The notes under the pieces were generated by a model that was given only the letters and a program-made list of their open reading frames with translations, ran no database searches and was not told the origin of the DNA. A DNA stretch of 64,000 nt. Origin: an uncultured Spirochaetaceae bacterium. Lineage in GTDB: Bacteria; Spirochaetota; Spirochaetia; Sphaerochaetales; Sphaerochaetaceae. The stretch spans positions 1 to 64,000 of the forward strand of contig CALXLH010000028.1 in NCBI GenBank assembly GCA_944389145.1, in the 5' to 3' direction. Positions within the stretch are counted from its first letter, which is position 1. Each line of letters begins with the position of its first letter. Below, in pieces: positions 1 through 64,000 of the stretch. The position numbers and the translations under genes were made by a program.

Positions 1-354
1 AAGTACGCTACCTCTGACTCACATGTGACCGAGAAGGACTTTATCGTCGGCGATATGCTTGAGATGAGACGCTCCGAGACCGATAAGGGTGCGATCGTCC
101 TTCCGGGCGTCCATAGCCGCGAGGTCACGCTGACATCGACAGAGGGAGAGCATGGGATCACGGCACATATGGGAGACATGCCTCTCCTGACGGTATGGAC
201 CTGCGCACCGAAGCACGGCCAGTACCTCTGCATAGAGCCGATGCTCTCGTTCGGCTTTGCGGACAGGACCCTTGATATAGAGGAAATGGAGGAGACAAGG
301 GAGCTGAAGAAGGGAGAGAGCGTCACATACGCGAACACCTTCAATATCTTCTAG
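1..354 (+). CDS. Aldose 1-epimerase family protein (C-terminal part)
   Basis: The gene enters from the left edge, so only the last 117 residues are visible. The tail has the hallmarks of the LacX/galactose-mutarotase-like family: a strand-rich segment with VTLTSTEGEHGITAHMGD, then LLTVWTCAP and YLCIEPM, which fits the family pattern 'lgiW...fvCIEPw', and a closing ESVTYANTFNIF strand. Such enzymes interconvert the anomers of free sugars in the cytoplasm. The real start and the catalytic His/Glu region are outside the window, so substrate cannot be judged. The 3' end overlaps the convergent glutamyl-tRNA-reductase-like gene by 14 bp. Confidence 0.8.
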   Translation, partial: KYATSDSHVTEKDFIVGDMLEMRRSETDKGAIVLPGVHSREVTLTSTEGEHGITAHMGDMPLLTVWTCAPKHGQYLCIEPMLSFGFADRTLDIEEMEETRELKKGESVTYANTFNIF

Positions 355-1429
355 CATCCATCTCCGCTGAGATCACGGCCTTCCGTACCGAATCGAAGAG
401 AGAGCGGCGGAAGGCCTCTTCATCTGCCATTCCCGCACGCGTTATCACGGAGGACATCCTCCTCAGCGTCTCATAGGCTATGCTCTCGGCCTTCAGCGCT
501 ATACCATCGGATGCGGCGCTACGCAGGAGCCATGCCTTGTATTCCCCTACCTCGTTCATGGCCTCCCTCCTGACCCTCTCCATAACGCCATCGCGGAGGG
601 GAAGCTCAACAGCGAGGGATTCCACGGTGATCGCGTGGAGGGCTGGAGGTGTATCAGGAGGAGAGGAGAGGTCAAAGAGCATACGTCCCTCAAGGATGGG
701 GCCATCATCGGCAGAGAGCGTATGGTACAATCCCGAAGTCACGGACACGATGCCATCTGATAAGGGAATATAGCTCCGCCTCTCATCATAGGCCACAGCC
801 TCGGCCCCAGGTGGGATAAGGAAGGTCTTTCCGGTATCACGGAGCGTCATCCTAACCTTATGCTCAGGGATAAGGCGTTCGGCGACGATCCTCGCCCCCT
901 CCCCTGAGCCTATCACAAGCACATCGCCCTTACCCTCAAGCCTCGCGGCGACGGCATCCGCGATCGTCTGGTCGAAGACGCGCACCTTCATCTCCGTATG
1001 GATCCTCTTCGAGAAGGAGACAGCCATGTTAAGCAGCTTCGCCAAGGAAGGAGAGAGCGTGCCGATGCTCAGCCCCGCCTCAAGCGAATCATTCAGCTGC
1101 CCCTGTATCGTATCCTCCCCGAAGAGCGGGGAAAGCACGCCGGCGGAGAGCATGAAGAGGCGGAGAAGCGCCTCCTCTCCTTCATATGAGTACCTATATT
1201 CCCTGACCTTTGCCGGATTGAGGCCCAGAGCCCTTTCCAGCACCTCGATAGGCCCATCGGCCTGGGCGATCACCTCCGCCCTGTCGCAGGTTATGAGGAG
1301 CGCGAACGGAAAGCGGTAGGAACGCATGAGACGCCGCGACACAGAGAGAAGCAGCTCCTTTCCCCTGTTCTGCAGGGCTTCGAAAAGCGGCGGATCCTCG
1401 GTGAAGCTGATACCCTTTGATATGATCAT
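341..1429 (-). CDS. Glutamyl-tRNA reductase-like protein (divergent HemA homologue)
   Basis: The 362-residue product follows the GluTR plan but is shorter than the usual 400-430. The N-terminal domain has ALLITCDRAEV (Cys48 in the place of the catalytic Cys of 'STCNRtE') and LFGEDTIQGQ (family 'GEpQILGQ'). A Rossmann region follows (VLVIGSGEGARIVAERL, about 170-190), then a helical C-terminal tail. The His normally found in 'HLFrvasGLdS' is replaced (LLRLFMLSAGVLS). No other tetrapyrrole biosynthesis gene is near, so the role may be siroheme or corrinoid precursor supply, or something else. I chose the ATG that starts MIISKGISF because it matches the family N-terminus; a TTG 30 bp upstream is possible. 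It is divergent from the response regulator. Confidence 0.7.
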   Translation of the reverse strand: MIISKGISFTEDPPLFEALQNRGKELLLSVSRRLMRSYRFPFALLITCDRAEVIAQADGPIEVLERALGLNPAKVREYRYSYEGEEALLRLFMLSAGVLSPLFGEDTIQGQLNDSLEAGLSIGTLSPSLAKLLNMAVSFSKRIHTEMKVRVFDQTIADAVAARLEGKGDVLVIGSGEGARIVAERLIPEHKVRMTLRDTGKTFLIPPGAEAVAYDERRSYIPLSDGIVSVTSGLYHTLSADDGPILEGRMLFDLSSPPDTPPALHAITVESLAVELPLRDGVMERVRREAMNEVGEYKAWLLRSAASDGIALKAESIAYETLRRMSSVITRAGMADEEAFRRSLFDSVRKAVISAEMDARRY

Positions 1430-1487
1430 GCTCTGATGATAGCGCGACGATGGTGACAATCCAACGTCTCTGGTCTAACATTTCAGC

Positions 1488-2156
1488 GTGAAGATTCTTA
1501 TTGTCGAGGATGATCTGGATATAATGACGCTCATCCGCTTCCATCTAAGGACAGCGGGCTTCGAGACGGTGGAGGCAACGGATGGAGAGGAGGCACTGAA
1601 GGCGGTGGATGGCTCTATCTCGCTGATGCTCCTGGATATCATGCTGCCGCGGCTTTCCGGCATCGAGGTGCTGAAGGACGTGCGTAAGCGCTACCCAGCC
1701 CTTCCCGTGATAGTCACCTCTGCCCTCACAGAGGAGAACGACATCCTCACGGCGCTTGAGCTAGGTGCCGATGATTATGTGACAAAGCCATTCAGCCCGC
1801 GCATCCTCGTCGCCAGGGTGCGTTCCGTGCTGCGAAGGACGGAAAGGGTGAATGATGAGGAACGCGTGATCACGGAGAACGGAATCATGCTGGATACAGG
1901 CACGAGGCTCTGCGAGGTACACGGAAAGCCCGTGATATTCACAGCCACCGAATTCGACCTGCTTCTTGCACTGATCAAGGCTTCAGGCAGGGTCATGAGG
2001 CGCGCCGAGCTCATAGAGAAGGTAAAGGGCGATGACTACCCTGTCACCGAGCGATCCATAGACGTGCAGATCGCGTCGATACGCAAGAAGCTCGGAACAG
2101 CGGGAAAGGCCATCACGACGGTCTGGGGAATCGGATACAGATATGCAGAAGAATGA
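1488..2156 (+). CDS. OmpR/PhoB-family response regulator
   Basis: The 222-residue protein has a receiver domain (about 1-118) and a winged-helix DNA-binding domain (about 130-222). The acidic pocket (E7, D8, D9), the phospho-acceptor Asp50 in MLLDIMLP, Thr77 and Lys100 in VTKPFS are all present. The C-terminal domain has the typical TATEFDLLLAL, SIDVQIASIRKKLG and WGIGYRY segments. It should act as a phosphorylation-dependent transcription factor. The downstream kinase overlaps it by 14 bp, so the two form a cognate pair. The arrangement resembles PhoB-PhoR, but no pst or phosphate gene is visible here, so the signal is unknown. Confidence 0.92.
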   Translation: MKILIVEDDLDIMTLIRFHLRTAGFETVEATDGEEALKAVDGSISLMLLDIMLPRLSGIEVLKDVRKRYPALPVIVTSALTEENDILTALELGADDYVTKPFSPRILVARVRSVLRRTERVNDEERVITENGIMLDTGTRLCEVHGKPVIFTATEFDLLLALIKASGRVMRRAELIEKVKGDDYPVTERSIDVQIASIRKKLGTAGKAITTVWGIGYRYAEE

Positions 2157-3198
2157 CGTTGGAAAGGATCGCTACAGGGCAATGATAGAGGCACTTGCGG
2201 AAGGAGTGCTTCTCGTCTCGCGCAAGCACCGCATCGTGCTTGCGAACAAGAGTGCGGAGGAGATGCTCTCATGGGCCGCGCCGCTGGAGGGGAAGGATAT
2301 CAGCGCGATATTCGAAAGCGCATCGTTCTCAGAGGCGCTGGATTCCGTATTCAAGGAAAAGCGTAGACGCAAGCTGAAGCTCACCAGCTACCATGGCTTC
2401 ACAGGCGATGATGCGATAATCCGCGGCAAGGGACGCGAGAAGCATTACAAGTCATGCATCACATCGCTCGATGAGAAATATGCCGTGATAACCATAACCG
2501 ATGTCACCCGCATAGAGCGGCTGGCGATCGTACGCCAGGATTTCGTGTCAAACGTGTCACATGAGCTGAAGACCCCGCTCACGGCCATCTCAGGATTCTC
2601 CGAGACACTTCTTGATGACGGGCTCTCCAGAGACGAGATAAAGGGATTCGCCAGGATCATACGGAAGAACAGCGCCCACATGCAGCGGATAATCTCAGAC
2701 CTGCTGCTCCTGACATCGCTGGACCGTTCGGAAATCGCTCCGGCAATGGCTGTCACAACCGATACCAGGATACTCAGCGAGGTACGCTCCTACACGCAGT
2801 ATAAGGCGGAGACGAAAGACATAGAGGTCGAATATGAGAGCCAGGGAAAGAGCGTGCTATGCAACGAATCCCTGATCGTGCAGGCAATCATCAATCTCGT
2901 AGTCAACGCGATCTCCTACTCCCCGGAGAAGACCCGCGTGACCGTGAAGGCAAGGACAAGGGGCAGCCAGATGGAATTCATCGTTGCCGATCACGGATCA
3001 GGCATAGCAGAGGAGGATCTCTCAAGGATATTCGAACGCTTCTACCGTGTCGACAAGGCAAGGAGCCGTGAATCGGGAGGAACAGGGCTCGGACTCTCGA
3101 TAGTCCGCCATATCGCGATCATCCATGATGGCACGATAAAGGTGGAGAGCAAGCTCTCGGAAGGATCGGTATTCACTCTCTCCATTCCGCTCAGCTGA
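2143..3198 (+). CDS. Sensor histidine kinase, PhoR-like, without membrane segments
   Basis: The 351-residue protein starts inside the 3' end of the response-regulator gene. It has a PAS-like domain (about 10-120; AEGVLLVSRKHRIVLANKSA), a HisKA domain with the H-box FVSNVSHELKTPL (His140) and a HATPase domain with the N-box (QAIINLVVNAISYSP), G1 (VADHGSGI), F-box (IFERFYRVD) and G2 (GGTGLGLSI). This matches the cytoplasmic part of PhoR, but no hydrophobic segment is present anywhere, so the kinase is predicted to be soluble and to sense something in the cytoplasm or through a partner protein. It convergently overlaps the next gene by 8 bp. Confidence 0.9.
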   Translation: MQKNDVGKDRYRAMIEALAEGVLLVSRKHRIVLANKSAEEMLSWAAPLEGKDISAIFESASFSEALDSVFKEKRRRKLKLTSYHGFTGDDAIIRGKGREKHYKSCITSLDEKYAVITITDVTRIERLAIVRQDFVSNVSHELKTPLTAISGFSETLLDDGLSRDEIKGFARIIRKNSAHMQRIISDLLLLTSLDRSEIAPAMAVTTDTRILSEVRSYTQYKAETKDIEVEYESQGKSVLCNESLIVQAIINLVVNAISYSPEKTRVTVKARTRGSQMEFIVADHGSGIAEEDLSRIFERFYRVDKARSRESGGTGLGLSIVRHIAIIHDGTIKVESKLSEGSVFTLSIPLS

Positions 3199-4204
3199 CG
3201 TATGAGAATCCTATGACCGGAGTGATGTGCGCGGCATCATCCGCCTTGAACATCAGGCCCAGCCTGCCGGAGAATCCGGCGTAGCCGCCACGCACGAAGA
3301 AGCTGACGAAGCCATTCTCAGGACGGAAGCGGAAGAATGAATGCTCCCTCTCAAGATATGAGAGCGCGAAGCTCAGATCTGCATCAGGAAGGAACTGCAG
3401 CTTCAGCTCCACCTCCCATTCGATTACAGATCGGCCAGAGAGACCCGTGATCGAGAATGACGCGCGCGGGCGCAGGAAACGCAGGTCATCGCTTTTCAGG
3501 AAGCGTGATGCGGTGATAGCCACCGACAGCGTGGTGGAACGGCCGATCGCATCCCATCCCATATATATATCCCCGCTATCGGAGAGAGTCATCAGCTCTG
3601 CTATGTACACGCCGGCGCTGAAGATGTCATAAGTAAAGAGCGCACCGACTCCGAGATCGAAGGATTCGCTTCCCGCATCACGCTTGAACGGCGAGAACCA
3701 GGCATTGGAGAACATCCCCGGGATATTGCTGATCGTCTTCTCGCTCCGGACCATCCTGTTTCCTCCTGCGACCCTGGCTCCGAATGAAATATGAGGAAAG
3801 GCATACGCGACATCAAGCTGGATGCGAAGCGATGAGTAGATATTATACACAGGGTCATCCTCCTGACGCTCGAACTCCGTCCCGAAAGAGGCAGTCAACG
3901 CGACATTGCGCGCTATGAACGATGCGGAGGTCTCCCAGTCCTGATCCTGCAGCAGCGGCATCTTCTCGCCTCTCATCTCCCTGAAGTTCCAGTCATCGCT
4001 GAACGTGAAGGAGAGCGCGAGCGCGCCAGTGTCGGTCTCGATCAGCGGAAGCGATGCAGGGTTGGAGAAGACATCTGAGAATGTTCCGTAATATGAGACG
4101 GAGGACATCGGGTCATAGAGAGAGGACTCGGTATAGACAGATGCATATGCAGATGCTGCGGCCATCATCAACAGCATGAGGCCCGTAATCAGTCGCCGTC
4201 CCAT
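3191..4204 (-). CDS. Exported outer-membrane-like protein, unknown function
   Basis: The 337-residue product starts with a clear Sec signal peptide (RRLITGLMLLMMAAASAYA, cleavage likely after AYA). The mature part is rich in alternating aromatic/small residues and short strands, ends in FSYVS, and lacks recognised catalytic motifs. This is how spirochaetal beta-barrel or barrel-like outer-membrane proteins look. 'SNPASLPL' near the mature N-terminus resembles the 'NPA' motif of FadL/PorV-like barrels. The frame extends 58 codons further upstream, but that part runs into the divergent dinB start, so the signal-peptide Met was chosen. No Shine-Dalgarno is obvious. Confidence 0.62.
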   Translation of the reverse strand: MGRRLITGLMLLMMAAASAYASVYTESSLYDPMSSVSYYGTFSDVFSNPASLPLIETDTGALALSFTFSDDWNFREMRGEKMPLLQDQDWETSASFIARNVALTASFGTEFERQEDDPVYNIYSSLRIQLDVAYAFPHISFGARVAGGNRMVRSEKTISNIPGMFSNAWFSPFKRDAGSESFDLGVGALFTYDIFSAGVYIAELMTLSDSGDIYMGWDAIGRSTTLSVAITASRFLKSDDLRFLRPRASFSITGLSGRSVIEWEVELKLQFLPDADLSFALSYLEREHSFFRFRPENGFVSFFVRGGYAGFSGRLGLMFKADDAAHITPVIGFSYVS

Positions 4205-4261
4205 GGGAAAGAGTATATCAGGAATCGTTACGTTTGCCACGCCATGTGATACACTCATCGC

Positions 4262-5428
4262 ATGGGCCAGGTATTCTTCCATATCGATCTCGATGCGTTC
4301 TTCGCCTCCGTGGAACTCCTGGATCACCCTGAGTACCGGGGAAAGCCCCTGATAATAGGCACTCCGGGACCGCGGCATGTGGCCTCGACCTGCTCATATG
4401 AGGCCAGGAAGTACGGCGTACACAGCGCGATGCCGATGACGACAGCGCTCAGGCTCTGCCCCGACGCGATCTGCGTCCCCGGACGGATGAGGAGGTATTC
4501 TGAGAAGAGCCGGGAGGTAATGGCCATCATAGGCTCATTCGCCCCCGGCTTCCTGCAGGTGTCGGTGGATGAGGCGTTCCTCGATCTCACCGGAATGGAG
4601 AGGATCTATCCCCTGCCAGGAAAGGCCGCGAGGATCCTGAAGGAGAGGATACTTGATGAGACGGGACTGACCGTATCCATAGGAGTAGCCTCATCGCGCT
4701 TCATCGCCAAGCTTGCCTCTGACTTCAACAAGCCTGACGGGCTTACCATCGTCCCCCCTGGACAGGAGGAGGCCTTCGTGGACAGGGTCGGCCTGAGAAA
4801 GCTATGGGGCATAGGCGATTCCATGCTATCGGCACTGGGCAAGCGCGGCATAACGACGGTACCAGCGCTAAGGAGCTACCCTGCAGAGCATCTGCGGACG
4901 TTATTCGGCGAGAAGAGCGGAGAGTATCTGTACAAGGTATCAAGGGGAATAGATCCCGGGATATACGCAAAGGACGCGAAGACCCGCTCGATATCCACCG
5001 AGCGCACGTTCTATCCAGACATATTCTCCCTCGACACCATCGACTCCTACCTCCTGGAGATGTCTGAGGAGGTCATGTTCCGCTCGCTGGATGAGAAGAA
5101 GGTACCGCGCACCGTATCGGTGAAGCTCAGGTACGGAGACTTTTCCACCATCTCGATGCAGGAGACGCCTGGCATCGGCATATACTCCTCGTCCGATGTA
5201 TTCGAGCTGGCGAAGGGACTCCTGAGATCACGCTACAAGGGAGAGGGAGTAAGGCTCCTCGGCATCGCGCTCCAAGGCATATATGACAGCGAGGAGATCG
5301 AGCAGGGAGAGTTCTTCCGCGACAAGGAACAGAAGGAGCGCAGGCTTGAGAAGACGATACTCAGCCTTTCCAAGAAGGGACAGCATCTGGTGAGGGCCAG
5401 GAACCTCGGCAGAGACGGCGGATCATGA
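4262..5428 (+). CDS. dinB: DNA polymerase IV (Y-family translesion polymerase)
   Basis: The 388-residue protein has the complete Y-family core: FFHIDLDAFFASVE with Asp9 as the first metal ligand, CSYEARKYGVHSAMP in the fingers, SVDEAFLDLT with Asp103/Glu104, and the helix-hairpin-helix region LRKLWGIGDSMLSALGKRGI. The little-finger domain follows from about residue 240. It copies past lesions in DNA with low fidelity and no proofreading. No LexA-like box was recognised in the short divergent region to the exported protein gene. The 3' end overlaps the convergent acetyltransferase by 68 bp. Confidence 0.95.
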   Translation: MGQVFFHIDLDAFFASVELLDHPEYRGKPLIIGTPGPRHVASTCSYEARKYGVHSAMPMTTALRLCPDAICVPGRMRRYSEKSREVMAIIGSFAPGFLQVSVDEAFLDLTGMERIYPLPGKAARILKERILDETGLTVSIGVASSRFIAKLASDFNKPDGLTIVPPGQEEAFVDRVGLRKLWGIGDSMLSALGKRGITTVPALRSYPAEHLRTLFGEKSGEYLYKVSRGIDPGIYAKDAKTRSISTERTFYPDIFSLDTIDSYLLEMSEEVMFRSLDEKKVPRTVSVKLRYGDFSTISMQETPGIGIYSSSDVFELAKGLLRSRYKGEGVRLLGIALQGIYDSEEIEQGEFFRDKEQKERRLEKTILSLSKKGQHLVRARNLGRDGGS

Positions 5429-5954
5429 TGATCTCATCCTGGAAGGAGCCATCAGGAAGCTTGAATGCATCGGGGATGCGTCCAGCCTCCGAGAACCCAT
5501 GGCGGCGATAGAGCCTGATGGCCCTCTCGTTACCAGAGCAGACACCAAGCTCGACCTGGCCGAAGCCGATGGAAGAGGCTGTATCCAGCGCAGCCTCCAG
5601 AAGGGCAGATCCGATGCCGATCGACTGGAACGGGGATCGTACTGCAATGCCGAGCTCAGCCCTGTGCGCAGCCTTCCTATGCCTCATGCCAGAGACAGAT
5701 ACGTTGCCTGCGATCTCTCCGGAGATGAAGCATGAGATCATGAATGAGGATGGAGAGGAGATGAATGAGGAGATGAAGGCCTCCTCATCCTCCACAGAAA
5801 GGCTTTCCTCTCCTGAGCTCAGCGCAAGGAAATCCGTCTCAGAGAGAACGGAGGAGAGGAAGGCAAGCTCCGAAGATGCATCAGAGGCCTCGGGAGAACG
5901 AAGGATGGCCTCTATGCCTGAATGCAGGGTGATATTCACAGGATCGATCCTCAT
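5361..5954 (-). CDS. GNAT-family N-acetyltransferase
   Basis: The 197-residue protein shows the GNAT acetyl-CoA fold: ELGIAVRSPFQSIGIGSALLEAAL is the beta4/motif A region with the pyrophosphate-binding Q-x-x-G-I-G/S loop (about 100-122), and VELGVCSGNERAIRLYRRHGFSEAGR (about 133-160) is the motif B region with N-E-R-A-x-x-L-Y. The substrate could be a protein N-terminus or a small amine; nothing decides this. It starts in the stop of the hemW-like gene (ATGA overlap), so it is the last gene of the lepB-hemW operon. Its last 68 bp run antisense to the end of dinB. Confidence 0.85.
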   Translation of the reverse strand: MRIDPVNITLHSGIEAILRSPEASDASSELAFLSSVLSETDFLALSSGEESLSVEDEEAFISSFISSPSSFMISCFISGEIAGNVSVSGMRHRKAAHRAELGIAVRSPFQSIGIGSALLEAALDTASSIGFGQVELGVCSGNERAIRLYRRHGFSEAGRIPDAFKLPDGSFQDEIIMIRRLCRGSWPSPDAVPSWKG

Positions 5955-7081
5955 AGCGCCATCACCATCTCAAGTATGATCCTATCCAGGGAAAGGAATC
6001 CCCGTTCCGTGACAGCGAAGCGCTCATCATCGTCCCTGTAGTCATCCTCTCTAAGCCTTCTGATCCTATCCTCATACACAGTATCGAAATCCTTTCCGAA
6101 ACGCGCCTTATACTCACGCTTGGATATGCCTGTATCGGTACGGAGAGAAGTAAGGAGAAATTCCTCCTCTCCTTCTTCCGCCGTAAGCTCGCAGCAGGTA
6201 AGCTCGGGTTTCGAGAGATAGCTCTGGATATCCTCGTTCTCCCTCATGGAAACCACCGTCCGATAGCCTATCGAGCTTTCTGCGGCAGGACCGAATCCGA
6301 TATACTGCCCTAGCTCCCAGTAGAGCCTATTGTGTAGGCACTCCTTACCGCTTCTGGCGAAGTTGGAGACCTCATAATGCCTGTAGCCAAGCTCCCTCAG
6401 GAGGTCCCAGGACGCGATGAGAGCCTCTGCCTCGGCCTCCTCTCCCACAGGAATGGCGCGCGCGACAAGAGGCGTTCCCTCCTCGAATGTCAGGCAGTAC
6501 AGGGAGATATGGTCAGGGCCGTATGAGGCGATGCGTCTTATGTCGCTGAGCGTCACATCTACGCCGATGCCGGGAATCGCCGTCATTATATCGGCATTGA
6601 AATCAAGGGAGGTACGCGAGAGCGTCTCCAGCGCCTTCTGGTTCCACTCGACGCTGGTATTGCGGCCAAGCACCTTCAGCGCCCCCTCGTCAAGGCTCTG
6701 TATCCCCACGGAGACACGCGTGAGATACGGTCTGAGGCTCTCCACCTCATCCGTCACGCTCTCAGGATTAAGCTCTACCGTACACTCCTCTGCCAGGCCA
6801 TTCTCACAGGCAGCCTCAAGCATTGCACGCAGGCGGCCATAGCCGAGGATGCCCGGATTCCCACCGCCGATGAAGATCGTATGGAACGGCTTTCCCCATT
6901 CCGAGGAAAGCGCATGTATCTCGGAGAGGATGATGCGCATATAGCGCTCTACCGCATCATCAGGAACCGTTGAGCGCGGCACGGAATAGAAGGCGCAGTA
7001 ATCGCACTTCGAGGCACAGAACGGCACATGAAGGTAGAGCGAGAGCGGCCTTGACCTGTCTAATGCGGAAGGAAGCATCAC
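5951..7081 (-). CDS. hemW: HemW-like radical SAM protein (coproporphyrinogen III oxidase family)
   Basis: The 376-residue protein has the radical SAM cluster motif HVPFCASKCDYCAFYS (Cys22, Cys26, Cys29), IFIGGGNPGIL, VELNPESVT, and VSVGIQSLDEGALKVLGR, the order seen in HemW/HemN-like proteins. The F-Y-S after the CxxxCxxC box is typical of HemW, which carries and inserts heme in some bacteria rather than making it. No heme biosynthesis is evident nearby, so the true client is uncertain. It overlaps lepB by 4 bp upstream and the GNAT gene by 4 bp downstream. Confidence 0.85.
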   Translation of the reverse strand: MMLPSALDRSRPLSLYLHVPFCASKCDYCAFYSVPRSTVPDDAVERYMRIILSEIHALSSEWGKPFHTIFIGGGNPGILGYGRLRAMLEAACENGLAEECTVELNPESVTDEVESLRPYLTRVSVGIQSLDEGALKVLGRNTSVEWNQKALETLSRTSLDFNADIMTAIPGIGVDVTLSDIRRIASYGPDHISLYCLTFEEGTPLVARAIPVGEEAEAEALIASWDLLRELGYRHYEVSNFARSGKECLHNRLYWELGQYIGFGPAAESSIGYRTVVSMRENEDIQSYLSKPELTCCELTAEEGEEEFLLTSLRTDTGISKREYKARFGKDFDTVYEDRIRRLREDDYRDDDERFAVTERGFLSLDRIILEMVMAL

Positions 7082-8076
7082 TGGTTGTCCATCAGGGAAG
7101 AGATCGAACCTATCGGCCAGAAGCGCCCGATCACCCTTCCATTCACCTTCGACTCCATCACCGGCCCGAAGTAGCGTCCATCATGGGAGTTGTCCCTGTT
7201 GTCTCCGAGGGGAAGGACATAGCCGGACGGGACGTATATGCCCATCTCATAGCGCGCGGCATCGCTTCTGAGCGACATGTCCGAGGGATCGAACGAGGAG
7301 AGGGCGTGGGTACGAGCCTTCTCGAAGGCGTAGCGGTCGTAGATATATGAGTACCCGCTCCCCTGAAGCTCCCTGAGAAGATGCTGTGGCGCTGCGGCGG
7401 TGATTCCCGCCTCCTGATACGCGTTCATCACGCCGGCGGCCTCAAGCCATGGATAGTACTCCTCTCCGATAGAGCGATTAGGACCTTCTGCAAGGCCGTT
7501 CGCAGCACGGAAATCCTCCTCTCTCTGATAGCCCTCCGTCCCAGACGGCTCTATAAGCACGTTGCCGCGGTCGAAGCGGATGGTATCGCCGCCCATGCCG
7601 ATGGCCCGCTTGACGTAAAGCCTCTCCGCAGGCGTTCCGTCCTCATTGCGGTCTATGTTCACGAGCGTCAGCGTCCCCATATAGACGATCTGAGAGAGGA
7701 TATCGAAGACAGGGCCCTTAGAGTCATATTCCGGATTGTAGAACGTGATGATCTGGTCACGCTCGACACGGCGGCCCGATGTAAGGACCTTCTTCCCTGC
7801 AGGATACAGCTCGACGCCATAGCTGTCCTTGTTCACGATGACCCTGTCGCCCACATTAAGGGTCGAGACCATCGATGGAGAGGGTATCACGAAGAGCTGG
7901 AAAAGGTACTGGTTTATGATTATTACCCAGAAGATGGCGAATATGAGGGCATCGACCCAGCTCCAGATCTCGGAAAGCACGGTGCGCTTCTTCGTCTTCT
8001 CATACTCCTTGAGCTGCCGCCTACGCGTGAGGCGCTTCGCTGTCCTATCCTCTAGGAATGAAAGCAGGCGTTCCAT
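7078..8076 (-). CDS. lepB: Signal peptidase I
   Basis: The 332-residue protein has one N-terminal membrane segment (about 42-63), then VIPSPSMVSTLNVGD with the nucleophile Ser68, LYVKRAIGMGGD with general base Lys156, and the family C-terminal box VLPLGDNRDNSHDGRYFGPV. It removes Sec signal peptides from exported proteins at the outer face of the inner membrane. A basic, probably cytoplasmic, N-terminus of about 40 residues precedes the membrane segment. A long insertion between the K box and the D box (about 170-285) makes it larger than minimal family members. I chose the ATG starting MERLLSF; an in-frame TTG 36 bp upstream looks less likely. First gene of lepB-hemW-GNAT. Confidence 0.93.
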   Translation of the reverse strand: MERLLSFLEDRTAKRLTRRRQLKEYEKTKKRTVLSEIWSWVDALIFAIFWVIIINQYLFQLFVIPSPSMVSTLNVGDRVIVNKDSYGVELYPAGKKVLTSGRRVERDQIITFYNPEYDSKGPVFDILSQIVYMGTLTLVNIDRNEDGTPAERLYVKRAIGMGGDTIRFDRGNVLIEPSGTEGYQREEDFRAANGLAEGPNRSIGEEYYPWLEAAGVMNAYQEAGITAAAPQHLLRELQGSGYSYIYDRYAFEKARTHALSSFDPSDMSLRSDAARYEMGIYVPSGYVLPLGDNRDNSHDGRYFGPVMESKVNGRVIGRFWPIGSISSLMDNQ

Positions 8077-8140
8077 ACTAGTGAATCTAGCAGTCACCGT
8101 CCAAGTTGACAAGACAGGGTGGCCTGATTACCTTAGCACT

Positions 8141-9553
8141 ATGAGGAAAAAGCCAGAGCTTCCTGAGGTCGAGCCGGTACGGTTACGCCCTATCCTCGGC
8201 ATAAGGCCGGGCATCATCATTCTTGCATCCATCATCCTGTCGGCAGCACTCATGCTCTTCCTTCTCCTGGTCCTGCCGGGTATCGTCCAGAAGGGAGGAT
8301 ATGTGAGGTTCGATCTCAATACCGTCGATACGGCAATATATCTTGAGGATGGGACGTATGTCGGATCGACAGAGGGCTCCGTATACTACCTTACGCATGG
8401 CGAGCAGACCTTCCGCTTCTCCATAGACGGAGCCGATGCGGGAAGCGTCACGGCCGATATCCCTCATAGGATATTCCTCACGCTCTTCTCACATAAGGTG
8501 ACGACCATCTCATATGACGTGGAGAACAGTGATGATATCGAGAGGGCGGTAAGGGAGAGGTTCCTCTCCTCTGTGGCGGACTGGTCGAAGATCACCGATT
8601 ACGACGAGCGCTACCACTTCCCTCCCCTCTTCTCATCATTCGCGCACAATGCCATCGCGCTCGGCTTCGATGATATCAGCGAGGAGATCCTCTATGGGGC
8701 GCTGCATGTGACTAGCGATGCCATGAGGGAGGATCTCGAGGCCGCGCTCTCGCAGCTATCCGCATCATCATCGGTCACCTACTCATCTCCTGAGCTGGAG
8801 GCATTGGTGAGAGGAGATGCGATTCCGGCTCCGGAGAAGGCCGAAGAGACGATCAGGGCCACGGGCAGGAAGGGATCGTTCTTCCTCTATGACGGCATGA
8901 CGCTGACTATGGGAGAAGGAGATGCATCCACGTTCCCCGAGGCGAACGAGAGGGCTGTCTCCGTGACGGTCGGGCCATTCGCCATAGCAGGCCGTCCCGT
9001 CTCTGAGTATGAGTACGCGCTGTTCGTGGAGGAGAATCCCTACTGGAGCGCGGCCAACAAGGAAACGCTGATCGCTGACGGGATGGTCGACGAAGGATAC
9101 CTTGAAGGCATAGGGCTATCTACATCAGTCCGTTCTACGGTTCCGATAAGGAACATCAGCTACAGGGCAGCAGAGGCCTACGTCGCATGGCTTTCCGAGA
9201 AGACCGGGGAGAATATAGTGATTCCTACGGAGGCGGAATGGACGGCAGCGGCGCTATCGAGCAGCGGCAAGCGGTATACGACATCCCTGATCGCGGTCGA
9301 TGATGACGACACCTCGCCGTCATTCATGATGGGACAGCTATGGGAAATGACATCAACGCCCTATATCCCGCTCTCCCGCGTCTCGGATTATGATAAGGCG
9401 ATTGAGCTTGGCACGGCCTTCCCCTATGATGATATCATCGTGAAGGGCGGCAGCTACATTAACAGTGCCGAAGCTATCACCGCAGATACAGTCGGAGCCG
9501 TGGACAGGGCGGCAACGAGCGAATACGTCACGCTGAGGGTCGGCATAAGATAA
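8141..9553 (+). CDS. Membrane-anchored PEGA-like / sulfatase-modifying-factor (FGE-fold) protein
   Basis: The 470-residue protein has a short cytoplasmic N-terminus, one membrane anchor (about 24-48), a PEGA-like beta segment (about 52-105: TAIYLEDGTYVGSTEGSVYYL), a helical middle, and a C-terminal formylglycine-generating-enzyme-like domain (about 255-470). The latter shows VSVGPFAIAGRPVSEYEYALF-like, AEAYVAWLSEKTG, IPTEAEWTAAAL, QLWEMTSTPY and VKGGSY pieces. The two active-site Cys of true FGE are not present, so it is probably a binding or structural member, not a sulfatase activator. The frame extends about 100 codons upstream over the lepB antisense strand; I chose the ATG just after lepB. 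Its stop overlaps the smpB start (TAATG). Confidence 0.75.
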   Translation: MRKKPELPEVEPVRLRPILGIRPGIIILASIILSAALMLFLLLVLPGIVQKGGYVRFDLNTVDTAIYLEDGTYVGSTEGSVYYLTHGEQTFRFSIDGADAGSVTADIPHRIFLTLFSHKVTTISYDVENSDDIERAVRERFLSSVADWSKITDYDERYHFPPLFSSFAHNAIALGFDDISEEILYGALHVTSDAMREDLEAALSQLSASSSVTYSSPELEALVRGDAIPAPEKAEETIRATGRKGSFFLYDGMTLTMGEGDASTFPEANERAVSVTVGPFAIAGRPVSEYEYALFVEENPYWSAANKETLIADGMVDEGYLEGIGLSTSVRSTVPIRNISYRAAEAYVAWLSEKTGENIVIPTEAEWTAAALSSSGKRYTTSLIAVDDDDTSPSFMMGQLWEMTSTPYIPLSRVSDYDKAIELGTAFPYDDIIVKGGSYINSAEAITADTVGAVDRAATSEYVTLRVGIR

Positions 9554-10011
9554 TGGATATCAAGAGCATACAGCGCAATAAGAAGGCATACTTCAACTAT
9601 GAGATACTCGAGGAGCTCGAGGTCGGGATGGAGCTTGAGGGGACGGAGGTGAAATCCGTGAGGGAAGGAAGATGCTCCTTCTCGGACAGCTATGTGATAG
9701 CTAAGAACGGAGAGCTTATCCTCATAGGCTTCCTCATCCAGCCATACAGCCATGGCAACATATTCAACCATGTCCCTGACCGCAAGAGGCGCCTCCTTGC
9801 GCATAAGCAGGAGATAAGGAAGTTCACGAGGAAGGTGAACGAGAGGGGCTTCACGATCGTGCCGCTGGAGATATACCTCAAGGGCAACCTGGTGAAGATG
9901 AAGATCGCGCTTGCACGCGGAAAGAACGTGCGCGACAAGAAGGATGCGATCAAGGAGCGCGACATGGCGCGGGACGCCAGACGCGAGCTGAGGGAGATCA
10001 ACAGCTACTGA
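9553..10011 (+). CDS. smpB: SsrA-binding protein SmpB
   Basis: The 152-residue protein shows the full SmpB pattern: NKKAYFNYEILEELEVGMEL, GTEVKSVREGRCSFSDSYV, HGNIFNHVPDRKRRLLAHK, and a basic tail KGKNVRDKK-like (ARGKNVRDKKDAIKERD). It binds tmRNA and takes the place of the codon-anticodon stem during ribosome rescue. Its start overlaps the stop of the preceding gene (TAATG). The partner tmRNA gene lies 630 bp away on the opposite strand, with only a TetR-type regulator between. Its last 7 bp overlap that regulator's end. Confidence 0.97.
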   Translation: MDIKSIQRNKKAYFNYEILEELEVGMELEGTEVKSVREGRCSFSDSYVIAKNGELILIGFLIQPYSHGNIFNHVPDRKRRLLAHKQEIRKFTRKVNERGFTIVPLEIYLKGNLVKMKIALARGKNVRDKKDAIKERDMARDARRELREINSY

Positions 10012-10616
10012 AGCATGCTGCCCATCATCGGGCCGCCCACATACTCCTGACGGGGCTTTATGAACGCCTGCTGGGCGTGCATTATCATGGAATCAAGCTT
10101 GCGGACGATCTGCGCGTCGCTCTCGGCGAAGCCATCCCTCACCCATTCCTCTATGACGCTGACGGCGCCCCCCGATATGAAGAAGAAGAGCGTCCTTGCG
10201 TCCTTCTCGTCAAGAAGGAGCATATCGGCCCAGTTGGCCACCGCGTTCGGAAGCGCGAAGAGAAGTATGGAGCGGAGGAAGGTCCTGTCGCCATGCTCTG
10301 AGAAGATGAGCGTACACATATCGCTGTTGTCGCGCACCTTGCCTAGTATAAGGGAGAGAAGCCCGCTTACAGAGCGTATCGAATCCGCGGATATATTGAT
10401 CGCTCCCATCAGATCCTCAAGGAACTGGGCCTCGATCTCCTCAAGAAGCTCCTTGACGCTGAGATAATGCGAATAGAACGTGTTTCGGTTGACTCCGGCC
10501 TTATCGCAGACCTCGCTGATCGATATCTCATCGAGCCCTCTCTCCGAAAGAAGGTCAAGAAGCGCCCTTTTGAGGCGCTCCTTCGTCTTGATTATCCTTA
10601 CGTCAACCCTAGCCAC
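10005..10616 (-). CDS. TetR-family transcriptional regulator
   Basis: The 203-residue protein has an N-terminal TetR helix-turn-helix (about 8-55: TKERLKRALLDLLSERGLDEISISEVCDKAGVNRNTFYSHY) and a helical ligand domain of the length usual for the family. The Y-S-H-Y after N-R-N-T-F is the standard recognition-helix end. The C-terminal part resembles the group related to DhaS/TetR_C_8-type regulators, but the ligand cannot be read. It sits between smpB and tmRNA; no obvious efflux target is adjacent, so its regulon is unknown. Confidence 0.88.
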   Translation of the reverse strand: MARVDVRIIKTKERLKRALLDLLSERGLDEISISEVCDKAGVNRNTFYSHYLSVKELLEEIEAQFLEDLMGAINISADSIRSVSGLLSLILGKVRDNSDMCTLIFSEHGDRTFLRSILLFALPNAVANWADMLLLDEKDARTLFFFISGGAVSVIEEWVRDGFAESDAQIVRKLDSMIMHAQQAFIKPRQEYVGGPMMGSMLQ

Positions 10617-10640
10617 TTTCTCTCCCCTGGGGATCCTGTC

Positions 10641-11007
10641 TGGAGGTGGGGAGATTCGAACTCCCGTCCTGACGATCCACCCGCAAACGTCTACGGATAT
10701 AGTCCCAATTCAGGCTTACTCTGCCTTCGGCAATGGAACCAGCGTCCAGCAGCAGCATCGCCTAAGAGTCCCCGACAGCCCGGCGAGAAGCCATCAGGCA
10801 AGCCTCCTAAGGTAAAGGAATCAGATGGCCGGAAGCCTAACCAAGGGATTCCCGCTCCTAGCTACGATCAGGCAGCAAGAGCAAATGCTTCGTCAGAGAC
10901 GTACTCGTCTTCTTTCTTTGCATTTAATTTTAAGCGCCGGTTTTACAAGTCAGCTCTTGATCCGCAGTCTACGGCATGGCAAGGCCAGTCGAAACCAGAA
11001 CACCCCC
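10641..11007 (-). ncRNA. ssrA: Transfer-messenger RNA (tmRNA)
   Basis: Read on the minus strand, the RNA starts GGGGGTGTTCTGGTTTCGAC, the near-universal tmRNA 5' end, and finishes with the T-arm GGGAGTTCGAATCTCCC followed by CACCTCCA. The first seven bases (GGGGGTG) pair with CACCTCC to give a 7-bp acceptor stem with one G-U pair; the discriminator A is 10641. The next genomic bases are GAC, so the 3' CCA is not encoded and must be added. Mature length is 367 nt before CCA. A tag reading frame lies at 10868-10921 and a promoter at 11020-11048. It rescues stalled ribosomes with SmpB. Confidence 0.96.
10868..10921 (-). other. tmRNA proteolysis-tag reading frame
   Basis: The resume codon GCA (10921-10919) opens a frame of 17 codons and a TGA stop that encodes AKKEDEYVSDEAFALAA. 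The ALAA end is the classic degradation signal read by ClpXP-type proteases. The frame is inside the tmRNA, after the AAATTAAAT-like stretch expected before the resume codon. The tag is longer than the 10-13 residues usual in many bacteria and is rich in charged residues. Confidence 0.9.
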
Positions 11008-11019
11008 GCACTACATCCA

Positions 11020-11048
11020 AATATAGTGCAATAGCGATGAATCATCAA
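11020..11048 (-). promoter_or_regulatory. Promoter of tmRNA
   Basis: On the minus strand a -35 TTGATG (11048-11043) and a -10 TATATT (11025-11020) are separated by exactly 17 bp. The predicted start is within about ten bases upstream of the mature tmRNA 5' end at 11007. It lies in the gap behind the sirtuin stop, so tmRNA has its own transcription start. Confidence 0.75.
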
Positions 11049-11063
11049 GATATTGCTATGCCC

Positions 11064-11822
11064 CTAATAACGTGAAAGCTCAGGTTTCAGGGCCGTGAAG
11101 AAGCTTTCCAGATCATCATACCTTATCGATGCGTAGCTATCGAGGTAGGTGGGCTGGCGGTTGACGATGACTATGTCCCGTCCGGCCATCACCGAGCGGT
11201 ATGGCAGCGCCGCCGCAGGATTCACTACGAGGGAGGAGCCTAGGATGATCGCCAGGTCAGCATTGGTAAAGGCGTTCTCTCCCCTCATCAGCATGGTCGC
11301 ATCAAGGCTCTCTCCGTAGAATACGATATCAGGCTTGACAAGGGAACCGCACGTCTGGCATACGGGAACGATCCTTCTGTTCACCGCATCTGCGAGATAG
11401 CTGTAATCATAGTAGCGGTGACAGCCTATGCAATATCCGGAACGCAGGCTTCCATGAAGCTCATAGACCCGGCGGCTTCCAGCCTTCTGATGAAGAGAGT
11501 CTATGTTCTGCGTGAAGATCCCCTCCGAGAGCTTTCCCTTGCCCTCCATCAGGGCAAGGACCTCGTGTATCATGTTCGGACTGTATCTGTCCATCTGGAA
11601 CCAGTACTCGCGCGCCCAGTCATAGAAGACATCCGGATGAGCCTTGAAGAACTCTATGTCAAGAATCTCCTCAACGCTCATAGAGCCGAATTCCTTGCTA
11701 TAAAGCCCCGTAGAGGAACGGAAGTCAGGAATCCCCGATAGCGTGGAGACCCCGGCCCCTGTCAGCACGACGACGCGGCGCGCCTTATCCAGCAGCTCGA
11801 TGAATGGCTTGATATCACGCAT
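11064..11822 (-). CDS. cobB: NAD-dependent protein deacylase (sirtuin, CobB/SIR2-type)
   Basis: The 252-residue protein has the canonical SIR2 core: VVLTGAGVSTLSGIPDFR (17-35), FTQNIDSLHQKAG, the catalytic His123 in YELHG, and a complete zinc ribbon (Cys131, Cys134, Cys155, Cys158). LGSSLVVNPAA and IVNRQ complete the NAD fold. It should remove acyl groups from lysines with NAD. The ATG at 11822 has an AGGGGG ribosome site at good spacing; a Met two codons upstream is also possible. It overlaps the end of miaB by 8 bp, so it is the last gene of folD-miaB-cobB. It differs from the SirTM-type protein at 18314. Confidence 0.93.
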   Translation of the reverse strand: MRDIKPFIELLDKARRVVVLTGAGVSTLSGIPDFRSSTGLYSKEFGSMSVEEILDIEFFKAHPDVFYDWAREYWFQMDRYSPNMIHEVLALMEGKGKLSEGIFTQNIDSLHQKAGSRRVYELHGSLRSGYCIGCHRYYDYSYLADAVNRRIVPVCQTCGSLVKPDIVFYGESLDATMLMRGENAFTNADLAIILGSSLVVNPAAALPYRSVMAGRDIVIVNRQPTYLDSYASIRYDDLESFFTALKPELSRY

Positions 11823-13104
11823 GCTCATGCCCCCTGAACGTATTTCCAGAAAGCTCGGATGCATCGATCATGACGATATCTCCGGCCTTATGGGGAGAAG
11901 AGGGAGTGAATGCGAAATAGTCATTATGCTCGCCCCTGGCAAGATACATAGACCCATCATCGCGGCTCTCGCCTGTGACTATCGCCCTGGCAGAGAATGG
12001 AAGCATGCTCTCCTTTATGCGGCGCTGCCTCTCCAGCTGCTCGGAGATAAGCCTTTCCAGCCGCCTGACCTTCACGCCCTCTTCCAGCTGACCGTCCATG
12101 GATGCAGCCCGCGTGCCCTCACGAGGGTTGAAGTAGTACATGAAGGCCTCCGTGCATCCAAGCGCTTCCATCGCGCTCAGCGTCTCTTCGTACTCCTGAT
12201 CCGTCTCTCCAGGGAAACCAACCATCACGTCAGTCGAAAGCGTCAGCGACGGAATCCTCTCCTTCATCCTGCCTGCCAGCGAAAGGAAAGCCTCGCGCGT
12301 TGTCTTCCTGTTCATCAGCTGGAGGATCCTCGTCGACCCAGACTGCATCGGAAGGTGTATATGGCTCGCGATCCTCTCATTATCGGCTATGACCGAGATC
12401 AGATGATCGGAGAAATCCTTCGGATGAGGAGATTCGAAGCGAACGAAGATGATGCTGTCGAGATATGGAGTGATGATCTCAAGGAGCGTGGGGAAGTCCA
12501 CATCATGCCCATTATATGTCGAATGATAGGAATTGACATTCTGCCCGAGAAGAGTGATCTCGCGGACACCATCTGCCTCAAGCCTCTCGATCTCGGCAAT
12601 AACATCCTCCACCTTGCGAGACACCTCCCTGCCCCTGACATAGGGGACGATGCAGTATGAGCAGAAGTTGTTGCAGCCGTTCATTATAGGGACGTAGCTC
12701 GACCACTCGCCCTCCTTATGATAGGAAGGAAGGAAGCGGTAGCCATCAGCCTCATCCAGCGCCGAGCCCAGGATGTAATCAGGAATCTCGGCCTTCTCAT
12801 TCGTACCGATAACCGCATCGATGAACGGAGCTTCGTGCTTTAGGTCATCCTTCATGCGCTCCGCCATGCATCCTGTGACGATAAGTCGAAGCGGATGCTT
12901 CTTCTTCATCGCGCTGTAGAATCCGAGGCGTCCCCAGATCCTGTTCTCTGCGCTCTTGCGCACCGAGCAGGTATTGATGATCACCACATCGGCCTTGTCC
13001 GGATCGGAGGCCCTCTCCAGCCCGCGGCCACGCAGGATGGCATCCATGGCGTCAGCCTCTGCCATGTTAAGCTGGCATCCATATGATTCAATCAGGTATC
13101 TCAA
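11815..13104 (-). CDS. miaB: tRNA-2-methylthio-N6-dimethylallyladenosine synthase MiaB
   Basis: The 429-residue protein has all three MiaB domains. The N-terminal UPF0004 domain holds Cys10, Cys46 and Cys79 for the auxiliary cluster. The radical SAM domain carries NGCNNFCSYCIVPYVRGRE (Cys144, Cys148, Cys151), and a TRAM domain follows from about 370. It methylthiolates A37 of tRNAs reading UNN codons. Length matches the family. It overlaps folD by 4 bp and cobB by 8 bp. Confidence 0.95.
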   Translation of the reverse strand: MRYLIESYGCQLNMAEADAMDAILRGRGLERASDPDKADVVIINTCSVRKSAENRIWGRLGFYSAMKKKHPLRLIVTGCMAERMKDDLKHEAPFIDAVIGTNEKAEIPDYILGSALDEADGYRFLPSYHKEGEWSSYVPIMNGCNNFCSYCIVPYVRGREVSRKVEDVIAEIERLEADGVREITLLGQNVNSYHSTYNGHDVDFPTLLEIITPYLDSIIFVRFESPHPKDFSDHLISVIADNERIASHIHLPMQSGSTRILQLMNRKTTREAFLSLAGRMKERIPSLTLSTDVMVGFPGETDQEYEETLSAMEALGCTEAFMYYFNPREGTRAASMDGQLEEGVKVRRLERLISEQLERQRRIKESMLPFSARAIVTGESRDDGSMYLARGEHNDYFAFTPSSPHKAGDIVMIDASELSGNTFRGHEHA

Positions 13105-13976
13105 AGCCCCTGCCTCCTTCTCGAACTCTCAAGGGTATTCTCCATAAGCATGGCGACAGTCATGACGCCGATTCCTCCCGGAACGGGCGTTATGGAGACA
13201 TCCCTATCCTCAAAGGAGGAATGATCGACATCTCCGACAAGCCGGAATCCGCTCTTGCGGGAGCTGTCAGGGATGCGGTTTACCCCCACGTCAATCACCA
13301 CTGCCCCATCCTTGACGAATGAGGAATCCAGCGTTCCGGGATGTCCCGTCGCCACTATTATGATATCCGCGGAGATCGTATGTGAGCGAAGATCGCGCGT
13401 ATGGGTATTGCATACGGTAACGGTCGCGTCGACGCCCTTCCTCATCAGAAGCGCTGCCATAGGCTTTCCAACTATATTGCTGCGGCCGATGATTACCACA
13501 TCCTTGCCCGCAGTCTCGATGCCATGATATGAAAGCACATGCATGATGCCCTTCGGCGTGCAAGGGATGAAGCACTCCTCGCCTATCGATAGGCGGCCTG
13601 CGTTCACAGGAGAGAATCCATCGACATCCTTCTCCGGCGCGATATGCTCTATCACCTTCCTCTCGTCTATATGGGATGGAAGCGGGAGCTGCACGAGGAT
13701 GCCATCCACCGAATCATCACCGTTGAGGCGGTCAATAAGCGCCAGGAGCTCATCCTCCCCGGTATCATCGGCAAGCGTGTACTGATGATGCTCGAAGCCG
13801 AGGGAAAGAGCAGCTTCTTCCTTCTTCCTGACGTACGTCTCGCTTGCCGCATCATGAGAGACAAGCACCACGGCCAGCGACGGGGCCCTGCCGCCCCTCT
13901 CCTTCAGCTCCTCCGTACCGGCCCTGATGCCATCAAGCACGGAGGCTGCCACACCCTTGCATTCCAGTCTGATCAT
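13101..13976 (-). CDS. folD: Bifunctional methylenetetrahydrofolate dehydrogenase/cyclohydrolase FolD
   Basis: The 291-residue protein shows SETYVRKKEEAALSLG with the catalytic Lys region, VDGILVQLPLP, PEKDVDGFSP, VIIGRSNIVGKPMA and the C-terminal TPVPGGIGVMTVAML, which are the FolD signatures in order. It interconverts 5,10-methylene- and 10-formyl-tetrahydrofolate. The start at MIRLECKG fits the family; twelve upstream in-frame codons were left out. First gene of folD-miaB-cobB, divergent from the exported protein at 14065. Confidence 0.95.
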   Translation of the reverse strand: MIRLECKGVAASVLDGIRAGTEELKERGGRAPSLAVVLVSHDAASETYVRKKEEAALSLGFEHHQYTLADDTGEDELLALIDRLNGDDSVDGILVQLPLPSHIDERKVIEHIAPEKDVDGFSPVNAGRLSIGEECFIPCTPKGIMHVLSYHGIETAGKDVVIIGRSNIVGKPMAALLMRKGVDATVTVCNTHTRDLRSHTISADIIIVATGHPGTLDSSFVKDGAVVIDVGVNRIPDSSRKSGFRLVGDVDHSSFEDRDVSITPVPGGIGVMTVAMLMENTLESSRRRQGL

Positions 13977-14064
13977 ATATGTGATTGTAAAGAATTCATG
14001 TGGTTGCAACAACGAGGGTGAATCAAGCGGCCTCTTTCATGTATAATCACCGCAGGAGCTAATG

Positions 14065-14652
14065 ATGAAGAGAATACTGATTCCCATAGCACTGCTGCTC
14101 ATGCTGTCGATGCCCTCCGTCGGAGCATCCGCCTATTATGATGCAGGCTCGCAGATATTCACGATCACGGCAGGCGTATCAACGCCGCTCACATACACAT
14201 CAAACGGAGAGACGATGGTAGGACCGGGATCAGGGGACGGGCAGACACACCATACGATAGGAGGGATTGGCGCGCTAAGCTATCAGATATTCGTAACCCC
14301 CTATCTTGCCATAGGAGGAGAGCTGGGGTATCAGTTCGACTTCTCCCGATCCGGCGATGTCTGCACGAACGTTCCTATAACGGCCAAGCTGACGTACATC
14401 CCTCTCCAGGGCGATTTCGAGATTCCTATATCGGTCGGACTGGGACTGGACTACATAAGCTATGATTCCTATTCCAAGATCACGCTGGGTGCGACATTCG
14501 AGATCGGGCTGAGGTACTTCTTCACCGACAGCTGGGGAGTCGGCATAAACACCGGACTCCTCGTAGCGCCGGAGATCTACTTCGACAGGCCGTCGAAGAA
14601 CTCGGTAATGACATACCTACCGGCGACGCTGAGCGTCACATACAGGCATTGA
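14065..14652 (+). CDS. Exported small beta-barrel-like protein
   Basis: The product (195 residues) starts with a signal peptide (KRILIPIALLLMLSMPSVGASA). The rest is alternating strands with aromatic girdle-like residues (LSYQIFVTPYLAIGGELGYQF, LRYFFTDSWGVGINTGLLV) and ends ATLSVTYRH, typical of an eight-strand OmpA/OmpW-like barrel. No enzymatic motif is present. A -10 TATAAT at 14042-14047 gives a very short 5' leader; the AGGAGC ribosome site fits ATG 14065 (a Met codon directly before is the alternative). The downstream lipoprotein gene follows at 11 bp, so the two probably work together at the outer membrane. Confidence 0.7.
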   Translation: MKRILIPIALLLMLSMPSVGASAYYDAGSQIFTITAGVSTPLTYTSNGETMVGPGSGDGQTHHTIGGIGALSYQIFVTPYLAIGGELGYQFDFSRSGDVCTNVPITAKLTYIPLQGDFEIPISVGLGLDYISYDSYSKITLGATFEIGLRYFFTDSWGVGINTGLLVAPEIYFDRPSKNSVMTYLPATLSVTYRH

Positions 14653-14663
14653 GGGGGCAAAGA

Positions 14664-15860
14664 ATGAGAAGACAAGGAACGACCATCATGATCCTGGCGC
14701 TTATCGCGGCACTCACGTCATGCAACCTCGACTCAGGCCAGGGAGTCTTCCAGATGGCCCATAATGCCACGAAGAAGACCGAATACACGATAACAGATGT
14801 CTATGGCAGCTATGATGATAACGGAACGGCAAAGCTGCTCGTGAGCCGTGATGGAGACCTCTGGTCCACATGGTCAGAGCAAGGAGACAGTGAGATGAGG
14901 GCGGAAAAGCTCATGGAGCTTACGCTTTCCACGATGAGGCCTATCTTCGTCAATGGATCAGGCACGCTCTTCTATGCCTATAAGGAGAACATGACCGATG
15001 AGGCCTACCGCTTCGCGTCCGTCTCCCTTTCCACGATCGCAGAGGAAGAGAGCGGTAACGGATTCGACTATAAGAGCGAAGGCACCGTGCTGACACCTTC
15101 ATTCGGAGAGAATGTCACCAAGTTCAGCAGCATCAACCTTGATCTCGATACATGCCAGATCATCTATGGCTCTGGCTCAGGGACATACTACGGGAAGATC
15201 GAGAGCAAGGCTGCGGCAGAGAATCTGGATATCACGACGATAGGTACCGTGGACAGAGCCGCGATCGTATTCGGGGACAATGCCATCTATTCATATTATG
15301 AGGACAGCGACATGGAGAACGCTCCCGATGACCTGATCATCACCCGCTTCAATGGAACGGCAGCCGAGACGATCGACTCAATGTCCGTAGATGAGGACAA
15401 TATCCCAATGGGCTATGATCCTGACGGAGGCTACTTCATCACATTCGACGGCGATCTCTATCAGTTCGACAGCAGCGCGGATAACAGCAACGGCTACACG
15501 AGGATAGACGGAGGATTCGTATCAGACCTTAGATACAGGACAGGGCATCACATGGTCCTCTCGACGGAGGAAGGAGAGAGGCAGGTGGCATTCATCTATC
15601 GCAATGGCATATATGTCAACGAGCCAGGTTCGGATACTGCTCCACGCATGCTCTCGATAGACAATAACGACAATGACATCATAAGCACGACGTATATCGG
15701 AAAGAGCGCCGGGGATGCTGACCGGTATCTCTATGCAACCCAGAACAACAGCTTCATCATCGTGGAGCTGGGAAGCCTCAACGAGGACAACAGATACACC
15801 ACCTACTCCGTCTCCAGCTATTCGCCGCTGACGCATGGACAGCTGAGCGAGTATCTTTGA
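14664..15860 (+). CDS. Putative lipoprotein, unknown function
   Basis: The 398-residue product has a lipoprotein signal: RRQGTTIMILALIAALTSC with Cys25-27 region preceded by LTS. The mature part is acidic and repetitive in character, with repeating strand-turn units containing aromatic-D-G turns (VYGSYDDNGTAKLLVSRDGD, IIYGSGSGTYYGKI, GDLYQFDSS). These suggest a beta-propeller-like or solvent-exposed beta fold, but no family was recognised. The ATG at 14664 has GAGGGGG 7 bp upstream; a TTG 15 bp earlier is possible. It follows the small barrel protein and ends before a strong terminator. Confidence 0.65.
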   Translation: MRRQGTTIMILALIAALTSCNLDSGQGVFQMAHNATKKTEYTITDVYGSYDDNGTAKLLVSRDGDLWSTWSEQGDSEMRAEKLMELTLSTMRPIFVNGSGTLFYAYKENMTDEAYRFASVSLSTIAEEESGNGFDYKSEGTVLTPSFGENVTKFSSINLDLDTCQIIYGSGSGTYYGKIESKAAAENLDITTIGTVDRAAIVFGDNAIYSYYEDSDMENAPDDLIITRFNGTAAETIDSMSVDEDNIPMGYDPDGGYFITFDGDLYQFDSSADNSNGYTRIDGGFVSDLRYRTGHHMVLSTEEGERQVAFIYRNGIYVNEPGSDTAPRMLSIDNNDNDIISTTYIGKSAGDADRYLYATQNNSFIIVELGSLNEDNRYTTYSVSSYSPLTHGQLSEYL

Positions 15861-15883
15861 GCCGGAAGTCTCAGGCAATGACC

Positions 15884-15912
15884 AGGCACCTTCACGATGG
15901 AGGTGCCTTTTC
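15884..15912 (+). terminator. Rho-independent terminator after the lipoprotein gene
   Basis: AGGCACCT (15884-15891) and AGGTGCCT (15901-15908) form a perfect 8-bp stem with a 9-base loop, followed by a T run. It ends the barrel protein-lipoprotein transcript and isolates the next operon. Confidence 0.88.
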
Positions 15913-15977
15913 CTTTCCCGTCAGAACGGCAGCCACGATCCTCTGAAATCGAAAGGCTAAGATTATCAGCAGGAATT

Positions 15978-16053
15978 TTAATGTAACCATTGACATTACA
16001 TTACAGCGACGCTATATTCCCTCACGTAGATGAAACCATAATGGTTACATTAA
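15978..16053 (+). promoter_or_regulatory. Promoter and repeated operator of the SirTM/macrodomain operon
   Basis: A near-consensus promoter is present: -35 TTGACA (15990-15995), 17 bp, -10 TATATT (16013-16018). The -35 lies inside a 21-bp element (15981-16001) whose arms are ATGTAA and TTACAT. A 13-bp sequence, TTAATGTAACCAT (15978-15990), returns exactly inverted at 16041-16053, and the middle also forms AACCATAATGGTT (16034-16046). The element at 15981 recurs with one changed base at 16440-16460. A dimeric repressor, most simply the Rrf2 protein encoded at 16499, is inferred to bind here; the downstream copy would add a roadblock or looping site. Confidence 0.8.
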
Positions 16054-16068
16054 TCAAGGAGGTCTATC

Positions 16069-16440
16069 ATGACAAACACGGAAAAGGCATTGGCGCTTAT
16101 CGGGACATTCGCTACTGGAGACACAAAGACAGCAGGAGAGCTACTTGCCGAAGGCTACATTCAGCACGATCTCGCCTATGGCACGGGAAGGGATGCATTC
16201 ATCTCATCCGTAGAATACCTCACATCTGCCCCAGTGAAGACAACTGTTGAGAACATCATGGCATTCGAGGATGGAGACAAGGTCTTCCTGCAGAACGTCT
16301 ATGACTTTGCCGGAGCCGGAGAGCAGGTCGCATTCGACATCTTCCGCTTCGATGAGGACGGACTAATCGCAGAGCACTGGGACGTGATGGAGACGATCGC
16401 AGATCCGTCGACCTGGCAGAATGACAATGGAAAATTCTGA
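16069..16440 (+). CDS. NTF2/SnoaL-like protein, first gene of the SirTM operon
   Basis: The 123-residue protein has the compact NTF2-like (SnoaL) pattern: a helical start (EKALALIGTFATGD), GYIQHDLAYGTGRDAF, and the strand FDIFRFDEDGLIAEHWDVMET. These cone-shaped folds bind small hydrophobic molecules or act as simple isomerases, hydrolases or monooxygenases; substrate is not readable. An AGGAGG site precedes the ATG. It is the gene right behind the operator region and is followed 58 bp later by the Rrf2 gene, with another operator copy in between. It could be an enzyme for a reactive metabolite, or a substrate of the ADP-ribosylation pair downstream. Confidence 0.82.
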   Translation: MTNTEKALALIGTFATGDTKTAGELLAEGYIQHDLAYGTGRDAFISSVEYLTSAPVKTTVENIMAFEDGDKVFLQNVYDFAGAGEQVAFDIFRFDEDGLIAEHWDVMETIADPSTWQNDNGKF

Positions 16441-16460
16441 TGTAATCATTGACATTACAT
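16440..16460 (+). promoter_or_regulatory. Second operator copy before the Rrf2 gene
   Basis: A 21-bp element with arms ATGTAA and TTACAT differs from the copy at 15981-16001 at a single position (T for C). It begins within the stop codon of the SnoaL-like gene. It contains TTGACA (16449-16454), which could serve as a -35, but no convincing -10 follows at the right distance. It is therefore either a weak internal promoter under the same control or a repressor binding site only. Confidence 0.75.
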
Positions 16461-16498
16461 AGTAAGGATAAAAGAATGATGGCAGGAGGAGGAAGCTA

Positions 16499-16936
16499 AT
16501 GCAGATAACATCAAGATTCACCGTAGCCTTGCATATATTCGCCTGCGTGGAGTACTTCAAGGGAGAGTGCAAGGTCACGAGTGATTTCCTTGCCGGAAGC
16601 ATAAGCACGAATCCTGTCATCATCCGTAGGATACTTGGACAGCTGTCAAGGGCAGGGCTTGTAAAGGTTGCAAGAGGGACAGGCGGAATTGAGATAACAA
16701 GACCTCTTGGAAAGATATCCTTCTACGATGTCTACCGTGCCGTGGACTGCATTGAAGGCGATGAGCTCTTTCACTTCCATGAGAATCCCAGCCCTGACTG
16801 CCCTGTCGGAAGAAGTATCCATGCGCTTCTCGATGACAAGCTTGCCTCGATCCAGGAAGCGATGGAAGGAAAGATGAAGGAGTACACTCTTGAAGATATC
16901 GGAAGAGAAGCAGTCCTTTCACTCCTCCAGCGCTGA
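16499..16936 (+). CDS. Rrf2-family transcriptional regulator without an iron-sulfur ligand cluster
   Basis: The 145-residue protein starts MQITSRFTVALHIFACVEY and continues with SISTNPVIIRRILGQLSRAGLVKVARGTGGIEITRP, the winged helix and wing of the Rrf2 family (about 1-70), then a long helix. The three closely spaced Cys that hold [2Fe-2S]/[4Fe-4S] in IscR or NsrR are absent (Cys are at 16, 24 and about 74 and 100 only). It thus resembles YwnA/CymR-like members that sense by other means. It is the natural candidate to bind the two operator copies. A GGAGGAGG site precedes the ATG. Confidence 0.88.
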   Translation: MQITSRFTVALHIFACVEYFKGECKVTSDFLAGSISTNPVIIRRILGQLSRAGLVKVARGTGGIEITRPLGKISFYDVYRAVDCIEGDELFHFHENPSPDCPVGRSIHALLDDKLASIQEAMEGKMKEYTLEDIGREAVLSLLQR

Positions 16937-17567
16937 GCACTGCCTTCAGCTGCTTGCGGAGGGGATCCATACTGTAGTTGCCTCGACGGTCGATGATGAC
17001 GGCCTTCCCACAACCTGCGCGATTGACATCATGGACTGGGACAGTGATGGGCTCTATTTCCTCACAGCAAGGAGAAAGGGATTCCATCACAGGCTAACGG
17101 CAAGAGGATATATCGCCATCACAGGCATAAAAGGCAGCGATACGATGTCATCGCTCGCGATATCGGTACGTGGAAAGGTCGAGGAGCTTGGGAAAGAACG
17201 CCTTGATCGACTTTTGAGGAAGAATCCCTACATATTCGGGATCTACCCGTCAGAGGAATCTAGAAAGGCGCTTTCAGCCTTCAGGCTGCATGAAGGGAGC
17301 GGAGAGTATTTCGACCTGTCGGTCAGGCCGATAGCAAGGATCGGATTTTCCTTCGGGGGCAATGAGTACAATCATGGATATGAATTCATGATTGCAGAGA
17401 GCTGCACAGGCTGCGGCCTTTGCCTCAATGCCTGCCCTCAGGGGTGCATAGACTCAGGAACCGTCCCTTTCTCAATCATCGGCAGGCATTGCCTCCTGTG
17501 CGGGCGATGCGCTGATATATGCCCGGCCAAGGCAATAGCCAGGAGAGGTGACAATGATGACACATGA
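16890..17567 (+). CDS. Flavin-reductase/PPOX-like domain fused to a 2[4Fe-4S] ferredoxin
   Basis: The 225-residue protein joins a split-barrel pyridoxamine-5'-phosphate-oxidase-like flavin domain (about 15-150: TVVASTVDDDGLPTTCAIDIM, FLTARRKGFHHRLTARGYIAITG) to a bacterial-type ferredoxin. The latter has Cys172-175-178-182 and Cys201-204-207-211, each ending in CP, for two [4Fe-4S] clusters. It should pass electrons between a cluster pair and an FMN-bound substrate in the cytoplasm. The start is TTG with AAGGAG seven bases upstream, so the gene begins 47 bp inside rrf2. It is placed directly before the macrodomain gene. Redox substrate unknown. Confidence 0.85.
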   Translation: MKISEEKQSFHSSSAEHCLQLLAEGIHTVVASTVDDDGLPTTCAIDIMDWDSDGLYFLTARRKGFHHRLTARGYIAITGIKGSDTMSSLAISVRGKVEELGKERLDRLLRKNPYIFGIYPSEESRKALSAFRLHEGSGEYFDLSVRPIARIGFSFGGNEYNHGYEFMIAESCTGCGLCLNACPQGCIDSGTVPFSIIGRHCLLCGRCADICPAKAIARRGDNDDT

Positions 17568-18348
17568 TGAGAAAAGGCTTTGGCTGATCAGATACCTTCT
17601 TGAAGAAAGCGATGGATGCAAAGGCGCAGATATCCCAGATGAAGAGGGAAAGCAATGGAGGATGCTCCGTTCCCTTATGAATATCAGGCCAGCCTCCCCT
17701 GCCACAGATGAGTTCATCAGGATACAGGACAGCTTCCTTCAGGAAGAGACCAGGCGTAAGGGAATCACGGATATCGGCACGCTTAAGCCTTGGAAGAACG
17801 GGATGTGCCTCTGGCAGGGAGATATCACGACACTCAGGTGCTCCGCCATCGTAAATGCTGCGAACAGCGGCATGACCGGCTGCTATCATCCATGCCATAG
17901 ATGCATTGATAATGCTATACACACCTATGCAGGGATCCAGCTGAGGCTTGAGTGCGCCCAGATCATGAGGAGGCAGGGCCATGATGAGGAGACGGGACTG
18001 GCTAAGATCACGAAGGGATGGGACCTCCCTGCGCAGCATGTGATCCATACCGTCGGTCCGATAGTCCTCTCCCCTGAGCCGACGGAGGAGGACAGAAGGC
18101 TGCTATCATCATGCTACCGCTCCTCCCTTACCCTTGCTGATGAGAACGGCCTGGAAAGCATCGCATTCTGCTGTATCTCGACAGGAGAGTTCCGCTTCCC
18201 GAACAAGGCAGCAGCAAGGATCGCATTTGATACGGCAAAGGAGTATCTTAGGGATACCGGCAGTACGATAAGGATCGTGTTCAATGTCTTCAAGGATGAG
18301 GACAGGAGGATCTATGAAAGGCTCTTCAGAGAACATCAGGGAGCTTGA
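17554..18348 (+). CDS. Zinc-dependent macrodomain protein (protein ADP-ribosylhydrolase)
   Basis: The 264-residue protein has an N-terminal helical extension (1-80) and a macrodomain: WQGDITTLRCSAIVNAANSGMTGC, then GCYHPCHRCIDNAIH with Cys110, His112, His115, Cys117, the metal-binding loop of zinc macrodomains. FCCISTGEFRFPNKAAARIA is the second ADP-ribose loop. Zinc macrodomains of this type are known from SirTM operons of Staphylococcus and Streptococcus, where they remove mono-ADP-ribose from the lipoyl-carrier GcvH-L. Start: AGGAG eight bases before the ATG at 17554. Overlaps the preceding gene by 14 bp and the SirTM gene by 35 bp, indicating tight co-translation. Confidence 0.92.
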   Translation: MMTHDEKRLWLIRYLLEESDGCKGADIPDEEGKQWRMLRSLMNIRPASPATDEFIRIQDSFLQEETRRKGITDIGTLKPWKNGMCLWQGDITTLRCSAIVNAANSGMTGCYHPCHRCIDNAIHTYAGIQLRLECAQIMRRQGHDEETGLAKITKGWDLPAQHVIHTVGPIVLSPEPTEEDRRLLSSCYRSSLTLADENGLESIAFCCISTGEFRFPNKAAARIAFDTAKEYLRDTGSTIRIVFNVFKDEDRRIYERLFREHQGA

Positions 18349-19189
18349 GGAGAAAATCGAGAGCGCCGACATGATTGTCATAGGAATCGGCTCCGGGATG
18401 TCGTCCGCTTCCGGCTTCGACTATTCCGGAGAACGCTTCGAGAGATGCTTTTCTGACTTCCATGAACGATATGGCATAACCGATATGTACTCTGGAGGCT
18501 TCTATCCATTCCCGTCAGCGGAGGAATACTGGGCATGGTGGTCCAGGATGATATGGCTCAATCGCTATGAAGCGGGTATCGGGAAACCGTATCTCGATCT
18601 CCTCTCCATAGTAAGGGACAAGGAGTACTTCATCATCACGACCAACGTGGATCACCAGCTGCAGAAGGCAGGATTCGATAAGAAGCGCCTGTTCTATACG
18701 CAGGGTGATTACGGACTGTTCCAATGCTCCCTGCCATGCCATCAGGCGACATATGACAATAAGGAGGCCGTAAGGAAGATGCTTGATGAGCAGGAAGGCA
18801 TGAGGATTCCTTCCTCCCTGATTCCGCGCTGCCCGGCCTGCGGCAGGCCTATGACGACGAATCTCCGCATAGATGACAGATTCGTGCAGGATGAAGGATG
18901 GCATGACGCAGCAGGACGCTACGAGGCCTTCCTCAGGCGATGCAGCGGGAGAAAGATCCTCTTCCTGGAGCTTGGCGCCGGAATGAACACGCCAGGCATC
19001 ATCAAATATCCGTTCTGGAAGATGACTGCGGAGATCGGCAGCGCCTTCTACTGTGCCATAAGCAGGGATGATGCGGTCATCCCTCCTGCGATAAGGAAGA
19101 GATCCCTGGTCATCGCTGATGATCTGGGGCCTGTCCTGGCCTCTCTATCAGGCACCCTCCGAGATAAGGAAATCGGTGAGGATATCTGA
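18314..19189 (+). CDS. Class M sirtuin (SirTM), protein ADP-ribosyltransferase
   Basis: The 291-residue protein shows the divergent SirTM signature: IGIGSGMSSASGFDYSGERF (about 23-42), WAWWSRMIWLNRY, TTNVDHQLQKAGF with Asn111, and FYTQGDYGLFQC, where Gln130 replaces the catalytic His of deacetylase sirtuins. A zinc ribbon is formed by Cys138, Cys142, Cys173, Cys176. SirTM enzymes transfer ADP-ribose from NAD to a protein and lack deacylase activity. The ATG has AGGAGG four bases upstream. Pairing with the zinc macrodomain is the known arrangement, but gcvH-L and lplA2, the usual partners, are missing here. The 3' end overlaps the convergent YbjN-like gene by 42 bp. Confidence 0.92.
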   Translation: MKGSSENIRELEEKIESADMIVIGIGSGMSSASGFDYSGERFERCFSDFHERYGITDMYSGGFYPFPSAEEYWAWWSRMIWLNRYEAGIGKPYLDLLSIVRDKEYFIITTNVDHQLQKAGFDKKRLFYTQGDYGLFQCSLPCHQATYDNKEAVRKMLDEQEGMRIPSSLIPRCPACGRPMTTNLRIDDRFVQDEGWHDAAGRYEAFLRRCSGRKILFLELGAGMNTPGIIKYPFWKMTAEIGSAFYCAISRDDAVIPPAIRKRSLVIADDLGPVLASLSGTLRDKEIGEDI

Positions 19190-19609
19190 CTGCTGGACGA
19201 AAGCATCGATCACCGAGACCAGTAGCTCTTCATCGAGGCCTGACTCTCCATACAGCAGGTCATAGTCCCAGAAGAACGTATGATCTATCGGGACATACCA
19301 TCCGCGGACGATGACAAGATTGGCATTGCATTCATTCATAAGCCGGAATGCCGTGATGCTGTCGATCGAATCGGATGCGTACCATGAGCACTGTATCCAG
19401 AGCCGCCGGTCTTCAGGAATATGGATCATGTAATAGACGAATCCATACTGATCCTCGAATGCAACGTCACCATCCTCGTCGACGTAGGCGGCATAGCCAG
19501 CATCAGACAGGAGCGATACCAGATTCTCCGATGTGATCTCATCGGTGGAGAGCGCGAAGAGCGGACAGGCGAGCAGAAGCAGGAGAACTATGATCGTTAT
19601 GCGTCTCAT
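19148..19609 (-). CDS. Exported YbjN-domain-like protein
   Basis: The 153-residue protein has a signal peptide (RRITIIVLLLLLACPLFA) followed by one YbjN-like domain: LVSLLSDAGYAAYVDEDGDVAF, RRLWIQCSWY, AFRLMNECNANLVIVRGWYV, and a C-terminal helix VIDAFVQQSDILTDFL. YbjN domains resemble type III secretion chaperone folds and are of uncertain function. Export to the periplasm is the visible prediction. A Cys in the signal (LLACPLFA) might be a lipobox but the cleavage after LFA looks better. Its 3' end runs 42 bp into the SirTM gene. Confidence 0.7.
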   Translation of the reverse strand: MRRITIIVLLLLLACPLFALSTDEITSENLVSLLSDAGYAAYVDEDGDVAFEDQYGFVYYMIHIPEDRRLWIQCSWYASDSIDSITAFRLMNECNANLVIVRGWYVPIDHTFFWDYDLLYGESGLDEELLVSVIDAFVQQSDILTDFLISEGA

Positions 19610-19649
19610 AGCCTATCATATCATGGAAAAAGCCGCCGGAGCGGCTCTT

Positions 19650-20264
19650 TCACTCAAGAATCGAATGAAGTATCTCCCTGACCTCAGGATCCGTATATAC
19701 CTCATCGATCTCATCATGGGTAAGTCCGATGAACTCATGGCAGGTATAGTGTATCCACCTCGAGTCCTCGGCCTTGTTCAGCACATGGCGGCGGCACCAG
19801 TAGTCAGGCTGCACGGGAAGCGGCTCCTCTTTCTTGTATAGAGGCACCTTATAATCATACACGGCAACCTTTATATCTTCCCGCGGAATACCAGCGTCCA
19901 TGACGGTCCTGACCAGCGCATTGACGGTCATTCCCGTATCGAAGATATCATCGACGATAAGGACCTTCTGCCCCTTCTTCAGATGGCGGGGAGACCAGGT
20001 CCAGCCATCGATATCGACATGGGAGGAATGCTCGCGGACATCACCATATGACCTGGCGACGACTGCTGCATAGAATACTGGACTCTTGCCCTCCTTCATT
20101 GCCATCAGCTTGTAATACTCACTCATGACATTAGCCATGTAAGCACCACCCCTGAGGGAGTCATAGATGACATCAGGAACGAAGTGGTCCTCCGTGTACA
20201 TCCTGTGTACGAGCTTCAATGCCGCATCGCGAATCATGTCGCAGGTGATGAATTCCTTGCCCAT
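19650..20264 (-). CDS. Phosphoribosyltransferase (purine salvage type)
   Basis: The 204-residue protein contains the type I PRTase motif KVLIVDDIFDTGMT (about 100-113) and a hood region with DVIYDSLRGGAYMANVM, comparable to xanthine/hypoxanthine-guanine PRTases. The most likely reaction is base + PRPP giving a nucleoside monophosphate. The C-terminal half (VYDYKVPLYKKEEPLPVQPDYW) resembles the region that recognises the base in Gpt-like proteins. Exact purine specificity is not decidable. It is the last gene of the surA-like-nusB-map run; 8 bp separate it from map. Confidence 0.82.
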   Translation of the reverse strand: MGKEFITCDMIRDAALKLVHRMYTEDHFVPDVIYDSLRGGAYMANVMSEYYKLMAMKEGKSPVFYAAVVARSYGDVREHSSHVDIDGWTWSPRHLKKGQKVLIVDDIFDTGMTVNALVRTVMDAGIPREDIKVAVYDYKVPLYKKEEPLPVQPDYWCRRHVLNKAEDSRWIHYTCHEFIGLTHDEIDEVYTDPEVREILHSILE

Positions 20265-20272
20265 ATATCCTC

Positions 20273-21031
20273 CTAAAGGGTTGTCAGTATCTCAAGGCCT
20301 GTATCGGTGATGGCCACGGTATGCTCCCAGTGGCAGGCTGGCTTGCCGTCAAGCGTGCGGACAGTCCAGCCATCCTTGCCATCGGTATCTACCTTATAGG
20401 TTCCCATGTTGATCATAGGCTCAATCGCCATGACCATTCCCTTGCGGATCCTCGGATTGGGATTCATCAGCGAGACGTAGTTTGGTATCTCCGGATCCTC
20501 ATGCATCTCAAGCCCCACACCATGGCCGCAGTAATCACGCACGACGCCATATCCATGCTTGCGGGCCAGGCCGGAGACTGCTGCCGCTATATCCTGGATC
20601 CTCGCACCAGGCTTGGAGGCAGCCTCTATTCCCAGATACAGGCATCTCTCCGTCACGGTGTTCAGCTGATGCACCTCATCGCTGACCTTGCCGATCTCAT
20701 ATGTATGGGTGCTATCGCTTATGTACCCATCCTTCTCCAGGCAGATATCCACGCTCACGATATCCCCATCCCTGAGGATCTCATGCTTCGATGGAATGCC
20801 ATGGATGACAACGTTGTTGACAGAGACGCATGTTGCCGCAGGATAGCCCATATAGCCAAGGCAGGGTGCGCCTAGATGACGACGCTTCATCCACTCATGG
20901 AAGAGCTTATCGACATCATATGTGCTCATTCCAGCCTCGATCTTCGGGCCGATCTCCTCGAACATCTCTGCAAGGAGCTTGCAGGAGGTCCTTATGCCAT
21001 CTATCTGCTCTTCATTCTTCAGGACGATCAT
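20273..21031 (-). CDS. map: Methionine aminopeptidase type I
   Basis: The 252-residue protein has the pita-bread fold markers: APCLGYMGYPAATCVSVNNVVIHGIPS, DIVSVDICLEKDGYISDSTHTY with the metal Asp residues, DYCGHGVGLEMHEDP with the metal His, AIEPMINMG and WEHTVAITDTG. It removes the N-terminal Met from nascent proteins. No N-terminal zinc extension, so type Ia/b-like cytosolic form. Overlaps nusB by 4 bp. Confidence 0.95.
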   Translation of the reverse strand: MIVLKNEEQIDGIRTSCKLLAEMFEEIGPKIEAGMSTYDVDKLFHEWMKRRHLGAPCLGYMGYPAATCVSVNNVVIHGIPSKHEILRDGDIVSVDICLEKDGYISDSTHTYEIGKVSDEVHQLNTVTERCLYLGIEAASKPGARIQDIAAAVSGLARKHGYGVVRDYCGHGVGLEMHEDPEIPNYVSLMNPNPRIRKGMVMAIEPMINMGTYKVDTDGKDGWTVRTLDGKPACHWEHTVAITDTGLEILTTL

Positions 21032-21453
21032 TTCCTCTCCGTGTCCTTCCTGTATGCATCAAGTATCCCGTTGATAAAGCGGAATGAGACGTCATTCGAA
21101 AGCTCCTGGCTGAGCTTCACTGCCTCGTCTATCACGATGGCAGGATGGACATCCTTCGTGATGGCAAGCTGATAGAATGCGATGCGGAGGATATTCCTAT
21201 CCACGATATCGATCTTCTCAAGAGGCCTCTTCTCTGAGTAGCGGGAGATTATCTCATCGATCCTCTCCCTGTTCTCAAGCGTTCCGAAGACGAGGAATCG
21301 GATGAAGATCTTATCCTCCTCGTCAAGCGCTCCGACTTCCTCCTCGTTCATGCCCTGGAACGGGTCGATATCCTCAGAGGAATCGAGAGCATTGTTGAAA
21401 TCAAGTGAATAGAGAGTTGATACGGCGATTACCCTATCGCGATGCCTCGTCAT
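21028..21453 (-). CDS. nusB: Transcription antitermination factor NusB
   Basis: The 141-residue all-helical protein matches NusB: RVIAVSTLYSLDFN at the N-terminus, then SEKRPLEKIDIVDRNILRIAFYQL, PAIVIDEAVKLSQELS and FRFINGILDAY in the C-terminal half. It joins NusE (S10) on boxA of rRNA leaders. Overlaps the PPIase gene by one base and map by four, so the three are co-transcribed. Confidence 0.93.
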   Translation of the reverse strand: MTRHRDRVIAVSTLYSLDFNNALDSSEDIDPFQGMNEEEVGALDEEDKIFIRFLVFGTLENRERIDEIISRYSEKRPLEKIDIVDRNILRIAFYQLAITKDVHPAIVIDEAVKLSQELSNDVSFRFINGILDAYRKDTERK

Positions 21454-22499
21454 CAGTCGTTACCCCTGTAAAGAATATTGATCCTGGCCTCTCCCCTCAG
21501 CTCGGCGATAAGCGACTGCAGCTCCTCGCTCATCACGGCCTGCTGGTTCTGCATGGTAAGCATCTGGGCTATGTAGTCATGGACGCTCATGGAATCCTCC
21601 GGAGACACTGGATCGCTGAGAGCAAGCAGCTTAGCATCGTAATGCACGGTGACCTTCACGATGTGATAGCCCATCAGCGATTCAAGCACAGGAGAGACCT
21701 CTCCTGCCCCCATCGCGAGTACGGTATCGCAGAACTCATCGCCCCAGCCCTGGCGGGCAGAGGTGTTGTTGGCTGTAAGCCAGCCGATATCTCCGCCACG
21801 GCTGCTGGAATCATTATCCTCGCTATAGATAGGTACGGCGGCCTCGAACGTGAGCTCTCCGGAGGAGATCCTGTCAGATGCCTCCTCAAGCCTCGCCTTG
21901 TTCTCGGCGTTCACCGCCTCGTCCTCAACCTTCGCTATGTAGATATGGGAAAGCTTAACGCATTCAGGCTGGAAGAACTGCTGCTGGTTCTGCCTGTAGA
22001 ATGAGCTGATCTCGCTCTCTGTCGGTGCGGGCGCAGCCATGATCTTATCACCGCGCTCCTGCATCAGGTACTGCTGCACTATAGCCTGATTGCGCAGTGC
22101 GTTCCTATATGCATCAACGGTACCGAACTGCCGCACGATCTCCGCATCGAAATCCGCCCGGGTGATGGACTGTCCAGCCGCCGCTGCCTGCTGCTGGGCA
22201 TTCTGGAACACGGTGTTGATCATCTGATCGACCTGCCTGTCGCTGATGGAGATGCCATCGCGCTCAGCTCCCTGAAGGAAGACCTCATCATTTATCATCG
22301 TCTGAAGGACGCTCAGCTCATCGATTTCGATACCGGCCGCCCTGTATCTCTCGGTCTCGGCCTTGAGATCATCGACATTGATGGCGGTGTTCCTTATCAG
22401 GTAGACCGTAGCCGCAGGCTGGCTGATCATGCTCGCGGCAGAAAGCGAAAGCGCGGTCACGATCAGAAGCATTAGCCCGATGATTATTCTCTTCTTCAT
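21453..22499 (-). CDS. Exported SurA-like peptidyl-prolyl isomerase / chaperone
   Basis: The 348-residue protein has a signal peptide (KKRIIIGLMLLIVTALSLSA), a SurA-type N-terminal chaperone domain (about 40-175: DDLKAETERYRAAGIEIDEL, VLQTMINDEVFLQGAE, AYRNALRNQAIVQQYL), a parvulin domain (about 185-290: VKLSHIYIAK, RGGDIGWLTANN, YHIVKVTVH) and a C-terminal helix. It should help fold outer-membrane proteins in the periplasm. It heads the operon with nusB, map and PRTase. Upstream is a TATATT -10 with a perfect palindrome at the expected start. Confidence 0.87.
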   Translation of the reverse strand: MKKRIIIGLMLLIVTALSLSAASMISQPAATVYLIRNTAINVDDLKAETERYRAAGIEIDELSVLQTMINDEVFLQGAERDGISISDRQVDQMINTVFQNAQQQAAAAGQSITRADFDAEIVRQFGTVDAYRNALRNQAIVQQYLMQERGDKIMAAPAPTESEISSFYRQNQQQFFQPECVKLSHIYIAKVEDEAVNAENKARLEEASDRISSGELTFEAAVPIYSEDNDSSSRGGDIGWLTANNTSARQGWGDEFCDTVLAMGAGEVSPVLESLMGYHIVKVTVHYDAKLLALSDPVSPEDSMSVHDYIAQMLTMQNQQAVMSEELQSLIAELRGEARINILYRGND

Positions 22500-22514
22500 A
22501 GTAGCTCCGTTGAA

Positions 22515-22532
22515 CCAATAGCGCGCTATTGG
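22515..22532. repeat. 18-bp perfect palindrome before the SurA-like gene
   Basis: CCAATAGCGCGCTATTGG reads the same on both strands. On the minus strand it follows directly after TATATT (22538-22533 region), a candidate -10, and lies 16 bp before the start codon of the SurA-like gene. It could be an operator at the transcription start or a 5' hairpin in the mRNA. No T run follows, so it is not a terminator. Confidence 0.6.
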
Positions 22533-22601
22533 AATATAAGAGGCATGGCGATGCCATGGCCAATGCGCATGAGACCCGTGCGCAGGAACGGGAGATCCCG
22601 A

Positions 22602-23018
22602 TCAGTTCCTTTCCACGTTGAGGCGCTTGCCGATTGCCACGGCAGCATCCTCCTTGGAGATTATATCACTGAGCCTGAGATACATGCCCTCATGCTCCAT
22701 TGCCTTCATGAGATTCTGCAGGGCCCTGCCCTTCCTCAGTCCTCCCGAGATGAAGGCAAAGCATCTCTTCCCGGAGACAGTGCCAGCCTGAGCGAGGAAC
22801 TTCGCTATCTGGGACGGTATCTGGGCCGAGAAAAAAGAAACAGGCTCCGAGCCTATGACCACATAATCATAGATCGTAAGTCTGACACCTTCCTCATACA
22901 TATTGATGACATCGACCTGATGGCCCTGGGACTCGATGCCCTTAGCCACGGCCTTGGCAAGAGCCGGAAGCTTCCCGCCCTCGCGGGTCTTACCAGCGTA
23001 AAGGACGCAAACCTGCAT
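22602..23018 (-). CDS. Flavodoxin-like protein
   Basis: The 138-residue protein begins with the flavodoxin beta1-loop (QVCVLYAGKTREGGKLPALAKAVAKGI), has YDYVVIGSEPVSFFS as beta3/loop region and RCFAFISGGLRKGRAL as the beta4 region. The phosphate loop (YAGKTREGG) departs from the T-x-T-G-x-T of canonical flavodoxins, so FMN binding is likely but of a variant kind. Such proteins carry electrons or act as NAD(P)H-quinone-type partners. AGGGAGG precedes two tandem Met codons; the second was chosen. It lies after the secG terminator. Confidence 0.72.
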   Translation of the reverse strand: MQVCVLYAGKTREGGKLPALAKAVAKGIESQGHQVDVINMYEEGVRLTIYDYVVIGSEPVSFFSAQIPSQIAKFLAQAGTVSGKRCFAFISGGLRKGRALQNLMKAMEHEGMYLRLSDIISKEDAAVAIGKRLNVERN

Positions 23019-23043
23019 CATTTCCTCCCTTTAGGAAAATATA

Positions 23044-23075
23044 GACCGGCTTGCCACTGGAATGGAAAGCCGGCC
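23044..23075 (-). terminator. Terminator after secG
   Basis: CCGGCTT (23046-23052) and AAGCCGG (23067-23073) form a 7-bp stem; read on the minus strand it is followed by a TCTATATTTTCC stretch. It lies between the secG stop and the flavodoxin start and would end the gap-pgk-tpiA-secG transcript, or partly so. Confidence 0.7.
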
Positions 23076-23091
23076 CTGATTCGAAAAGGAA

Positions 23092-23466
23092 TCACTCTGC
23101 TGCTGTCTCTGCGCTTACCTCTGCGGCAGCCGCATCGGCCTGAGCCGCAGCAGGCTCGGCCTCATCGACCCAGCTCGTGGACTCGACGGCAGAAGCCTCA
23201 GCCGCACTCTGTGCCGCAAGAAGCTCCTCATCGCTAGACTTGTTGACTACTGCGACGACGAGGGAAAGGACCATGAACGCGATGGTGATGATCGTCGTTG
23301 CCCTGGTTAGGACAGATGACGTGTTGGAACCGAAGGCAGACTCAGAGCTGCCTCCGAAGATACCACCGAGTCCAACGCTGTTCTCTCCCTGGATTGCCAC
23401 GAGGAAGATCAGGAGAAGCGCGATAATGCAGAAAAGCACTAACAGTATGATACCTAAAATACTCAT
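23092..23466 (-). CDS. secG: Preprotein translocase subunit SecG
   Basis: The 124-residue protein has two membrane segments (about 3-25 and 55-74) and the SecG loop LVAIQGENSVGLGGIFGGSSESAFGSNTSS between them. It assists SecYE in translocation. The tail after residue 85 is a low-complexity Ala/Glu stretch (AQADAAAAEVSAETAAE), longer than usual. It follows tpiA at 13 bp, the gap-pgk-tpiA-secG order. Confidence 0.93.
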   Translation of the reverse strand: MSILGIILLVLFCIIALLLIFLVAIQGENSVGLGGIFGGSSESAFGSNTSSVLTRATTIITIAFMVLSLVVAVVNKSSDEELLAAQSAAEASAVESTSWVDEAEPAAAQADAAAAEVSAETAAE

Positions 23467-23479
23467 CTCAGACTCCGTA

Positions 23480-24238
23480 TCACTTATTGTAGGTTATGAT
23501 GGGGAGGAACTGCTCAAGCGAGAGGGAGGCTCCGCCTACCAAGGCGCCATCGACGTTCTCCTTTGCCATCAGGGCCTTGATATTGCCGGCCTTAACGGAA
23601 CCACCATACTGTATTATGAGATTCTTGGCAATATCATCGGAATACAAAGATGCCACCGTAGCCCTTATGAAGGAGTGCGCGCCATCCGCATCCTCAGGCG
23701 TTGCCGTCATTCCCGTTCCGATAGCCCATACAGGCTCGTACGCGATGGTGATCCTCGCCATATCCTCGGCACTGACATCCTTGAGACCGACCTTGATCTG
23801 CCTCGAAAGGACCTCCTCAAGCCTGCCTCCCTGCCTCTCGTCAAGCGTCTCGCCTACGCAAAGCACGACATCCATGCCTTCGGAGAGCGCAAGGATGACC
23901 TTTGAGTTGATGATCTCATCGGTCTCTCCATAGTACTGCCTCCTCTCGCTGTGTCCAAGGATGACGGTCTTCACTCCTGCGTCCTTGAGCATCGCCGGCG
24001 CAACCTCTCCGGTATAAGCGCCGGAGGTATGATTGGCCATGTTCTGCGCAGCGACGATGATCGGAGAGCCCTTCACGGCCTCAACGACCGCCGGGATGGC
24101 CACGAAAGCCGGAGCGATCATGACACGGCAATCGACTCCAGCCTCCTTGACGGCAGCGGCAAGCTCCGCGGCATACCTTGCCCCCTCGGAGGGGGTAAGG
24201 TTCATCTTCCAGTTTCCTGCGATATAAGCCTTTCTCAT
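23480..24238 (-). CDS. tpiA: Triosephosphate isomerase
   Basis: The 252-residue protein starts MRKAYIAGNWKMN with the substrate-binding Asn/Lys, has ILGHSERRQYYGET with the catalytic His, AYEPVWAIGTGMTATPE with the catalytic Glu and start of loop 6, and IIQYGGSVKAGN at the phosphate site. It interconverts the two triose phosphates of glycolysis. The pgk stop is one base before its ATG; the 27 upstream in-frame codons lie within pgk and were left out. Confidence 0.97.
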   Translation of the reverse strand: MRKAYIAGNWKMNLTPSEGARYAAELAAAVKEAGVDCRVMIAPAFVAIPAVVEAVKGSPIIVAAQNMANHTSGAYTGEVAPAMLKDAGVKTVILGHSERRQYYGETDEIINSKVILALSEGMDVVLCVGETLDERQGGRLEEVLSRQIKVGLKDVSAEDMARITIAYEPVWAIGTGMTATPEDADGAHSFIRATVASLYSDDIAKNLIIQYGGSVKAGNIKALMAKENVDGALVGGASLSLEQFLPIITYNK

Positions 24239-24239
24239 C

Positions 24240-25418
24240 TTACTTCTCCAAAGCCTTGATGCCCGGGAGCTCCTTGCCCTCAAGGAATTCGAGGGAAGCG
24301 CCACCGCCTGTGGAGACATGGCTGATCTTATCCGCCAGGCCGAACTTGTTGATAGCCGCTACGCTATCTCCGCCACCGACGACGGTCGTTGCATCGGATG
24401 CGGCAAGAGCCTTCGCGACCTCCTCGGTCCCCTTGGCGAATGCCGCGAACTCGAAGACGCCCATCGGTCCATTCCATACGACGGACCTTGCACCCTTGAC
24501 AGCCTCCACGATGAGAGCGGTCGTCTTCGGTCCGATATCCATGCCCATCAGGTCATCCGGGATATCAACGCCATCGACTGCGACAGGAGCGGCATCCTCA
24601 GCGAATGCGGCAGCCGCGACATGGTCAACGGGAAGGATGACCTTGACACCCTTCTCCCCTGCCTTCTTGAGGAATGAGGAAGCAGTCTCAAGATAATCAT
24701 CCTCGACAAGAGACTTTCCGATCGCGTGTCCCTGCACCTTGAGGAACGTATATGCCATTCCACCGCCGATGACGATGGTATTGCAAGTGCGGACGAGAGA
24801 CTCGAGGACAGTGATCTTGGAAGAGACCTTCGAACCACCGATGATAGCGACAAAAGGCTTCTCAGGATTCTCAAGGAGCGGAGCCATGAACTTCACTTCC
24901 TTCTCGATAAGGAATCCGGCATAGGAAGGAAGATAATGGGAGACACCCTCCGTGGATGCATGAGCGCGATGAGCCGTGCCGAACGCATCATTGCAGTAGA
25001 TATCACCATAGGAGGCGAGCGCCTTTGCGAAATCTGGGTCATTAGCCTCCTCTTCCTTATAGAACCTAACGTTCTCCAGAAGAAGGACATCACCCGGCTT
25101 GAGAGCCTTGACCTCCTTCTCGACCTCAGGACCGATCACATCAGGAGCGAGCGTGACCTTTGAGCCAAGGAGCTTCTCGAACTGGGCAGCCACAGGCGCG
25201 AGGGAGTACTTCTCGTTCTTCTCACCCTTCGGGCGTCCAAGATGCGTCATGACGACAAGCGAAGCACCGTTCTCAAGGATATACCTGATCGTAGGCAGGG
25301 CTGCCTTGATCCTGGTATCGTCAGTTACGGCACCATCTTTGAGAGGAACATTGAAATCAACGCGGATAAGGACCCTCTTGCCCTTGAGATCCGCTTCTCT
25401 GATCGTATTAAGAACCAT
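24240..25418 (-). CDS. pgk: Phosphoglycerate kinase
   Basis: The 392-residue protein has the PGK signatures [50 protein letters not shown]-like, and the nucleotide-binding [11 protein letters not shown] with ATGGGASL-type tail ([13 protein letters not shown]). It makes ATP from 1,3-bisphosphoglycerate. An AAAGGAG site precedes the ATG. A terminator hairpin lies between gap and pgk, so pgk may be partly under separate control. Confidence 0.97.
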
Positions 25419-25429
25419 TTGTGTCTCCT

Positions 25430-25457
25430 TTAAAAATAAGGCCTGCCGAAGCAGGCC
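25430..25457 (-). terminator. Terminator/attenuator between gap and pgk
   Basis: GGCCTGC (25440-25446), loop CGAA, GCAGGCC (25451-25457): a 7-bp GC-rich stem followed on the minus strand by TTATTTTTA. It lies right before the pgk ribosome site, so it would terminate part of the gap transcript and lower pgk-tpiA-secG expression. Confidence 0.85.
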
Positions 25458-25486
25458 CGAGGTTCCGGGCTATGCCGGAAGCGAAA

Positions 25487-26506
<1,020 letters not shown>

Positions 26507-26534
26507 TTATCAACTATCGATAATTCAGTATCAG

Positions 26535-26569
26535 ATATAACGCTATGATTTAACCATTTCCAAAGGAAA
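26535..26569 (-). promoter_or_regulatory. gap promoter with overlapping inverted repeat
   Basis: On the minus strand TTGGAA (26563-26558) and TTATAT (26540-26535) are 17 bp apart. The -35 lies in the symmetrical sequence TTTCCAAAGGAAA (26557-26569), a likely binding site for a regulator of central carbon metabolism, though the protein is unknown. The leader to the start codon is about 35 nt. Confidence 0.65.
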
Positions 26570-26634
26570 ATAGCAATAGAGCCCACCCGGCCATATCAGC
26601 ATATGCGAGCTGGCATGAAATGCAGCATGATGTA

Positions 26635-26659
26635 CAGGAAAGGCCGGGTATCCCCGGCC
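26635..26659 (-). terminator. Terminator after the GH13 gene
   Basis: GGCCGGG (26642-26648) and CCCGGCC (26653-26659) give a 7-bp stem, followed on the minus strand by TTTCC. It closes the adk-amylase transcript. The remaining 26570-26634 stretch shows nothing else. Confidence 0.75.
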
Positions 26660-26665
26660 TGACCA

Positions 26666-28525
26666 TCATCTTGCCTGAAGTCCGGCATTACGCATGTATA
26701 TGATCGCGCTTGTCGCAGCAGGCAGGCGGACATCTATGCTCTGGCCTGTAAGCTCGCATTCTGCCCTTCCAGCGATCACCGACAGCCTGCCGCTGGGAAG
26801 CGCGAAGCGGTCAAGGGAGACCGTGCGTTCACGCGGGCATCTGTTTATGACAGCCGCGAGAGCCTCGCCCTCTCCTATCCTCCTGATGAGGAAGGCCTCT
26901 GCATCGATAGCCTCCACGGAGAACGATGAATACGGGAAGAAGGGAAGCTTCCTGACAGATGCAACCGCCTCATACATTCCCTTTATCTCCTTATCCCAGC
27001 GGGATTCATCCCAGCACATCGGATAGCGAGCCCCTTCCACGGAGCCCATCTCGCCATCGAGGGCTATCTCATCGCCGTAATAGATCGAGGGCATGCCCGG
27101 CAGCATGAATAGCGTCATTATGCCGCCGAAATAGATATCCTTGTCCATTACCGCCTTATTGTTATGCAGGCGCGGAGTATCGTGGCTATCGATGAGATTC
27201 ATCTGGAAGAACGCGCTCTGATCAGGGACCGCGCTCACCCCATCCGCAAGGGCCTCAGCCATCTCATATCCGCACCAAGGAGCCTCGCTTGAGGGATCAT
27301 GCCCCCATCCGGCCGTAAGGAAACGGTCGCGCTCTCCCATCCAGCTGCGTATCGGACGGCCCGAGCCATAGTAGTTCATCGTGGCATCCCACATATCGCC
27401 CTGAAGATACTCGTCGCTGTCATCCCAGTCCTCTCCTACGAGATAGAGATCCTGCCTGACGGCCTTCAGGCTCTTATGCACCTCCCGCCATACATCACGG
27501 GTAAGCTGATCGGCCGAGGTCCGCCCGAGCTCGGGTGCTACGTCAAGCCTCCAGCCATCCTGTCCGAAAGGAGGGCGGAGAAAGCGCTGCATGGCGCTTT
27601 CATCACCACGATACACGAGATCACGAAGCCGCTCGGAGCGGTAGTTGAGCTGCGGCAGCGTGCGCACGCCCTGCCAGAAGCATGGCTCTCCGTCCTCAAA
27701 GACGTAGAATCCCCTCTCCTCGGAGTGCTCATCCTCAAGGGCCTTCCTGAACCACGGGCAATCGGTACCTGTATGGTTTATCGAGATATCGACGATGATG
27801 CGCATGCCGTTCTCATGAAGGCGCTCGATGAGGCTTATCAGGGCCTTGTCCCCTCCGAGCTTCTCATCGACATGGAAGAAGTCGGTAGCATCATAGCGAT
27901 GGACCGTCCTGGAGGCGTTGATAGGATTGAGATAGAGCGTATCGACGCCCAGAGCCTTGAGATATCCTATCTTATCCTCTATGCCCTTAAGGTCCCCATT
28001 GTAGAAATCAAGGCAGCGCGACTCGCTGAACGGCCTCGGAGCCTCGGAGAACGATGGCGTCGTAACCCTTCCGCCATCGAACTCATACTCCCCTTCCCTT
28101 GCGCCTACCGAGCTGTCGCCATTGCAGAACCGGTCAGGGAATATCTGATAGCAGACAGAACCGGCAACCCACGCTGGTGCCTCTATCGAAGGGATTAGCG
28201 TGAAGCGGTCCTTCATCCGCGGCGTGCTTCGCGTTATGCCACGCCTGGAATAGTACCAGCTGCGTCCGTGATGGAAGAATGCGAAGAAGTAATGGAACGG
28301 CTCATCCGAAGAGATCACGCGAGCCGTCCCCGCATAGCGGTAGGCACCGTTGAGGGTGCCTGCCTTATGCATCTCATAGCTCCAGACCATTCCGCTATCC
28401 CCGTCTGCGCGGAGGATCACGGATTCAGGCTGCTCAGAGAATGCTATCGAAAGCTCGACCTCCTCTCCCCGCTTCGGAAAGAGAGGAGAGACAAAGACAT
28501 CTGAGAACGATGATAACGCCTTCAT
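26666..28525 (-). CDS. GH13 alpha-amylase family glycosidase (cyclomaltodextrinase/neopullulanase-like)
   Basis: The 619-residue protein has an N-terminal beta domain (1-115), a GH13 barrel from VCYQIFPDRFCNGD and a C-terminal beta domain. The conserved regions are seen in order: VDISINHTG (region I), GWRLDVAPEL (II, nucleophile Asp), LVGEDWDD (III, acid/base Glu) and LIDSHDTPR (IV). The N-terminal domain and the YQIFPDRF/NGDLKGIEDKIGYL motifs are those of cytoplasmic maltodextrin-cleaving enzymes (subfamily 20-like). No signal peptide, so it acts on imported oligosaccharides or glycogen. It follows adk by 3 bp. Confidence 0.9.
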   Translation of the reverse strand: MKALSSFSDVFVSPLFPKRGEEVELSIAFSEQPESVILRADGDSGMVWSYEMHKAGTLNGAYRYAGTARVISSDEPFHYFFAFFHHGRSWYYSRRGITRSTPRMKDRFTLIPSIEAPAWVAGSVCYQIFPDRFCNGDSSVGAREGEYEFDGGRVTTPSFSEAPRPFSESRCLDFYNGDLKGIEDKIGYLKALGVDTLYLNPINASRTVHRYDATDFFHVDEKLGGDKALISLIERLHENGMRIIVDISINHTGTDCPWFRKALEDEHSEERGFYVFEDGEPCFWQGVRTLPQLNYRSERLRDLVYRGDESAMQRFLRPPFGQDGWRLDVAPELGRTSADQLTRDVWREVHKSLKAVRQDLYLVGEDWDDSDEYLQGDMWDATMNYYGSGRPIRSWMGERDRFLTAGWGHDPSSEAPWCGYEMAEALADGVSAVPDQSAFFQMNLIDSHDTPRLHNNKAVMDKDIYFGGIMTLFMLPGMPSIYYGDEIALDGEMGSVEGARYPMCWDESRWDKEIKGMYEAVASVRKLPFFPYSSFSVEAIDAEAFLIRRIGEGEALAAVINRCPRERTVSLDRFALPSGRLSVIAGRAECELTGQSIDVRLPAATSAIIYMRNAGLQAR

Positions 28526-28528
28526 GGA

Positions 28529-29161
28529 TCAGGCCTTTCCAACCGCCTTCATGATCGCGGCGACAATCGTCTCCGGAGACGGCGCAGAATCGACATCGAG
28601 GAGATTGCCCTTCTTCCTGTAATACTCGATGAGAGGCGCGGTCTGCTCCTCATAGACCTCAAGGCGGTGCTTGATGGCCTCAGGCTTGTCATCATCCCTC
28701 TGGATAAGCGGCTCGCCTGTCTCATCATCGATGCCATCGACCTTGGGCGGATTGGACTTTATATGATAGATCCTGCCTGTCGACTTGCAGAGCCTGCGTC
28801 CGGAAAGGCGGCTGATGATCTCCTCCGTGGAAAGCACGAAGTTCAGCACATGATCAATCGTGTCTATGCCCTCAAGGGCCTCAGCCTGCGCTATCGTGCG
28901 AGGGAATCCATCGAGGATGTATCCAGAGGCCGTATCGTCCTTCGAAAGCCTGTCCCTGACCATCTCGATCGTCACCTCGTCAGGCACGAGACCGCCGGAA
29001 GCGAGGATCGACTCGACCTTCCTGCCTAGCTCGGTGCCATTCTTTATGTTCTCGCGGAAGATATCCCCGGTCGAGATATGAGGTACGCCAAGCTCCTTCT
29101 TCAGCAGAGCTGCCACAGTTCCCTTTCCAGCCCCCGGAGGGCCAAGAAGCACTATATTCAT
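28529..29161 (-). CDS. adk: Adenylate kinase
   Basis: The 210-residue protein starts MNIVLLGPPGAGKGTVAALL (P-loop), has the AMP-site STGDIFRENI, YILDGFPRT, and a short-to-medium LID (GRRLCKSTGRIYHIKSNPPK...) without the four zinc Cys of Gram-positive forms. It balances ATP, ADP and AMP. The gene is transcribed with the amylase gene downstream. The gap of 133 bp to the divergent lipoprotein gene shows no other gene. Confidence 0.96.
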   Translation of the reverse strand: MNIVLLGPPGAGKGTVAALLKKELGVPHISTGDIFRENIKNGTELGRKVESILASGGLVPDEVTIEMVRDRLSKDDTASGYILDGFPRTIAQAEALEGIDTIDHVLNFVLSTEEIISRLSGRRLCKSTGRIYHIKSNPPKVDGIDDETGEPLIQRDDDKPEAIKHRLEVYEEQTAPLIEYYRKKGNLLDVDSAPSPETIVAAIMKAVGKA

Positions 29162-29294
29162 TCTATTCTTCTCCTCTGCAGAGAGTATAGCAGATGCCTA
29201 GGGCTTGGTGAACCGAAAAGCGGTTGCACTGCTATGCTCATTCAGCTACCATCAGAAGGACCTCCGGATAACGGAAGGATAATGAGAGGCATAC

Positions 29295-29906
29295 TTGAAA
29301 GCACTGTCGATCGCCATCATCATGCTGATCCTCACATCCTGCGCGTCAACCGCGACAGAGGAAGAGGGCTTCCTTGAGAAGGGCTACGCGCATACCGGAG
29401 AGGAAGCTGCCATGATATATCTTGAGGGAATCGCGGAAGCCCCATCTCCGGAACTATGGTACAATCTCGCGTATTCATACCTTGAGGCAGAGGATTATGA
29501 CGCTGCGGTGGAAGCGGCGAACGAGGCAAAGGCTCTCTATCCCGACATGATCCGCTTCGACTATCTTGAGCTCTACGCCTATAGGGAGAGCGGCATGATG
29601 CATAGCTACGAGAAGGCGCTTGAGGCGCTTCATGAACGCTATCCGGCCAATGATACCGTGGCCGAGATGCTGCTCAGGTCATATGCCGGCGCAAGGAGGG
29701 AGAAGGGAATAGCTGTTGCCAGGGCACTGCTCGAGCGAAACCCTTCGAATGCCACCGCGATCCGCATCCTGGGAGAGTTCTATCCGTTCTATGAGGCCAT
29801 ATCGACCTACAGCCCGGAGATATCCGAGGAGCAATGGGACGTAGGACCCACCCCGCTCTATGATATCACGAACGTCATCGAGGACAGGCTGCTTCCCTCT
29901 CCCTGA
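29295..29906 (+). CDS. TPR-type lipoprotein
   Basis: The 203-residue protein has a lipoprotein signal ([15 protein letters not shown], lipobox LTSC) and then helical TPR-like repeats: [31 protein letters not shown] (about 54-84) and further degenerate units. Attached to a membrane by lipid, it probably mediates protein contacts. The start is TTG with GAGAGG five bases upstream; there is no ATG that would keep the signal peptide. Its 3' end overlaps rnhA by 32 bp in convergent orientation. Confidence 0.75.
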
Positions 29907-30333
29907 TACGCTTCCACTCAGCAACCGCGAGCTCGTCGCAGCGGTTATTATACTCATTCTCATCGTGTCCCTTGACCCATATGAAGGAGACGTCATGATG
30001 CCGTATGAGTGCCAGTAGCTCCTGCCAGAGATCGGTATTCGGCACGGCCTTTCCCTTCTTCCGGAATCCAAGCCTTTCCCAGGATAGGAGCCAGCCCTTC
30101 ACTACGCTGTCCACCAGGTATCTCGAGTCGGAGTAGAGATCGACCGAACAGGGTTCCTTGAGGATGGAGAGGGCCTTTATCGCAGCGGTAAGCTCCATGC
30201 GGTTATTGGTCGTAGAGGCCTCTCCCCCTGATATCTCCTTCTCAGCATCCCCATATCTGAGGATAGCCCCCCAGCCTCCCGGGCCGGGATTGCCGGAACA
30301 GGCTCCGTCGGTATATATGGTGACCTTCTTCAC
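29875..30333 (-). CDS. rnhA: Ribonuclease HI
   Basis: The 152-residue protein starts (GTG) [19 protein letters not shown] with the first catalytic Asp9, has [12 protein letters not shown] with the Glu, [12 protein letters not shown] with the next Asp and [16 protein letters not shown] with the flexible His and last Asp. It cuts RNA in RNA-DNA hybrids. The GTG start fits GAGAGGGAG upstream and overlaps the ppiC stop (GTGA); the 43 upstream in-frame codons belong to ppiC's strand region and were rejected. Confidence 0.95.
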
Positions 30334-30614
30334 TCCCTCTCTCCGGTCTTCTTGATGATGTGGTATCCGAACTGGGAACGTACCGGTCGCGATATGCTCC
30401 TCATGGACATGCGACGGACCGCATTCTCGAACGCCGGCACCATCTTGCCCTCTCCGAACCATCCGAGGTCCCCGCCCTTGGATTTCGACGGACAGGTAGA
30501 GTACTGGCGGGCAAGGCTTTCGAATGACTCCCCCCGGCGAGCTCTCTCATAAAGCTTCTCCGCAGTAGCCGCATCCTTGACGAGTATATGGCTAGCCCTC
30601 CATTCCATCTTCAT
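30330..30614 (-). CDS. ppiC: Small parvulin-type peptidyl-prolyl isomerase (PpiC-like)
   Basis: The 94-residue protein is a stand-alone rotamase domain: [56 protein letters not shown] and [10 protein letters not shown]. No signal peptide, so cytoplasmic. It overlaps the CYTH gene by 23 bp and rnhA by 4. Confidence 0.93.
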
Positions 30615-31143
30615 TCCTCCTCTCCAGGATCATATCCCTGTATGACATGGGCTCCACGGCATCATCTATGCCAAGCGATGACAGGATGCCATGTATCCTC
30701 CGACCACCTTGCAGGGCCTCCTCATCAGAGGCCTCGAACGGAAGGAGTATCTCGATCTCGACAAACCATCCGAGGTCATTCACGCTGAGCAGTTCTATGT
30801 GGGCGTTCCCGTCATGCCATTCCCATCCGTCCTTCGTCTTGATGAAGTAATCGACATGGCCCAGCGCATGGAAGAACTCGACAGCCCTCCCATACTCGCC
30901 AGGAAGCGCAAGGAACTCGTATTCCAGATTATTCTCCCCCTGCGCATCACGCCTGTTATGCTTCGTCGTCAGCTCTGTCTTGCCGTCATAGCATCTGATG
31001 CGGAGCGATTGCTCAAGAACCCCGGGAAGATGGAAGTAATGATCCCTCTTATGGACCTCCCTGCCATCTCCTAGGCGGCTGTCGAGCTCTGCCCTTATCC
31101 TCTCCGGCTCAGCGGCATGTGCCTTTACCTCAATCTCCCTCAT
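30592..31143 (-). CDS. CYTH-domain protein (class IV adenylate cyclase / thiamine triphosphatase-like)
   Basis: The 183-residue protein starts MREIEVKAHAAEP, the E-x-E-x-K metal/phosphate motif that defines the CYTH tunnel. Basic and acidic strands follow (SLRIRCYDGKTELTTKH, NNLEYEFL, KDGWEWHDGNAHIELL, GWFVEIEI). These proteins act on triphosphates or polyphosphates; an adenylate cyclase (CyaB-like), tripolyphosphatase or ThTPase role is equally possible. It stands between a membrane protein gene and ppiC in one operon. Confidence 0.8.
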   Translation of the reverse strand: MREIEVKAHAAEPERIRAELDSRLGDGREVHKRDHYFHLPGVLEQSLRIRCYDGKTELTTKHNRRDAQGENNLEYEFLALPGEYGRAVEFFHALGHVDYFIKTKDGWEWHDGNAHIELLSVNDLGWFVEIEILLPFEASDEEALQGGRRIHGILSSLGIDDAVEPMSYRDMILERRNEDGMEG

Positions 31144-31146
31144 AAG

Positions 31147-31923
31147 CTACTTCCAGGGGAATATCATATTCTTGAGCGAGCGTGGGCCGACCTTCTCCCT
31201 CTCATCGAAAAGAAGCTCTTCCCATGGGATATGCTTGCGGTCTGCCGCCTTGTTCTCATCTAGGTAATCATACTTGAACATCAGGATCTTCATCGCATCC
31301 TGCCCTGCAAGCTGCGCTCCCGCCACACCAGGTATGAGCCCCATCGTGAAGATCGACACGACGAGCATGAAGAGGCGGTAGATCACGAGGAAGAACGTGA
31401 AGCCAAGGTTATCGCCGATGATGATCAGGCACTTCTTGAGCGTCTTCAGAGGCCTGTCTCCCGGAAGCAGGTTCATAAGCGGGAAGTAATATGCCATCGC
31501 AAGCGCGATGAATATCTCTATCCACGCCATAACGACGACAGCGGCTATGCCTATGGCATTACCCATCGCCATGTAGAACGGTATTATGAGCAGGATGTTC
31601 ATGAAGAAGAGGAATTCCAGGGCAAAGAAGAGGAGCGAATGCCTGATGTTCCTCACGATCCCGGAACGGAAGGCGTTCCATGAATCACGCTGATAGTTCG
31701 AATAGTTCGACACCACGGCCGCAGTGCCTCCTGCTATCAGGGAGTATGCCAGAAGCACCACTGCAAGAAGCAGGAATGAAAGCACAGGAGAGAATGGCGC
31801 GAGATAGGAGAAGCCCCACAGCCCGAGAAAGATGAGCGCTATGTAGACCAGGTTGAACAGGACGAGCCCTATGAGGTTATCCCAACCGTCGAAGAATGCC
31901 TTTTTGATAAAGAATCCGACCAT
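31147..31923 (-). CDS. Conserved multi-pass membrane protein, unknown function
   Basis: The 258-residue protein has about six membrane segments (about 20-45, 50-75, 100-120, 125-145, 170-190 and 195-215). The start MVGFFIKKAFFDGWDN and the tight 'YSNYQRDSWNAFRSGIVRNIRHS' loop recall YesL/DUF624-type proteins, but I cannot name the family with certainty. The tail (about 220-258) is soluble and charged. It is the first gene of the CYTH-ppiC-rnhA operon. AGGAGG lies about 20 bp upstream, farther than normal. Confidence 0.6.
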   Translation of the reverse strand: MVGFFIKKAFFDGWDNLIGLVLFNLVYIALIFLGLWGFSYLAPFSPVLSFLLLAVVLLAYSLIAGGTAAVVSNYSNYQRDSWNAFRSGIVRNIRHSLLFFALEFLFFMNILLIIPFYMAMGNAIGIAAVVVMAWIEIFIALAMAYYFPLMNLLPGDRPLKTLKKCLIIIGDNLGFTFFLVIYRLFMLVVSIFTMGLIPGVAGAQLAGQDAMKILMFKYDYLDENKAADRKHIPWEELLFDEREKVGPRSLKNMIFPWK

Positions 31924-32024
31924 ATGCCATAATCTAACTATTCCTCCTGAGCTTTTCAACAAGAGAAGGCGGCAACATACATATGATTGATACAACTATG
32001 ATATCCAAACATGCAATTTCTGTA

Positions 32025-32053
32025 TTTACAATAAACACCTCTCATGATATAAG
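32025..32053 (+). promoter_or_regulatory. Promoter of the argG leader RNA
   Basis: TTTACA (32025-32030) and TATAAG (32048-32053) are separated by 17 bp. Transcription would start near 32060, about 220 bp before argG. Confidence 0.7.
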
Positions 32054-32059
32054 GGAATC

Positions 32060-32177
32060 AGTGGCTTGAATGACAGAGTCAGGTTGCCTAAGAAGAGGGA
32101 CTGCCATAGTCGTTCTGGAGGAAATCCGGAGCGCGACCCCCGGTTTCCATCCTGGTGAGACCGGGGGCTATTTTATT
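32060..32177 (+). ncRNA. Structured leader or small RNA with its own terminator upstream of argG
   Basis: Between the promoter and the stop signal lies an RNA of about 118 nt. It can form GGC...GCC with an inner TGAC-AGA-GTCA hairpin (32063-32088), a second hairpin with GTCG/CGAC and CTGGA/TCCGG (32109-32137), and a strong terminator: CCCCCGGT (32137-32144) with ACCGGGGG (32160-32167) then CTATTTTATT. It might be a riboswitch or attenuator for argG, or an independent small RNA. A short frame from ATG 32070 includes two adjacent Arg codons (AGA AGA, residues 8-9) and the run Ile-Val-Val-Leu. I do not recognise a known riboswitch class. Confidence 0.55.
32137..32177 (+). terminator. Terminator of the argG leader
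   Basis: An 8-bp GC-rich stem (CCCCCGGT/ACCGGGGG) with a 15-base loop and a T-rich tail. It is the expression platform of the leader RNA, or the 3' end of a small RNA. Confidence 0.85.
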
Positions 32178-32206
32178 CATAGAAAATACAGAATTTTCGA
32201 TATTTT

Positions 32207-32256
32207 TGAATATTTATGCAGAAAACCCTTGCATAAACTCGATGAATATGCAAAAT
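32207..32256 (+). promoter_or_regulatory. ARG-box-like operators and second argG promoter
   Basis: TGAATATTTATGCA (32207-32220) differs by one base from the TGAAT-N4-ATTCA type of ArgR box. TTATGCA (32214-32220) returns inverted as TGCATAA (32230-32236), and TTGCAT (32229-32234) as ATGCAA (32248-32253). TTGCAT with CAAAAT (32251-32256) may be a promoter whose elements are covered by the sites. Repression by an ArgR-like protein is inferred; no argR is in the window. Confidence 0.5.
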
Positions 32257-32279
32257 CAGCATTGTAGGAGATGAAAGCG

Positions 32280-33506
32280 ATGAAAGAGAAGATCATACTC
32301 GCATATTCCGGTGGACTAGATACATCAGTAATACTCAAGTGGCTCAGCAACAAGGGCTTCGATGTCATAGCGTACGTCGCTGACGTAGGTCAGAACGAGG
32401 ATTTCAAGGCCGTAGAGGAGAAGGCATACGCGACAGGTGCCTCGAAGGTCTATGTGGAGGATCTGAAGGCTCCCCTTGTGACGGATTATATCTTCCCGGC
32501 GCTCAAGGCTAACACGATCTATGAAGGAACATATATGTTAGGCACATCCCTGGCCCGCCCTATCATAGCGAAGAGGCATATCGAGATAGCGAAGAAGGAA
32601 GGCACGAAGTACGTCGCCCATGGTGCCACCGGCAAGGGAAACGACCAGGTGAGGTTCGAGTTCGGCTACTACATGAATATGCCTGACGTCAAGATCATCA
32701 GCCCATGGAAGGACGAGGAATGGCTTTCACAGTTCGAAGGACGCTCCGATATGCTCAAATACGCCGCTGATAACGGCATCCCTGTGAAGGCCTCCCTGAA
32801 GAAGCCGTACAGCGAGGATGAGAACCTCATCCACATCTCACACGAGGCTGGGATCCTCGAGGATCCGTCGAAGAGATGCCCTGAGGACGTCTACTCGCTC
32901 ACCCTCTCCCCTGAGAAGGCCGCAGACAAGGAGACCATCCTCACCTTCACGTTCAAGGACGGAGTACCTCTTTCGGTGAAGAACGAAGGGGATGGAACGG
33001 TCGTTACCGATCCCGTGGAGATGATCATCTATCTGAACAAGATGGGACACGACAACGCCATCGGACGCGTGGATATGGTGGAAAACAGGTTCATCGGCAT
33101 CAAGAGCCGCGGCGTCTATGAGACACCAGGCTGCGAGATCCTATGGAAGGCCCACCACAATCTCGAAGGGCTTACCATGGACAAGGAAGCGATGCATCTG
33201 AGGGATATGCTCTCCCCGAAGTATGCCGAGCTTATCTACAACGGCTACTGGGGCGCACCTGAGTTCAACATGCTCACTGCCCTCTTCGAAGAGAGCCAGA
33301 AGAACGTCACAGGAACTGCGACGGTGGCCCTTTACAAAGGCAACGTCATCAACGCAGGAATCTCCTCTGACTGCTCGCTCTACAACGAGGACCTTGGTTC
33401 GATGGACAAGGCCGGCGGCTACCATCCGATCGACTGCAAGGGCTTCATCAACATCAACGCCATACGCCTCATCGCCTCATCCATCAGGGATGGAAAGGCA
33501 GAGTGA
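32280..33506 (+). CDS. argG: Argininosuccinate synthase
   Basis: The 408-residue protein starts [22 protein letters not shown] (ATP pyrophosphatase loop), has [15 protein letters not shown] and the family end region INIIAIRL-like ([13 protein letters not shown]). It joins citrulline and aspartate using ATP. An AGGAG ten bases upstream favours ATG 32280 over the ATG at 32271. argH and other arginine genes are not adjacent. The upstream region holds a leader RNA, a terminator and ArgR-like sites. Confidence 0.95.
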
Positions 33507-33526
33507 GCAGGCAGGCGATCATAATG

Positions 33527-33554
33527 AGCGGACCTTCGGGTCCGCTTTCTTTCT
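33527..33554 (+). terminator. Terminator after argG
   Basis: AGCGGACC (33527-33534), loop TTCG, GGTCCGCT (33539-33546), then TTCTTTCT. A perfect 8-bp stem with a stable tetraloop. Confidence 0.92.
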
Positions 33555-33643
33555 GCAGAGAAGGCCTCTGAAGTATCCGATCGGCCATTCAAGGCTATCC
33601 AGGACTGTGCAAAAGGCTCTTTTCAGTGCTATCCTTTCGTATC

Positions 33644-34150
33644 ATGCTGAATATCTGCCTCTTCGAACCAGAGATACCGCAGAACACGGGCAACATAGCG
33701 CGGACCTGCGCCGTTACGGGCGCGAGGCTCCATCTTGTCAGGCCGCTTGGCTTCGATATCTCGGAAAAGGCGGTAAGGCATGCGGGACTGGATTACTGGA
33801 AGAGCGTGGATATCGTGGTGCATGATTCCATAGCGGCCTTCATGGAGAGATATAAGGATGAGAGGCTGTACTTCCTCTCCACGAAGGGAACGAGGACATA
33901 CAGCGAAGAGCGCTTCCCGGTGGATGAGGATGCGTATCTGATATTCGGCAAGGAAAGCCGCGGCATCGATGAGGATATACTGGCAGCCCATCCGGAGACC
34001 ACGCTGCGCATACCGATGCTCAATGACGAACGCAGCCTGAACCTCTCCAATTCCGTCGCGATCGCGGCATATGAATACTACAGGCAGCTAGGCTTTCCGG
34101 GAATGCAGAGGAAGGGAGAGCTTACGACAAGAAGATGGGAGGAGCTATGA
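33644..34150 (+). CDS. trmL: tRNA (cytidine(34)-2'-O)-methyltransferase
   Basis: The 168-residue protein begins MLNICLFEPEIPQNTGNIAR and contains LIFGKESRGI and the SPOUT knot end RSLNLSNSVAIAAYEYYRQL, the hallmarks of TrmL. It methylates the wobble ribose of tRNA-Leu. Six upstream codons in frame were dropped to fit the family start. The stop overlaps proC (ATGA). Confidence 0.93.
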   Translation: MLNICLFEPEIPQNTGNIARTCAVTGARLHLVRPLGFDISEKAVRHAGLDYWKSVDIVVHDSIAAFMERYKDERLYFLSTKGTRTYSEERFPVDEDAYLIFGKESRGIDEDILAAHPETTLRIPMLNDERSLNLSNSVAIAAYEYYRQLGFPGMQRKGELTTRRWEEL

Positions 34151-34935
34151 GGATCTCCATAATTGGAAGCGGTAACATGGGAAGCGCGATCGCGCTGGCG
34201 TTGTCCGATTCGGATTACGATGTGGCGTTATATGACAAGGCTCGGGAGAAGGCAGAGGAGACCGCGGCCCAGAAGGAAGGCATCAAGGTCCTTGATTCGA
34301 TCGAGGAGGCGGCAGGAAGCGATGCGATCATACTCGCCATCAAGCCGCAGGTCATGCCTTCGATGTATATCGCGCTGAGGGAGATCGAGACAGGTCTCTG
34401 GATATCGATAGCCGCGGGCGTTCCCCTCTCCGTGCTTGAGGACCATCTCGGGACTGATAACATCGTCCGCTTCATGCCTAATATCGCGGCCCGTGCGAAG
34501 CGCTCAGTAACCGCCATAGCCGCAGGAGACGGAGTCGGCGCGGAGAACAGGAGCCTTGCGTTCTCCATCGCCTCATCATTCGGAGCGGCATACTTCCTGA
34601 ATGAGGAGCTGTTCCCCGCATTCATCGGACTCTCAGGATCCGGCATCGCCTACATGCTTGAGATGATGCATCACATGGCGCTCGGCGGCGTAAAGGCCGG
34701 CATCCCCTACCCTGAGGCACTCTCGATAGTCCGTGACACGATGATGAGCGCAGCGGAGCTGCAGAAGGAGAGCGGAAGGGGCGCGGTTGAGCTGGAGACG
34801 ATGGTATGCTCCGCGGCAGGTACGACGATAGAAGGGGTCAAGGCCCTCTCGGATAACGGATTCGGATCGGCATTGATGGAGGCTGTGCTCGCAGCCTCAG
34901 AGAAGAGCATCGAGCTTGAGGCAAAGGCTCATTAA
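34147..34935 (+). CDS. proC: Pyrroline-5-carboxylate reductase
   Basis: The 262-residue protein has the NADPH fold RISIIGSGNMGSAIA, ILAIKPQVM, RFMPNIAARAKRSVTAIA and the C-terminal dimer/substrate region GLSGSGIAYMLEMM and CSAAGTTIEGVKAL. It makes proline from pyrroline-5-carboxylate. Separate from proBA by 4.5 kb. GGGAGG precedes the ATG. Confidence 0.95.
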   Translation: MRISIIGSGNMGSAIALALSDSDYDVALYDKAREKAEETAAQKEGIKVLDSIEEAAGSDAIILAIKPQVMPSMYIALREIETGLWISIAAGVPLSVLEDHLGTDNIVRFMPNIAARAKRSVTAIAAGDGVGAENRSLAFSIASSFGAAYFLNEELFPAFIGLSGSGIAYMLEMMHHMALGGVKAGIPYPEALSIVRDTMMSAAELQKESGRGAVELETMVCSAAGTTIEGVKALSDNGFGSALMEAVLAASEKSIELEAKAH

Positions 34936-34955
34936 GGATAAGCGAGGTAAATGTC

Positions 34956-36233
34956 ATGATTGACGTCAGGGATATTAAGACACGGTATGATGAGATAGCG
35001 AAGAACATCCGGGATCGCTATATGAATGTCGATCTGGAGAAGATCGCCGCTGATATGGATAGGAGGAGCGCGCTCCTTTCCGAGGTCGAGGCCCTCAGGG
35101 CAAGGCGCAATGAGACGGCCTCCAGGATGAAGGGAAAGCTCGATCAGGAGACGAGGCAGGCCCTTATAGAGGAAGGAAAGGCGATCAAGGAAGAGCTTGC
35201 AGCCAAGGAGTCGGAGCTCTCGGCAATAGACCAGGTCTTCCAGGAAGAGGTCAGGACGATACCGAATTACTACAGTCCGGAGGCTCCTATCGGCAAGGAG
35301 GATAAGGATAGCCTCGCCATCAAGTTCTACGGAGAGCCCACGAGGTTCCCGTTCAAGGCGAAGGACCATGTCCAGCTCGGCGAGGATCTGGATATCCTCG
35401 ACTTCGAGAGCGGAGCCAAGGTATCAGGACAGAAGTTCTACTACATAAAGAACAAGGGAGTGATCCTGCAGATGGCCCTTGAGCGCTATGCCATGGATAT
35501 CGTCCTGAAGCATGGCTTCACCCCATTCATCACTCCAGATATCGCTAAGGAGGAGATCCTGCAGGGCATCGGCTTCAATCCAAGAGGGGCGGAGTCGAAT
35601 ATCTATGCGCTCGAGGGAACGGGAACCTGCCTCGTCGGCACGGCTGAGATCACCCTCGGAGGCTACTACTCAGGGGAGATACTCGACAAGAAGGACCTCC
35701 CGATAAGGATGACGGGCCTTTCCCATTGCTTCCGCCGCGAGGCAGGAGGCGCTGGCCAGTACTCGAAGGGACTGTATCGCGTGCATCAGTTCTCCAAGCT
35801 GGAGATGTTCATCTACTGCCTGCCGGAGGAGAGCGATGCGTTCCATAAGGAGATCCTCTCGATCGAGGAGGAGATATTCCAGGGGCTCGGCATTCCGTAC
35901 CGCATCGTAGATACCGCCACTGGCGATCTCGGTGCTCCAGCCTATCGCAAGTTCGATATCGAGGCATGGATGCCAGGACGCGGCGATGAGGGTGAGTATG
36001 GGGAGGTCACAAGCACCTCGAACTGCACCGACTATCAGGCCCGCTCGCTGAATATCAGATACCGCGATGATGACGGCAAGCTGAAGTTCGTCCATATGCT
36101 CAACGGCACGGCGATGGCCCTCTCAAGGGCGGTGGTCGCCGTCATGGAGAACTATCAGGAAGAAGATGGGTCGATAAGGATCCCGGAAGCCCTCGTTCCC
36201 TACTGCGGCTTCGACAGGATAGAGAGGAAGTAA
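34956..36233 (+). CDS. serS: Seryl-tRNA synthetase
   Basis: The 425-residue protein has the N-terminal coiled-coil arm (about 30-105), motif 2 (LSHCFRREAGGAG...KGLYRVHQFSKLEMF) and motif 3 (STSNCTDYQARSLNIRY and the NGTAMALSRAVVAVMEN end). Class II synthetase charging tRNA-Ser. Transcribed after proC at 20 bp. Confidence 0.97.
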   Translation: MIDVRDIKTRYDEIAKNIRDRYMNVDLEKIAADMDRRSALLSEVEALRARRNETASRMKGKLDQETRQALIEEGKAIKEELAAKESELSAIDQVFQEEVRTIPNYYSPEAPIGKEDKDSLAIKFYGEPTRFPFKAKDHVQLGEDLDILDFESGAKVSGQKFYYIKNKGVILQMALERYAMDIVLKHGFTPFITPDIAKEEILQGIGFNPRGAESNIYALEGTGTCLVGTAEITLGGYYSGEILDKKDLPIRMTGLSHCFRREAGGAGQYSKGLYRVHQFSKLEMFIYCLPEESDAFHKEILSIEEEIFQGLGIPYRIVDTATGDLGAPAYRKFDIEAWMPGRGDEGEYGEVTSTSNCTDYQARSLNIRYRDDDGKLKFVHMLNGTAMALSRAVVAVMENYQEEDGSIRIPEALVPYCGFDRIERK

Positions 36234-36237
36234 TCAT

Positions 36238-37692
36238 ATGACTAGCGCGCTGCTGACGGATTTCTATGAGCTGACGATGATGCAGGGCTACTACCTTGAG
36301 CATCATGATTCAAGGGCCGTGTTCGATATGTTCTATCGCAACAACCCCTTCCAGGGAGGATACACGATCTTCACCGGCATCGAGGAGATACTGGACAAGC
36401 TCGAGGATCTCCGCTTCAGCGCCGAGGATATCGCCTATCTGGAGTCGCTGAACCTCTTTGACAAGGGATTCCTGGATTATCTGAGGACATACCGCTTCCA
36501 TGGGGACGTATACGCGTTTGATGAGGGCACGCCGGCATTTCCCGGAGAGCCGCTTATCAGGATCGAGAGCGACCTGATGGATGCACAGCTGATCGAATCG
36601 ATGCTGCTGAACACGATAAACTTCCAGACGCTGATCGCAACAAAGGCCTCGCGCATGGTCCAGGCAACCAAGGGCCATGGGAACATCATGGAGTTCGGCC
36701 TGAGACGCGCACAGGGCGAGAATGGCGCACATGCCGCTTCCAGGGCATCGTTCATAGGCGGGACTAAGAGTACCAGCAACACATTCGCGGGAAAGCTCTA
36801 TGGCATACCAGTGTCTGGCACGATGGCCCACTCATGGATAATGAGCTACCCTTCCGAGGTCGAGGCATTCCGCAAGTTCGCAGAGATCTACCCTGATAAC
36901 GCAATCCTGCTTATCGATACCTATGATACGCTCGGCTCTGGCATAGATGCCGCGATAACCGTCGGTCTCGAGCAGAAGGCCAAGGGAAAGAAGATCGGGG
37001 TACGCATAGACTCAGGAGACCTCTCCTATCTCACGAAGGAGATAAGGGCCAGGCTCGATGCGGCGGGGCTTGAGGACGCGATCATCTGCGTCTCGAATGA
37101 TATCACTGAGGATATCATCAAGAGCCTTATCTCCGATGGTGCTCCGATCGACAGCTGGGGCATAGGCACGCATCTGGTGACAGGAGGCTCGCAGGCCTCG
37201 CTCAATGGCGTGTATAAGCTCTCAGCCAAGGAAGTCGACGGTGTGTTCCAGCCCTGCCTCAAGGTCTCCAACAGCTATGAGAAGACCACTAACCCAGGGA
37301 TAAAGCAGGTATACCGCTTCTTCGACAGATCCGGAGGAGCGCTCGCGGATCTGATCACGCTCGAGGATGAGAAGCTTGAGGAAGGCATGAACTACACATT
37401 CTATCATCCCTTCTCCACCGCAGACTTCTTCGTGATGAAGACCTCGCGCTATGCCTGCTTCAAGCCCCTCCTCTCAAAGAAGATGGAAGATGGAAGGAGG
37501 ATATCGCCCAAGAGGGATCTTAAGGAGATACAGTCTGAATCCGCAAGGCTTCTTGCCTCATTCGACCGTAGCTATAAGAGGCAGATCAACCCTCATATCT
37601 ACAAGGTGTCGCTGTCGGAGAAGCTGCGCACGCTCAAGACAGAGCTGCTGGTCTCAGCCCGAGTGAAGGAAGAGGAAGAGAAGGCAAGATGA
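36238..37692 (+). CDS. pncB: Nicotinate phosphoribosyltransferase
   Basis: The 484-residue protein starts TSALLTDFYELTMMQGYYLE and has FGLRRAQGENGAHAASRASFIGGTKSTSN, the His-containing GTMAHSWIMSYPSE (site of phosphorylation in the family) and VRIDSGDLSYL. It starts NAD salvage from nicotinate with ATP. Only 4 bp separate it from serS, and its stop overlaps the next gene (ATGA). NAD supply is of interest because two sirtuins are in this window. Confidence 0.95.
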   Translation: MTSALLTDFYELTMMQGYYLEHHDSRAVFDMFYRNNPFQGGYTIFTGIEEILDKLEDLRFSAEDIAYLESLNLFDKGFLDYLRTYRFHGDVYAFDEGTPAFPGEPLIRIESDLMDAQLIESMLLNTINFQTLIATKASRMVQATKGHGNIMEFGLRRAQGENGAHAASRASFIGGTKSTSNTFAGKLYGIPVSGTMAHSWIMSYPSEVEAFRKFAEIYPDNAILLIDTYDTLGSGIDAAITVGLEQKAKGKKIGVRIDSGDLSYLTKEIRARLDAAGLEDAIICVSNDITEDIIKSLISDGAPIDSWGIGTHLVTGGSQASLNGVYKLSAKEVDGVFQPCLKVSNSYEKTTNPGIKQVYRFFDRSGGALADLITLEDEKLEEGMNYTFYHPFSTADFFVMKTSRYACFKPLLSKKMEDGRRISPKRDLKEIQSESARLLASFDRSYKRQINPHIYKVSLSEKLRTLKTELLVSARVKEEEEKAR

Positions 37693-38405
37693 TCCTTTCC
37701 TATCCGAAGAGCCGGAAGACGCTCATCGCGCTCATCTCGCTTACGGCCCTCTTCGTAGTGCTGATACTTCTCCTGTACAGGCCGGAGAACCCTGAGGAGT
37801 GCGCGATCATAGCGATAATCGTCGGCTCCCTCGGGGCATTCATCTCCGTCTCCTCCGCACGATTCGTGATGAACAGCGAGATACTATCGCTGAGGTACAT
37901 GCTGGCAAACGCAATAAGCCTTGAGCATTGCGCTGAGGAGCTGAGAAGCGCGGCAAGGATGATGAGGAAAGGATCCGAGAGCAGATTCCAGGCAGCAGCG
38001 CAGGCGGCTGACGCATATAGCGCCATCGGAAGATACGATGAGGCCATAGAGCTCCTGAGGGATGTGGCGCTTGAGCGCCCTGCAGCCTCACGCTCCACGA
38101 CCTTCCTGCTTGCAGCGCTCCGCTATTCGATCCTCAAGGGAGACAGCGAGGCTGCGGATGAGTATCAGGAAAAGCTCGGCATGGCAATCTCAGGCATGCC
38201 GCAGGGCATGACCCGCAGCCACTTCGAGAGGGAGATGAAGCCATTCTCTTCATTCCTTTCCGGCGAGTACGGTCCGATGGAGAACCGCTTCCATAACGGA
38301 GAGACGCTCCTGATAAGGCTAGAGGCAGCAAGGCTGCTTCTCGATGGAAGCGATGGCAATCTCAGGCAGGAATGCATTGCTCTGATAGAAGAAGCATCAG
38401 AATAG
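37689..38405 (+). CDS. Membrane protein with TPR-like region, unknown function
   Basis: The 238-residue protein has two membrane segments (about 12-30 and 38-55) and a helical, TPR-like part (about 95-165: AAAQAADAYSAIGRYDEAIELLRDVALERPA). No family was recognised. It is the last gene of the trmL-proC-serS-pncB run and ends 58 bp before a bidirectional terminator. Possibly a membrane-attached adaptor. Confidence 0.65.
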   Translation: MILSYPKSRKTLIALISLTALFVVLILLLYRPENPEECAIIAIIVGSLGAFISVSSARFVMNSEILSLRYMLANAISLEHCAEELRSAARMMRKGSESRFQAAAQAADAYSAIGRYDEAIELLRDVALERPAASRSTTFLLAALRYSILKGDSEAADEYQEKLGMAISGMPQGMTRSHFEREMKPFSSFLSGEYGPMENRFHNGETLLIRLEAARLLLDGSDGNLRQECIALIEEASE

Positions 38406-38462
38406 GCATGGCAACGATATGAGACATTGATGCATATCGCATCATTAATGTGTGAAAACCAC

Positions 38463-38492
38463 GAGGACTGATATCACTTAGATACAGTCCTC
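38463..38492. terminator. Bidirectional terminator
   Basis: GAGGACTG (38463-38470) and CAGTCCTC (38485-38492) form a perfect 8-bp stem with a 14-base loop. It lies between two convergent genes; downstream sequence is T-rich on the plus strand (ATATCATTTC) and has GGTTTTCAC on the minus strand, so it can serve both. Confidence 0.75.
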
Positions 38493-38500
38493 ATATCATT

Positions 38501-39424
38501 TCAGTTATCCTGTTCAGGGGCCTTCCACTTCTGCACGAGCGTGAAGAAATCGGTCTTCTGCAGCATCAGCTGCTTCTTCTTGATCTCCTCATTGAACAGC
38601 TCCTTATCCACATATGGCTTCCACTTCTCAGCAACGTTCTTTCCAGCTATGTGCCTTATCGAAAGGGCCTTCGTATAGAACCTGTTCACGCCTTCGCAGA
38701 GCGAGCGATCCTCGATTATGGAGACACGCTCAGGAAACTGCAGGGCAAGGGCGCGAGTCGTCAGTATCCGATAACCGAGAAGATAGCATCTGACGCCGAA
38801 GTCCATAGCCTGATAGAACTCTCCCGAGATGAGGGTATCGAAGGCCCTGAGCCTCTGGAAGAGCGCCCTGTCATATAATCCCAGCTCCATCACTGGATAG
38901 AGGTTATCCTCATCACGGTCATCCTCTATCGTAGGGACGAAGGAAGCCGGCTCGACATTCTTTCCACGGACGAATGGAGCGCGGAGCGTCGGAAGGACCT
39001 CCCCTGCAGAGGAGATCATCACAGGGGTTATGATCGCGGGATGGTTATGGGCCGCCATCTTCGCCATGAGCTTCTCTCCCTCGAACGCGATAAGCACGGA
39101 ATCGGTACGGACGACGAGGAAATACGTGGCGTAGCACTCATCCGCAAGCGCGTTTATGTACTCTCCCGTGGTGGCCGCGTTCTTGAAGGCGATGAAATTG
39201 ACATCTGGGAAACGCTCCTGAAGCTCTCCATCCTCCATGCGTGACTGGAGCGTCATCACATAGATGCTGGCTGACATGTTCGCCGTATACCACTCAAGGG
39301 TAGAGGCAAGCTCATCGTAGGTTGAGAGATCGAGTATTCCGATGGCAAGCTGCTGCTGCCTGTACAGGGACGAGATGCGCAGCCCTAGATCCTGATGGCG
39401 ATGTATTATCTTATATTCACTCAT
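38501..39424 (-). CDS. Putative GT-A-fold glycosyltransferase-like protein
   Basis: The 307-residue protein is not a clear family member. Its layout resembles glycosyltransferase family 2: an N-terminal alpha/beta part (SASIYVMTLQSR, VNFIAFKNAATTGEYINAL), an acidic segment (VVRTDSVLIAFEG, about 101-113, as a D-x-D-like site), and MELGLYDRALFQRLRAFD...YQAMDFGVRCYLLGYRIL, similar to the acceptor region 'GgfDe...D.dl..R....Gy'. Strict D-x-D is missing. It overlaps proB by 8 bp and so is the last gene of proA-proB. Function inferred weakly. Confidence 0.5.
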   Translation of the reverse strand: MSEYKIIHRHQDLGLRISSLYRQQQLAIGILDLSTYDELASTLEWYTANMSASIYVMTLQSRMEDGELQERFPDVNFIAFKNAATTGEYINALADECYATYFLVVRTDSVLIAFEGEKLMAKMAAHNHPAIITPVMISSAGEVLPTLRAPFVRGKNVEPASFVPTIEDDRDEDNLYPVMELGLYDRALFQRLRAFDTLISGEFYQAMDFGVRCYLLGYRILTTRALALQFPERVSIIEDRSLCEGVNRFYTKALSIRHIAGKNVAEKWKPYVDKELFNEEIKKKQLMLQKTDFFTLVQKWKAPEQDN

Positions 39425-40535
39425 TTTCCGTGAAGACGAGATCCTCAGGCCTGAAGATCACATCCTTCCTCCCTTCTCCGATAAGGCTTCCTATTTCGGA
39501 GCTTTTATGCCCTTGTAATTTCTCTATCTCGGTACTGTCGAAATACGGGACGGCCTTGGCGAAGACCGATCCGGCAGAGTCCATCACCGCGACGACCTCA
39601 CCTGCGAGGAAGACCCCCTTGACCTCCGTTATCCCGGAGGGAAGGAGGCTCTTATGGCCAAGGAGCGCCTTCTTCGCGCCGTCATCCACGCGGATGACAC
39701 CGGTGTAGGAGGTATTGAGGATCCAGCGCTCACGCTGGGTTATCCTCTTCTCCGGATGGATATATGTCCCAACCTCCTCACCATCGGCGATACGTACCAG
39801 CACGTCCTTCTCGTATCCAGATGCGATTATCGTGGCACACCCACCCTTCTGCGCGATCTCCGCGGCCAGAAGCTTCGTCTTCATGCCTCCTGTGGAGAAG
39901 CGGCTTCCGGCGCCCTTGGCATAGGAGAATATCTCCGGCGTGATCTCCTCGATCTCAGGAAGCAGACGGGCATCCTTATCGGTCTTAGGGTTACCCGTGT
40001 ATATCCCATCTATATCCGTAAGGAGGACAAGGAGGTCCGCGTCTATCTTGGAGGCCACCATGGCGCTGAGGCGGTCATTATCGCCGAAGTTCGTTCCGAC
40101 CTCCGCCGCGGAGACGACGTCATTCTCGTTGAAGATGGGGATGACGCCCATTGCCAGCAGCATGGATACGGACTGTCTGAGGTTGTTGTAGCTCACCCTG
40201 TTGTTCAGCACGGTACGGGTTATCAATACCTGGGCACAGAGCAATCCATGGCGGCTGAAGGCCTCTCGATACGCACTCATAAGCACAGGCTGCCCGATAG
40301 CCGCGCAGGCCTGGCGCATCGCTATGTATACAACCGGATTGGTATGGCCGAGGGCCTTGGCGCCAAGCCCCACAGCTCCCGAGGAGACGAGCAGTACCTG
40401 CTTGCCCATATCGCGAAGCTTGGCGATCTCGCTGACGATCGCCTCGATCCTGTCGCTATCGACGCCGGAAGGAGACGAGAGGATATTCGTTCCGGCCTTT
40501 ATCACTATACGCCTGACACCAGAGAAATCGCGCAT
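39417..40535 (-). CDS. proB: Glutamate 5-kinase with PUA domain
   Basis: The 372-residue protein has the amino-acid-kinase domain (about 1-255: RIVIKAGTNIL, VLLVSSGAVGLG, FNENDVVSA, VLLTDIDGIYTGNP, GTGGM-like STGGMKTKLLAA) and a PUA domain (about 275-365). It makes glutamyl-5-phosphate for proline. It overlaps proA by one base. Feedback control by proline is usual in this family. Confidence 0.95.
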   Translation of the reverse strand: MRDFSGVRRIVIKAGTNILSSPSGVDSDRIEAIVSEIAKLRDMGKQVLLVSSGAVGLGAKALGHTNPVVYIAMRQACAAIGQPVLMSAYREAFSRHGLLCAQVLITRTVLNNRVSYNNLRQSVSMLLAMGVIPIFNENDVVSAAEVGTNFGDNDRLSAMVASKIDADLLVLLTDIDGIYTGNPKTDKDARLLPEIEEITPEIFSYAKGAGSRFSTGGMKTKLLAAEIAQKGGCATIIASGYEKDVLVRIADGEEVGTYIHPEKRITQRERWILNTSYTGVIRVDDGAKKALLGHKSLLPSGITEVKGVFLAGEVVAVMDSAGSVFAKAVPYFDSTEIEKLQGHKSSEIGSLIGEGRKDVIFRPEDLVFTENE

Positions 40536-41815
40536 CAGATAAGATCCTTATGATGGAAGGCCTTTCCGTTCCTTCCTGAATACTCGGCTACGGTCTCTCC
40601 ATGACCGGAAAGAAGCCACTTCGTCGTCACGAGTCCATCAAGCCCAACCGGTCCGCGGGCATGTATCTTGGATGTGGATATCCCGACCTCAGCGCCAAGG
40701 CCGAAGCGGAAGCCATCCGCAAAGCGCGTCGAGCAGTTGCAGAATACATCGGCACTGTCCACGGAGAGGAAAAAACGCCTCTTATGCTCCTCGCTCTCGG
40801 TGATGATCGCATCGGTATGATGGGAGCCATGGTCCTGTATATGACGGATGGCCTCATCTATGCCATCAACCACCTTCACCGCGCATTCAAGGGAGAGGAA
40901 CTCCGTATGGTAGTCATCCTCGCACGCGGCGATTCCGTCCTTAAAATACGGAAGCGAGCGCTCATCCGCATGAACGATGATATTCCTCTCGGAGAATGCA
41001 GAGGCAAGGCGCGGCAGGAACGCATCGGATACCGCTGAATCGATGAGGAAGGTCTCGGCGGCATTGCAGGCCGCAGGATACTGGACCTTGCTGTCTATGC
41101 ATATGGGAAGGGCCTTATCAAGGTCAGCGTCCCCATCGACGTAGACTGAGCATATGCCATCGGCATGGCCAAGGACCGGAATCCTGGTATTATCCATAAC
41201 GAAGCGGACAAATGCGTTGGAGCCACGAGGGATTATCAGATCTATCTCCTTATCCAAGCTGAGGATAGCATTGACATCCTCATGGCTCTCTATGCCGAGT
41301 ATCCACTCCCTTCCGACGATTGGTAAGGAGGCCTCCCTTATTATCGAGACAAGCACTCTGTTAGTAAGCATCGCTTCCTTACCGCCTTTGAGGACAACGC
41401 TGTTGCCTGACTTCATCGCAAGTCCGGCAATCTGGATGAGGGCATCGGGCCTGGCCTCGAAGATCATTGCTATCACGCCGATCGGGAAGGTGACCTTTTC
41501 CAGCACGAAGCCAGGATCAAGCTCCCTCTTCTCACGCACCCGGCCTATCGGATCAGGAAGGGAACGCAGCTCGAGAAGGCCCTTGATGGCACTGTCTATC
41601 TTCTCATCGGTAAGCTCAAGCCGGTGCAAGAGCGATGAGGAGATCCCCTCATCCCTCGCCCGTCCGATATCCTTTCCGTTCTCACGATGGATCAGATCCC
41701 TCTGCCCATCGATGGCACCGGCGATGGCCTCAAGAGCCGCCTTCCGTGCCTCATGGCCAAGCGCCTCGGTACTCCTCAGCGCGCCTATGCCTTTCCTCAG
41801 TCTTTCATCTGCCAT
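40535..41815 (-). CDS. proA: Glutamate-5-semialdehyde dehydrogenase
   Basis: The 426-residue protein has FPIGVIAMIFEARPDALIQIAG, GNSVVLKGGKEAM, the catalytic Cys region QYPAACNAAETFLID and the end ARGPVGLDGLVTTKWLLSG. It reduces glutamyl phosphate to the semialdehyde. First gene of proA-proB; the proline path is completed by proC at 34147. Confidence 0.96.
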   Translation of the reverse strand: MADERLRKGIGALRSTEALGHEARKAALEAIAGAIDGQRDLIHRENGKDIGRARDEGISSSLLHRLELTDEKIDSAIKGLLELRSLPDPIGRVREKRELDPGFVLEKVTFPIGVIAMIFEARPDALIQIAGLAMKSGNSVVLKGGKEAMLTNRVLVSIIREASLPIVGREWILGIESHEDVNAILSLDKEIDLIIPRGSNAFVRFVMDNTRIPVLGHADGICSVYVDGDADLDKALPICIDSKVQYPAACNAAETFLIDSAVSDAFLPRLASAFSERNIIVHADERSLPYFKDGIAACEDDYHTEFLSLECAVKVVDGIDEAIRHIQDHGSHHTDAIITESEEHKRRFFLSVDSADVFCNCSTRFADGFRFGLGAEVGISTSKIHARGPVGLDGLVTTKWLLSGHGETVAEYSGRNGKAFHHKDLI

Positions 41816-41866
41816 AGCCAGAGCCTACCACAAGCCACAGCTGGCATCAATAACGGCAGGGAATGA

Positions 41867-41899
41867 TATATTGCCCACAATCAATCACTATATTGCTCA
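41867..41899. repeat. Two direct half-sites spaced 22 bp, between proA and the AraC-type gene
   Basis: TATATTGCCCA (41867-41877) and TATATTGCTCA (41889-41899) are direct repeats exactly two helical turns apart, the arrangement favoured by AraC-type regulators. They lie 85-117 bp before the AraC-type start and 52 bp before the proA start. The rest of 41816-41983 is A+T-rich and has a possible -10 (TACAAT, 41972-41977). Confidence 0.5.
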
Positions 41900-41983
41900 T
41901 TTTGCTTAAAAATCCTGAAAATTCAATGAAATAACTTATCTTTTCTCATAATTTATGCGAAGAATCCGTGATACAATCTGGTT

Positions 41984-42787
41984 ATGGGCAGCACTACGTT
42001 CACATCGGATGTCATGGGCATCAAGCCTGAGCTGAGATACATCTCACGGTTCAGGTACGAGAATGACTGGCAGCCCTCGCTTCGCGCTGATACATCAACC
42101 CAGATACTGTATTTCTCCGAAGGCAAGGGCAGGATGGATATCGGAGATGAGAGCCACGATGTACAGAGCGATGACTTCGCGGTCCTTGCGCCGAATACCT
42201 CGTATTTGATCGAGCGCTCAGCGGAAGAGGATTCCCTGGAGTACTATGTCGTAGGCATAGGCAATGCCGGTGCGGAGATCTTCCCGGAAGGGTCTCCGAT
42301 AATCAGGCTGGGCGACTCGAGATCCACCGCTCGGCGGCTGATAACGACGATCTACCGCGAGATGCAGGATAATGATAAGGGAAAATCCCTGCTCTCAGAA
42401 GGACTGCTGTATGAGCTGATCGTCCTGATATCACGCAGGAAGGATGACAAGGCGGGAGATGGCGTCTCAAGCGATATGGCAGAGCTGAGGCAGTACATGG
42501 ACGACCACTACGCCGAGGACATAGACCTCACGACGCTCTCCAACATCTCCTCGATAAGCCGCTTCCATCTTGTGCGCAAGTTCCGCAAGGAGACAGGAAG
42601 CACGCCGATGGAATATCTGGGGAAGCGCAGGATAAGCGAGGCATGCTCCCTGCTGGCATCCACGGAGATGAGCATATCCGCAATAGCCTCCTCCATCGGC
42701 TTTTCATCGTCCTCCTACTTCTCGGAGCGCTTCAGGAAGGAAACGGGAATCCCTCCGACAAGATTTAGGAACGAGGCAAGGGGGTGA
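41984..42787 (+). CDS. AraC-family transcriptional regulator
   Basis: The 267-residue protein has an N-terminal cupin-like sensor (about 20-110: ILYFSEGKGRMDIGDE, FAVLAPNTSYLIE) and two helix-turn-helix motifs at the end (LTTLSNISSISRFHLVRKFRKETG and SISAIASSIGFSSSSYFSERFRKETG). It should respond to a small ligand, often a sugar or other carbon source. It ends one base before the convergent XdhC-YqeB stop. No target is adjacent apart from the repeats upstream. Confidence 0.92.
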   Translation: MGSTTFTSDVMGIKPELRYISRFRYENDWQPSLRADTSTQILYFSEGKGRMDIGDESHDVQSDDFAVLAPNTSYLIERSAEEDSLEYYVVGIGNAGAEIFPEGSPIIRLGDSRSTARRLITTIYREMQDNDKGKSLLSEGLLYELIVLISRRKDDKAGDGVSSDMAELRQYMDDHYAEDIDLTTLSNISSISRFHLVRKFRKETGSTPMEYLGKRRISEACSLLASTEMSISAIASSIGFSSSSYFSERFRKETGIPPTRFRNEARG

Positions 42788-44242
42788 TCAGCGGGGGATG
42801 CTGACAAAGCCGTCTATCGCCTCAAGCACCCCGCCTGCGATCGCGCGGGCCTTGTCAGAGACCGTGAGGTGATCGGCTTCCTGTCCGCGCGGATCTATAT
42901 CAGCGATCTTGAATCCCTCAGGTACGGTAAGGCCATCATGGAGAAGGCCCCTTAGCTTTCCATCAATCGTGGCAAGAACCGCGACATCAGACACATAGGC
43001 TATCCTATCGCCCTTCCTGACGATATCACCGATATTGGAGACTGAGCGGAAGACGCCGGCTGCAGGAGAGTGTATCACGCGCTCCTGGGCATATCCCGCG
43101 ATATTCCCCGGTATCCCGGTATTGGGAATCGCGGAGCCGGAGGTGATGACGCGGCCTAATGAGTGGCCGCGCTTGGTCTCTATCACGGCATGGCAATCCA
43201 CACCTGCTGTGAATCCTGGGCCCAGCGCGATGACAAGAGGCGCCATATCCATACGGGTACCAAGATTTCTCTTGGCTATCGTGGCATCGACAAGGACCCG
43301 AGGATGGAGGATATCGAGGATGGAGAGCGAAGGATCGACCATCACCGGCACGATGCCTTCATCAAGCATCCTTACAGCATCCTCGGCCGTGCTGACAAGC
43401 CGTCCCGTCACGCCTTCGATGACGATCTCACCATCATAGACAGCCTCTGCAAGCGAGACGGTACGCCTGATCACCGTCGGACGTTCCACCTCGGTCGCTA
43501 TCACGCGATAGCCGGCCTTCACCAGGCGTATGATCACGCCCGTGGCAAGATCGCCCGCGCCCCTGACTATGACGAGACGGTCCTCCCAGGCGGAGAGCAA
43601 AGAAGGCTGTCGATGGCTGATGCACGACATGACCTCAGCGGCTACGGAGACGGCTATCTCCTCCGGAGTCTCTGCTCCGATATCAAGGCCGACGGGAGAG
43701 TGTATGCGCCCAGATCGAGGCAGCTCGATGGTCCGGGATGCCAGCACCCCGATATAGAAGGCCTCGGTCTGAAGGAACGAGGAGGCAAGATGGGCATCAG
43801 CTGCCCCGGCAATCAGTACAGCCGTGTCATTTCCGATGCGCGTCGTGTCTATCGTGGAGAACGGAGTTCCCCTGTCGTACTCCGTCACGTTCCATCCAAG
43901 CGTCCGGAAGAGCGATGAGACCGCCGCGCCTACATGGCCGCGGCCGACTACGATGAGGGAGCGGCTGCGTACGGGAACATCGATGAACAGCTCGATGCTG
44001 CCCTTCCCCTGGTTGGAAAGCGTGATGCGCCTTCCCTTCCCTTCCGCGATCGCCTCCTTCGCCTCGGCTATCGCCCTGTCCTCTATCGCGCCGCCACCGA
44101 CGGTGCCGGCTATCTCGCCGTCGGGAAGCACGACCATGCGTCCGCTCCTGCGCGAGACACGGCCCTCGGAGCCGATCACGGTAACGACGGCGAAGGGAAG
44201 ATTCTCCTTCTCCCTCTGTGCAGCCTTATCGAATATGCTCAT
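42788..44242 (-). CDS. XdhC-YqeB fusion: selenium-dependent molybdenum hydroxylase maturation protein
   Basis: The 484-residue protein joins two modules. Residues 1-215 are XdhC/CoxI-like: SEGRVSRRSGRMVVLPDGEIAGTVGGGAIE and a Rossmann part SLIVVGRGHVGAAVSSLF. Residues 225-484 are the YqeB/EF2563 family: RLVIVRGAGDLATGVIIRLVKAGYRVIATEVERP, EAVYDGEIVIEG, ALGPGFTAGVDCHAVIETKRGHSLGRVI and a biotinyl-lipoyl-like hinge near 400. XdhC proteins insert sulfurated Mo cofactor in xanthine dehydrogenases, and YqeB is a genomic marker of selenium-dependent molybdenum hydroxylases. yqeC overlaps upstream by 17 bp. The hydroxylase itself is outside the window. Confidence 0.9.
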   Translation of the reverse strand: MSIFDKAAQREKENLPFAVVTVIGSEGRVSRRSGRMVVLPDGEIAGTVGGGAIEDRAIAEAKEAIAEGKGRRITLSNQGKGSIELFIDVPVRSRSLIVVGRGHVGAAVSSLFRTLGWNVTEYDRGTPFSTIDTTRIGNDTAVLIAGAADAHLASSFLQTEAFYIGVLASRTIELPRSGRIHSPVGLDIGAETPEEIAVSVAAEVMSCISHRQPSLLSAWEDRLVIVRGAGDLATGVIIRLVKAGYRVIATEVERPTVIRRTVSLAEAVYDGEIVIEGVTGRLVSTAEDAVRMLDEGIVPVMVDPSLSILDILHPRVLVDATIAKRNLGTRMDMAPLVIALGPGFTAGVDCHAVIETKRGHSLGRVITSGSAIPNTGIPGNIAGYAQERVIHSPAAGVFRSVSNIGDIVRKGDRIAYVSDVAVLATIDGKLRGLLHDGLTVPEGFKIADIDPRGQEADHLTVSDKARAIAGGVLEAIDGFVSIPR

Positions 44243-44936
44243 ATACCCTATCCTCCCTTATCGATGCGGCAACGACCGCGGTGCCTTCAGGGAACGCGAT
44301 GCCATGAAGTGATGATATACTCTCGGCATTGAGGGCATCAGCCCCGTTTAGGATCATCGCAGTACGTCCTGCAAAGCCCTTGGATAGTCCCTCGTCACAG
44401 CTAACGTACCATGAGAGATACTCCATATCGATGATACCATCACGCCCATCTCCGAAGACCGATGAGTAGATCCTGTCGCCGATCCCCCAGAGCCCCATGA
44501 TGCCTACGGTGGCGCTTGTGAGGGGATGTATCACGGGATCCCGATCGCTATGTATCTTCAGAGGCAGTCCCCTTGACCCGTCAGCCTCGGCGACGATCAC
44601 GTCATAACGGCTCCTCAGCGCTGAAAGCACCTCCATCCTCGGCGAGAGCCACTTCTTCATATCCATGGTGTTATGCTCGGCGTAGAACACAAGCTCTCCG
44701 GGATGGGGATCGTATGAAAGGACCGACTCGCTCTCAAAGACCGCATCTGTCCCGTAATCATGGAGGCGCGGTGACATCACACGCGTGGTCGTGGTGATCA
44801 TGACCCTAAGGCCCCTATCCGCAAGGGACCTTCCGAACGAGGACATGAAGCTCGTCTTGCCACCGCCTCCGGTAACAGAGACGAAGCCGCTGCCCTCAGG
44901 CGTAAGCGTATCATATGCCCAATCTGTCAGCTTCAC
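44226..44936 (-). CDS. yqeC: Selenium-dependent hydroxylase accessory protein YqeC
   Basis: The 236-residue protein has a P-loop at the start (VSVTGGGGKTSFMSSFG, 19-35), MITTTTRVMSP, and VIVAEADGSRGLPLKIH, matching the YqeC family that accompanies YqeB and SelD in bacteria using selenium as a molybdenum hydroxylase cofactor. The start is inferred as GTG at 44936; the open frame extends 127 codons further, but that part covers the divergent transporter gene. Overlap of 17 bp with the XdhC-YqeB gene shows a two-gene operon. Confidence 0.87.
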   Translation of the reverse strand: MKLTDWAYDTLTPEGSGFVSVTGGGGKTSFMSSFGRSLADRGLRVMITTTTRVMSPRLHDYGTDAVFESESVLSYDPHPGELVFYAEHNTMDMKKWLSPRMEVLSALRSRYDVIVAEADGSRGLPLKIHSDRDPVIHPLTSATVGIMGLWGIGDRIYSSVFGDGRDGIIDMEYLSWYVSCDEGLSKGFAGRTAMILNGADALNAESISSLHGIAFPEGTAVVAASIREDRVYEHIR

Positions 44937-44997
44937 CGCATGAGTATATAACACAATGCCTTGTAACCGCCAGAGAACATCGCTAGAATACGCGAGT

Positions 44998-46113
44998 ATG
45001 GTCGAAGAAGGAATCAGGAACAAGGTGCTTAAGCGGACAGCCCTGACGGGAATAGCGTCAAATGCGTTCATCGCCGTCCTCAAGCTGGCCATAGGCCTTA
45101 TCTCCGGATCGGTTGCCATCGTCTCCGATGCGGCGAATAACCTCTCCGACATGCTCTCCTCGATCGTGACCATCGTAGGGTTCAATGCCGCCAAGCGCCG
45201 CCCTACGCACTCGCACCCTCTGGGATTCGGCAGGATGGAGTATATCTCAGCCCTCTTCGTGGCCTTCCTCGTGATATTCACCGGCGCATCGTTCTTCCGC
45301 ACCTCCGTGGACCGCATACTGGAACCATCGCCTGTCTATGTATCGATCCCGATGGTCCTTATCCTCGTAGTCACCATACTGGTGAAGATCGCGCTGTGGC
45401 GCATCAATATAAGGAGCGGCAGGATGATAGAGAGCGAGGCGCTATCCGCATCGGGCTCAGACGCACTCTCCGATGCCCTCGCTACGACGGTGACGATCAT
45501 AGCGGCCATAGCCTCGCAGTTCACAGCATTGCCCATCGATGGGATCGCAGGCATCATCGTCTCAATCTTCATACTCTACTCAGGCATAACCAGCGTCGTG
45601 GGAACCGTCTCAACGATCGTTGGGGAGAGGCCGACGAAGGACACGGTCAAGCTGCTCCGCTCGATCATCAACAGCCATCCGCCTATCTCCGGCGGCTACG
45701 ACATCCAAATACACACATACGGCCCTTCACGCTCGATCGGGACCTGCAACGTAGAGGTTCCCTCCGATGCCCTTAGCGAGGAGGTCTATGACGCGATGAC
45801 CGATGCCCAGGAGGAGATACTGGAGAAGATGGGCATCTACATGACTTTCGGCATGTATGCGGTGAACACGAAGAACCCAGTGGTGCAGTTGATGCGGCAG
45901 GAGGTGCTGAAGGTACTCAAGGCGAACTCATCGGCTGTACTCAGCATCCATGGCTTCCACGTCCATTTCGAGGATTCACGCGTGCATTTCGACGTCGTAA
46001 TCGACTTCTCCGTAACCGATCTCGCATCGTTCCGAGAGAAGGAGCAGAAGGCCCTTGAGGAGGCCTTCCCAACCTACAGGTTCAGCTTCAACATCGATCC
46101 CGATTACGCCTGA
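44998..46113 (+). CDS. Cation diffusion facilitator (CDF) transporter
   Basis: The 371-residue protein has six membrane segments in the first 200 residues, with SGSVAIVSDAANNLSDMLSS in TM2 (metal site D-x3-N/D) and ALSASGSDALSDALATT in TM5 (site D-x3-D), and a C-terminal ferredoxin-like domain of about 95 residues plus a further extension with H-rich bits (SIHGFHVHFEDSRVHFDVVID). It exports a divalent metal such as zinc, manganese or iron against protons. Start: MVEEGIRN fits the family; 14 upstream codons rejected. Divergent from yqeC. Confidence 0.9.
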   Translation: MVEEGIRNKVLKRTALTGIASNAFIAVLKLAIGLISGSVAIVSDAANNLSDMLSSIVTIVGFNAAKRRPTHSHPLGFGRMEYISALFVAFLVIFTGASFFRTSVDRILEPSPVYVSIPMVLILVVTILVKIALWRINIRSGRMIESEALSASGSDALSDALATTVTIIAAIASQFTALPIDGIAGIIVSIFILYSGITSVVGTVSTIVGERPTKDTVKLLRSIINSHPPISGGYDIQIHTYGPSRSIGTCNVEVPSDALSEEVYDAMTDAQEEILEKMGIYMTFGMYAVNTKNPVVQLMRQEVLKVLKANSSAVLSIHGFHVHFEDSRVHFDVVIDFSVTDLASFREKEQKALEEAFPTYRFSFNIDPDYA

Positions 46114-46133
46114 TAGAATCAAGGGATATATAA

Positions 46134-46463
46134 ATGGATACATACGAAATCAATCTGGGAACGTTCGGAGATTATCTGAAAGAAGACTGGATGGAACCGC
46201 TTGGGCTCTCCTCATACAGGCTATCAAAAGACCTTGGGATCTCCTCAATGTCCCTCAGCAAGATACTCAATGGTAAGAACCGGATGTCTGATGATGTATG
46301 CTGGAGGCTTGCAAGATACTTCGGCATGAGCCTGAACTTCTTTGTGAATGTCCAGGCAGAGTATTCCTTCAGGAATAAGAAGGATGCTTTCACAGATGAG
46401 ACGAAGAACCTTCCTGTATATGACTGGAAGAACTCCCCAGCGAATCTCAGCGCATCAAGATAG
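46134..46463 (+). CDS. HigA/VapI-like XRE-family regulator without a visible toxin
   Basis: The 109-residue protein has one helix-turn-helix (about 25-75: LGLSSYRLSKDLGISSMSLSKILNGKNRMSDDVCWRLARYFGMSLNFFVNVQAEY), the pattern of HigA antitoxins (R-x-L-x-x-D-L-G-I). A HigB-type toxin would normally sit directly upstream, but only 20 bp separate this gene from the transporter, and nothing toxin-like follows. It may be a solitary regulator. The C-terminal tail (75-109) is not typical. Confidence 0.8.
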   Translation: MDTYEINLGTFGDYLKEDWMEPLGLSSYRLSKDLGISSMSLSKILNGKNRMSDDVCWRLARYFGMSLNFFVNVQAEYSFRNKKDAFTDETKNLPVYDWKNSPANLSASR

Positions 46464-46595
46464 ACAGGATATCCTGCTTCCCCCTGACGAGCAGGGATAG
46501 CCGTTTCTGAAGATAAAAGCCACAAGAGTATTCAAGGCCATTGCCTACGAGGTTTGAAAACCGTAGGCAAAAGGGAATTTCAGGGATATAGTAAG

Positions 46596-46618
46596 ATTTA
46601 TTTATAATACAAATAAAT
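46596..46618. repeat. Inverted repeat, possible operator
   Basis: Perfect 8-bp arms ATTTATTT and AAATAAAT with a 7-bp spacer; the spacer contains the end of a TATAAT. Symmetry and position suggest a repressor site. Confidence 0.55.
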
Positions 46619-46700
46619 ATTAATCCATTACATCTGATAACCCCGCGACCTTACTATCCTACGATGCGCATCGAATATGCCTGATTGCTATCGCATGGCC

Positions 46701-46730
46701 TTGCATCCATCTATCATCTGAATGTATAAT
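46701..46730 (+). promoter_or_regulatory. Promoter of the ModE-transporter operon
   Basis: -35 TTGCAT (46701-46706), 18 bp, -10 TATAAT (46725-46730). The ATG at 46729 lies within the -10, so translation must start later, at 46759. Confidence 0.72.
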
Positions 46731-46758
46731 GCCGATTATCTTAGGAAAACAAATCGAT

Positions 46759-47088
46759 ATGGACGCGCTTCTCAAGATAAGGCTTACGAATGAGAATGGT
46801 GTGATCTTCGGACCGGGGACGCTGATGCTCTTCGATGCGATAGAGCGTACGGGCTCGGTCAAGGCCGCGGCTGAGGATACAGGCATGAGCTACTCCAAGG
46901 CGTGGACGATCATCAGGGATGCCGAGAGGAATACAGGCATGAGGCTCGTAGAGAGGAGCAACGGAGGAAAGGATGGAGGAACCGCGTCCATCACGGAGGA
47001 CGGACAGCGGCTCATAGAGCGCTATATAGCGATAAGGGATGAGCTTGAGAGGGCTAAGGATGAGATCATAGGGAGGCTTGGATGCTGA
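46759..47088 (+). CDS. ModE-like (N-terminal domain) molybdate-responsive regulator
   Basis: The 109-residue protein is a single winged-helix domain: FGPGTLMLFDAIERTGSVKAAAEDTGMSYSKAWTIIRDAERNTGMRLVERSNGGKDGGTASITEDGQRLIERY. This matches the DNA-binding part of ModE (GpG..LL.aI...GSi..AA...gmSY..AW). The C-terminal Mop/TOBE molybdate-binding domains of full ModE are missing, so it senses otherwise or through a partner. It overlaps the permease gene by 7 bp and heads the transporter operon. Confidence 0.88.
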   Translation: MDALLKIRLTNENGVIFGPGTLMLFDAIERTGSVKAAAEDTGMSYSKAWTIIRDAERNTGMRLVERSNGGKDGGTASITEDGQRLIERYIAIRDELERAKDEIIGRLGC

Positions 47089-48089
47089 GACGGAGCCTCT
47101 TCCCTGCCATGATCATCATCTATGCCGCCGTATTCATCCTCTCCTTCTCGATGGGACGCTTCCCTGTCGGACCGGTGGAGCTTATGAGAATACTCCTATC
47201 GAAGGTTCTTCCCATAGAGGCTGATTGGACAAGGCAGGCGGAGTCGGTGGTGTTCAACATCAGGCTTCCTCGCATAGCCGCAGCCTCGCTGATCGGAGCC
47301 GCGCTCTCGCTCTCCGGGCTGGTCTTCCAGATGATCTTCCGCAATCCGATGGTATCGCCAGACGTGCTTGGCACCACCTCCGGAGCCGGATTCGGCGCGG
47401 CCATAGCGCTCCTTATCCACCTGCCATCTCAGATGCTTCCAGCCTTCGCATTCATATTCGGCCTCTCGGCCGTCTTCCTTGCGTGGCAGATAGGAAACAG
47501 GGTCCCGAGCAATCAGGTATTGGGTCTGATCCTCGGAGGGATAATGATCAGCGCGCTCTTCGAGTCGGGAACAAGCTTCATAAAGCTGGTTGCCGATCCG
47601 AACGATGAGCTTCCTGCCATCACCTACTTCCTGATGGGATCGCTTGCGGGAGCCGGCAGGCGGGAGATAGGCATCATCCTGCTACCGACGGTCATATCCG
47701 CACTACCGGTGATCCTGCTCTCATGGAGGCTCAACCTGCTCTCCCTGCCAGAGGAAGAGGCCCGCTCGCTAGGGGTGAACACGAAGGCTATCAGGGCGGT
47801 GATGATAGCCGCGGCATCGCTTATGACCGCATCATCGGTGGCCGTGGCAGGAATGATCGGCTGGGTAGGCCTCGTAATACCGCATATAACGCGCATGATC
47901 GCGGGCCCGGACGCGCGCAAGGCCGTACCTGCGTCGATGATACTCGGAGCGGCCTTCCTCACAGCGGTTGATTCCGTCGCACGCACCGCAAGCTATCAGG
48001 AGATACCGATAGGGATACTCACATCGTTCATAGGGGCGCCATTCTTCCTCTATCTCATCATCAGGGAGGGTCGCAGGGATGCGTCTTGA
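47082..48089 (+). CDS. FecCD-type ABC permease, probable molybdate/tungstate transporter
   Basis: The 335-residue protein has about ten membrane segments, FPVGPVELMRILLSK and VFNIRLPRIAAASLIGAALSLSGLVFQ near the start, and RSLGVNTKAIRAVMIAAASLMTASSVAVAGMIGWVGLVIPHITRM in the coupling-helix region, all typical of the BtuC/FecD/MolB family. Position behind a ModE-like gene suggests import of molybdate or tungstate (as in the MolBCA system), rather than iron or B12. It overlaps the ATPase gene by 11 bp. Confidence 0.88.
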   Translation: MLRRSLFPAMIIIYAAVFILSFSMGRFPVGPVELMRILLSKVLPIEADWTRQAESVVFNIRLPRIAAASLIGAALSLSGLVFQMIFRNPMVSPDVLGTTSGAGFGAAIALLIHLPSQMLPAFAFIFGLSAVFLAWQIGNRVPSNQVLGLILGGIMISALFESGTSFIKLVADPNDELPAITYFLMGSLAGAGRREIGIILLPTVISALPVILLSWRLNLLSLPEEEARSLGVNTKAIRAVMIAAASLMTASSVAVAGMIGWVGLVIPHITRMIAGPDARKAVPASMILGAAFLTAVDSVARTASYQEIPIGILTSFIGAPFFLYLIIREGRRDAS

Positions 48090-48852
48090 GGTATCTGGGA
48101 TAACATTCAGCTATGGAAACCGCAAGGTACTCTCTGATATCTCCCTAAAGGCGGAGGATGGGGAGATCATCGCCATACTCGGCCGCAATGGGTCGGGAAA
48201 GACCACGCTGATGAGGGCGATGCTCGGCTTCCTGCGCCCGGAATCGGGAACGATAACCATCGATGGCCAGGATATCCTCATGATGGATAGCCGCACGAGG
48301 GCGAAGGCGATCGCATATATCCCGCAGCAGACAGAGGCCGTGTACCCCTACACCGTGCTTGAGGCTGTGATGATGGGATCCGCTCCGACGCTCTCGCTCT
48401 TCAGCCGTCCGGGAAGGAAGGAGGAGGAACGGGCGCTTTCCGTACTGGAGATGCTGGGTATAGGAAGCCTTGCGGGAAGATACGTCAATCAGATAAGCGG
48501 CGGCGAGAGACAGCTCGTGATGATCGCAAGGGCAATCGCACAGGATGCGAGGATTCTCCTGCTTGATGAGCCCACTTCTTCCCTCGATTACTCCAATCAG
48601 CTCCTTGTGATGGAACGCGCCGGCATGCTCAGCAAGGATGGCTACACGCTCATCCTCTCCACCCACGATCCAGCACAGGCCCTTACCTACGCCACCTCGG
48701 TATTGGCGCTTTCAGACGGCGGAATACTCTATTCAGGAGGCCCTGATGGCCTTCTGGATGGCAAGGTACTCTCCACTCTCTATGGCCGCGAGCTGGCAAT
48801 ACGGGAGATAGAGACGGAAGGCGGCAGGAGGATCGTATGCATACCACGCTAG
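48079..48852 (+). CDS. ABC transporter ATPase of the FecCD-type importer
   Basis: The 257-residue protein has Walker A (ILGRNGSGKTTLMRAM), Q-loop (YIPQQTEAVYPYT), signature ISGGERQLVMIARAIAQDARILLLDEPTSSLD with Walker B, and the switch His in LSTHDPAQAL. It powers the permease at 47082. Overlaps the methyltransferase gene by 16 bp. Confidence 0.92.
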   Translation: MRLEVSGITFSYGNRKVLSDISLKAEDGEIIAILGRNGSGKTTLMRAMLGFLRPESGTITIDGQDILMMDSRTRAKAIAYIPQQTEAVYPYTVLEAVMMGSAPTLSLFSRPGRKEEERALSVLEMLGIGSLAGRYVNQISGGERQLVMIARAIAQDARILLLDEPTSSLDYSNQLLVMERAGMLSKDGYTLILSTHDPAQALTYATSVLALSDGGILYSGGPDGLLDGKVLSTLYGRELAIREIETEGGRRIVCIPR

Positions 48853-49511
48853 GCTGGTGGGATGAGGAGCGCATCAGATGGTATGATGCGGCCGCATCCT
48901 ACTCATCGTTCCACAAGGCCCTCACGGATGATATAGAACGGCTGATTGATAAGAACGACAGGATCCTTGAGCTCGGATGCGGACTCGGGTATGTAGCAGA
49001 GCTGCTCTGCGCCGATGGCTATGCCATAAGAGCGACAGATAAGGACGAGAGCGCGATACGGAGCGCATCGGATAGGACCGGCCTTCCAATCTACTCCGTG
49101 ATGGATGCCGACGGGACTATCCCCAGCTCCGATGTCCTCTTGATGGCCTATTTCGGCAGGATCGCAGAGAAGGACAGCCTCGAAAGGCTATTGGAAAGCA
49201 CCGGACGCATCATCTACATACTCTCCCATCACAGAGGCCAGGATACCGACAGGCGCATCAGGAGAAGCAATGTGGAGACTACGGAGGAATACCTCCGTAA
49301 TAAGGGAGTGCATTACTCAAGGACCGATGTCATCCATGACTTTCCCCAGCCGCTTGTGGATGCTGGGGATGCAAGGCGCTTCCTCGCACGGATGTATGGC
49401 GAGGAGAATGTCGAGGAGTATATGCCAATGCTTAAGGCAGGCCGGGGATATGGGTATGAGCTTGAGAATAGGAAGATATCTTCCATCTTCGATATAAGGA
49501 GGCAGGCATGA
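48837..49511 (+). CDS. SAM-dependent methyltransferase embedded in the ABC operon
   Basis: The 224-residue protein has a class I fold: RILELGCGLGYVAELLC (motif I, about 43-59), IRATDKDESAI (acidic end of beta2), and SDVLLMAYFGRI. The target is unknown. It sits between ATPase and binding protein with 16-bp and 4-bp overlaps, so it is translated as part of the operon. Similar small methyltransferases occur inside some FecCD-type importer clusters, where a metallophore or cofactor might be methylated. Confidence 0.8.
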   Translation: MHTTLGWWDEERIRWYDAAASYSSFHKALTDDIERLIDKNDRILELGCGLGYVAELLCADGYAIRATDKDESAIRSASDRTGLPIYSVMDADGTIPSSDVLLMAYFGRIAEKDSLERLLESTGRIIYILSHHRGQDTDRRIRRSNVETTEEYLRNKGVHYSRTDVIHDFPQPLVDAGDARRFLARMYGEENVEEYMPMLKAGRGYGYELENRKISSIFDIRRQA

Positions 49512-50527
49512 AGAGGATCATGGCAACGATGCTTATAGCGGCAATGGCACTTCTCTGCGTCAACGCGGCAGAGTATACGGATGATCTAGGACGCACGGTG
49601 ATGCTTCCAGATAACATAGAGAGGGTCGTACCATCGGGGAACCTCGCCCAGATGGTCCTCTACTCCATCACGCCGGAGAAGATCGTGGGCTGGTCATCAC
49701 AGCTCTCAGGGGCGGCGAAGGAGGAGTACTTCGTGCAGGATATCGTGAATCTTCCTGTATTCGGTACCTTCTATGGCAAGAAGGCCAATCTCAACAAGGA
49801 GGCTCTGATGGCCTCCGCGCCTGACGTGGTGATAGACATGGGAGAGCTGAAGGGCTCCAAGGAAAGCATGGTGGCCGACCTAGACAGCCTTCAGGACGAT
49901 CTATTGATACCGGTGATCTTCATAGAGGCCTATCTCGATAACACTCCCGATGTATACCGCAAGCTGGGATCGCTTCTGGGCGAGGAGGAGAAGGGAGAGG
50001 CCCTCGCAGGATACGCAGAGGATGCGATCAGGATGGCGGCTGAAGCCAGGGAGAGGATAACCGATCCCATCACCATCTATTATTCGATATCCTCAGACGG
50101 CCTTGAAGCCATAGCCGAGGGCAACTTCCACGGGGAGGTCATAGAGAAGATCGGCGCGAAGAACGTCGTGTCATCGGTATTCGGCGCCTCTCAGGGTGAT
50201 GTGTCTATGGAACAGCTGTATATCTGGGATCCCGATGTGATACTCCTCTCCGAGAAGGAAGCCTATGAAAGAGCGATAACCGATCCGATGTGGACGATGC
50301 TCCGCGCCGTAGAGGAAGGTAATGTCTATCTAGTACCCTCAGAACCCTACTCCTTCATCGATGCCCCGCCTGCGACGAACAGGATCATCGGCATCTACTG
50401 GCTGGGCAACCTACTCTACCCAGAGCTGTACCCAGTGGATGTCGTGGATAAGATGATCGAATACTACGACCTCTACTACAGCTATGACCTGACAGAGGAA
50501 CACGCGGAGGAGATTCTAGGGAAATAA
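49508..50527 (+). CDS. Periplasmic binding protein of the FecCD-type importer
   Basis: The 339-residue protein has a signal peptide (KRIMATMLIAAMALLCVNA) and the class III binding fold: TDDLGRTVMLPDNIERVVPSGNLAQM, APDVVIDMGELKG, GEVIEKIGAKNVVSS, VSMEQLYIWDPDVILLSEK and the linking helix. Such proteins bind metal chelates, molybdate/tungstate or cobalamin; here the ModE neighbour favours an oxyanion. No convincing lipobox Cys, so it is free in the periplasm. Overlaps the methyltransferase by 4 bp. Confidence 0.87.
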   Translation: MKRIMATMLIAAMALLCVNAAEYTDDLGRTVMLPDNIERVVPSGNLAQMVLYSITPEKIVGWSSQLSGAAKEEYFVQDIVNLPVFGTFYGKKANLNKEALMASAPDVVIDMGELKGSKESMVADLDSLQDDLLIPVIFIEAYLDNTPDVYRKLGSLLGEEEKGEALAGYAEDAIRMAAEARERITDPITIYYSISSDGLEAIAEGNFHGEVIEKIGAKNVVSSVFGASQGDVSMEQLYIWDPDVILLSEKEAYERAITDPMWTMLRAVEEGNVYLVPSEPYSFIDAPPATNRIIGIYWLGNLLYPELYPVDVVDKMIEYYDLYYSYDLTEEHAEEILGK

Positions 50528-50580
50528 GCCTAGGATATTGCAATAGCATGAGTAGCGTACGGGGAGAGATACCCTGCACG

Positions 50581-51915
50581 CTATTCCTTACTCTCCTGCC
50601 GCGGCAATCGGGCTATGTTCTCCTTGCTTAGAAGCCATAGCGCATAGAGAGGTATGGAGGCTATGCCATCCTCATAGCCGAAGTTCCTCGTGGATAGCCT
50701 GATGCTCAGCCTGGGCCTGAAGCCATCACGGTAGACGGAGAGGCTCCGGGAACGCACATGGTCACTTGCCTTGACCTCCACCGGTATTACATCGAGGCCA
50801 TCCTGCAGCAGGAAGTCGATCTCAGCCTTTCCTGAGGATTCCCAATAGTAGAGGGGAATATCATCAGCTGATAAAGACGCCGCCGCATAGCACTCGGTAA
50901 CTCCACCCATGAAACGCTCTCCATAACCATTGAGTACTATCTCCGGAGGCATATCCGCAAGCGATATCAGGAGTCCCGTATCGAGAAGATATAGCTTGAA
51001 TGACGATATATCCTCATAGGCCTTAAGAGGGATATCCGGGGCAGTCACCTTGCTGCATCTGAGTGTCAGGCCAGCGGCGCATAGCCATTCGATAGAAGGC
51101 CCGAAGATGGTAGATGTGGCTCCTTTCCTTATTAGGTTGTACTGGAACTTATGGTTCTCCTTGGCAAGCTGGGCTGGAATCGTATCGAAAGCCCTCTGGG
51201 CAAGGACCTTCGCGGAATCATCGGCATACTTCGCTATATCATTCCTATAGTCACTGAGGATCCCTTTCTGAACCTCCCCTACAGGAAGGTAGCTCCTGCT
51301 CTCAACGTACGTCGATACTGCCTTAGGCATACCTCCTACCACCAGATACGATCTATACAAGGAGACAAGCTCCTCATGTACGGCGGACGGTATGGCAGCC
51401 ATAGCTAAGAATGAATCACGGCACATTTTCAACAGTCCATCCTTCCCTAAGGCCATGAGGAACTCCTCGAAATCAAGAGGATATAGCCGTTCGGTAATGA
51501 CCTTTCCGACGGGGAAGGAGAAATCACTACGTTCAAGGGCAACCCCTAGGAGGCTCCCCGCCCCGATGATATGGATGTTCCTAGGACTATCAGTGAAGTA
51601 CTTAAGGCTTGTAATGGCCCTTGGACAGGCCTGTATCTCATCGAGGAATATCAGGGTGTCGCCTTCAATGAAGCGCTTTCCTGAGATGACCTCAAGCTGA
51701 GGAATCAGGATATCAGGATCGAGGCTATCATCGAAGATCTCCCTAGCCCTGGGAGTCTTCTCGAAATCGATGTAGATCATCGATTCGAACGATGATCTTC
51801 CGAAGCTGGTAAGGAGATAGGTCTTTCCGGTCTGCCTGGCACCGATGAGCAGCATGGAAGCCCGTTCCGGGTTATCCTTCCAGGACTCAAGCTTCCTCTC
51901 AAGTTTCCTATACAT
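50581..51915 (-). CDS. AAA ATPase with DUF4143 domain
   Basis: The 444-residue protein has an AAA_14 domain at the N-terminus (MLLIGARQTGKTYLLTSF, Walker A; DTLIFLDEIQACP, Walker B; IIGAGSLLGV sensor) and a DUF4143 domain at the C-terminus, with the nuclease-like ESSGKAEIDFLLQDGLDVIPVEVKASD, which resembles a PD-(D/E)XK core (E-I-D-F ... V-E-V-K). These ATPases are widespread in anaerobes, patchy, and of uncertain role. It stands alone, with no toxin or mobile gene adjacent. Confidence 0.9.
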   Translation of the reverse strand: MYRKLERKLESWKDNPERASMLLIGARQTGKTYLLTSFGRSSFESMIYIDFEKTPRAREIFDDSLDPDILIPQLEVISGKRFIEGDTLIFLDEIQACPRAITSLKYFTDSPRNIHIIGAGSLLGVALERSDFSFPVGKVITERLYPLDFEEFLMALGKDGLLKMCRDSFLAMAAIPSAVHEELVSLYRSYLVVGGMPKAVSTYVESRSYLPVGEVQKGILSDYRNDIAKYADDSAKVLAQRAFDTIPAQLAKENHKFQYNLIRKGATSTIFGPSIEWLCAAGLTLRCSKVTAPDIPLKAYEDISSFKLYLLDTGLLISLADMPPEIVLNGYGERFMGGVTECYAAASLSADDIPLYYWESSGKAEIDFLLQDGLDVIPVEVKASDHVRSRSLSVYRDGFRPRLSIRLSTRNFGYEDGIASIPLYALWLLSKENIARLPRQESKE

Positions 51916-52000
51916 AGCTGAATAATATGTCTAAATGACTTTTAAGTCCAGAAAAATCATTTCATAAGCAACTTTTCCGAACTTATAGATCATCATGAAA

Positions 52001-52026
52001 GAAGGACAGCCTTCCGACTGTCCTTC
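52001..52026. terminator. Terminator hairpin between ygeW and the AAA ATPase gene
   Basis: GAAGGACAG (52001-52009) and CTGTCCTTC (52018-52026) form a perfect 9-bp stem, followed by TTTC on the minus strand. It ends the ygeW transcript. The rest of 51916-52044 is A+T-rich and empty. Confidence 0.8.
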
Positions 52027-52044
52027 CTTCGTTATTGGTAGAGA

Positions 52045-53247
52045 TTATCTGATCCTCGGCTTCGCCTCATCCAGAAGCATCTGGAGCTTGGAGGATGGAT
52101 CAGAGAACTTCGCGAGGAAGATCATCGCCGCGATGATGTAAGGCTTGTATGAAGCCTCCTTGTAGAGCGGATCGAGATAGCGGCTGAATACCGAGTCCTC
52201 GACCTCGCCTTCCTTGCAGGACACGCCTGAGATATCAGCGGGGAGGCAGTGCATGTAGAGCGCCTTGCCACCCTTCGTGGTCTTCATCAGCTCCTCGGTA
52301 CAGGTCCAATCCTTGAACTTCGCGTTGTTCGCGAGGCATCTCTTCTCAAGGTCCTTAAGCTCATCGAAGCGGCCCTCGCCTACGAGCTGGGTCCTCTCCT
52401 CCATCACCGCGAACGGAGCCCAGGACTTCGGATACACGATATCCGCATCCTTGAACGCCTCAGCCATCGATGAGACCTTCTTATAGGAACCGCCGGAAGC
52501 CGCCGCGTTCTTCGCCGCGATCTCCTCGACATCGCTCATCACGTCGTATCCCTCCGGATGGGCAAGCACGACATCCATACCGAAGCGGGTGAAGAGTCCG
52601 ATGATGCCCTGAGGCACCGAGAGAGGCTTACCATAGGACGGGGAGTACGCCCATGTCATGGCGATCTTCTTGCCCTTGAGGTTCTCTACTCCGCCGAAGT
52701 AGTTGATCACATGGAGCATATCAGCCATGGACTGCGTCGGGTGGTCGATATCGCACTGGAGGTTGACGAGCGTCGGCCTCTGCTCGAGGATACCGTCCTT
52801 GTAGCCCTGATCGACGGCGTCCGCGACGCTCTTCATGTATGTGTATCCCTTCCCGATGTACATATCATCGCGGATACCTATGACATCGGCCATGAAGGAG
52901 ACCATGTTGGCCGTCTCGCGCACCGTCTCGCCATGAGCGATCTGGGAGACCTTCTCATCCAGGTCCTGGACCTCAAGTCCCAGCAGGTTGCAGGCGGAGG
53001 CGAAGGAGAATCTCGTACGCGTGGAGTTATCACGGAAGATGGAGATTCCAAGCCCTGAGTCAAAGACCTTCGAGGAGATGTTGTTCTCCCTCAGCCCGCG
53101 AAGGATCTCGGCGACCTTGAATACCGCGCTGATCTCATCGTCGGATTCCTTCCATGTATGGAAGAAGTCATTAAGGTACATGCCCTTCGTATCGAGAGCC
53201 TTAAGCTCCTCGATCATTTTCCTGATTTCGCCTTTGTCCTTGGCCAT
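52045..53247 (-). CDS. ygeW: Knotted carbamoyltransferase YgeW
   Basis: The 400-residue protein has the carbamoyl phosphate loop STRTRFSFASACNLLGLEVQDLDEKVSQIAHGETVRETANMVSFMADVIGIRDDMYIG and YMHCLPADI, the features of YgeW rather than of ornithine carbamoyltransferase (about 330 residues). YgeW occurs in the ygeW-ygeX-ygeY-hyuA-ygfK-ssnA type gene sets for anaerobic purine/urate breakdown in E. coli, which also include selenium-dependent xanthine dehydrogenase genes. Here it is the only member seen, but selD, yqeB/XdhC and yqeC are within 10 kb. Start chosen by AGGAGG upstream of ATG 53247. Confidence 0.92.
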   Translation of the reverse strand: MAKDKGEIRKMIEELKALDTKGMYLNDFFHTWKESDDEISAVFKVAEILRGLRENNISSKVFDSGLGISIFRDNSTRTRFSFASACNLLGLEVQDLDEKVSQIAHGETVRETANMVSFMADVIGIRDDMYIGKGYTYMKSVADAVDQGYKDGILEQRPTLVNLQCDIDHPTQSMADMLHVINYFGGVENLKGKKIAMTWAYSPSYGKPLSVPQGIIGLFTRFGMDVVLAHPEGYDVMSDVEEIAAKNAAASGGSYKKVSSMAEAFKDADIVYPKSWAPFAVMEERTQLVGEGRFDELKDLEKRCLANNAKFKDWTCTEELMKTTKGGKALYMHCLPADISGVSCKEGEVEDSVFSRYLDPLYKEASYKPYIIAAMIFLAKFSDPSSKLQMLLDEAKPRIR

Positions 53248-53328
53248 CTCATTTCCTCCTGGAATGTTCTCCATTCACTCTATCACAGCATCGTAGCGGC
53301 CGCAAGGCGCTGTTGCACTTTGTTGCAC

Positions 53329-53565
53329 TCACTCCGGGCGCAGATGCTCAGGGACCTCGCTGCCATCATTCTCATGACCGTTATACAGCTCGACATCGGC
53401 CTCGGTCATGTCATAGCCAAGCGAACGGGCATAAGGAATCAGCACATCGCGCGTTATATCTGCAGGATCACCCTCATAGCTCCTTATCCTCTCATCAAGC
53501 TCCTTGCGGACCTCATCATCCTCATCGACGAGGAGAAGAAACGCATCCATTATGTTATCTGCCAT
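53329..53565 (-). CDS. Small acidic Nif11-like protein
   Basis: The 78-residue protein reads as an all-helical domain: NIMDAFLLLVDEDDEVRKELDERIRSY, DITRDVLIPYARSLGYDMTEADVELY, then a short acidic tail. The spacing of hydrophobic positions recalls Nif11 leader domains (...D.elr..l...., ...A.e.Gy.lt.e.l), though without a clear Gly-Gly cleavage motif or core peptide. GGAGG precedes the ATG. It lies directly upstream of ygeW (82 bp) and downstream of a shared repeat. Function unknown. Confidence 0.6.
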   Translation of the reverse strand: MADNIMDAFLLLVDEDDEVRKELDERIRSYEGDPADITRDVLIPYARSLGYDMTEADVELYNGHENDGSEVPEHLRPE

Positions 53566-53675
53566 GGTTCCCTCCTTGATACATTCTAATCGGATATCCA
53601 CACAAGAGAAACAGAATCGGATGCATCATGCCGAAAAAGCTATCTCGATAGCGGCAGAGGGGTTATCATCTGAGT

Positions 53676-54467
53676 ATGGAACGCTATGCACGCTTCGCGG
53701 GAACATGGTATCCGGATGACAGGGAGATGCTTAGGAGGATCGTCGATACAGAACGGCAATCCGGCAATACCGTAATGGGAGTGCTTCCCCATGCCGGCCT
53801 TGCCTACAGCGGCCGCTTGATACGGACCTTCTTCGCCTCGCTCTCTCCCTCCGTGCGGAGGATACTGATAATCTCCCCCTCCCATTACTTCTATCTCAGG
53901 CCCGATAGCCTCATATCCTCATCATTCACGTCGTCGGAAACGCCTCTGGGGAATATCGATACCATCCCCATGGGCTTAGGAGAGGAATCGGAAAGATGCA
54001 TACAGGCCGAGCATGGCGTAGAGATGTTCCTGCCATTCATCGCGGCGCGCGGAGGCCTGTCGGTATCATACCTGATCATCTCCTCGCTATCCTCCTACGA
54101 GGCCGCAGGGCGCATAGCAGGAAGCATCATGGAGCGCATCGATGACAGCACGGGAATCATAGCCTCCAGCGACTTCACCCATTACGGACGGTCATACGGC
54201 TACATGCCATATGGCAGCGATGGATACGGCAGGGTCGCAGAGCATGATGGCATGGTGGCCGGCCTCCTTGCGGATAACAAGGCAGAAGAGGCGCTTGAGG
54301 CGGCAGAGGGAGGGACGATCTGCGGCATAGCACCTGCCGTCATCACGTCTGAGATCGCAAGGATGAGAGGCCTTCATGGACACGCTGGAGACCATGCCAC
54401 GAGTGCAGACATCAATGGCGACAGGATGGACTTCGTCTCGTATCGTACGGTGCTATGGGAGGCATGA
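53676..54467 (+). CDS. amrB: AmmeMemoRadiSam system protein B (MEMO1 family)
   Basis: The 263-residue protein has the MEMO layout with conserved His positions: VLPHAGLAYSGR, ISPSHYFYL, FLPFIAARGG, SSDFTHYG and the metal-region tail AVITSEIA. MEMO proteins are related to extradiol dioxygenases and bind a metal. It is the first gene of an overlapping trio with an AMMECR1 gene and a radical SAM gene, an arrangement named AmmeMemoRadiSam; its function is not established. It starts at MERYARFAGTWYPDD. Confidence 0.92.
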   Translation: MERYARFAGTWYPDDREMLRRIVDTERQSGNTVMGVLPHAGLAYSGRLIRTFFASLSPSVRRILIISPSHYFYLRPDSLISSSFTSSETPLGNIDTIPMGLGEESERCIQAEHGVEMFLPFIAARGGLSVSYLIISSLSSYEAAGRIAGSIMERIDDSTGIIASSDFTHYGRSYGYMPYGSDGYGRVAEHDGMVAGLLADNKAEEALEAAEGGTICGIAPAVITSEIARMRGLHGHAGDHATSADINGDRMDFVSYRTVLWEA

Positions 54468-54985
54468 TGGAAGAGGAAAGGAAGAGAGCGCTTCTCGATA
54501 TCGCGAGAAGGGCGATAGCCGATCAGGACTACCGTCCAGAGCCATCAGATGAACGCTTCGGCGCGTTCGTCACGCTCCGCAAGGGAGGGAGCCTCCGCGG
54601 CTGCATAGGCGTGCTTTACCCTATCGCTGATCTATCCGGAGAGATAGCCTCGCTTGCAAGGGACGCGGCGTTCGAGGATCCGAGGTTTCCACCGCTCCGG
54701 CCGGACGAGCTTCCGCTCTGCTCGATAGAGATATCATTGCTGACAGAACCTGAGGAGATCGCAGGGCCGGAGGAGTTCATTCCCGGCCGTGATGGCATCA
54801 TCCTCACCTGCCATGGCCGCAGGGCGGTATTCCTCCCGCAGGTAGCGGATGAGACCGGATGGGGACGGGAGGAGATGCTTTCGGCCCTCTCGGAGAAGGC
54901 TGGGCTAAGAAGCAACGCATGGAAGGAAGGCGGCGCCCGCTTCCAGACCTTCAGGGCGGAGGTGTTCTCAGAAGATGATCTGTGA
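54467..54985 (+). CDS. amrA: AmmeMemoRadiSam system protein A (AMMECR1 domain)
   Basis: The 172-residue protein is a full AMMECR1 domain: FGAFVTLRKGGSLRGCIGVLYP with the invariant L-R-G-C-I-G, FEDPRFPPL, SIEISLLTEPEEI and GVFLPQVA-like AVFLPQVADETGW. It overlaps the MEMO stop (ATG inside) and is overlapped by the radical SAM gene by 11 bp. Molecular role unknown. Confidence 0.92.
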   Translation: MEEERKRALLDIARRAIADQDYRPEPSDERFGAFVTLRKGGSLRGCIGVLYPIADLSGEIASLARDAAFEDPRFPPLRPDELPLCSIEISLLTEPEEIAGPEEFIPGRDGIILTCHGRRAVFLPQVADETGWGREEMLSALSEKAGLRSNAWKEGGARFQTFRAEVFSEDDL

Positions 54986-55886
54986 TTTCTGCTACCGCCA
55001 TTGCGATATATCCGAAGGAGGCTACGGCTACTGCCAGTCCCGGACCGTGCGCTCAGGCCATCTGGAGGACAGGAGCTACGGAGAGCTTGCCGCAGTAGCC
55101 ATCGACCCTGTGGAGAAGAAGCCGCTCCATCACTTCCTTCCCGGAACGAGGACGCTCTCGGTGGCCATGGAAGGCTGCTCGCTCTCATGCGCATTCTGCC
55201 AGAACCATGAGATAGCAAGGAGCCATCATGAAGGCTTCCCGTTCACGCCGCCGGAAAAGCTATCTGAATATGCCATAGCCCATTCAATACCATCGCTCAG
55301 CTTCACATACACCGAGCCGATCGTATGGCAGGACTATGTGATGGCAGCTTCCATGATCGCAAGGAAACGCAGGCTGAAGACGATCATGGTCACCAACGGA
55401 ACATTCTCAGAAGAAGCCCTCGGAAGGCTGCTGCCGCTCATCGATGCATACAACATCGACCTCAAGGGCGATGATGGCTTCTATCGCGATATCTGCAAAG
55501 GAAGCATAGCACCTGTGCTTGATGGGATCGCACGTATCACGGAATACGGAAGCCACCTCGAGGTAACGACGCTCATCATCGAGGGAATCCATGACGAGGG
55601 CATGATAAGGGCCCTCGGCAGGGCACTCAGGGAGCGAGGCGTCCATGTATGGCATCTGACCCGCTTCTTCCCCGCATACAGGATGGCAGACCGGAAACCG
55701 ACGTCGGAGGATTTCCTGAGGAGGATGATAGAAGCCGCGGAGGAATCTGGAATAGAGTTCATATATCCAGGCAACAGCCGTATGAGGAGCATGATGCGGT
55801 GTCCATCATGCGGCAAGGAAATCGCCGCCCCTGAGGACGGCGGATGCCCGCATTGCGGAACCTCGATATACGGAGTCTGGCACTAG
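54975..55886 (+). CDS. amrS: AmmeMemoRadiSam system radical SAM enzyme
   Basis: The 303-residue protein has an N-terminal Cys set (Cys3, 6, 10, 20), the radical SAM motif GCSLSCAFCQN (Cys68, 72, 75), SFTYTEPIVWQDYV and VTNGTF, similar to pyruvate formate-lyase activating enzymes, and a C-terminal zinc ribbon (CPSCGK...CPHCG, about 275-297). It should generate a 5'-deoxyadenosyl radical to modify a protein or small molecule, likely through the AMMECR1/MEMO partners. The stop overlaps the convergent livF by 4 bp. Confidence 0.92.
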   Translation: MICDFCYRHCDISEGGYGYCQSRTVRSGHLEDRSYGELAAVAIDPVEKKPLHHFLPGTRTLSVAMEGCSLSCAFCQNHEIARSHHEGFPFTPPEKLSEYAIAHSIPSLSFTYTEPIVWQDYVMAASMIARKRRLKTIMVTNGTFSEEALGRLLPLIDAYNIDLKGDDGFYRDICKGSIAPVLDGIARITEYGSHLEVTTLIIEGIHDEGMIRALGRALRERGVHVWHLTRFFPAYRMADRKPTSEDFLRRMIEAAEESGIEFIYPGNSRMRSMMRCPSCGKEIAAPEDGGCPHCGTSIYGVWH

Positions 55887-56581
55887 CCTCCGAGATAGGC
55901 CTTCCTCACACCCTCATCGGTTATCAGATCGCTTCCCTTCCCTGATAGCGTGATGCGTCCCGTCTCCATCACATAGCCTGTATCCGCGGTCTGCAGCGCC
56001 ATGTTGGCGTTCTGCTCGATAAGGAGTATGGTGACGCCCTCCTCGTTTATCTTGCGGATGATGGAAAAGATATCGCGTACGACAAGGGGAGCAAGGCCTA
56101 GCGAAGGCTCATCCATCATCATCAGCCGAGGCTTCGACATCAGGGCACGCCCTACCGCAAGCATCTGCTGCTCTCCGCCTGAGAGCGTGCCACCATACTG
56201 CCAGCTGCGCTCCTTGAGGCGGGGGAAGAGCGAATAGACCCATTCGATATCATCCTCGATGCTGTCTGACCTGAGATACGCTCCGATCTTAAGGTTCTCC
56301 AGCACGGTAAGGTCGGGGAAGATCCTGCGGCCCTCAGGAACGAGGGTGATGCCCTTACCGACGATATACGCGGGATCCTTGCCCGTTATATCCTCACCCA
56401 TGAACTCTATGCGTCCTGACCTCGGCTTCACCAGTCCCGCGATCGTCCGGAGCGTGGTGGACTTGCCGGCTCCGTTCGCGCCGATGAGCGTCACGATCGA
56501 TCCCTCTGGCACCGATAGCGATATATCCCTCACCGCCTCGATACCTCCATAATTCACAGAAAGGTTCTTAATCTCAAACAT
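55883..56581 (-). CDS. livF: Branched-chain amino acid-type ABC transporter ATPase LivF
   Basis: The 232-residue protein has Walker A (LIGANGAGKSTTLRTIAG), the signature LSGGEQQMLAVGRALMSKPRLMMMDEPSLGLAP with Walker B, and the switch region. LivF-type features (GITLVPEGRRIFPDLTVLENL) are clear. It works with LivG, LivM, LivH and LivJ encoded upstream. Overlaps livG by 8 bp. Confidence 0.94.
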   Translation of the reverse strand: MFEIKNLSVNYGGIEAVRDISLSVPEGSIVTLIGANGAGKSTTLRTIAGLVKPRSGRIEFMGEDITGKDPAYIVGKGITLVPEGRRIFPDLTVLENLKIGAYLRSDSIEDDIEWVYSLFPRLKERSWQYGGTLSGGEQQMLAVGRALMSKPRLMMMDEPSLGLAPLVVRDIFSIIRKINEEGVTILLIEQNANMALQTADTGYVMETGRITLSGKGSDLITDEGVRKAYLGG

Positions 56582-57419
56582 CCTCGGACACTCCTAGGTA
56601 GGCATCTATGACACGCTGATCAGCCTGGATCTCATCGGGCGTTCCGTCAGCGATCAGTGAACCGAAATCAAGCACATAGACCCTGTCTGATATCCCCATT
56701 ACAAGATCCATGTGATGCTCGATCATCAGCACCGTAAGCCCATAGCGTTCCTTGATCTCCCTGATGAAGGCCGAGAGCTCCAGCGTCTCCTGCGGATTCA
56801 TTCCAGCGGCAGGCTCATCAAGCAGGAGCAGCCTTGGCTGCGTCGCAAGCGCCCTGGCGATCTCAAGCCTCCTCTGGAACCCATATGGAAGGCTCGTGGC
56901 CTTCTCATCCCTATGCTCCCAGAGGCCCTGCTCCCTTAGGAGCTTCTCAGTCTCCCTGCGCATCTGCCTCTCCTCGCGCCAGCTCAGCCGGAATACAGAG
57001 GAGAAGACGTTTGCCTTCGCCCTGATATGCATTGCAGTCAGCACGTTGTCAAAGACATTCATGCTCCTGAAGAGCCTTATGTTCTGGAACGTGCGGGCAA
57101 TCCCAAGCTTCGTGATCTGGTCAGGGGTCGGATCTATGACCCTGTCATCGGCGAAGAGATCCGCCTCCGATCCGCCATACATCTTCCTCATCCTGCCAGA
57201 AGGATGATTGACTATGATCGGCCTGCCCTCGAAGGATATCCTGCCATTGGTTGGCTCATAGACGCCTGTTATGCAGTTGAACGCCGTCGTCTTGCCTGCG
57301 CCGTTAGGACCGATGAGGGCGATTATCTCATCATCATCCACATGAAGGGAGAGATCATTGACCGCAACCACCCCTCCGAACTGCATCGTGACATGCTCAA
57401 GCTCAAGAAGCGTACTCAT
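56574..57419 (-). CDS. livG: Branched-chain amino acid-type ABC transporter ATPase LivG
   Basis: The 281-residue protein has the LivG pattern: FGGVVAVNDLSLHVDDDEIIALIGPNGAGKTTAFNCITGVYEPTNG, GIARTFQNIRLFRSMNVFDNVL, and LPYGFQRRLEIARALATQPRLLLLDEPAAGMN. An insert after the first helices (about 60-85) lengthens it slightly. Overlaps livM by 4 bp. Confidence 0.94.
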   Translation of the reverse strand: MSTLLELEHVTMQFGGVVAVNDLSLHVDDDEIIALIGPNGAGKTTAFNCITGVYEPTNGRISFEGRPIIVNHPSGRMRKMYGGSEADLFADDRVIDPTPDQITKLGIARTFQNIRLFRSMNVFDNVLTAMHIRAKANVFSSVFRLSWREERQMRRETEKLLREQGLWEHRDEKATSLPYGFQRRLEIARALATQPRLLLLDEPAAGMNPQETLELSAFIREIKERYGLTVLMIEHHMDLVMGISDRVYVLDFGSLIADGTPDEIQADQRVIDAYLGVSEDV

Positions 57420-58540
57420 CCCTTGACCTCCTTGGTTCTGGCCAGCCTGGCCTTCATGCCCTTCATGCCGTCCTTGAATCTCTCGAAGGAAAGCTCCTTA
57501 TCGCCCATGATGCCTCTGGAGAAGAAGAGGACGATGACCATTATGATCACGGAGAATACTAGGCGGCGGAAGCCTGAACGGAAGAGATCCGGAGCATCTA
57601 TTCCGAGGAAGCGGCCCATATCGAGGCCTCTGAGCCACCACTCCGAGAGCGCGATATACAGGAAGGACGCGATGCAGGATCCGGATATAGAGCCGATTCC
57701 GCCGATGACCACGATCAGAAGCAGCTCATATGTCAGCACCGTCCTGAACTGCTGGGCCTGCACCGTATACTGGAACATGGCAAGAAGCGCTCCCGATACC
57801 CCGGCGAAGAACGAAGAGATGACGAAGGAAAGCTCCTTATGGCGGAAGAGGCTTATGCCCATCGCCTCTGCGGCTATCTCATCATCCCTTATCGCCTTGA
57901 AGGCCCTGCCGTACGTCGAGTTTATCAAGAGGACTATCAGGAGTATGCAGATGCCAACGACGATGAAGACGAACAAGGTCGGCGGGAACGGGATGTCCGA
58001 GAACGGCAGCGTGATCCTCGACAGATCCTTGAATTCCCTGAGCAGGTTCGCGCCATTGGTGAGAGGTCCCAGCACATCCCACTGGAATATCGCGCGGATG
58101 ATCTCCGCGAATCCCAGTGTGGCTATCGCGAGGTAATCTGACTTGAGGCGCAGCACAGGCAGCCCGATCAGGAACGCGAAGAGCGCCGCCACGAGTCCTG
58201 CGGCGATAAGCCCCACGATGACGCCCGTATCGAAATGAACGATGCAGTCATAGTATCTATAGACCCTATCGGATTCCTTCACCGCGGTCGGCATCGTAAG
58301 GATGGCGTAGGTATATGCGCCAAGCAGCATGAAGCCCGCCTGTCCCAGCGAGAAGAGCCCGGTGAAGCCGTTGAGCAGGTTCATCGACACAGCAACGAGC
58401 GAATATATCGCACCCTTGCGGAGAACGGTGAAGACGATGCTCGTCGGGCGCAGCGTCGCCTCAAGGACGGCCACCATGCCATAGACCAGCGCTATGGCGA
58501 CGAAGAGCCTTATGAGATGATTCCTCTTTTCCTTATCCAT
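57416..58540 (-). CDS. livM: Branched-chain amino acid-type ABC permease LivM
   Basis: The 374-residue protein has about ten membrane segments and the LivM marks NGFTGLFSLGQAGFMLLGAY, SDYLAIATLGFAEI, GRAFKAIRDDEIAAEAMGI and VIGGIGSISGS. A periplasm-side insert of about 25 residues (around 90-120) is present. It forms the channel with LivH. Confidence 0.93.
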   Translation of the reverse strand: MDKEKRNHLIRLFVAIALVYGMVAVLEATLRPTSIVFTVLRKGAIYSLVAVSMNLLNGFTGLFSLGQAGFMLLGAYTYAILTMPTAVKESDRVYRYYDCIVHFDTGVIVGLIAAGLVAALFAFLIGLPVLRLKSDYLAIATLGFAEIIRAIFQWDVLGPLTNGANLLREFKDLSRITLPFSDIPFPPTLFVFIVVGICILLIVLLINSTYGRAFKAIRDDEIAAEAMGISLFRHKELSFVISSFFAGVSGALLAMFQYTVQAQQFRTVLTYELLLIVVIGGIGSISGSCIASFLYIALSEWWLRGLDMGRFLGIDAPDLFRSGFRRLVFSVIIMVIVLFFSRGIMGDKELSFERFKDGMKGMKARLARTKEVKG

Positions 58541-58549
58541 ATGCCCTCC

Positions 58550-59464
58550 TCAGACCTTGTCGACGGACTTCTCGCCAAAGAGCCCCGTCGGCTTGACGAT
58601 CAGGACGACGATGAGGAACGCGAAGGTGAAGGCATCAGAGAACGTCGTCCATCCTGAGCCGGGTATACCGAAGATAGAGGCACCGCCCTTGATGATGTTC
58701 TCGCAGATTCCAATGATGAACGCGCCTATCACCGCACCAGGTATCGACCCGATTCCTCCGAACACGGCTGCGACGAATGCCTTAAGGCCTGGCATCGAAC
58801 CGCTCGTTGGAGTCACTGAGGCGTAGTTCGTGAAGTATAGGAACGAAGCGACGGCAGCAAGGAGAGAACCGAGCATGAACGTCATCGAGATCACCTTGTT
58901 TATCCTTATGCCCATGAGCTGGCTCGTCTCGAAATCCCTTGAGACAGCCCGCATCGCCATACCGATCTTCGTATGCTTGATCAGCAGCGTCAGCAGCACC
59001 ACGAGGATGACTGTCAGGAACGGAGTGACCAGCGTCACTAGCCTCGTTGCAGCACCGCCGATCTGCACGGAGCGTGAGAGCACCGGTATCTCCGGATAGA
59101 CCTTGGCAAGGCCTCCCGTGAAGTACAGCGCGGCATTCTGCAGCAGGTATGAGACACCGATGGCGCTTATCATGACAGACATCCTGGGAGCGCTCCTCAG
59201 CGGCTTATAGGCCACGCGCTCTATCACGAAGCCAAGGACGACCGTCATGGCCAGCACGAGCGGTATCGATATGAAGAAAGGGAATGATGATGAGAGATAT
59301 ACCATCATCAGGCCGGCACACATGAAGACATCACCATGCGCGAAGTTTATAAGCCTCAGGATACCGTAGACCATCGTGTAGCCGATCGCTATGAGGGCAT
59401 ACTGTCCCCCTACCGATATGCCTGAGAGGAAATAGGAAAGATTCTGATGGAAGAAATCCGCCAC
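58550..59464 (-). CDS. livH: Branched-chain amino acid-type ABC permease LivH
   Basis: The 304-residue protein has eight or so membrane segments with GGQYALIAIGYTMVYGILRLINFAHGDVFM, GMAMRAVSRDFETSQLMGI and AVFGGIGSIPGAVIGAFIIG, all LivH features. It lies 9 bp upstream of livM and downstream of a hairpin that separates it from the binding protein gene. Confidence 0.94.
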   Translation of the reverse strand: MADFFHQNLSYFLSGISVGGQYALIAIGYTMVYGILRLINFAHGDVFMCAGLMMVYLSSSFPFFISIPLVLAMTVVLGFVIERVAYKPLRSAPRMSVMISAIGVSYLLQNAALYFTGGLAKVYPEIPVLSRSVQIGGAATRLVTLVTPFLTVILVVLLTLLIKHTKIGMAMRAVSRDFETSQLMGIRINKVISMTFMLGSLLAAVASFLYFTNYASVTPTSGSMPGLKAFVAAVFGGIGSIPGAVIGAFIIGICENIIKGGASIFGIPGSGWTTFSDAFTFAFLIVVLIVKPTGLFGEKSVDKV

Positions 59465-59480
59465 CCGCTTACCCCCTATG

Positions 59481-59513
59481 GGAAAAAGGATATGCGGCAG
59501 GAAAACCTGCCGC
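59481..59513 (-). terminator. Partial terminator between livJ and livH
   Basis: GCGGCAGG (59494-59501), loop, CCTGCCGC (59506-59513): 8-bp stem followed on the minus strand by TCCTTTTTCC. It should cause most transcripts to stop after the binding-protein gene. Confidence 0.85.
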
Positions 59514-59539
59514 TCTGCCTTATATAGGACTAAGGACTA

Positions 59540-60712
59540 TCAGTCGACGACTACGGCAGGAAGGGCATCCCAGCCGCCGGTCGAAGTATTGGCGTGCTTG
59601 ACGTATACGGTATTGCGGATAGCGTCTCCGTTGACCTGCTCAAGCGCGATATGGCCGGTAACGCCATCAATCTCCGTCGTCCAGAGAGCCTCCATGATAT
59701 CCGCAGGATCGGTCGAGGCTGCGTTCTCGATGGCCTGAAGGGCGAAATAGTAGGCATCATAGCCCATCGCCGTCACGGCACTGATCGTGTCATCGCCGCC
59801 GTTGTTGGCCAGGCGCGTCGAATCGGCGTTGACCCACTCCTTGAACGCGGCATCGAACTCAGGGTTCGCACCCTCAGGATAGAATGTCGTCACCGTGATA
59901 TCCACATCCTTGCCGAGCGCGGCCTGAAGGATGACGTTGGAATCCCAGGTGTCTCCGGCAAGGATCGGCATTCCAAGCCCCTGGCTGTCAGCCTGGTTGA
60001 TGATGAGCTGCGCGGCCTCTGTCGAGACAGGTGAGAAGAAGACCTGGCATCCGCTGTTCTTAGCATTCGCGATATACGACGTGAAGTCGCTGTTTCCCTC
60101 AGGGAACGTCTCTGAGACGATCTCGCCGCCGAGCGCGGTGAACTGCTCTACGAAGTAGTTTACCAGTCCGCCGGAGTAATCATCGCCAAGCTTCGCAAGG
60201 CAATATACCTTCCTTGCTCCAAGCTCGTTATATGCATAGTTGGCAAGAACGGTGCCCTGGAACGGATCGAGATAGCAGATGCGGAAATAATGGGAATTGC
60301 CCTCCGTTACCTGCGGATTGGTACAGGTGATTCCGATGGCAGGAACGCCAGCGACGCGGAAGGTATCGCTTCCAGCGATAGATACTCCGGATCCATATGA
60401 GCCAAGGACTACCGATGCTCCTGCGTTGACAAGGGTGGAAGCCGCAGAGGCCGCCCTGTCGTTGGAGCTCTCGTTATCAGCCTGCACAAGCTCGACGGTA
60501 TACTCCGTATCTCCGACCATCACCGTAGGAGTCAGGTAGTTGGCATACTGGATGCCGAGGGTTTCCTGCTTTCCGCCAGCACCGTTATCACCGGACGCCG
60601 GTTCGAAGATACCAATCTTCACGACAGTAGAATCTGACTCCCCTGATCCACCCGCAAACACCATAGCGCAAGAAAGAAGCACCATGGCAAATAAGGGCAC
60701 TAATTTCCTCAT
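59540..60712 (-). CDS. livJ: Branched-chain amino acid-type periplasmic binding protein LivJ
   Basis: The 390-residue protein has a signal peptide (RKLVPLFAMVLLSCAMVFA) and class I binding fold: VKIGIFEPASGDNGAGGKQETLGIQYANY, NAGASVVLGSYGSGVSIAGSD, and VYCLAKLGDDYSGGLVNYFVEQF. Ligand could be leucine-type amino acids, an amide or urea. The Cys in LLSC may be lipidated, but cleavage after VFA looks equally good. A GAGGAGGAAG site precedes the ATG. The rest of the frame upstream (71 codons) has no start and was dropped. Confidence 0.92.
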   Translation of the reverse strand: MRKLVPLFAMVLLSCAMVFAGGSGESDSTVVKIGIFEPASGDNGAGGKQETLGIQYANYLTPTVMVGDTEYTVELVQADNESSNDRAASAASTLVNAGASVVLGSYGSGVSIAGSDTFRVAGVPAIGITCTNPQVTEGNSHYFRICYLDPFQGTVLANYAYNELGARKVYCLAKLGDDYSGGLVNYFVEQFTALGGEIVSETFPEGNSDFTSYIANAKNSGCQVFFSPVSTEAAQLIINQADSQGLGMPILAGDTWDSNVILQAALGKDVDITVTTFYPEGANPEFDAAFKEWVNADSTRLANNGGDDTISAVTAMGYDAYYFALQAIENAASTDPADIMEALWTTEIDGVTGHIALEQVNGDAIRNTVYVKHANTSTGGWDALPAVVVD

Positions 60713-60885
60713 TCTTCCTCCTCTGGCCAGTAATTCATTATCTACAGTAGCAATACTGAATGAAAAACTACCTATATGGCGATATGTTAAACGGAAGGCC
60801 CTTCTATGTGAATGGCAATTTCGCCTAAATTTGCAAAATTTCGTATTTTTATAGAAAAAATATGCATCAACACGCGGAAAGGCAG
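60713..60885 (-). promoter_or_regulatory. livJ promoter region
   Basis: This 173-bp A+T-rich stretch has no gene. On the minus strand TTTTCA and GATAAT, 18 bp apart, may be the promoter (about 60770-60741). A pair of similar words, CGAAATTTTGC and CGAAATTGCC, upstream (about 60820-60840) may be regulator sites; the protein is unknown. Confidence 0.4.
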
Positions 60886-60918
60886 GAAAATGGCCATCCT
60901 CGTAACGAAGACGGCCAT
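60886..60918 (-). terminator. Terminator after selD
   Basis: ATGGCCATCCTCG (60890-60902) and CGAAGACGGCCAT (60906-60918) pair to a 13-bp stem with TTA/TAA as loop (two G-U pairs), followed on the minus strand by TTTTCC. It ends the yedE-selD operon. Confidence 0.85.
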
Positions 60919-60932
60919 CGGTCATATCGCAG

Positions 60933-61952
60933 TCAGGCTATCACATCTACAGATACGCTCCCGCGTTCCCTGACGTGGCCGATTATCGCGGCAGGCGCGC
61001 CGAATCCATCGACGAAGCGCTCTGCGTCAGGGCGCGGCATCGACAGCAGCAGCCCGCCAGAGGTCTCAGGAGAGAACAGGAGGTCCCTCTCTCTCTTTCC
61101 AAGCCCTGAGGCAAAGGCAACCTTATCATGGAGATAATCCTCGTTCGTATAACGCCCCTCGGGAATGAAGCCGAAGCGTGCAAGCTCCTCAGTGCCGGAG
61201 AAGAACGGCAGTGACGAGAATGCTATCGAAACCGTCACTCCCGAACCATCGGCCATCTCGGCAGAGTGCCCGAGGATCGAGAAGCCCGTGACATCTGTCG
61301 CGGCATGGACCCTAAGAGCCCTCGCCATATCCCTTGCCCTCTTATTGAGGGTCCTCATGCTCTCTATGGCCTCCGCGGCATCTGTCTCACCCCCCTTGAG
61401 AGCCGTCATGTTCACTCCAGCGCCAAGCTTCTTGGTAAGCACCAGCACATCACCGGGAAGGGCCCCGGAATTCGTCCATACGCTTTCCTTGCCGGCTATG
61501 GCTGTGACAGAGAGTCCGAACTTTGGCTCCCTGTCAGATATGGTATGCCCGCCTGCGATGATGCAGCCGGCCTCGCGTGCCTTCGCGATCGCGCCAAGCA
61601 TGATGGAACGCATCACCGAAAGAGGCAGGCAGGAAGGAAAGCACATCAGTGAGAGTGCCACCGAAGGTTCTGCGCCCATAGCGTATATGTCTGATATGGC
61701 ATTGGCTGCCGCAATCTCACCGAATGCGACAGGATCATCGACCATCGGAGGAAAAAAATCCACCGTCTCGATCAATACCTTACCCTCACCTATATCATAG
61801 ACGAAGGCATCATCGCTCTTCTCATAGCCCCCTATAAGCCTGGCGTCGGCATCATGGGGCAGGCTGTCCAGCACCTCATGCAGATCCCCCGGCGGTAGCT
61901 TGGCATTGCATCCGGAGCTTCTCACAAGCTCGGTAAGCCTCTTCTCATCCAT
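60933..61952 (-). CDS. selD: Selenophosphate synthetase (selenide, water dikinase)
   Basis: The 339-residue protein has SSGCNAKLPPGDL with the catalytic Cys15 and Lys18 (the second Cys of the usual C-G-C-K is Ala here), then VLIETVDFFPPMVDDP and AAANAISDIYAMGAEPSVALSL. GGHTISDREPKFGLSVTA and HAATDVTGFSILGHS complete the ATP fold. It makes selenophosphate, the Se donor for selenocysteine, selenouridine or the Se-Mo cofactor. No selA, selB or selU is visible. Overlaps the DUF3343 gene by 8 bp. Confidence 0.95.
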   Translation of the reverse strand: MDEKRLTELVRSSGCNAKLPPGDLHEVLDSLPHDADARLIGGYEKSDDAFVYDIGEGKVLIETVDFFPPMVDDPVAFGEIAAANAISDIYAMGAEPSVALSLMCFPSCLPLSVMRSIMLGAIAKAREAGCIIAGGHTISDREPKFGLSVTAIAGKESVWTNSGALPGDVLVLTKKLGAGVNMTALKGGETDAAEAIESMRTLNKRARDMARALRVHAATDVTGFSILGHSAEMADGSGVTVSIAFSSLPFFSGTEELARFGFIPEGRYTNEDYLHDKVAFASGLGKRERDLLFSPETSGGLLLSMPRPDAERFVDGFGAPAAIIGHVRERGSVSVDVIA

Positions 61953-62175
61953 AGATCTTCCTCCATCCTTCCTCGGTCATCTCATAGGCCGCCTCGGTAT
62001 TCTCATCGAAGAGTTCCTCGTGAAGCCCACCGGAGACAAACGCCGCCGTACCGCAGGAGGACGAAAGCTCACGCGGCACGGGACGTAGGACGCAGCCATC
62101 GCCATAGCGGCGACGGTATAGAAGCGCCCCATAGTGACTGTGGAACGTAACTACCTTCTGATCTCTATCCTCCAC
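61945..62175 (-). CDS. DUF3343-family putative selenium/sulfur carrier protein
   Basis: The 76-residue protein reads VVTFHSHYGALLYRRRYGDGCVLRPVPRELSSSCGTAAFVSGGLHEELF, the pattern of the DUF3343 family (t.h.A......PVPReiSsSCG). The Cys in S-S-S-C-G is the likely carrier. Start is GTG with AGGAGG seven bases upstream; it overlaps the TusA-like gene by 25 bp and selD by 8 bp. In selenium operons these small proteins are thought to hand Se or S between enzymes. Confidence 0.85.
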   Translation of the reverse strand: MEDRDQKVVTFHSHYGALLYRRRYGDGCVLRPVPRELSSSCGTAAFVSGGLHEELFDENTEAAYEMTEEGWRKIYG

Positions 62176-62357
62176 GCCTCTCCCTCCTGCTTGACCTCGG
62201 CCTTATAGCCGGTAGCCTCAGCATAGCGTGGAACGTTCTCGCGCGCGGCCCTGTCATCAACGATGACATCCACTCCATCGGGACTCTCCTTGAGTCCTTT
62301 CTTGGTCCTTATCACGGGTTCAGGGCATCCAAGTCCCCTGCAGTCAATCTCCTTCAT
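62151..62357 (-). CDS. TusA/YedF-like sulfurtransferase-fold protein
   Basis: The 68-residue protein has the SirA/TusA pattern: EIDCRGLGCPEPVIRTKKGL with Cys in C-P-x-P, then VDVIVDDRAARENVPRYAEATGY. With yedE next to it, it equals the N-terminal part of YedF in selenium operons. It would carry Se or S on the Cys. AGGAGGT lies before the ATG; the 4-bp overlap with yedE (ATGA) shows coupling. Confidence 0.88.
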   Translation of the reverse strand: MKEIDCRGLGCPEPVIRTKKGLKESPDGVDVIVDDRAARENVPRYAEATGYKAEVKQEGEAWRIEIRR

Positions 62358-63421
62358 TCCGACCTCCTGTTGCGTTCAGTCACGATTGCCGCTATGGCAA
62401 CAAGCAGCACGATGCCGATCACCAGCGCGACCTTTCCATTGATTCCCGGCCCCACGTTTGCTGATGCGGCGAGGGAGAAGTTATGGGCACACGCGGCTCC
62501 CACGAGCATGCCAAGCACGGCCATTGCACTGTCTCCAGAGCCCTCTCCTGCCATTATGAGCTGGCGTAGCGGACAGCCTCCAAGCATCGCGGAACCAAGT
62601 CCCACGGCGAACATGCCAAGGAAGTTCCAGATGTGGGCGCTGTGGGCAACGGGCTGTTCGGCAAAGCCAAGGCTGAAGCGGCCTGTAATGAGGTTTCCGA
62701 TAAGCGCGAAGGCGAAGATGGCCACGAAGCCGGTTATGAGTGTGAAGTCCCTTATCAGGATCATATCACGGATACCTCCAGCCATGCAGAGCCTGGTACG
62801 CTCTGCCGCGATGCCCACGATAAGTCCGGCAAGGAGCGAAGCCGCTACAGGAGCATGCATGGATCCAGGGCCTGACTCGGAGAAGAGAAAGAGCGATGGA
62901 ACGGCAAGGAATGCGATGAAGAGAGCGACATTGATCGCAGGGAACGCCACGCCTTCAAGAGGGCTCTCCTTACTGGCTCTTCCGAGGGAGAAGCCACGGG
63001 AGAGGAAGAAGCATCCTGCCGCGATGCCGGCTGCGAATCCCGCCAGTCCTACAAGCGCGTTGAGGTCCCCTCCTCCGAGGCGAAGTACCATCCTCAGCGG
63101 GCAGCCGAGGAAAACAAGGGCTCCGACCATGACGATGAAGCCGATGATGAAGCGAAGCACCGGGCTTGATCCCGCGCGTGGATTGAAGTCACCCTTGATG
63201 ACGCTTATCGCGAACGAGCCGAAGACTATTCCGATGATCTCCGGACGGACGTATTCGACGATCGGAGCGGTATGCAGATGCATCGCCCCCGCGATATCCC
63301 TGATGAAGCAAGCGATGCAGAAGCCCATATTGGCAGGGTTCCCGAGCGCCACGAGAGCAACGCTTATGATCCCGATCGCTGCGCCTGTTACGGCCAGGCC
63401 AGCCTTTCCTGATATCCTCAT
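62354..63421 (-). CDS. yedE: YedE-family selenium/sulfur transport membrane protein
   Basis: The 355-residue protein has about nine to ten membrane segments with two repeated short signatures: NMGFCIACFIRD and FLGCPLRMVLRL in the first half, RLCMAGGIRDM and LGGCPLRQLIMAGEG in the second. These G-C-P-L-R and C-x-x-x-x-x-R-D motifs define the YeeE/YedE family; members next to SelD and TusA/YedF genes carry selenium species. The start MRISGKAG fits; 12 upstream codons rejected. First gene of yedE-tusA-DUF3343-selD. Confidence 0.9.
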   Translation of the reverse strand: MRISGKAGLAVTGAAIGIISVALVALGNPANMGFCIACFIRDIAGAMHLHTAPIVEYVRPEIIGIVFGSFAISVIKGDFNPRAGSSPVLRFIIGFIVMVGALVFLGCPLRMVLRLGGGDLNALVGLAGFAAGIAAGCFFLSRGFSLGRASKESPLEGVAFPAINVALFIAFLAVPSLFLFSESGPGSMHAPVAASLLAGLIVGIAAERTRLCMAGGIRDMILIRDFTLITGFVAIFAFALIGNLITGRFSLGFAEQPVAHSAHIWNFLGMFAVGLGSAMLGGCPLRQLIMAGEGSGDSAMAVLGMLVGAACAHNFSLAASANVGPGINGKVALVIGIVLLVAIAAIVTERNRRSE

Positions 63422-63494
63422 GGCAGGGAATATACCATCATGCAAATGAAAACGCAATGGATTATGAGCCCGCTCTCTGCTATGATTACGGTCT

Positions 63495-64000
63495 ATGAGG
63501 AGAATCTATCTCGATAACGCCGCGACAGCGTTTCCCAAGGCCCCGGGAACGGCCGAGGCGATCTATGAGCATATAAGAAGCAATGTCGTGAACCTGTACA
63601 GGACGGAGAGTGCAGAGTCAGAGAGCGTATTCTCCTCGGTCTTCGGCCTCCGGGAGATGATCGCATCGCTATATGGCTACGCTCATCCTGAATGCGTGGT
63701 GTTCACGCTAAATGCAACCGAGGCGATCAACATGGCGATAAAAGGACTCATACGCCCGGGCGCTTCCGTGATAACGACCAGCAATGAGCATAACGCGGTG
63801 ATGCGTCCCCTGTCCCAGCTTGGCTGCAGCATCATAAAGGTTCCTTCAGATACCAAAGGGAGAAGCCAGTGGGACGGATTCGAGCCGGAGAAGGCAGACG
63901 CCATGGTGATAAACGCCGCTGGGAACGTCTCAGGAGCGATAGAGGACATCTCCAAGGCCGCTGAGGAAGCCAGAAGGCTATCTATCCCATTGCTGATCGA
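63495..64000 (+). CDS. Cysteine desulfurase/selenocysteine lyase-like PLP enzyme (N-terminal part)
   Basis: The gene runs off the right edge after 168 codons. The product begins RRIYLDNAATAFPKAPGTAEAI and continues with VVFTLNATEAINMAIKGL and TTSNEHNAVMRPL, the class V aminotransferase (NifS/IscS/SufS-like) opening. The His in S-N-E-H-N-A-V-M stacks on PLP in this family. The PLP Lys and mobile Cys loop are outside. Divergent from yedE with a 73-bp gap, it is the probable source of Se or S for the SelD operon. Confidence 0.88.
   Translation, partial: MRRIYLDNAATAFPKAPGTAEAIYEHIRSNVVNLYRTESAESESVFSSVFGLREMIASLYGYAHPECVVFTLNATEAINMAIKGLIRPGASVITTSNEHNAVMRPLSQLGCSIIKVPSDTKGRSQWDGFEPEKADAMVINAAGNVSGAIEDISKAAEEARRLSIPLLI

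Follow-up and report, generated by a model that had tools for sequence, protein, structure and literature searches.

SifR of Streptococcus pneumoniae binds TGTAA-N9-TTACA, a site identified on the model of that of HypR, and quinone modification of its cysteine corresponding to C101 of the protein described below releases the DNA; SifR is 42% identical to YwnA (PMC9218516). As HypR is cited in that paper, its operator core is the same as that of SifR. In the Fe–S members of the Rrf2 family, such as IscR and NsrR, the ligand motif consists of three connector cysteines of the Cys-X5-Cys-X5-Cys type, and helix 1 of the partner subunit can also contribute ligands alongside the connector; RsrR uses E8 and H12 (PMC9218516). 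Stand-alone operons of a SirTM and a Zn-macrodomain gene have already been described, and SirTMs have been reported from Spirochaetaceae (Rack et al. 2015, PMC4518038; PMC11490716). The trigger of these SirTM/Zn-macro operons has so far been given only as oxidative stress (PMC4518038, PMC11490716). Term searches did not find Rrf2 in either of these papers, and the open-access papers searched included no relevant one linking Rrf2 to SirTM or SnoaL.

The DNA analyzed here (the window) is a stretch of 64,000 nucleotides from an uncultured Spirochaetaceae bacterium, a gut-type spirochaete, and it contains the following five genes.

16069–16440, + strand: snoaL, 123 aa, one-domain SnoaL/NTF2-like protein (PF12680, 36 bits)
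16499–16936, + strand: rrf2, 145 aa, SifR/YwnA-like Rrf2 protein (PF02082, 100 bits; cut-off 30)
16890–17567, + strand: PNPOx/flavin-reductase-like domain with two 4Fe-4S motifs (ORF bounds; start provisional)
17548–18348, + strand: Zn-macrodomain ADP-ribosylhydrolase (NF003163, 332 bits; cut-off 272)
18314–19189, + strand: SirTM, macrodomain-linked sirtuin (match to 5A3A, E 7.6e-73)

The last three ORFs each overlap a neighbor. QG replaces the catalytic HG in the SirTM, where QGDYG aligned with QGEYG of the S. pyogenes SirTM 5A3A, and matches to 5KIV (E 7e-73) and 8RSL, both at E <1e-72, placed the macrodomain in the Zn-macro subclass. The locus therefore shares with the described SirTM/Zn-macro operons a SirTM with QG adjoining a Zn-macrodomain gene, but adds snoaL, rrf2, the flavin/Fe–S gene and with them a candidate repressor; gcvH-L and lplA2 were absent among the five genes at 16069–19189, which sets it apart from the extended SirTM operons. 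A canonical Sir2-family sirtuin gene (PF02146, HG motif) lies on the – strand at 11064–11864, about 5 kb upstream.

Both the PF02082 score and the predicted fold assigned the rrf2 product to the Rrf2 family. Its nearest solved relatives were 1YLF of B. cereus (E 2.2e-33) and YwnA of B. subtilis (1XD7; E 3.7e-25), and the same two structures were the best PDB fold matches of the predicted model (mean pLDDT 84.7) in Foldseek. The protein carries the motif HxxP[NS]PxC, as HENPSPDC in the window and HENPNPEC in the ortholog consensus, and in the predicted model C101 immediately precedes helix 5 (102–128), at the N-cap position that characterizes the SifR/YwnA class (HxxPNPxC with an N-cap cysteine). 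C101 was kept in 100 of 100 close orthologs; C16 in helix 1 was kept in 99 of the 100 and is missing from YwnA and 1YLF. Since C16 is conserved as well, C101 is not the sole conserved cysteine as in a strict monothiol member, and we filed the protein as SifR-like. It resembles HypR of Staphylococcus aureus, a dithiol HOCl sensor, in operator core and in belonging to the Rrf2 family, and thiol chemistry is likely for it too; it differs in that residue 33 is Gly, leaving no counterpart of the HypR pair C33/C99, and with 38.8 bits it fell far short of the 180 that the NCBIfam HypR model requires. IscR, NsrR and RsrR share the fold (Foldseek) and are likewise dimeric winged-helix regulators, but their operator sequences differ, and C101 is the only conserved cysteine in the connector region of the window protein, which has no three-cysteine motif. 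As ligands can be shared across subunits in the Fe–S proteins, a C16–C101' pair across the Rrf2 dimer is possible by analogy, and C16 is a possible second sensor thiol. The extra conserved cysteine of this clade also means that the inducer of SifR may not apply to the window Rrf2.

The regulatory elements around snoaL, to which the operators named O1, O2 and O3 belong, are as follows.

15884–15908, + strand: terminator-like hairpin, 11-bp stem with 6 G-C pairs and a T tail; ends the upstream gene
15981–16001, + strand: O1, ATGTAACCATTGACATTACAT, exact ATGTAA-N9-TTACAT; spans the –35 of the operon promoter
15990–16018, + strand: operon promoter, TTGACA (15990–15995)-N17-TATATT (16013–16018), 11/12 consensus matches
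16030–16050, + strand: O2, ATGAAACCATAATGGTTACAT, one mismatch to ATGTAA-N9-TTACAT; just 3' of the predicted start
16440–16460, + strand: O3, ATGTAATCATTGACATTACAT, exact ATGTAA-N9-TTACAT; before rrf2
16449–16477, + strand: internal promoter, TTGACA-N17-AAGAAT, 10/12 consensus matches; –35 inside O3, precedes rrf2

A check of the sequence thus revealed three copies of one mirror-image 21-bp dyad with the core TGTAA-N9-TTACA within 15981–16460, which is the operator core of SifR, exact in O1 and O3 and with one mismatch in O2, where the left half-site TGAAA replaces TGTAA. O3 differs from O1 by a single base, and its first base is also the final one of the stop codon of snoaL. The earlier note had listed the O1 and O3 copies, and its coordinates and sequences were correct to the base, as was the distance of 459 bp between them. 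It had also described a 13-bp sequence (TTAATGTAACCAT) at 15978–15990 with an exact inverted copy at 16041–16053; both copies were found, but they are not a stand-alone element, being the left arm of O1 and the right arm of O2, the third full dyad that the note had missed. Its figure of 63 bp is the offset between the starts of the two 13-mers; the useful distance is the 49 bp between the dyad centers of O1 (15991) and O2 (16040). Throughout the 2.13-Mb genome, a pattern count found the exact ATGTAA-N9-TTACAT only twice, as O1 and O3, and allowing one mismatch gave four sites, three of them in the SirTM operon locus. We regard the fourth (C22:24370) as a chance match, as it sits within an unrelated predicted ORF. 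With up to three mismatches the window was not enriched (13 observed against 9.9 expected from shuffles); such relaxed counts were dropped, and only close matches are taken as evidence.

The promoter TTGACA-N17-TATATT, flanked by the inverted 13-mers and with its –35 within an operator, was confirmed as the earlier note had it. This promoter and the internal one were the two best matches in 15800–19700, although the total of promoter-like matches in that interval was no higher than chance; terminator-like matches overall were likewise near the shuffle expectation. Transcription of the operon is predicted to start near 16025, placing the center of O2 about 15 bp 3' of the start, and the hairpin at 15884–15908 would isolate the operon promoter from the upstream gene.

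A search of related genomes for the element before rrf2-type genes, as the earlier note had proposed, bore out the operator. We compared 80 orthologous loci (65–84% identity), the best 80 of 437 from a scan of genome contigs; they come mostly from Spirochaetes and Bacillota and share common ancestry, so that the counts are not independent. Hornefia butyriciproducens and Lachnoanaerobaculum saburreum, both cultured, are among the carriers of the locus. Of these best 80 of 437, 50 had the exact TGTAA-N9-TTACA no more than 130 bp before rrf2, whereas none of the 80 had any of the control patterns in that interval (the dyad with four altered spacers, and five different dyads). An O1/O2 pair was present in 60 of these 80 loci, and the spacing in the resulting 61 pairs, counting the window, was 49 bp in 33 and 47 bp in 15, or about 4.5–4.7 helical turns. 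Cooperative binding at O1 and O2 is possible, but promoter geometry alone would fix this spacing. O1 is conserved as TGTAAC[TC]ATTGACATTACA in most relatives, O3 lies 52–66 bp upstream of rrf2 in most loci, and the internal promoter of the relatives reads TTGACA/TTGAAA-N17-TA.AAT. Most positions of the operators and of the –35 and –10 boxes had an information content of about 2 bits, whereas most of those between –35 and –10 stayed under 1 bit, a difference that common ancestry alone explains poorly. Covariation inside the N9 of O1–O3 did not stand out clearly from shuffles. About three quarters of the distinct O2 sequences, from two phyla, retain the left half TGAAA; this half looks as if a weaker site had been selected, judging from the sequences, and identical roles of O1 and O2 would not account for its persistence. 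The recurrence of the same layout in many distant gut bacteria argues that the operator set is real.

Several loci departed from this layout. Three Spirochaete orthologs (L094–L096; 69% identity) had no operator directly before rrf2; L094 and L095 have sirTM and macrodomain matches upstream on the opposite strand, and L096 has a macrodomain match only. Several Clostridia loci have only a look-alike of the operator in coding sequence before rrf2, and an apparent O3 at –107 in some Clostridia (TGTAACCGCCGAGGGTACA) was not taken as an operator, since it lies inside the ORF before rrf2, at least in L063. In some Clostridia loci (L080, L088 and L105), a gene judged by eye to encode an NAD(P)-binding, NmrA-like reductase-like protein occupies the position of snoaL while the operators are retained, an arrangement with rrf2 that recalls the ywnA-ywnB pair.

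Analysis of 138 genomes of the order revealed 39 matches to the exact core TGTAANNNTTGANATTACA in 25 genomes, compared with one match to the control, and 22 of the 25 genomes also contained an Rrf2 match. In two more of the 25 (L128 and L150) the same promoter stands before snoaL and the locus is severed by the contig end, and the match in the remaining genome (L127) was set aside as chance because it lies inside an amidohydrolase-like ORF. Seven sirTM-macrodomain loci apart from rrf2 (L179–L181, L183, L184, L187 and L188) contained no exact operator, and three of them belong to genomes with an rrf2 operon elsewhere (G054, G066 and G069); thus the operator follows rrf2, not sirTM. More distant SifR-like rrf2 genes (30–51% identity) had an exact copy nearby in six of nine loci (L035, L037 and L039–L042). 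The label "SirTM operon" used in the earlier note is too narrow: 64 of the best 80 of 437 loci have sirTM and/or a macrodomain gene downstream, and some long contigs have neither. What stays constant is rrf2 together with its operators, in most cases preceded by snoaL.

The distance between O1 and O3 reflects the length of the genes between them. Relatives encode a two-domain SnoaL of 257 aa, whereas that of the window has 123 aa, its first 105 residues following domain A and its tail following domain B, joined at an IAEHWD repeat; the loss amounts to 402 bp (134 codons), in frame, between two IAEHWD repeats. Open frames of 260–300 aa occupy the snoaL position in ten relatives of the same genus, and among the genomes searched in the genus the collapse was found only in that of the window, where it is possibly an assembly fault of the draft. 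Because of this deletion O1 and O3 are only 459 bp apart in the window; in relatives the distance is mostly 845–883 bp and reaches about 1655 bp at the most. Looping between these sites, as the earlier note had suggested, is therefore not supported.

Very probably, O1–O3 are operators of the adjacent Rrf2, which would act as a thiol/electrophile-sensing repressor of its own operon. The repeated operator, its overlap with the –35 and an Rrf2 repressor, all put forward in the earlier note, gain strong support from the known operator type, the adjacency of rrf2, the deep conservation and the absence of the site at sirTM loci without rrf2. A loop joining Rrf2 at O1/O2 to Rrf2 at O3 across 459 bp is an unlikely rival reading: three sites do lie on one segment, and many relatives retain the upstream-plus-internal arrangement, but a distance that follows gene lengths, and owes its value in the window to a deletion, does not speak for a loop, and every operator overlaps a promoter or a start, so that local blocking suffices. 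Somewhat less probable again is that the sites serve another regulator, either a second transcription factor or a distant Rrf2. The operator type is common to family members, and the same genome encodes a second Rrf2 (33% identity) beside other SirTM-like genes; across the order, however, the exact core occurs almost only beside rrf2 genes of the window type or their kin and is absent at sirTM genes apart from rrf2.

We give still lower weight to the idea that O2 works mainly at the RNA level, tuning translation through a hairpin in the 5' UTR or through a short reading frame in the leader (ATG AAA CCA TAA). O2 does fall within the predicted 5' UTR, AACCAU and AUGGUU could pair, and ATGAAA is conserved in most loci. 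Against this, pairing counts at the inner positions mostly equaled those of shuffles, and the outer TG...TTACA letters are those of the operator rather than those that a hairpin would call for. The ATGAAA frame varies by locus from 1 to at least 100 codons, and a leader peptide starting there was set aside because the reading frame is not conserved. Chance repeats in A+T-rich intergenic DNA would fit the missing enrichment of the pattern at up to three mismatches in the window, but exact genome matches are confined to the SirTM operon locus, and loci of two phyla have the sites at corresponding places, where the control patterns never matched; conservation already contradicts this explanation, which is close to negligible.

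Returning to the operators of an adjacent, self-controlling Rrf2, we infer binding by the window protein, repression, the inducer, a single transcript and the start sites from the sites, promoter matches, conservation, rrf2 linkage and protein family that the sequence provides. The reduced dimer would bind TGTAA-N9-TTACA, masking the –35 of the operon promoter from O1, stopping initiation or early elongation from O2, about 15 bp past the start, and masking from O3 the –35 of the internal promoter that would serve rrf2 and the following genes. Reactive electrophiles or oxidants, by analogy with SifR most likely quinones, would modify C101, possibly with the help of C16; the modified dimer would leave the DNA, allowing production of SnoaL, Rrf2, the flavin/Fe–S protein, the Zn-macrodomain protein and SirTM, and the rising level of Rrf2 would then re-establish repression. 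A wider proposal, which we advance tentatively and hold to be possible at most, is that in Spirochaetes and gut Bacillota a two-thiol (C16, C101) SifR-like subclass directly couples electrophile/oxidant stress to the reversible ADP-ribosylation that SirTM/Zn-macro carries out. The response would be graded, set by strong sites at the two –35 boxes and by a half-site at the start that selection has weakened.

Compared with SifR and YwnA, the window protein shares the operator (shown for SifR) and the HxxPNPxC motif with a helix-5 N-cap cysteine, which makes electrophile sensing plausible; it differs from YwnA and 1YLF in the extra conserved C16, and from SifR and YwnA in the place of its gene, within the very operon that is most likely under its control, and in the presence of three operators and of SirTM/Zn-macro genes downstream. 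Operator type and regulator family are known, and their pairing with SirTM/Zn-macro appears to be new, as does the clade-specific C16. For stand-alone SirTM operons, the locus supplies a candidate repressor, the exact sites to which it is predicted to bind and a chemical signal that is likely to act on it. It would extend SifR-like regulators to Spirochaetes, and TGTAA-N3-TTGANATTACA offers a simple search pattern for targets of such regulators.

The second SifR-like rrf2 of this genome (33% identity; L176, G000:C30:6500–9500, on to C30:10855) is transcribed divergently from a tandem of three SirTM-like genes, and the region between them contains TGTTA-N9-TTACA, which departs from the operator core at one position. 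A sensor of this type is thus paired with SirTM twice in one genome, and another genome, G040 (L178), likewise has the second rrf2 together with one or more of the SirTM-like genes.
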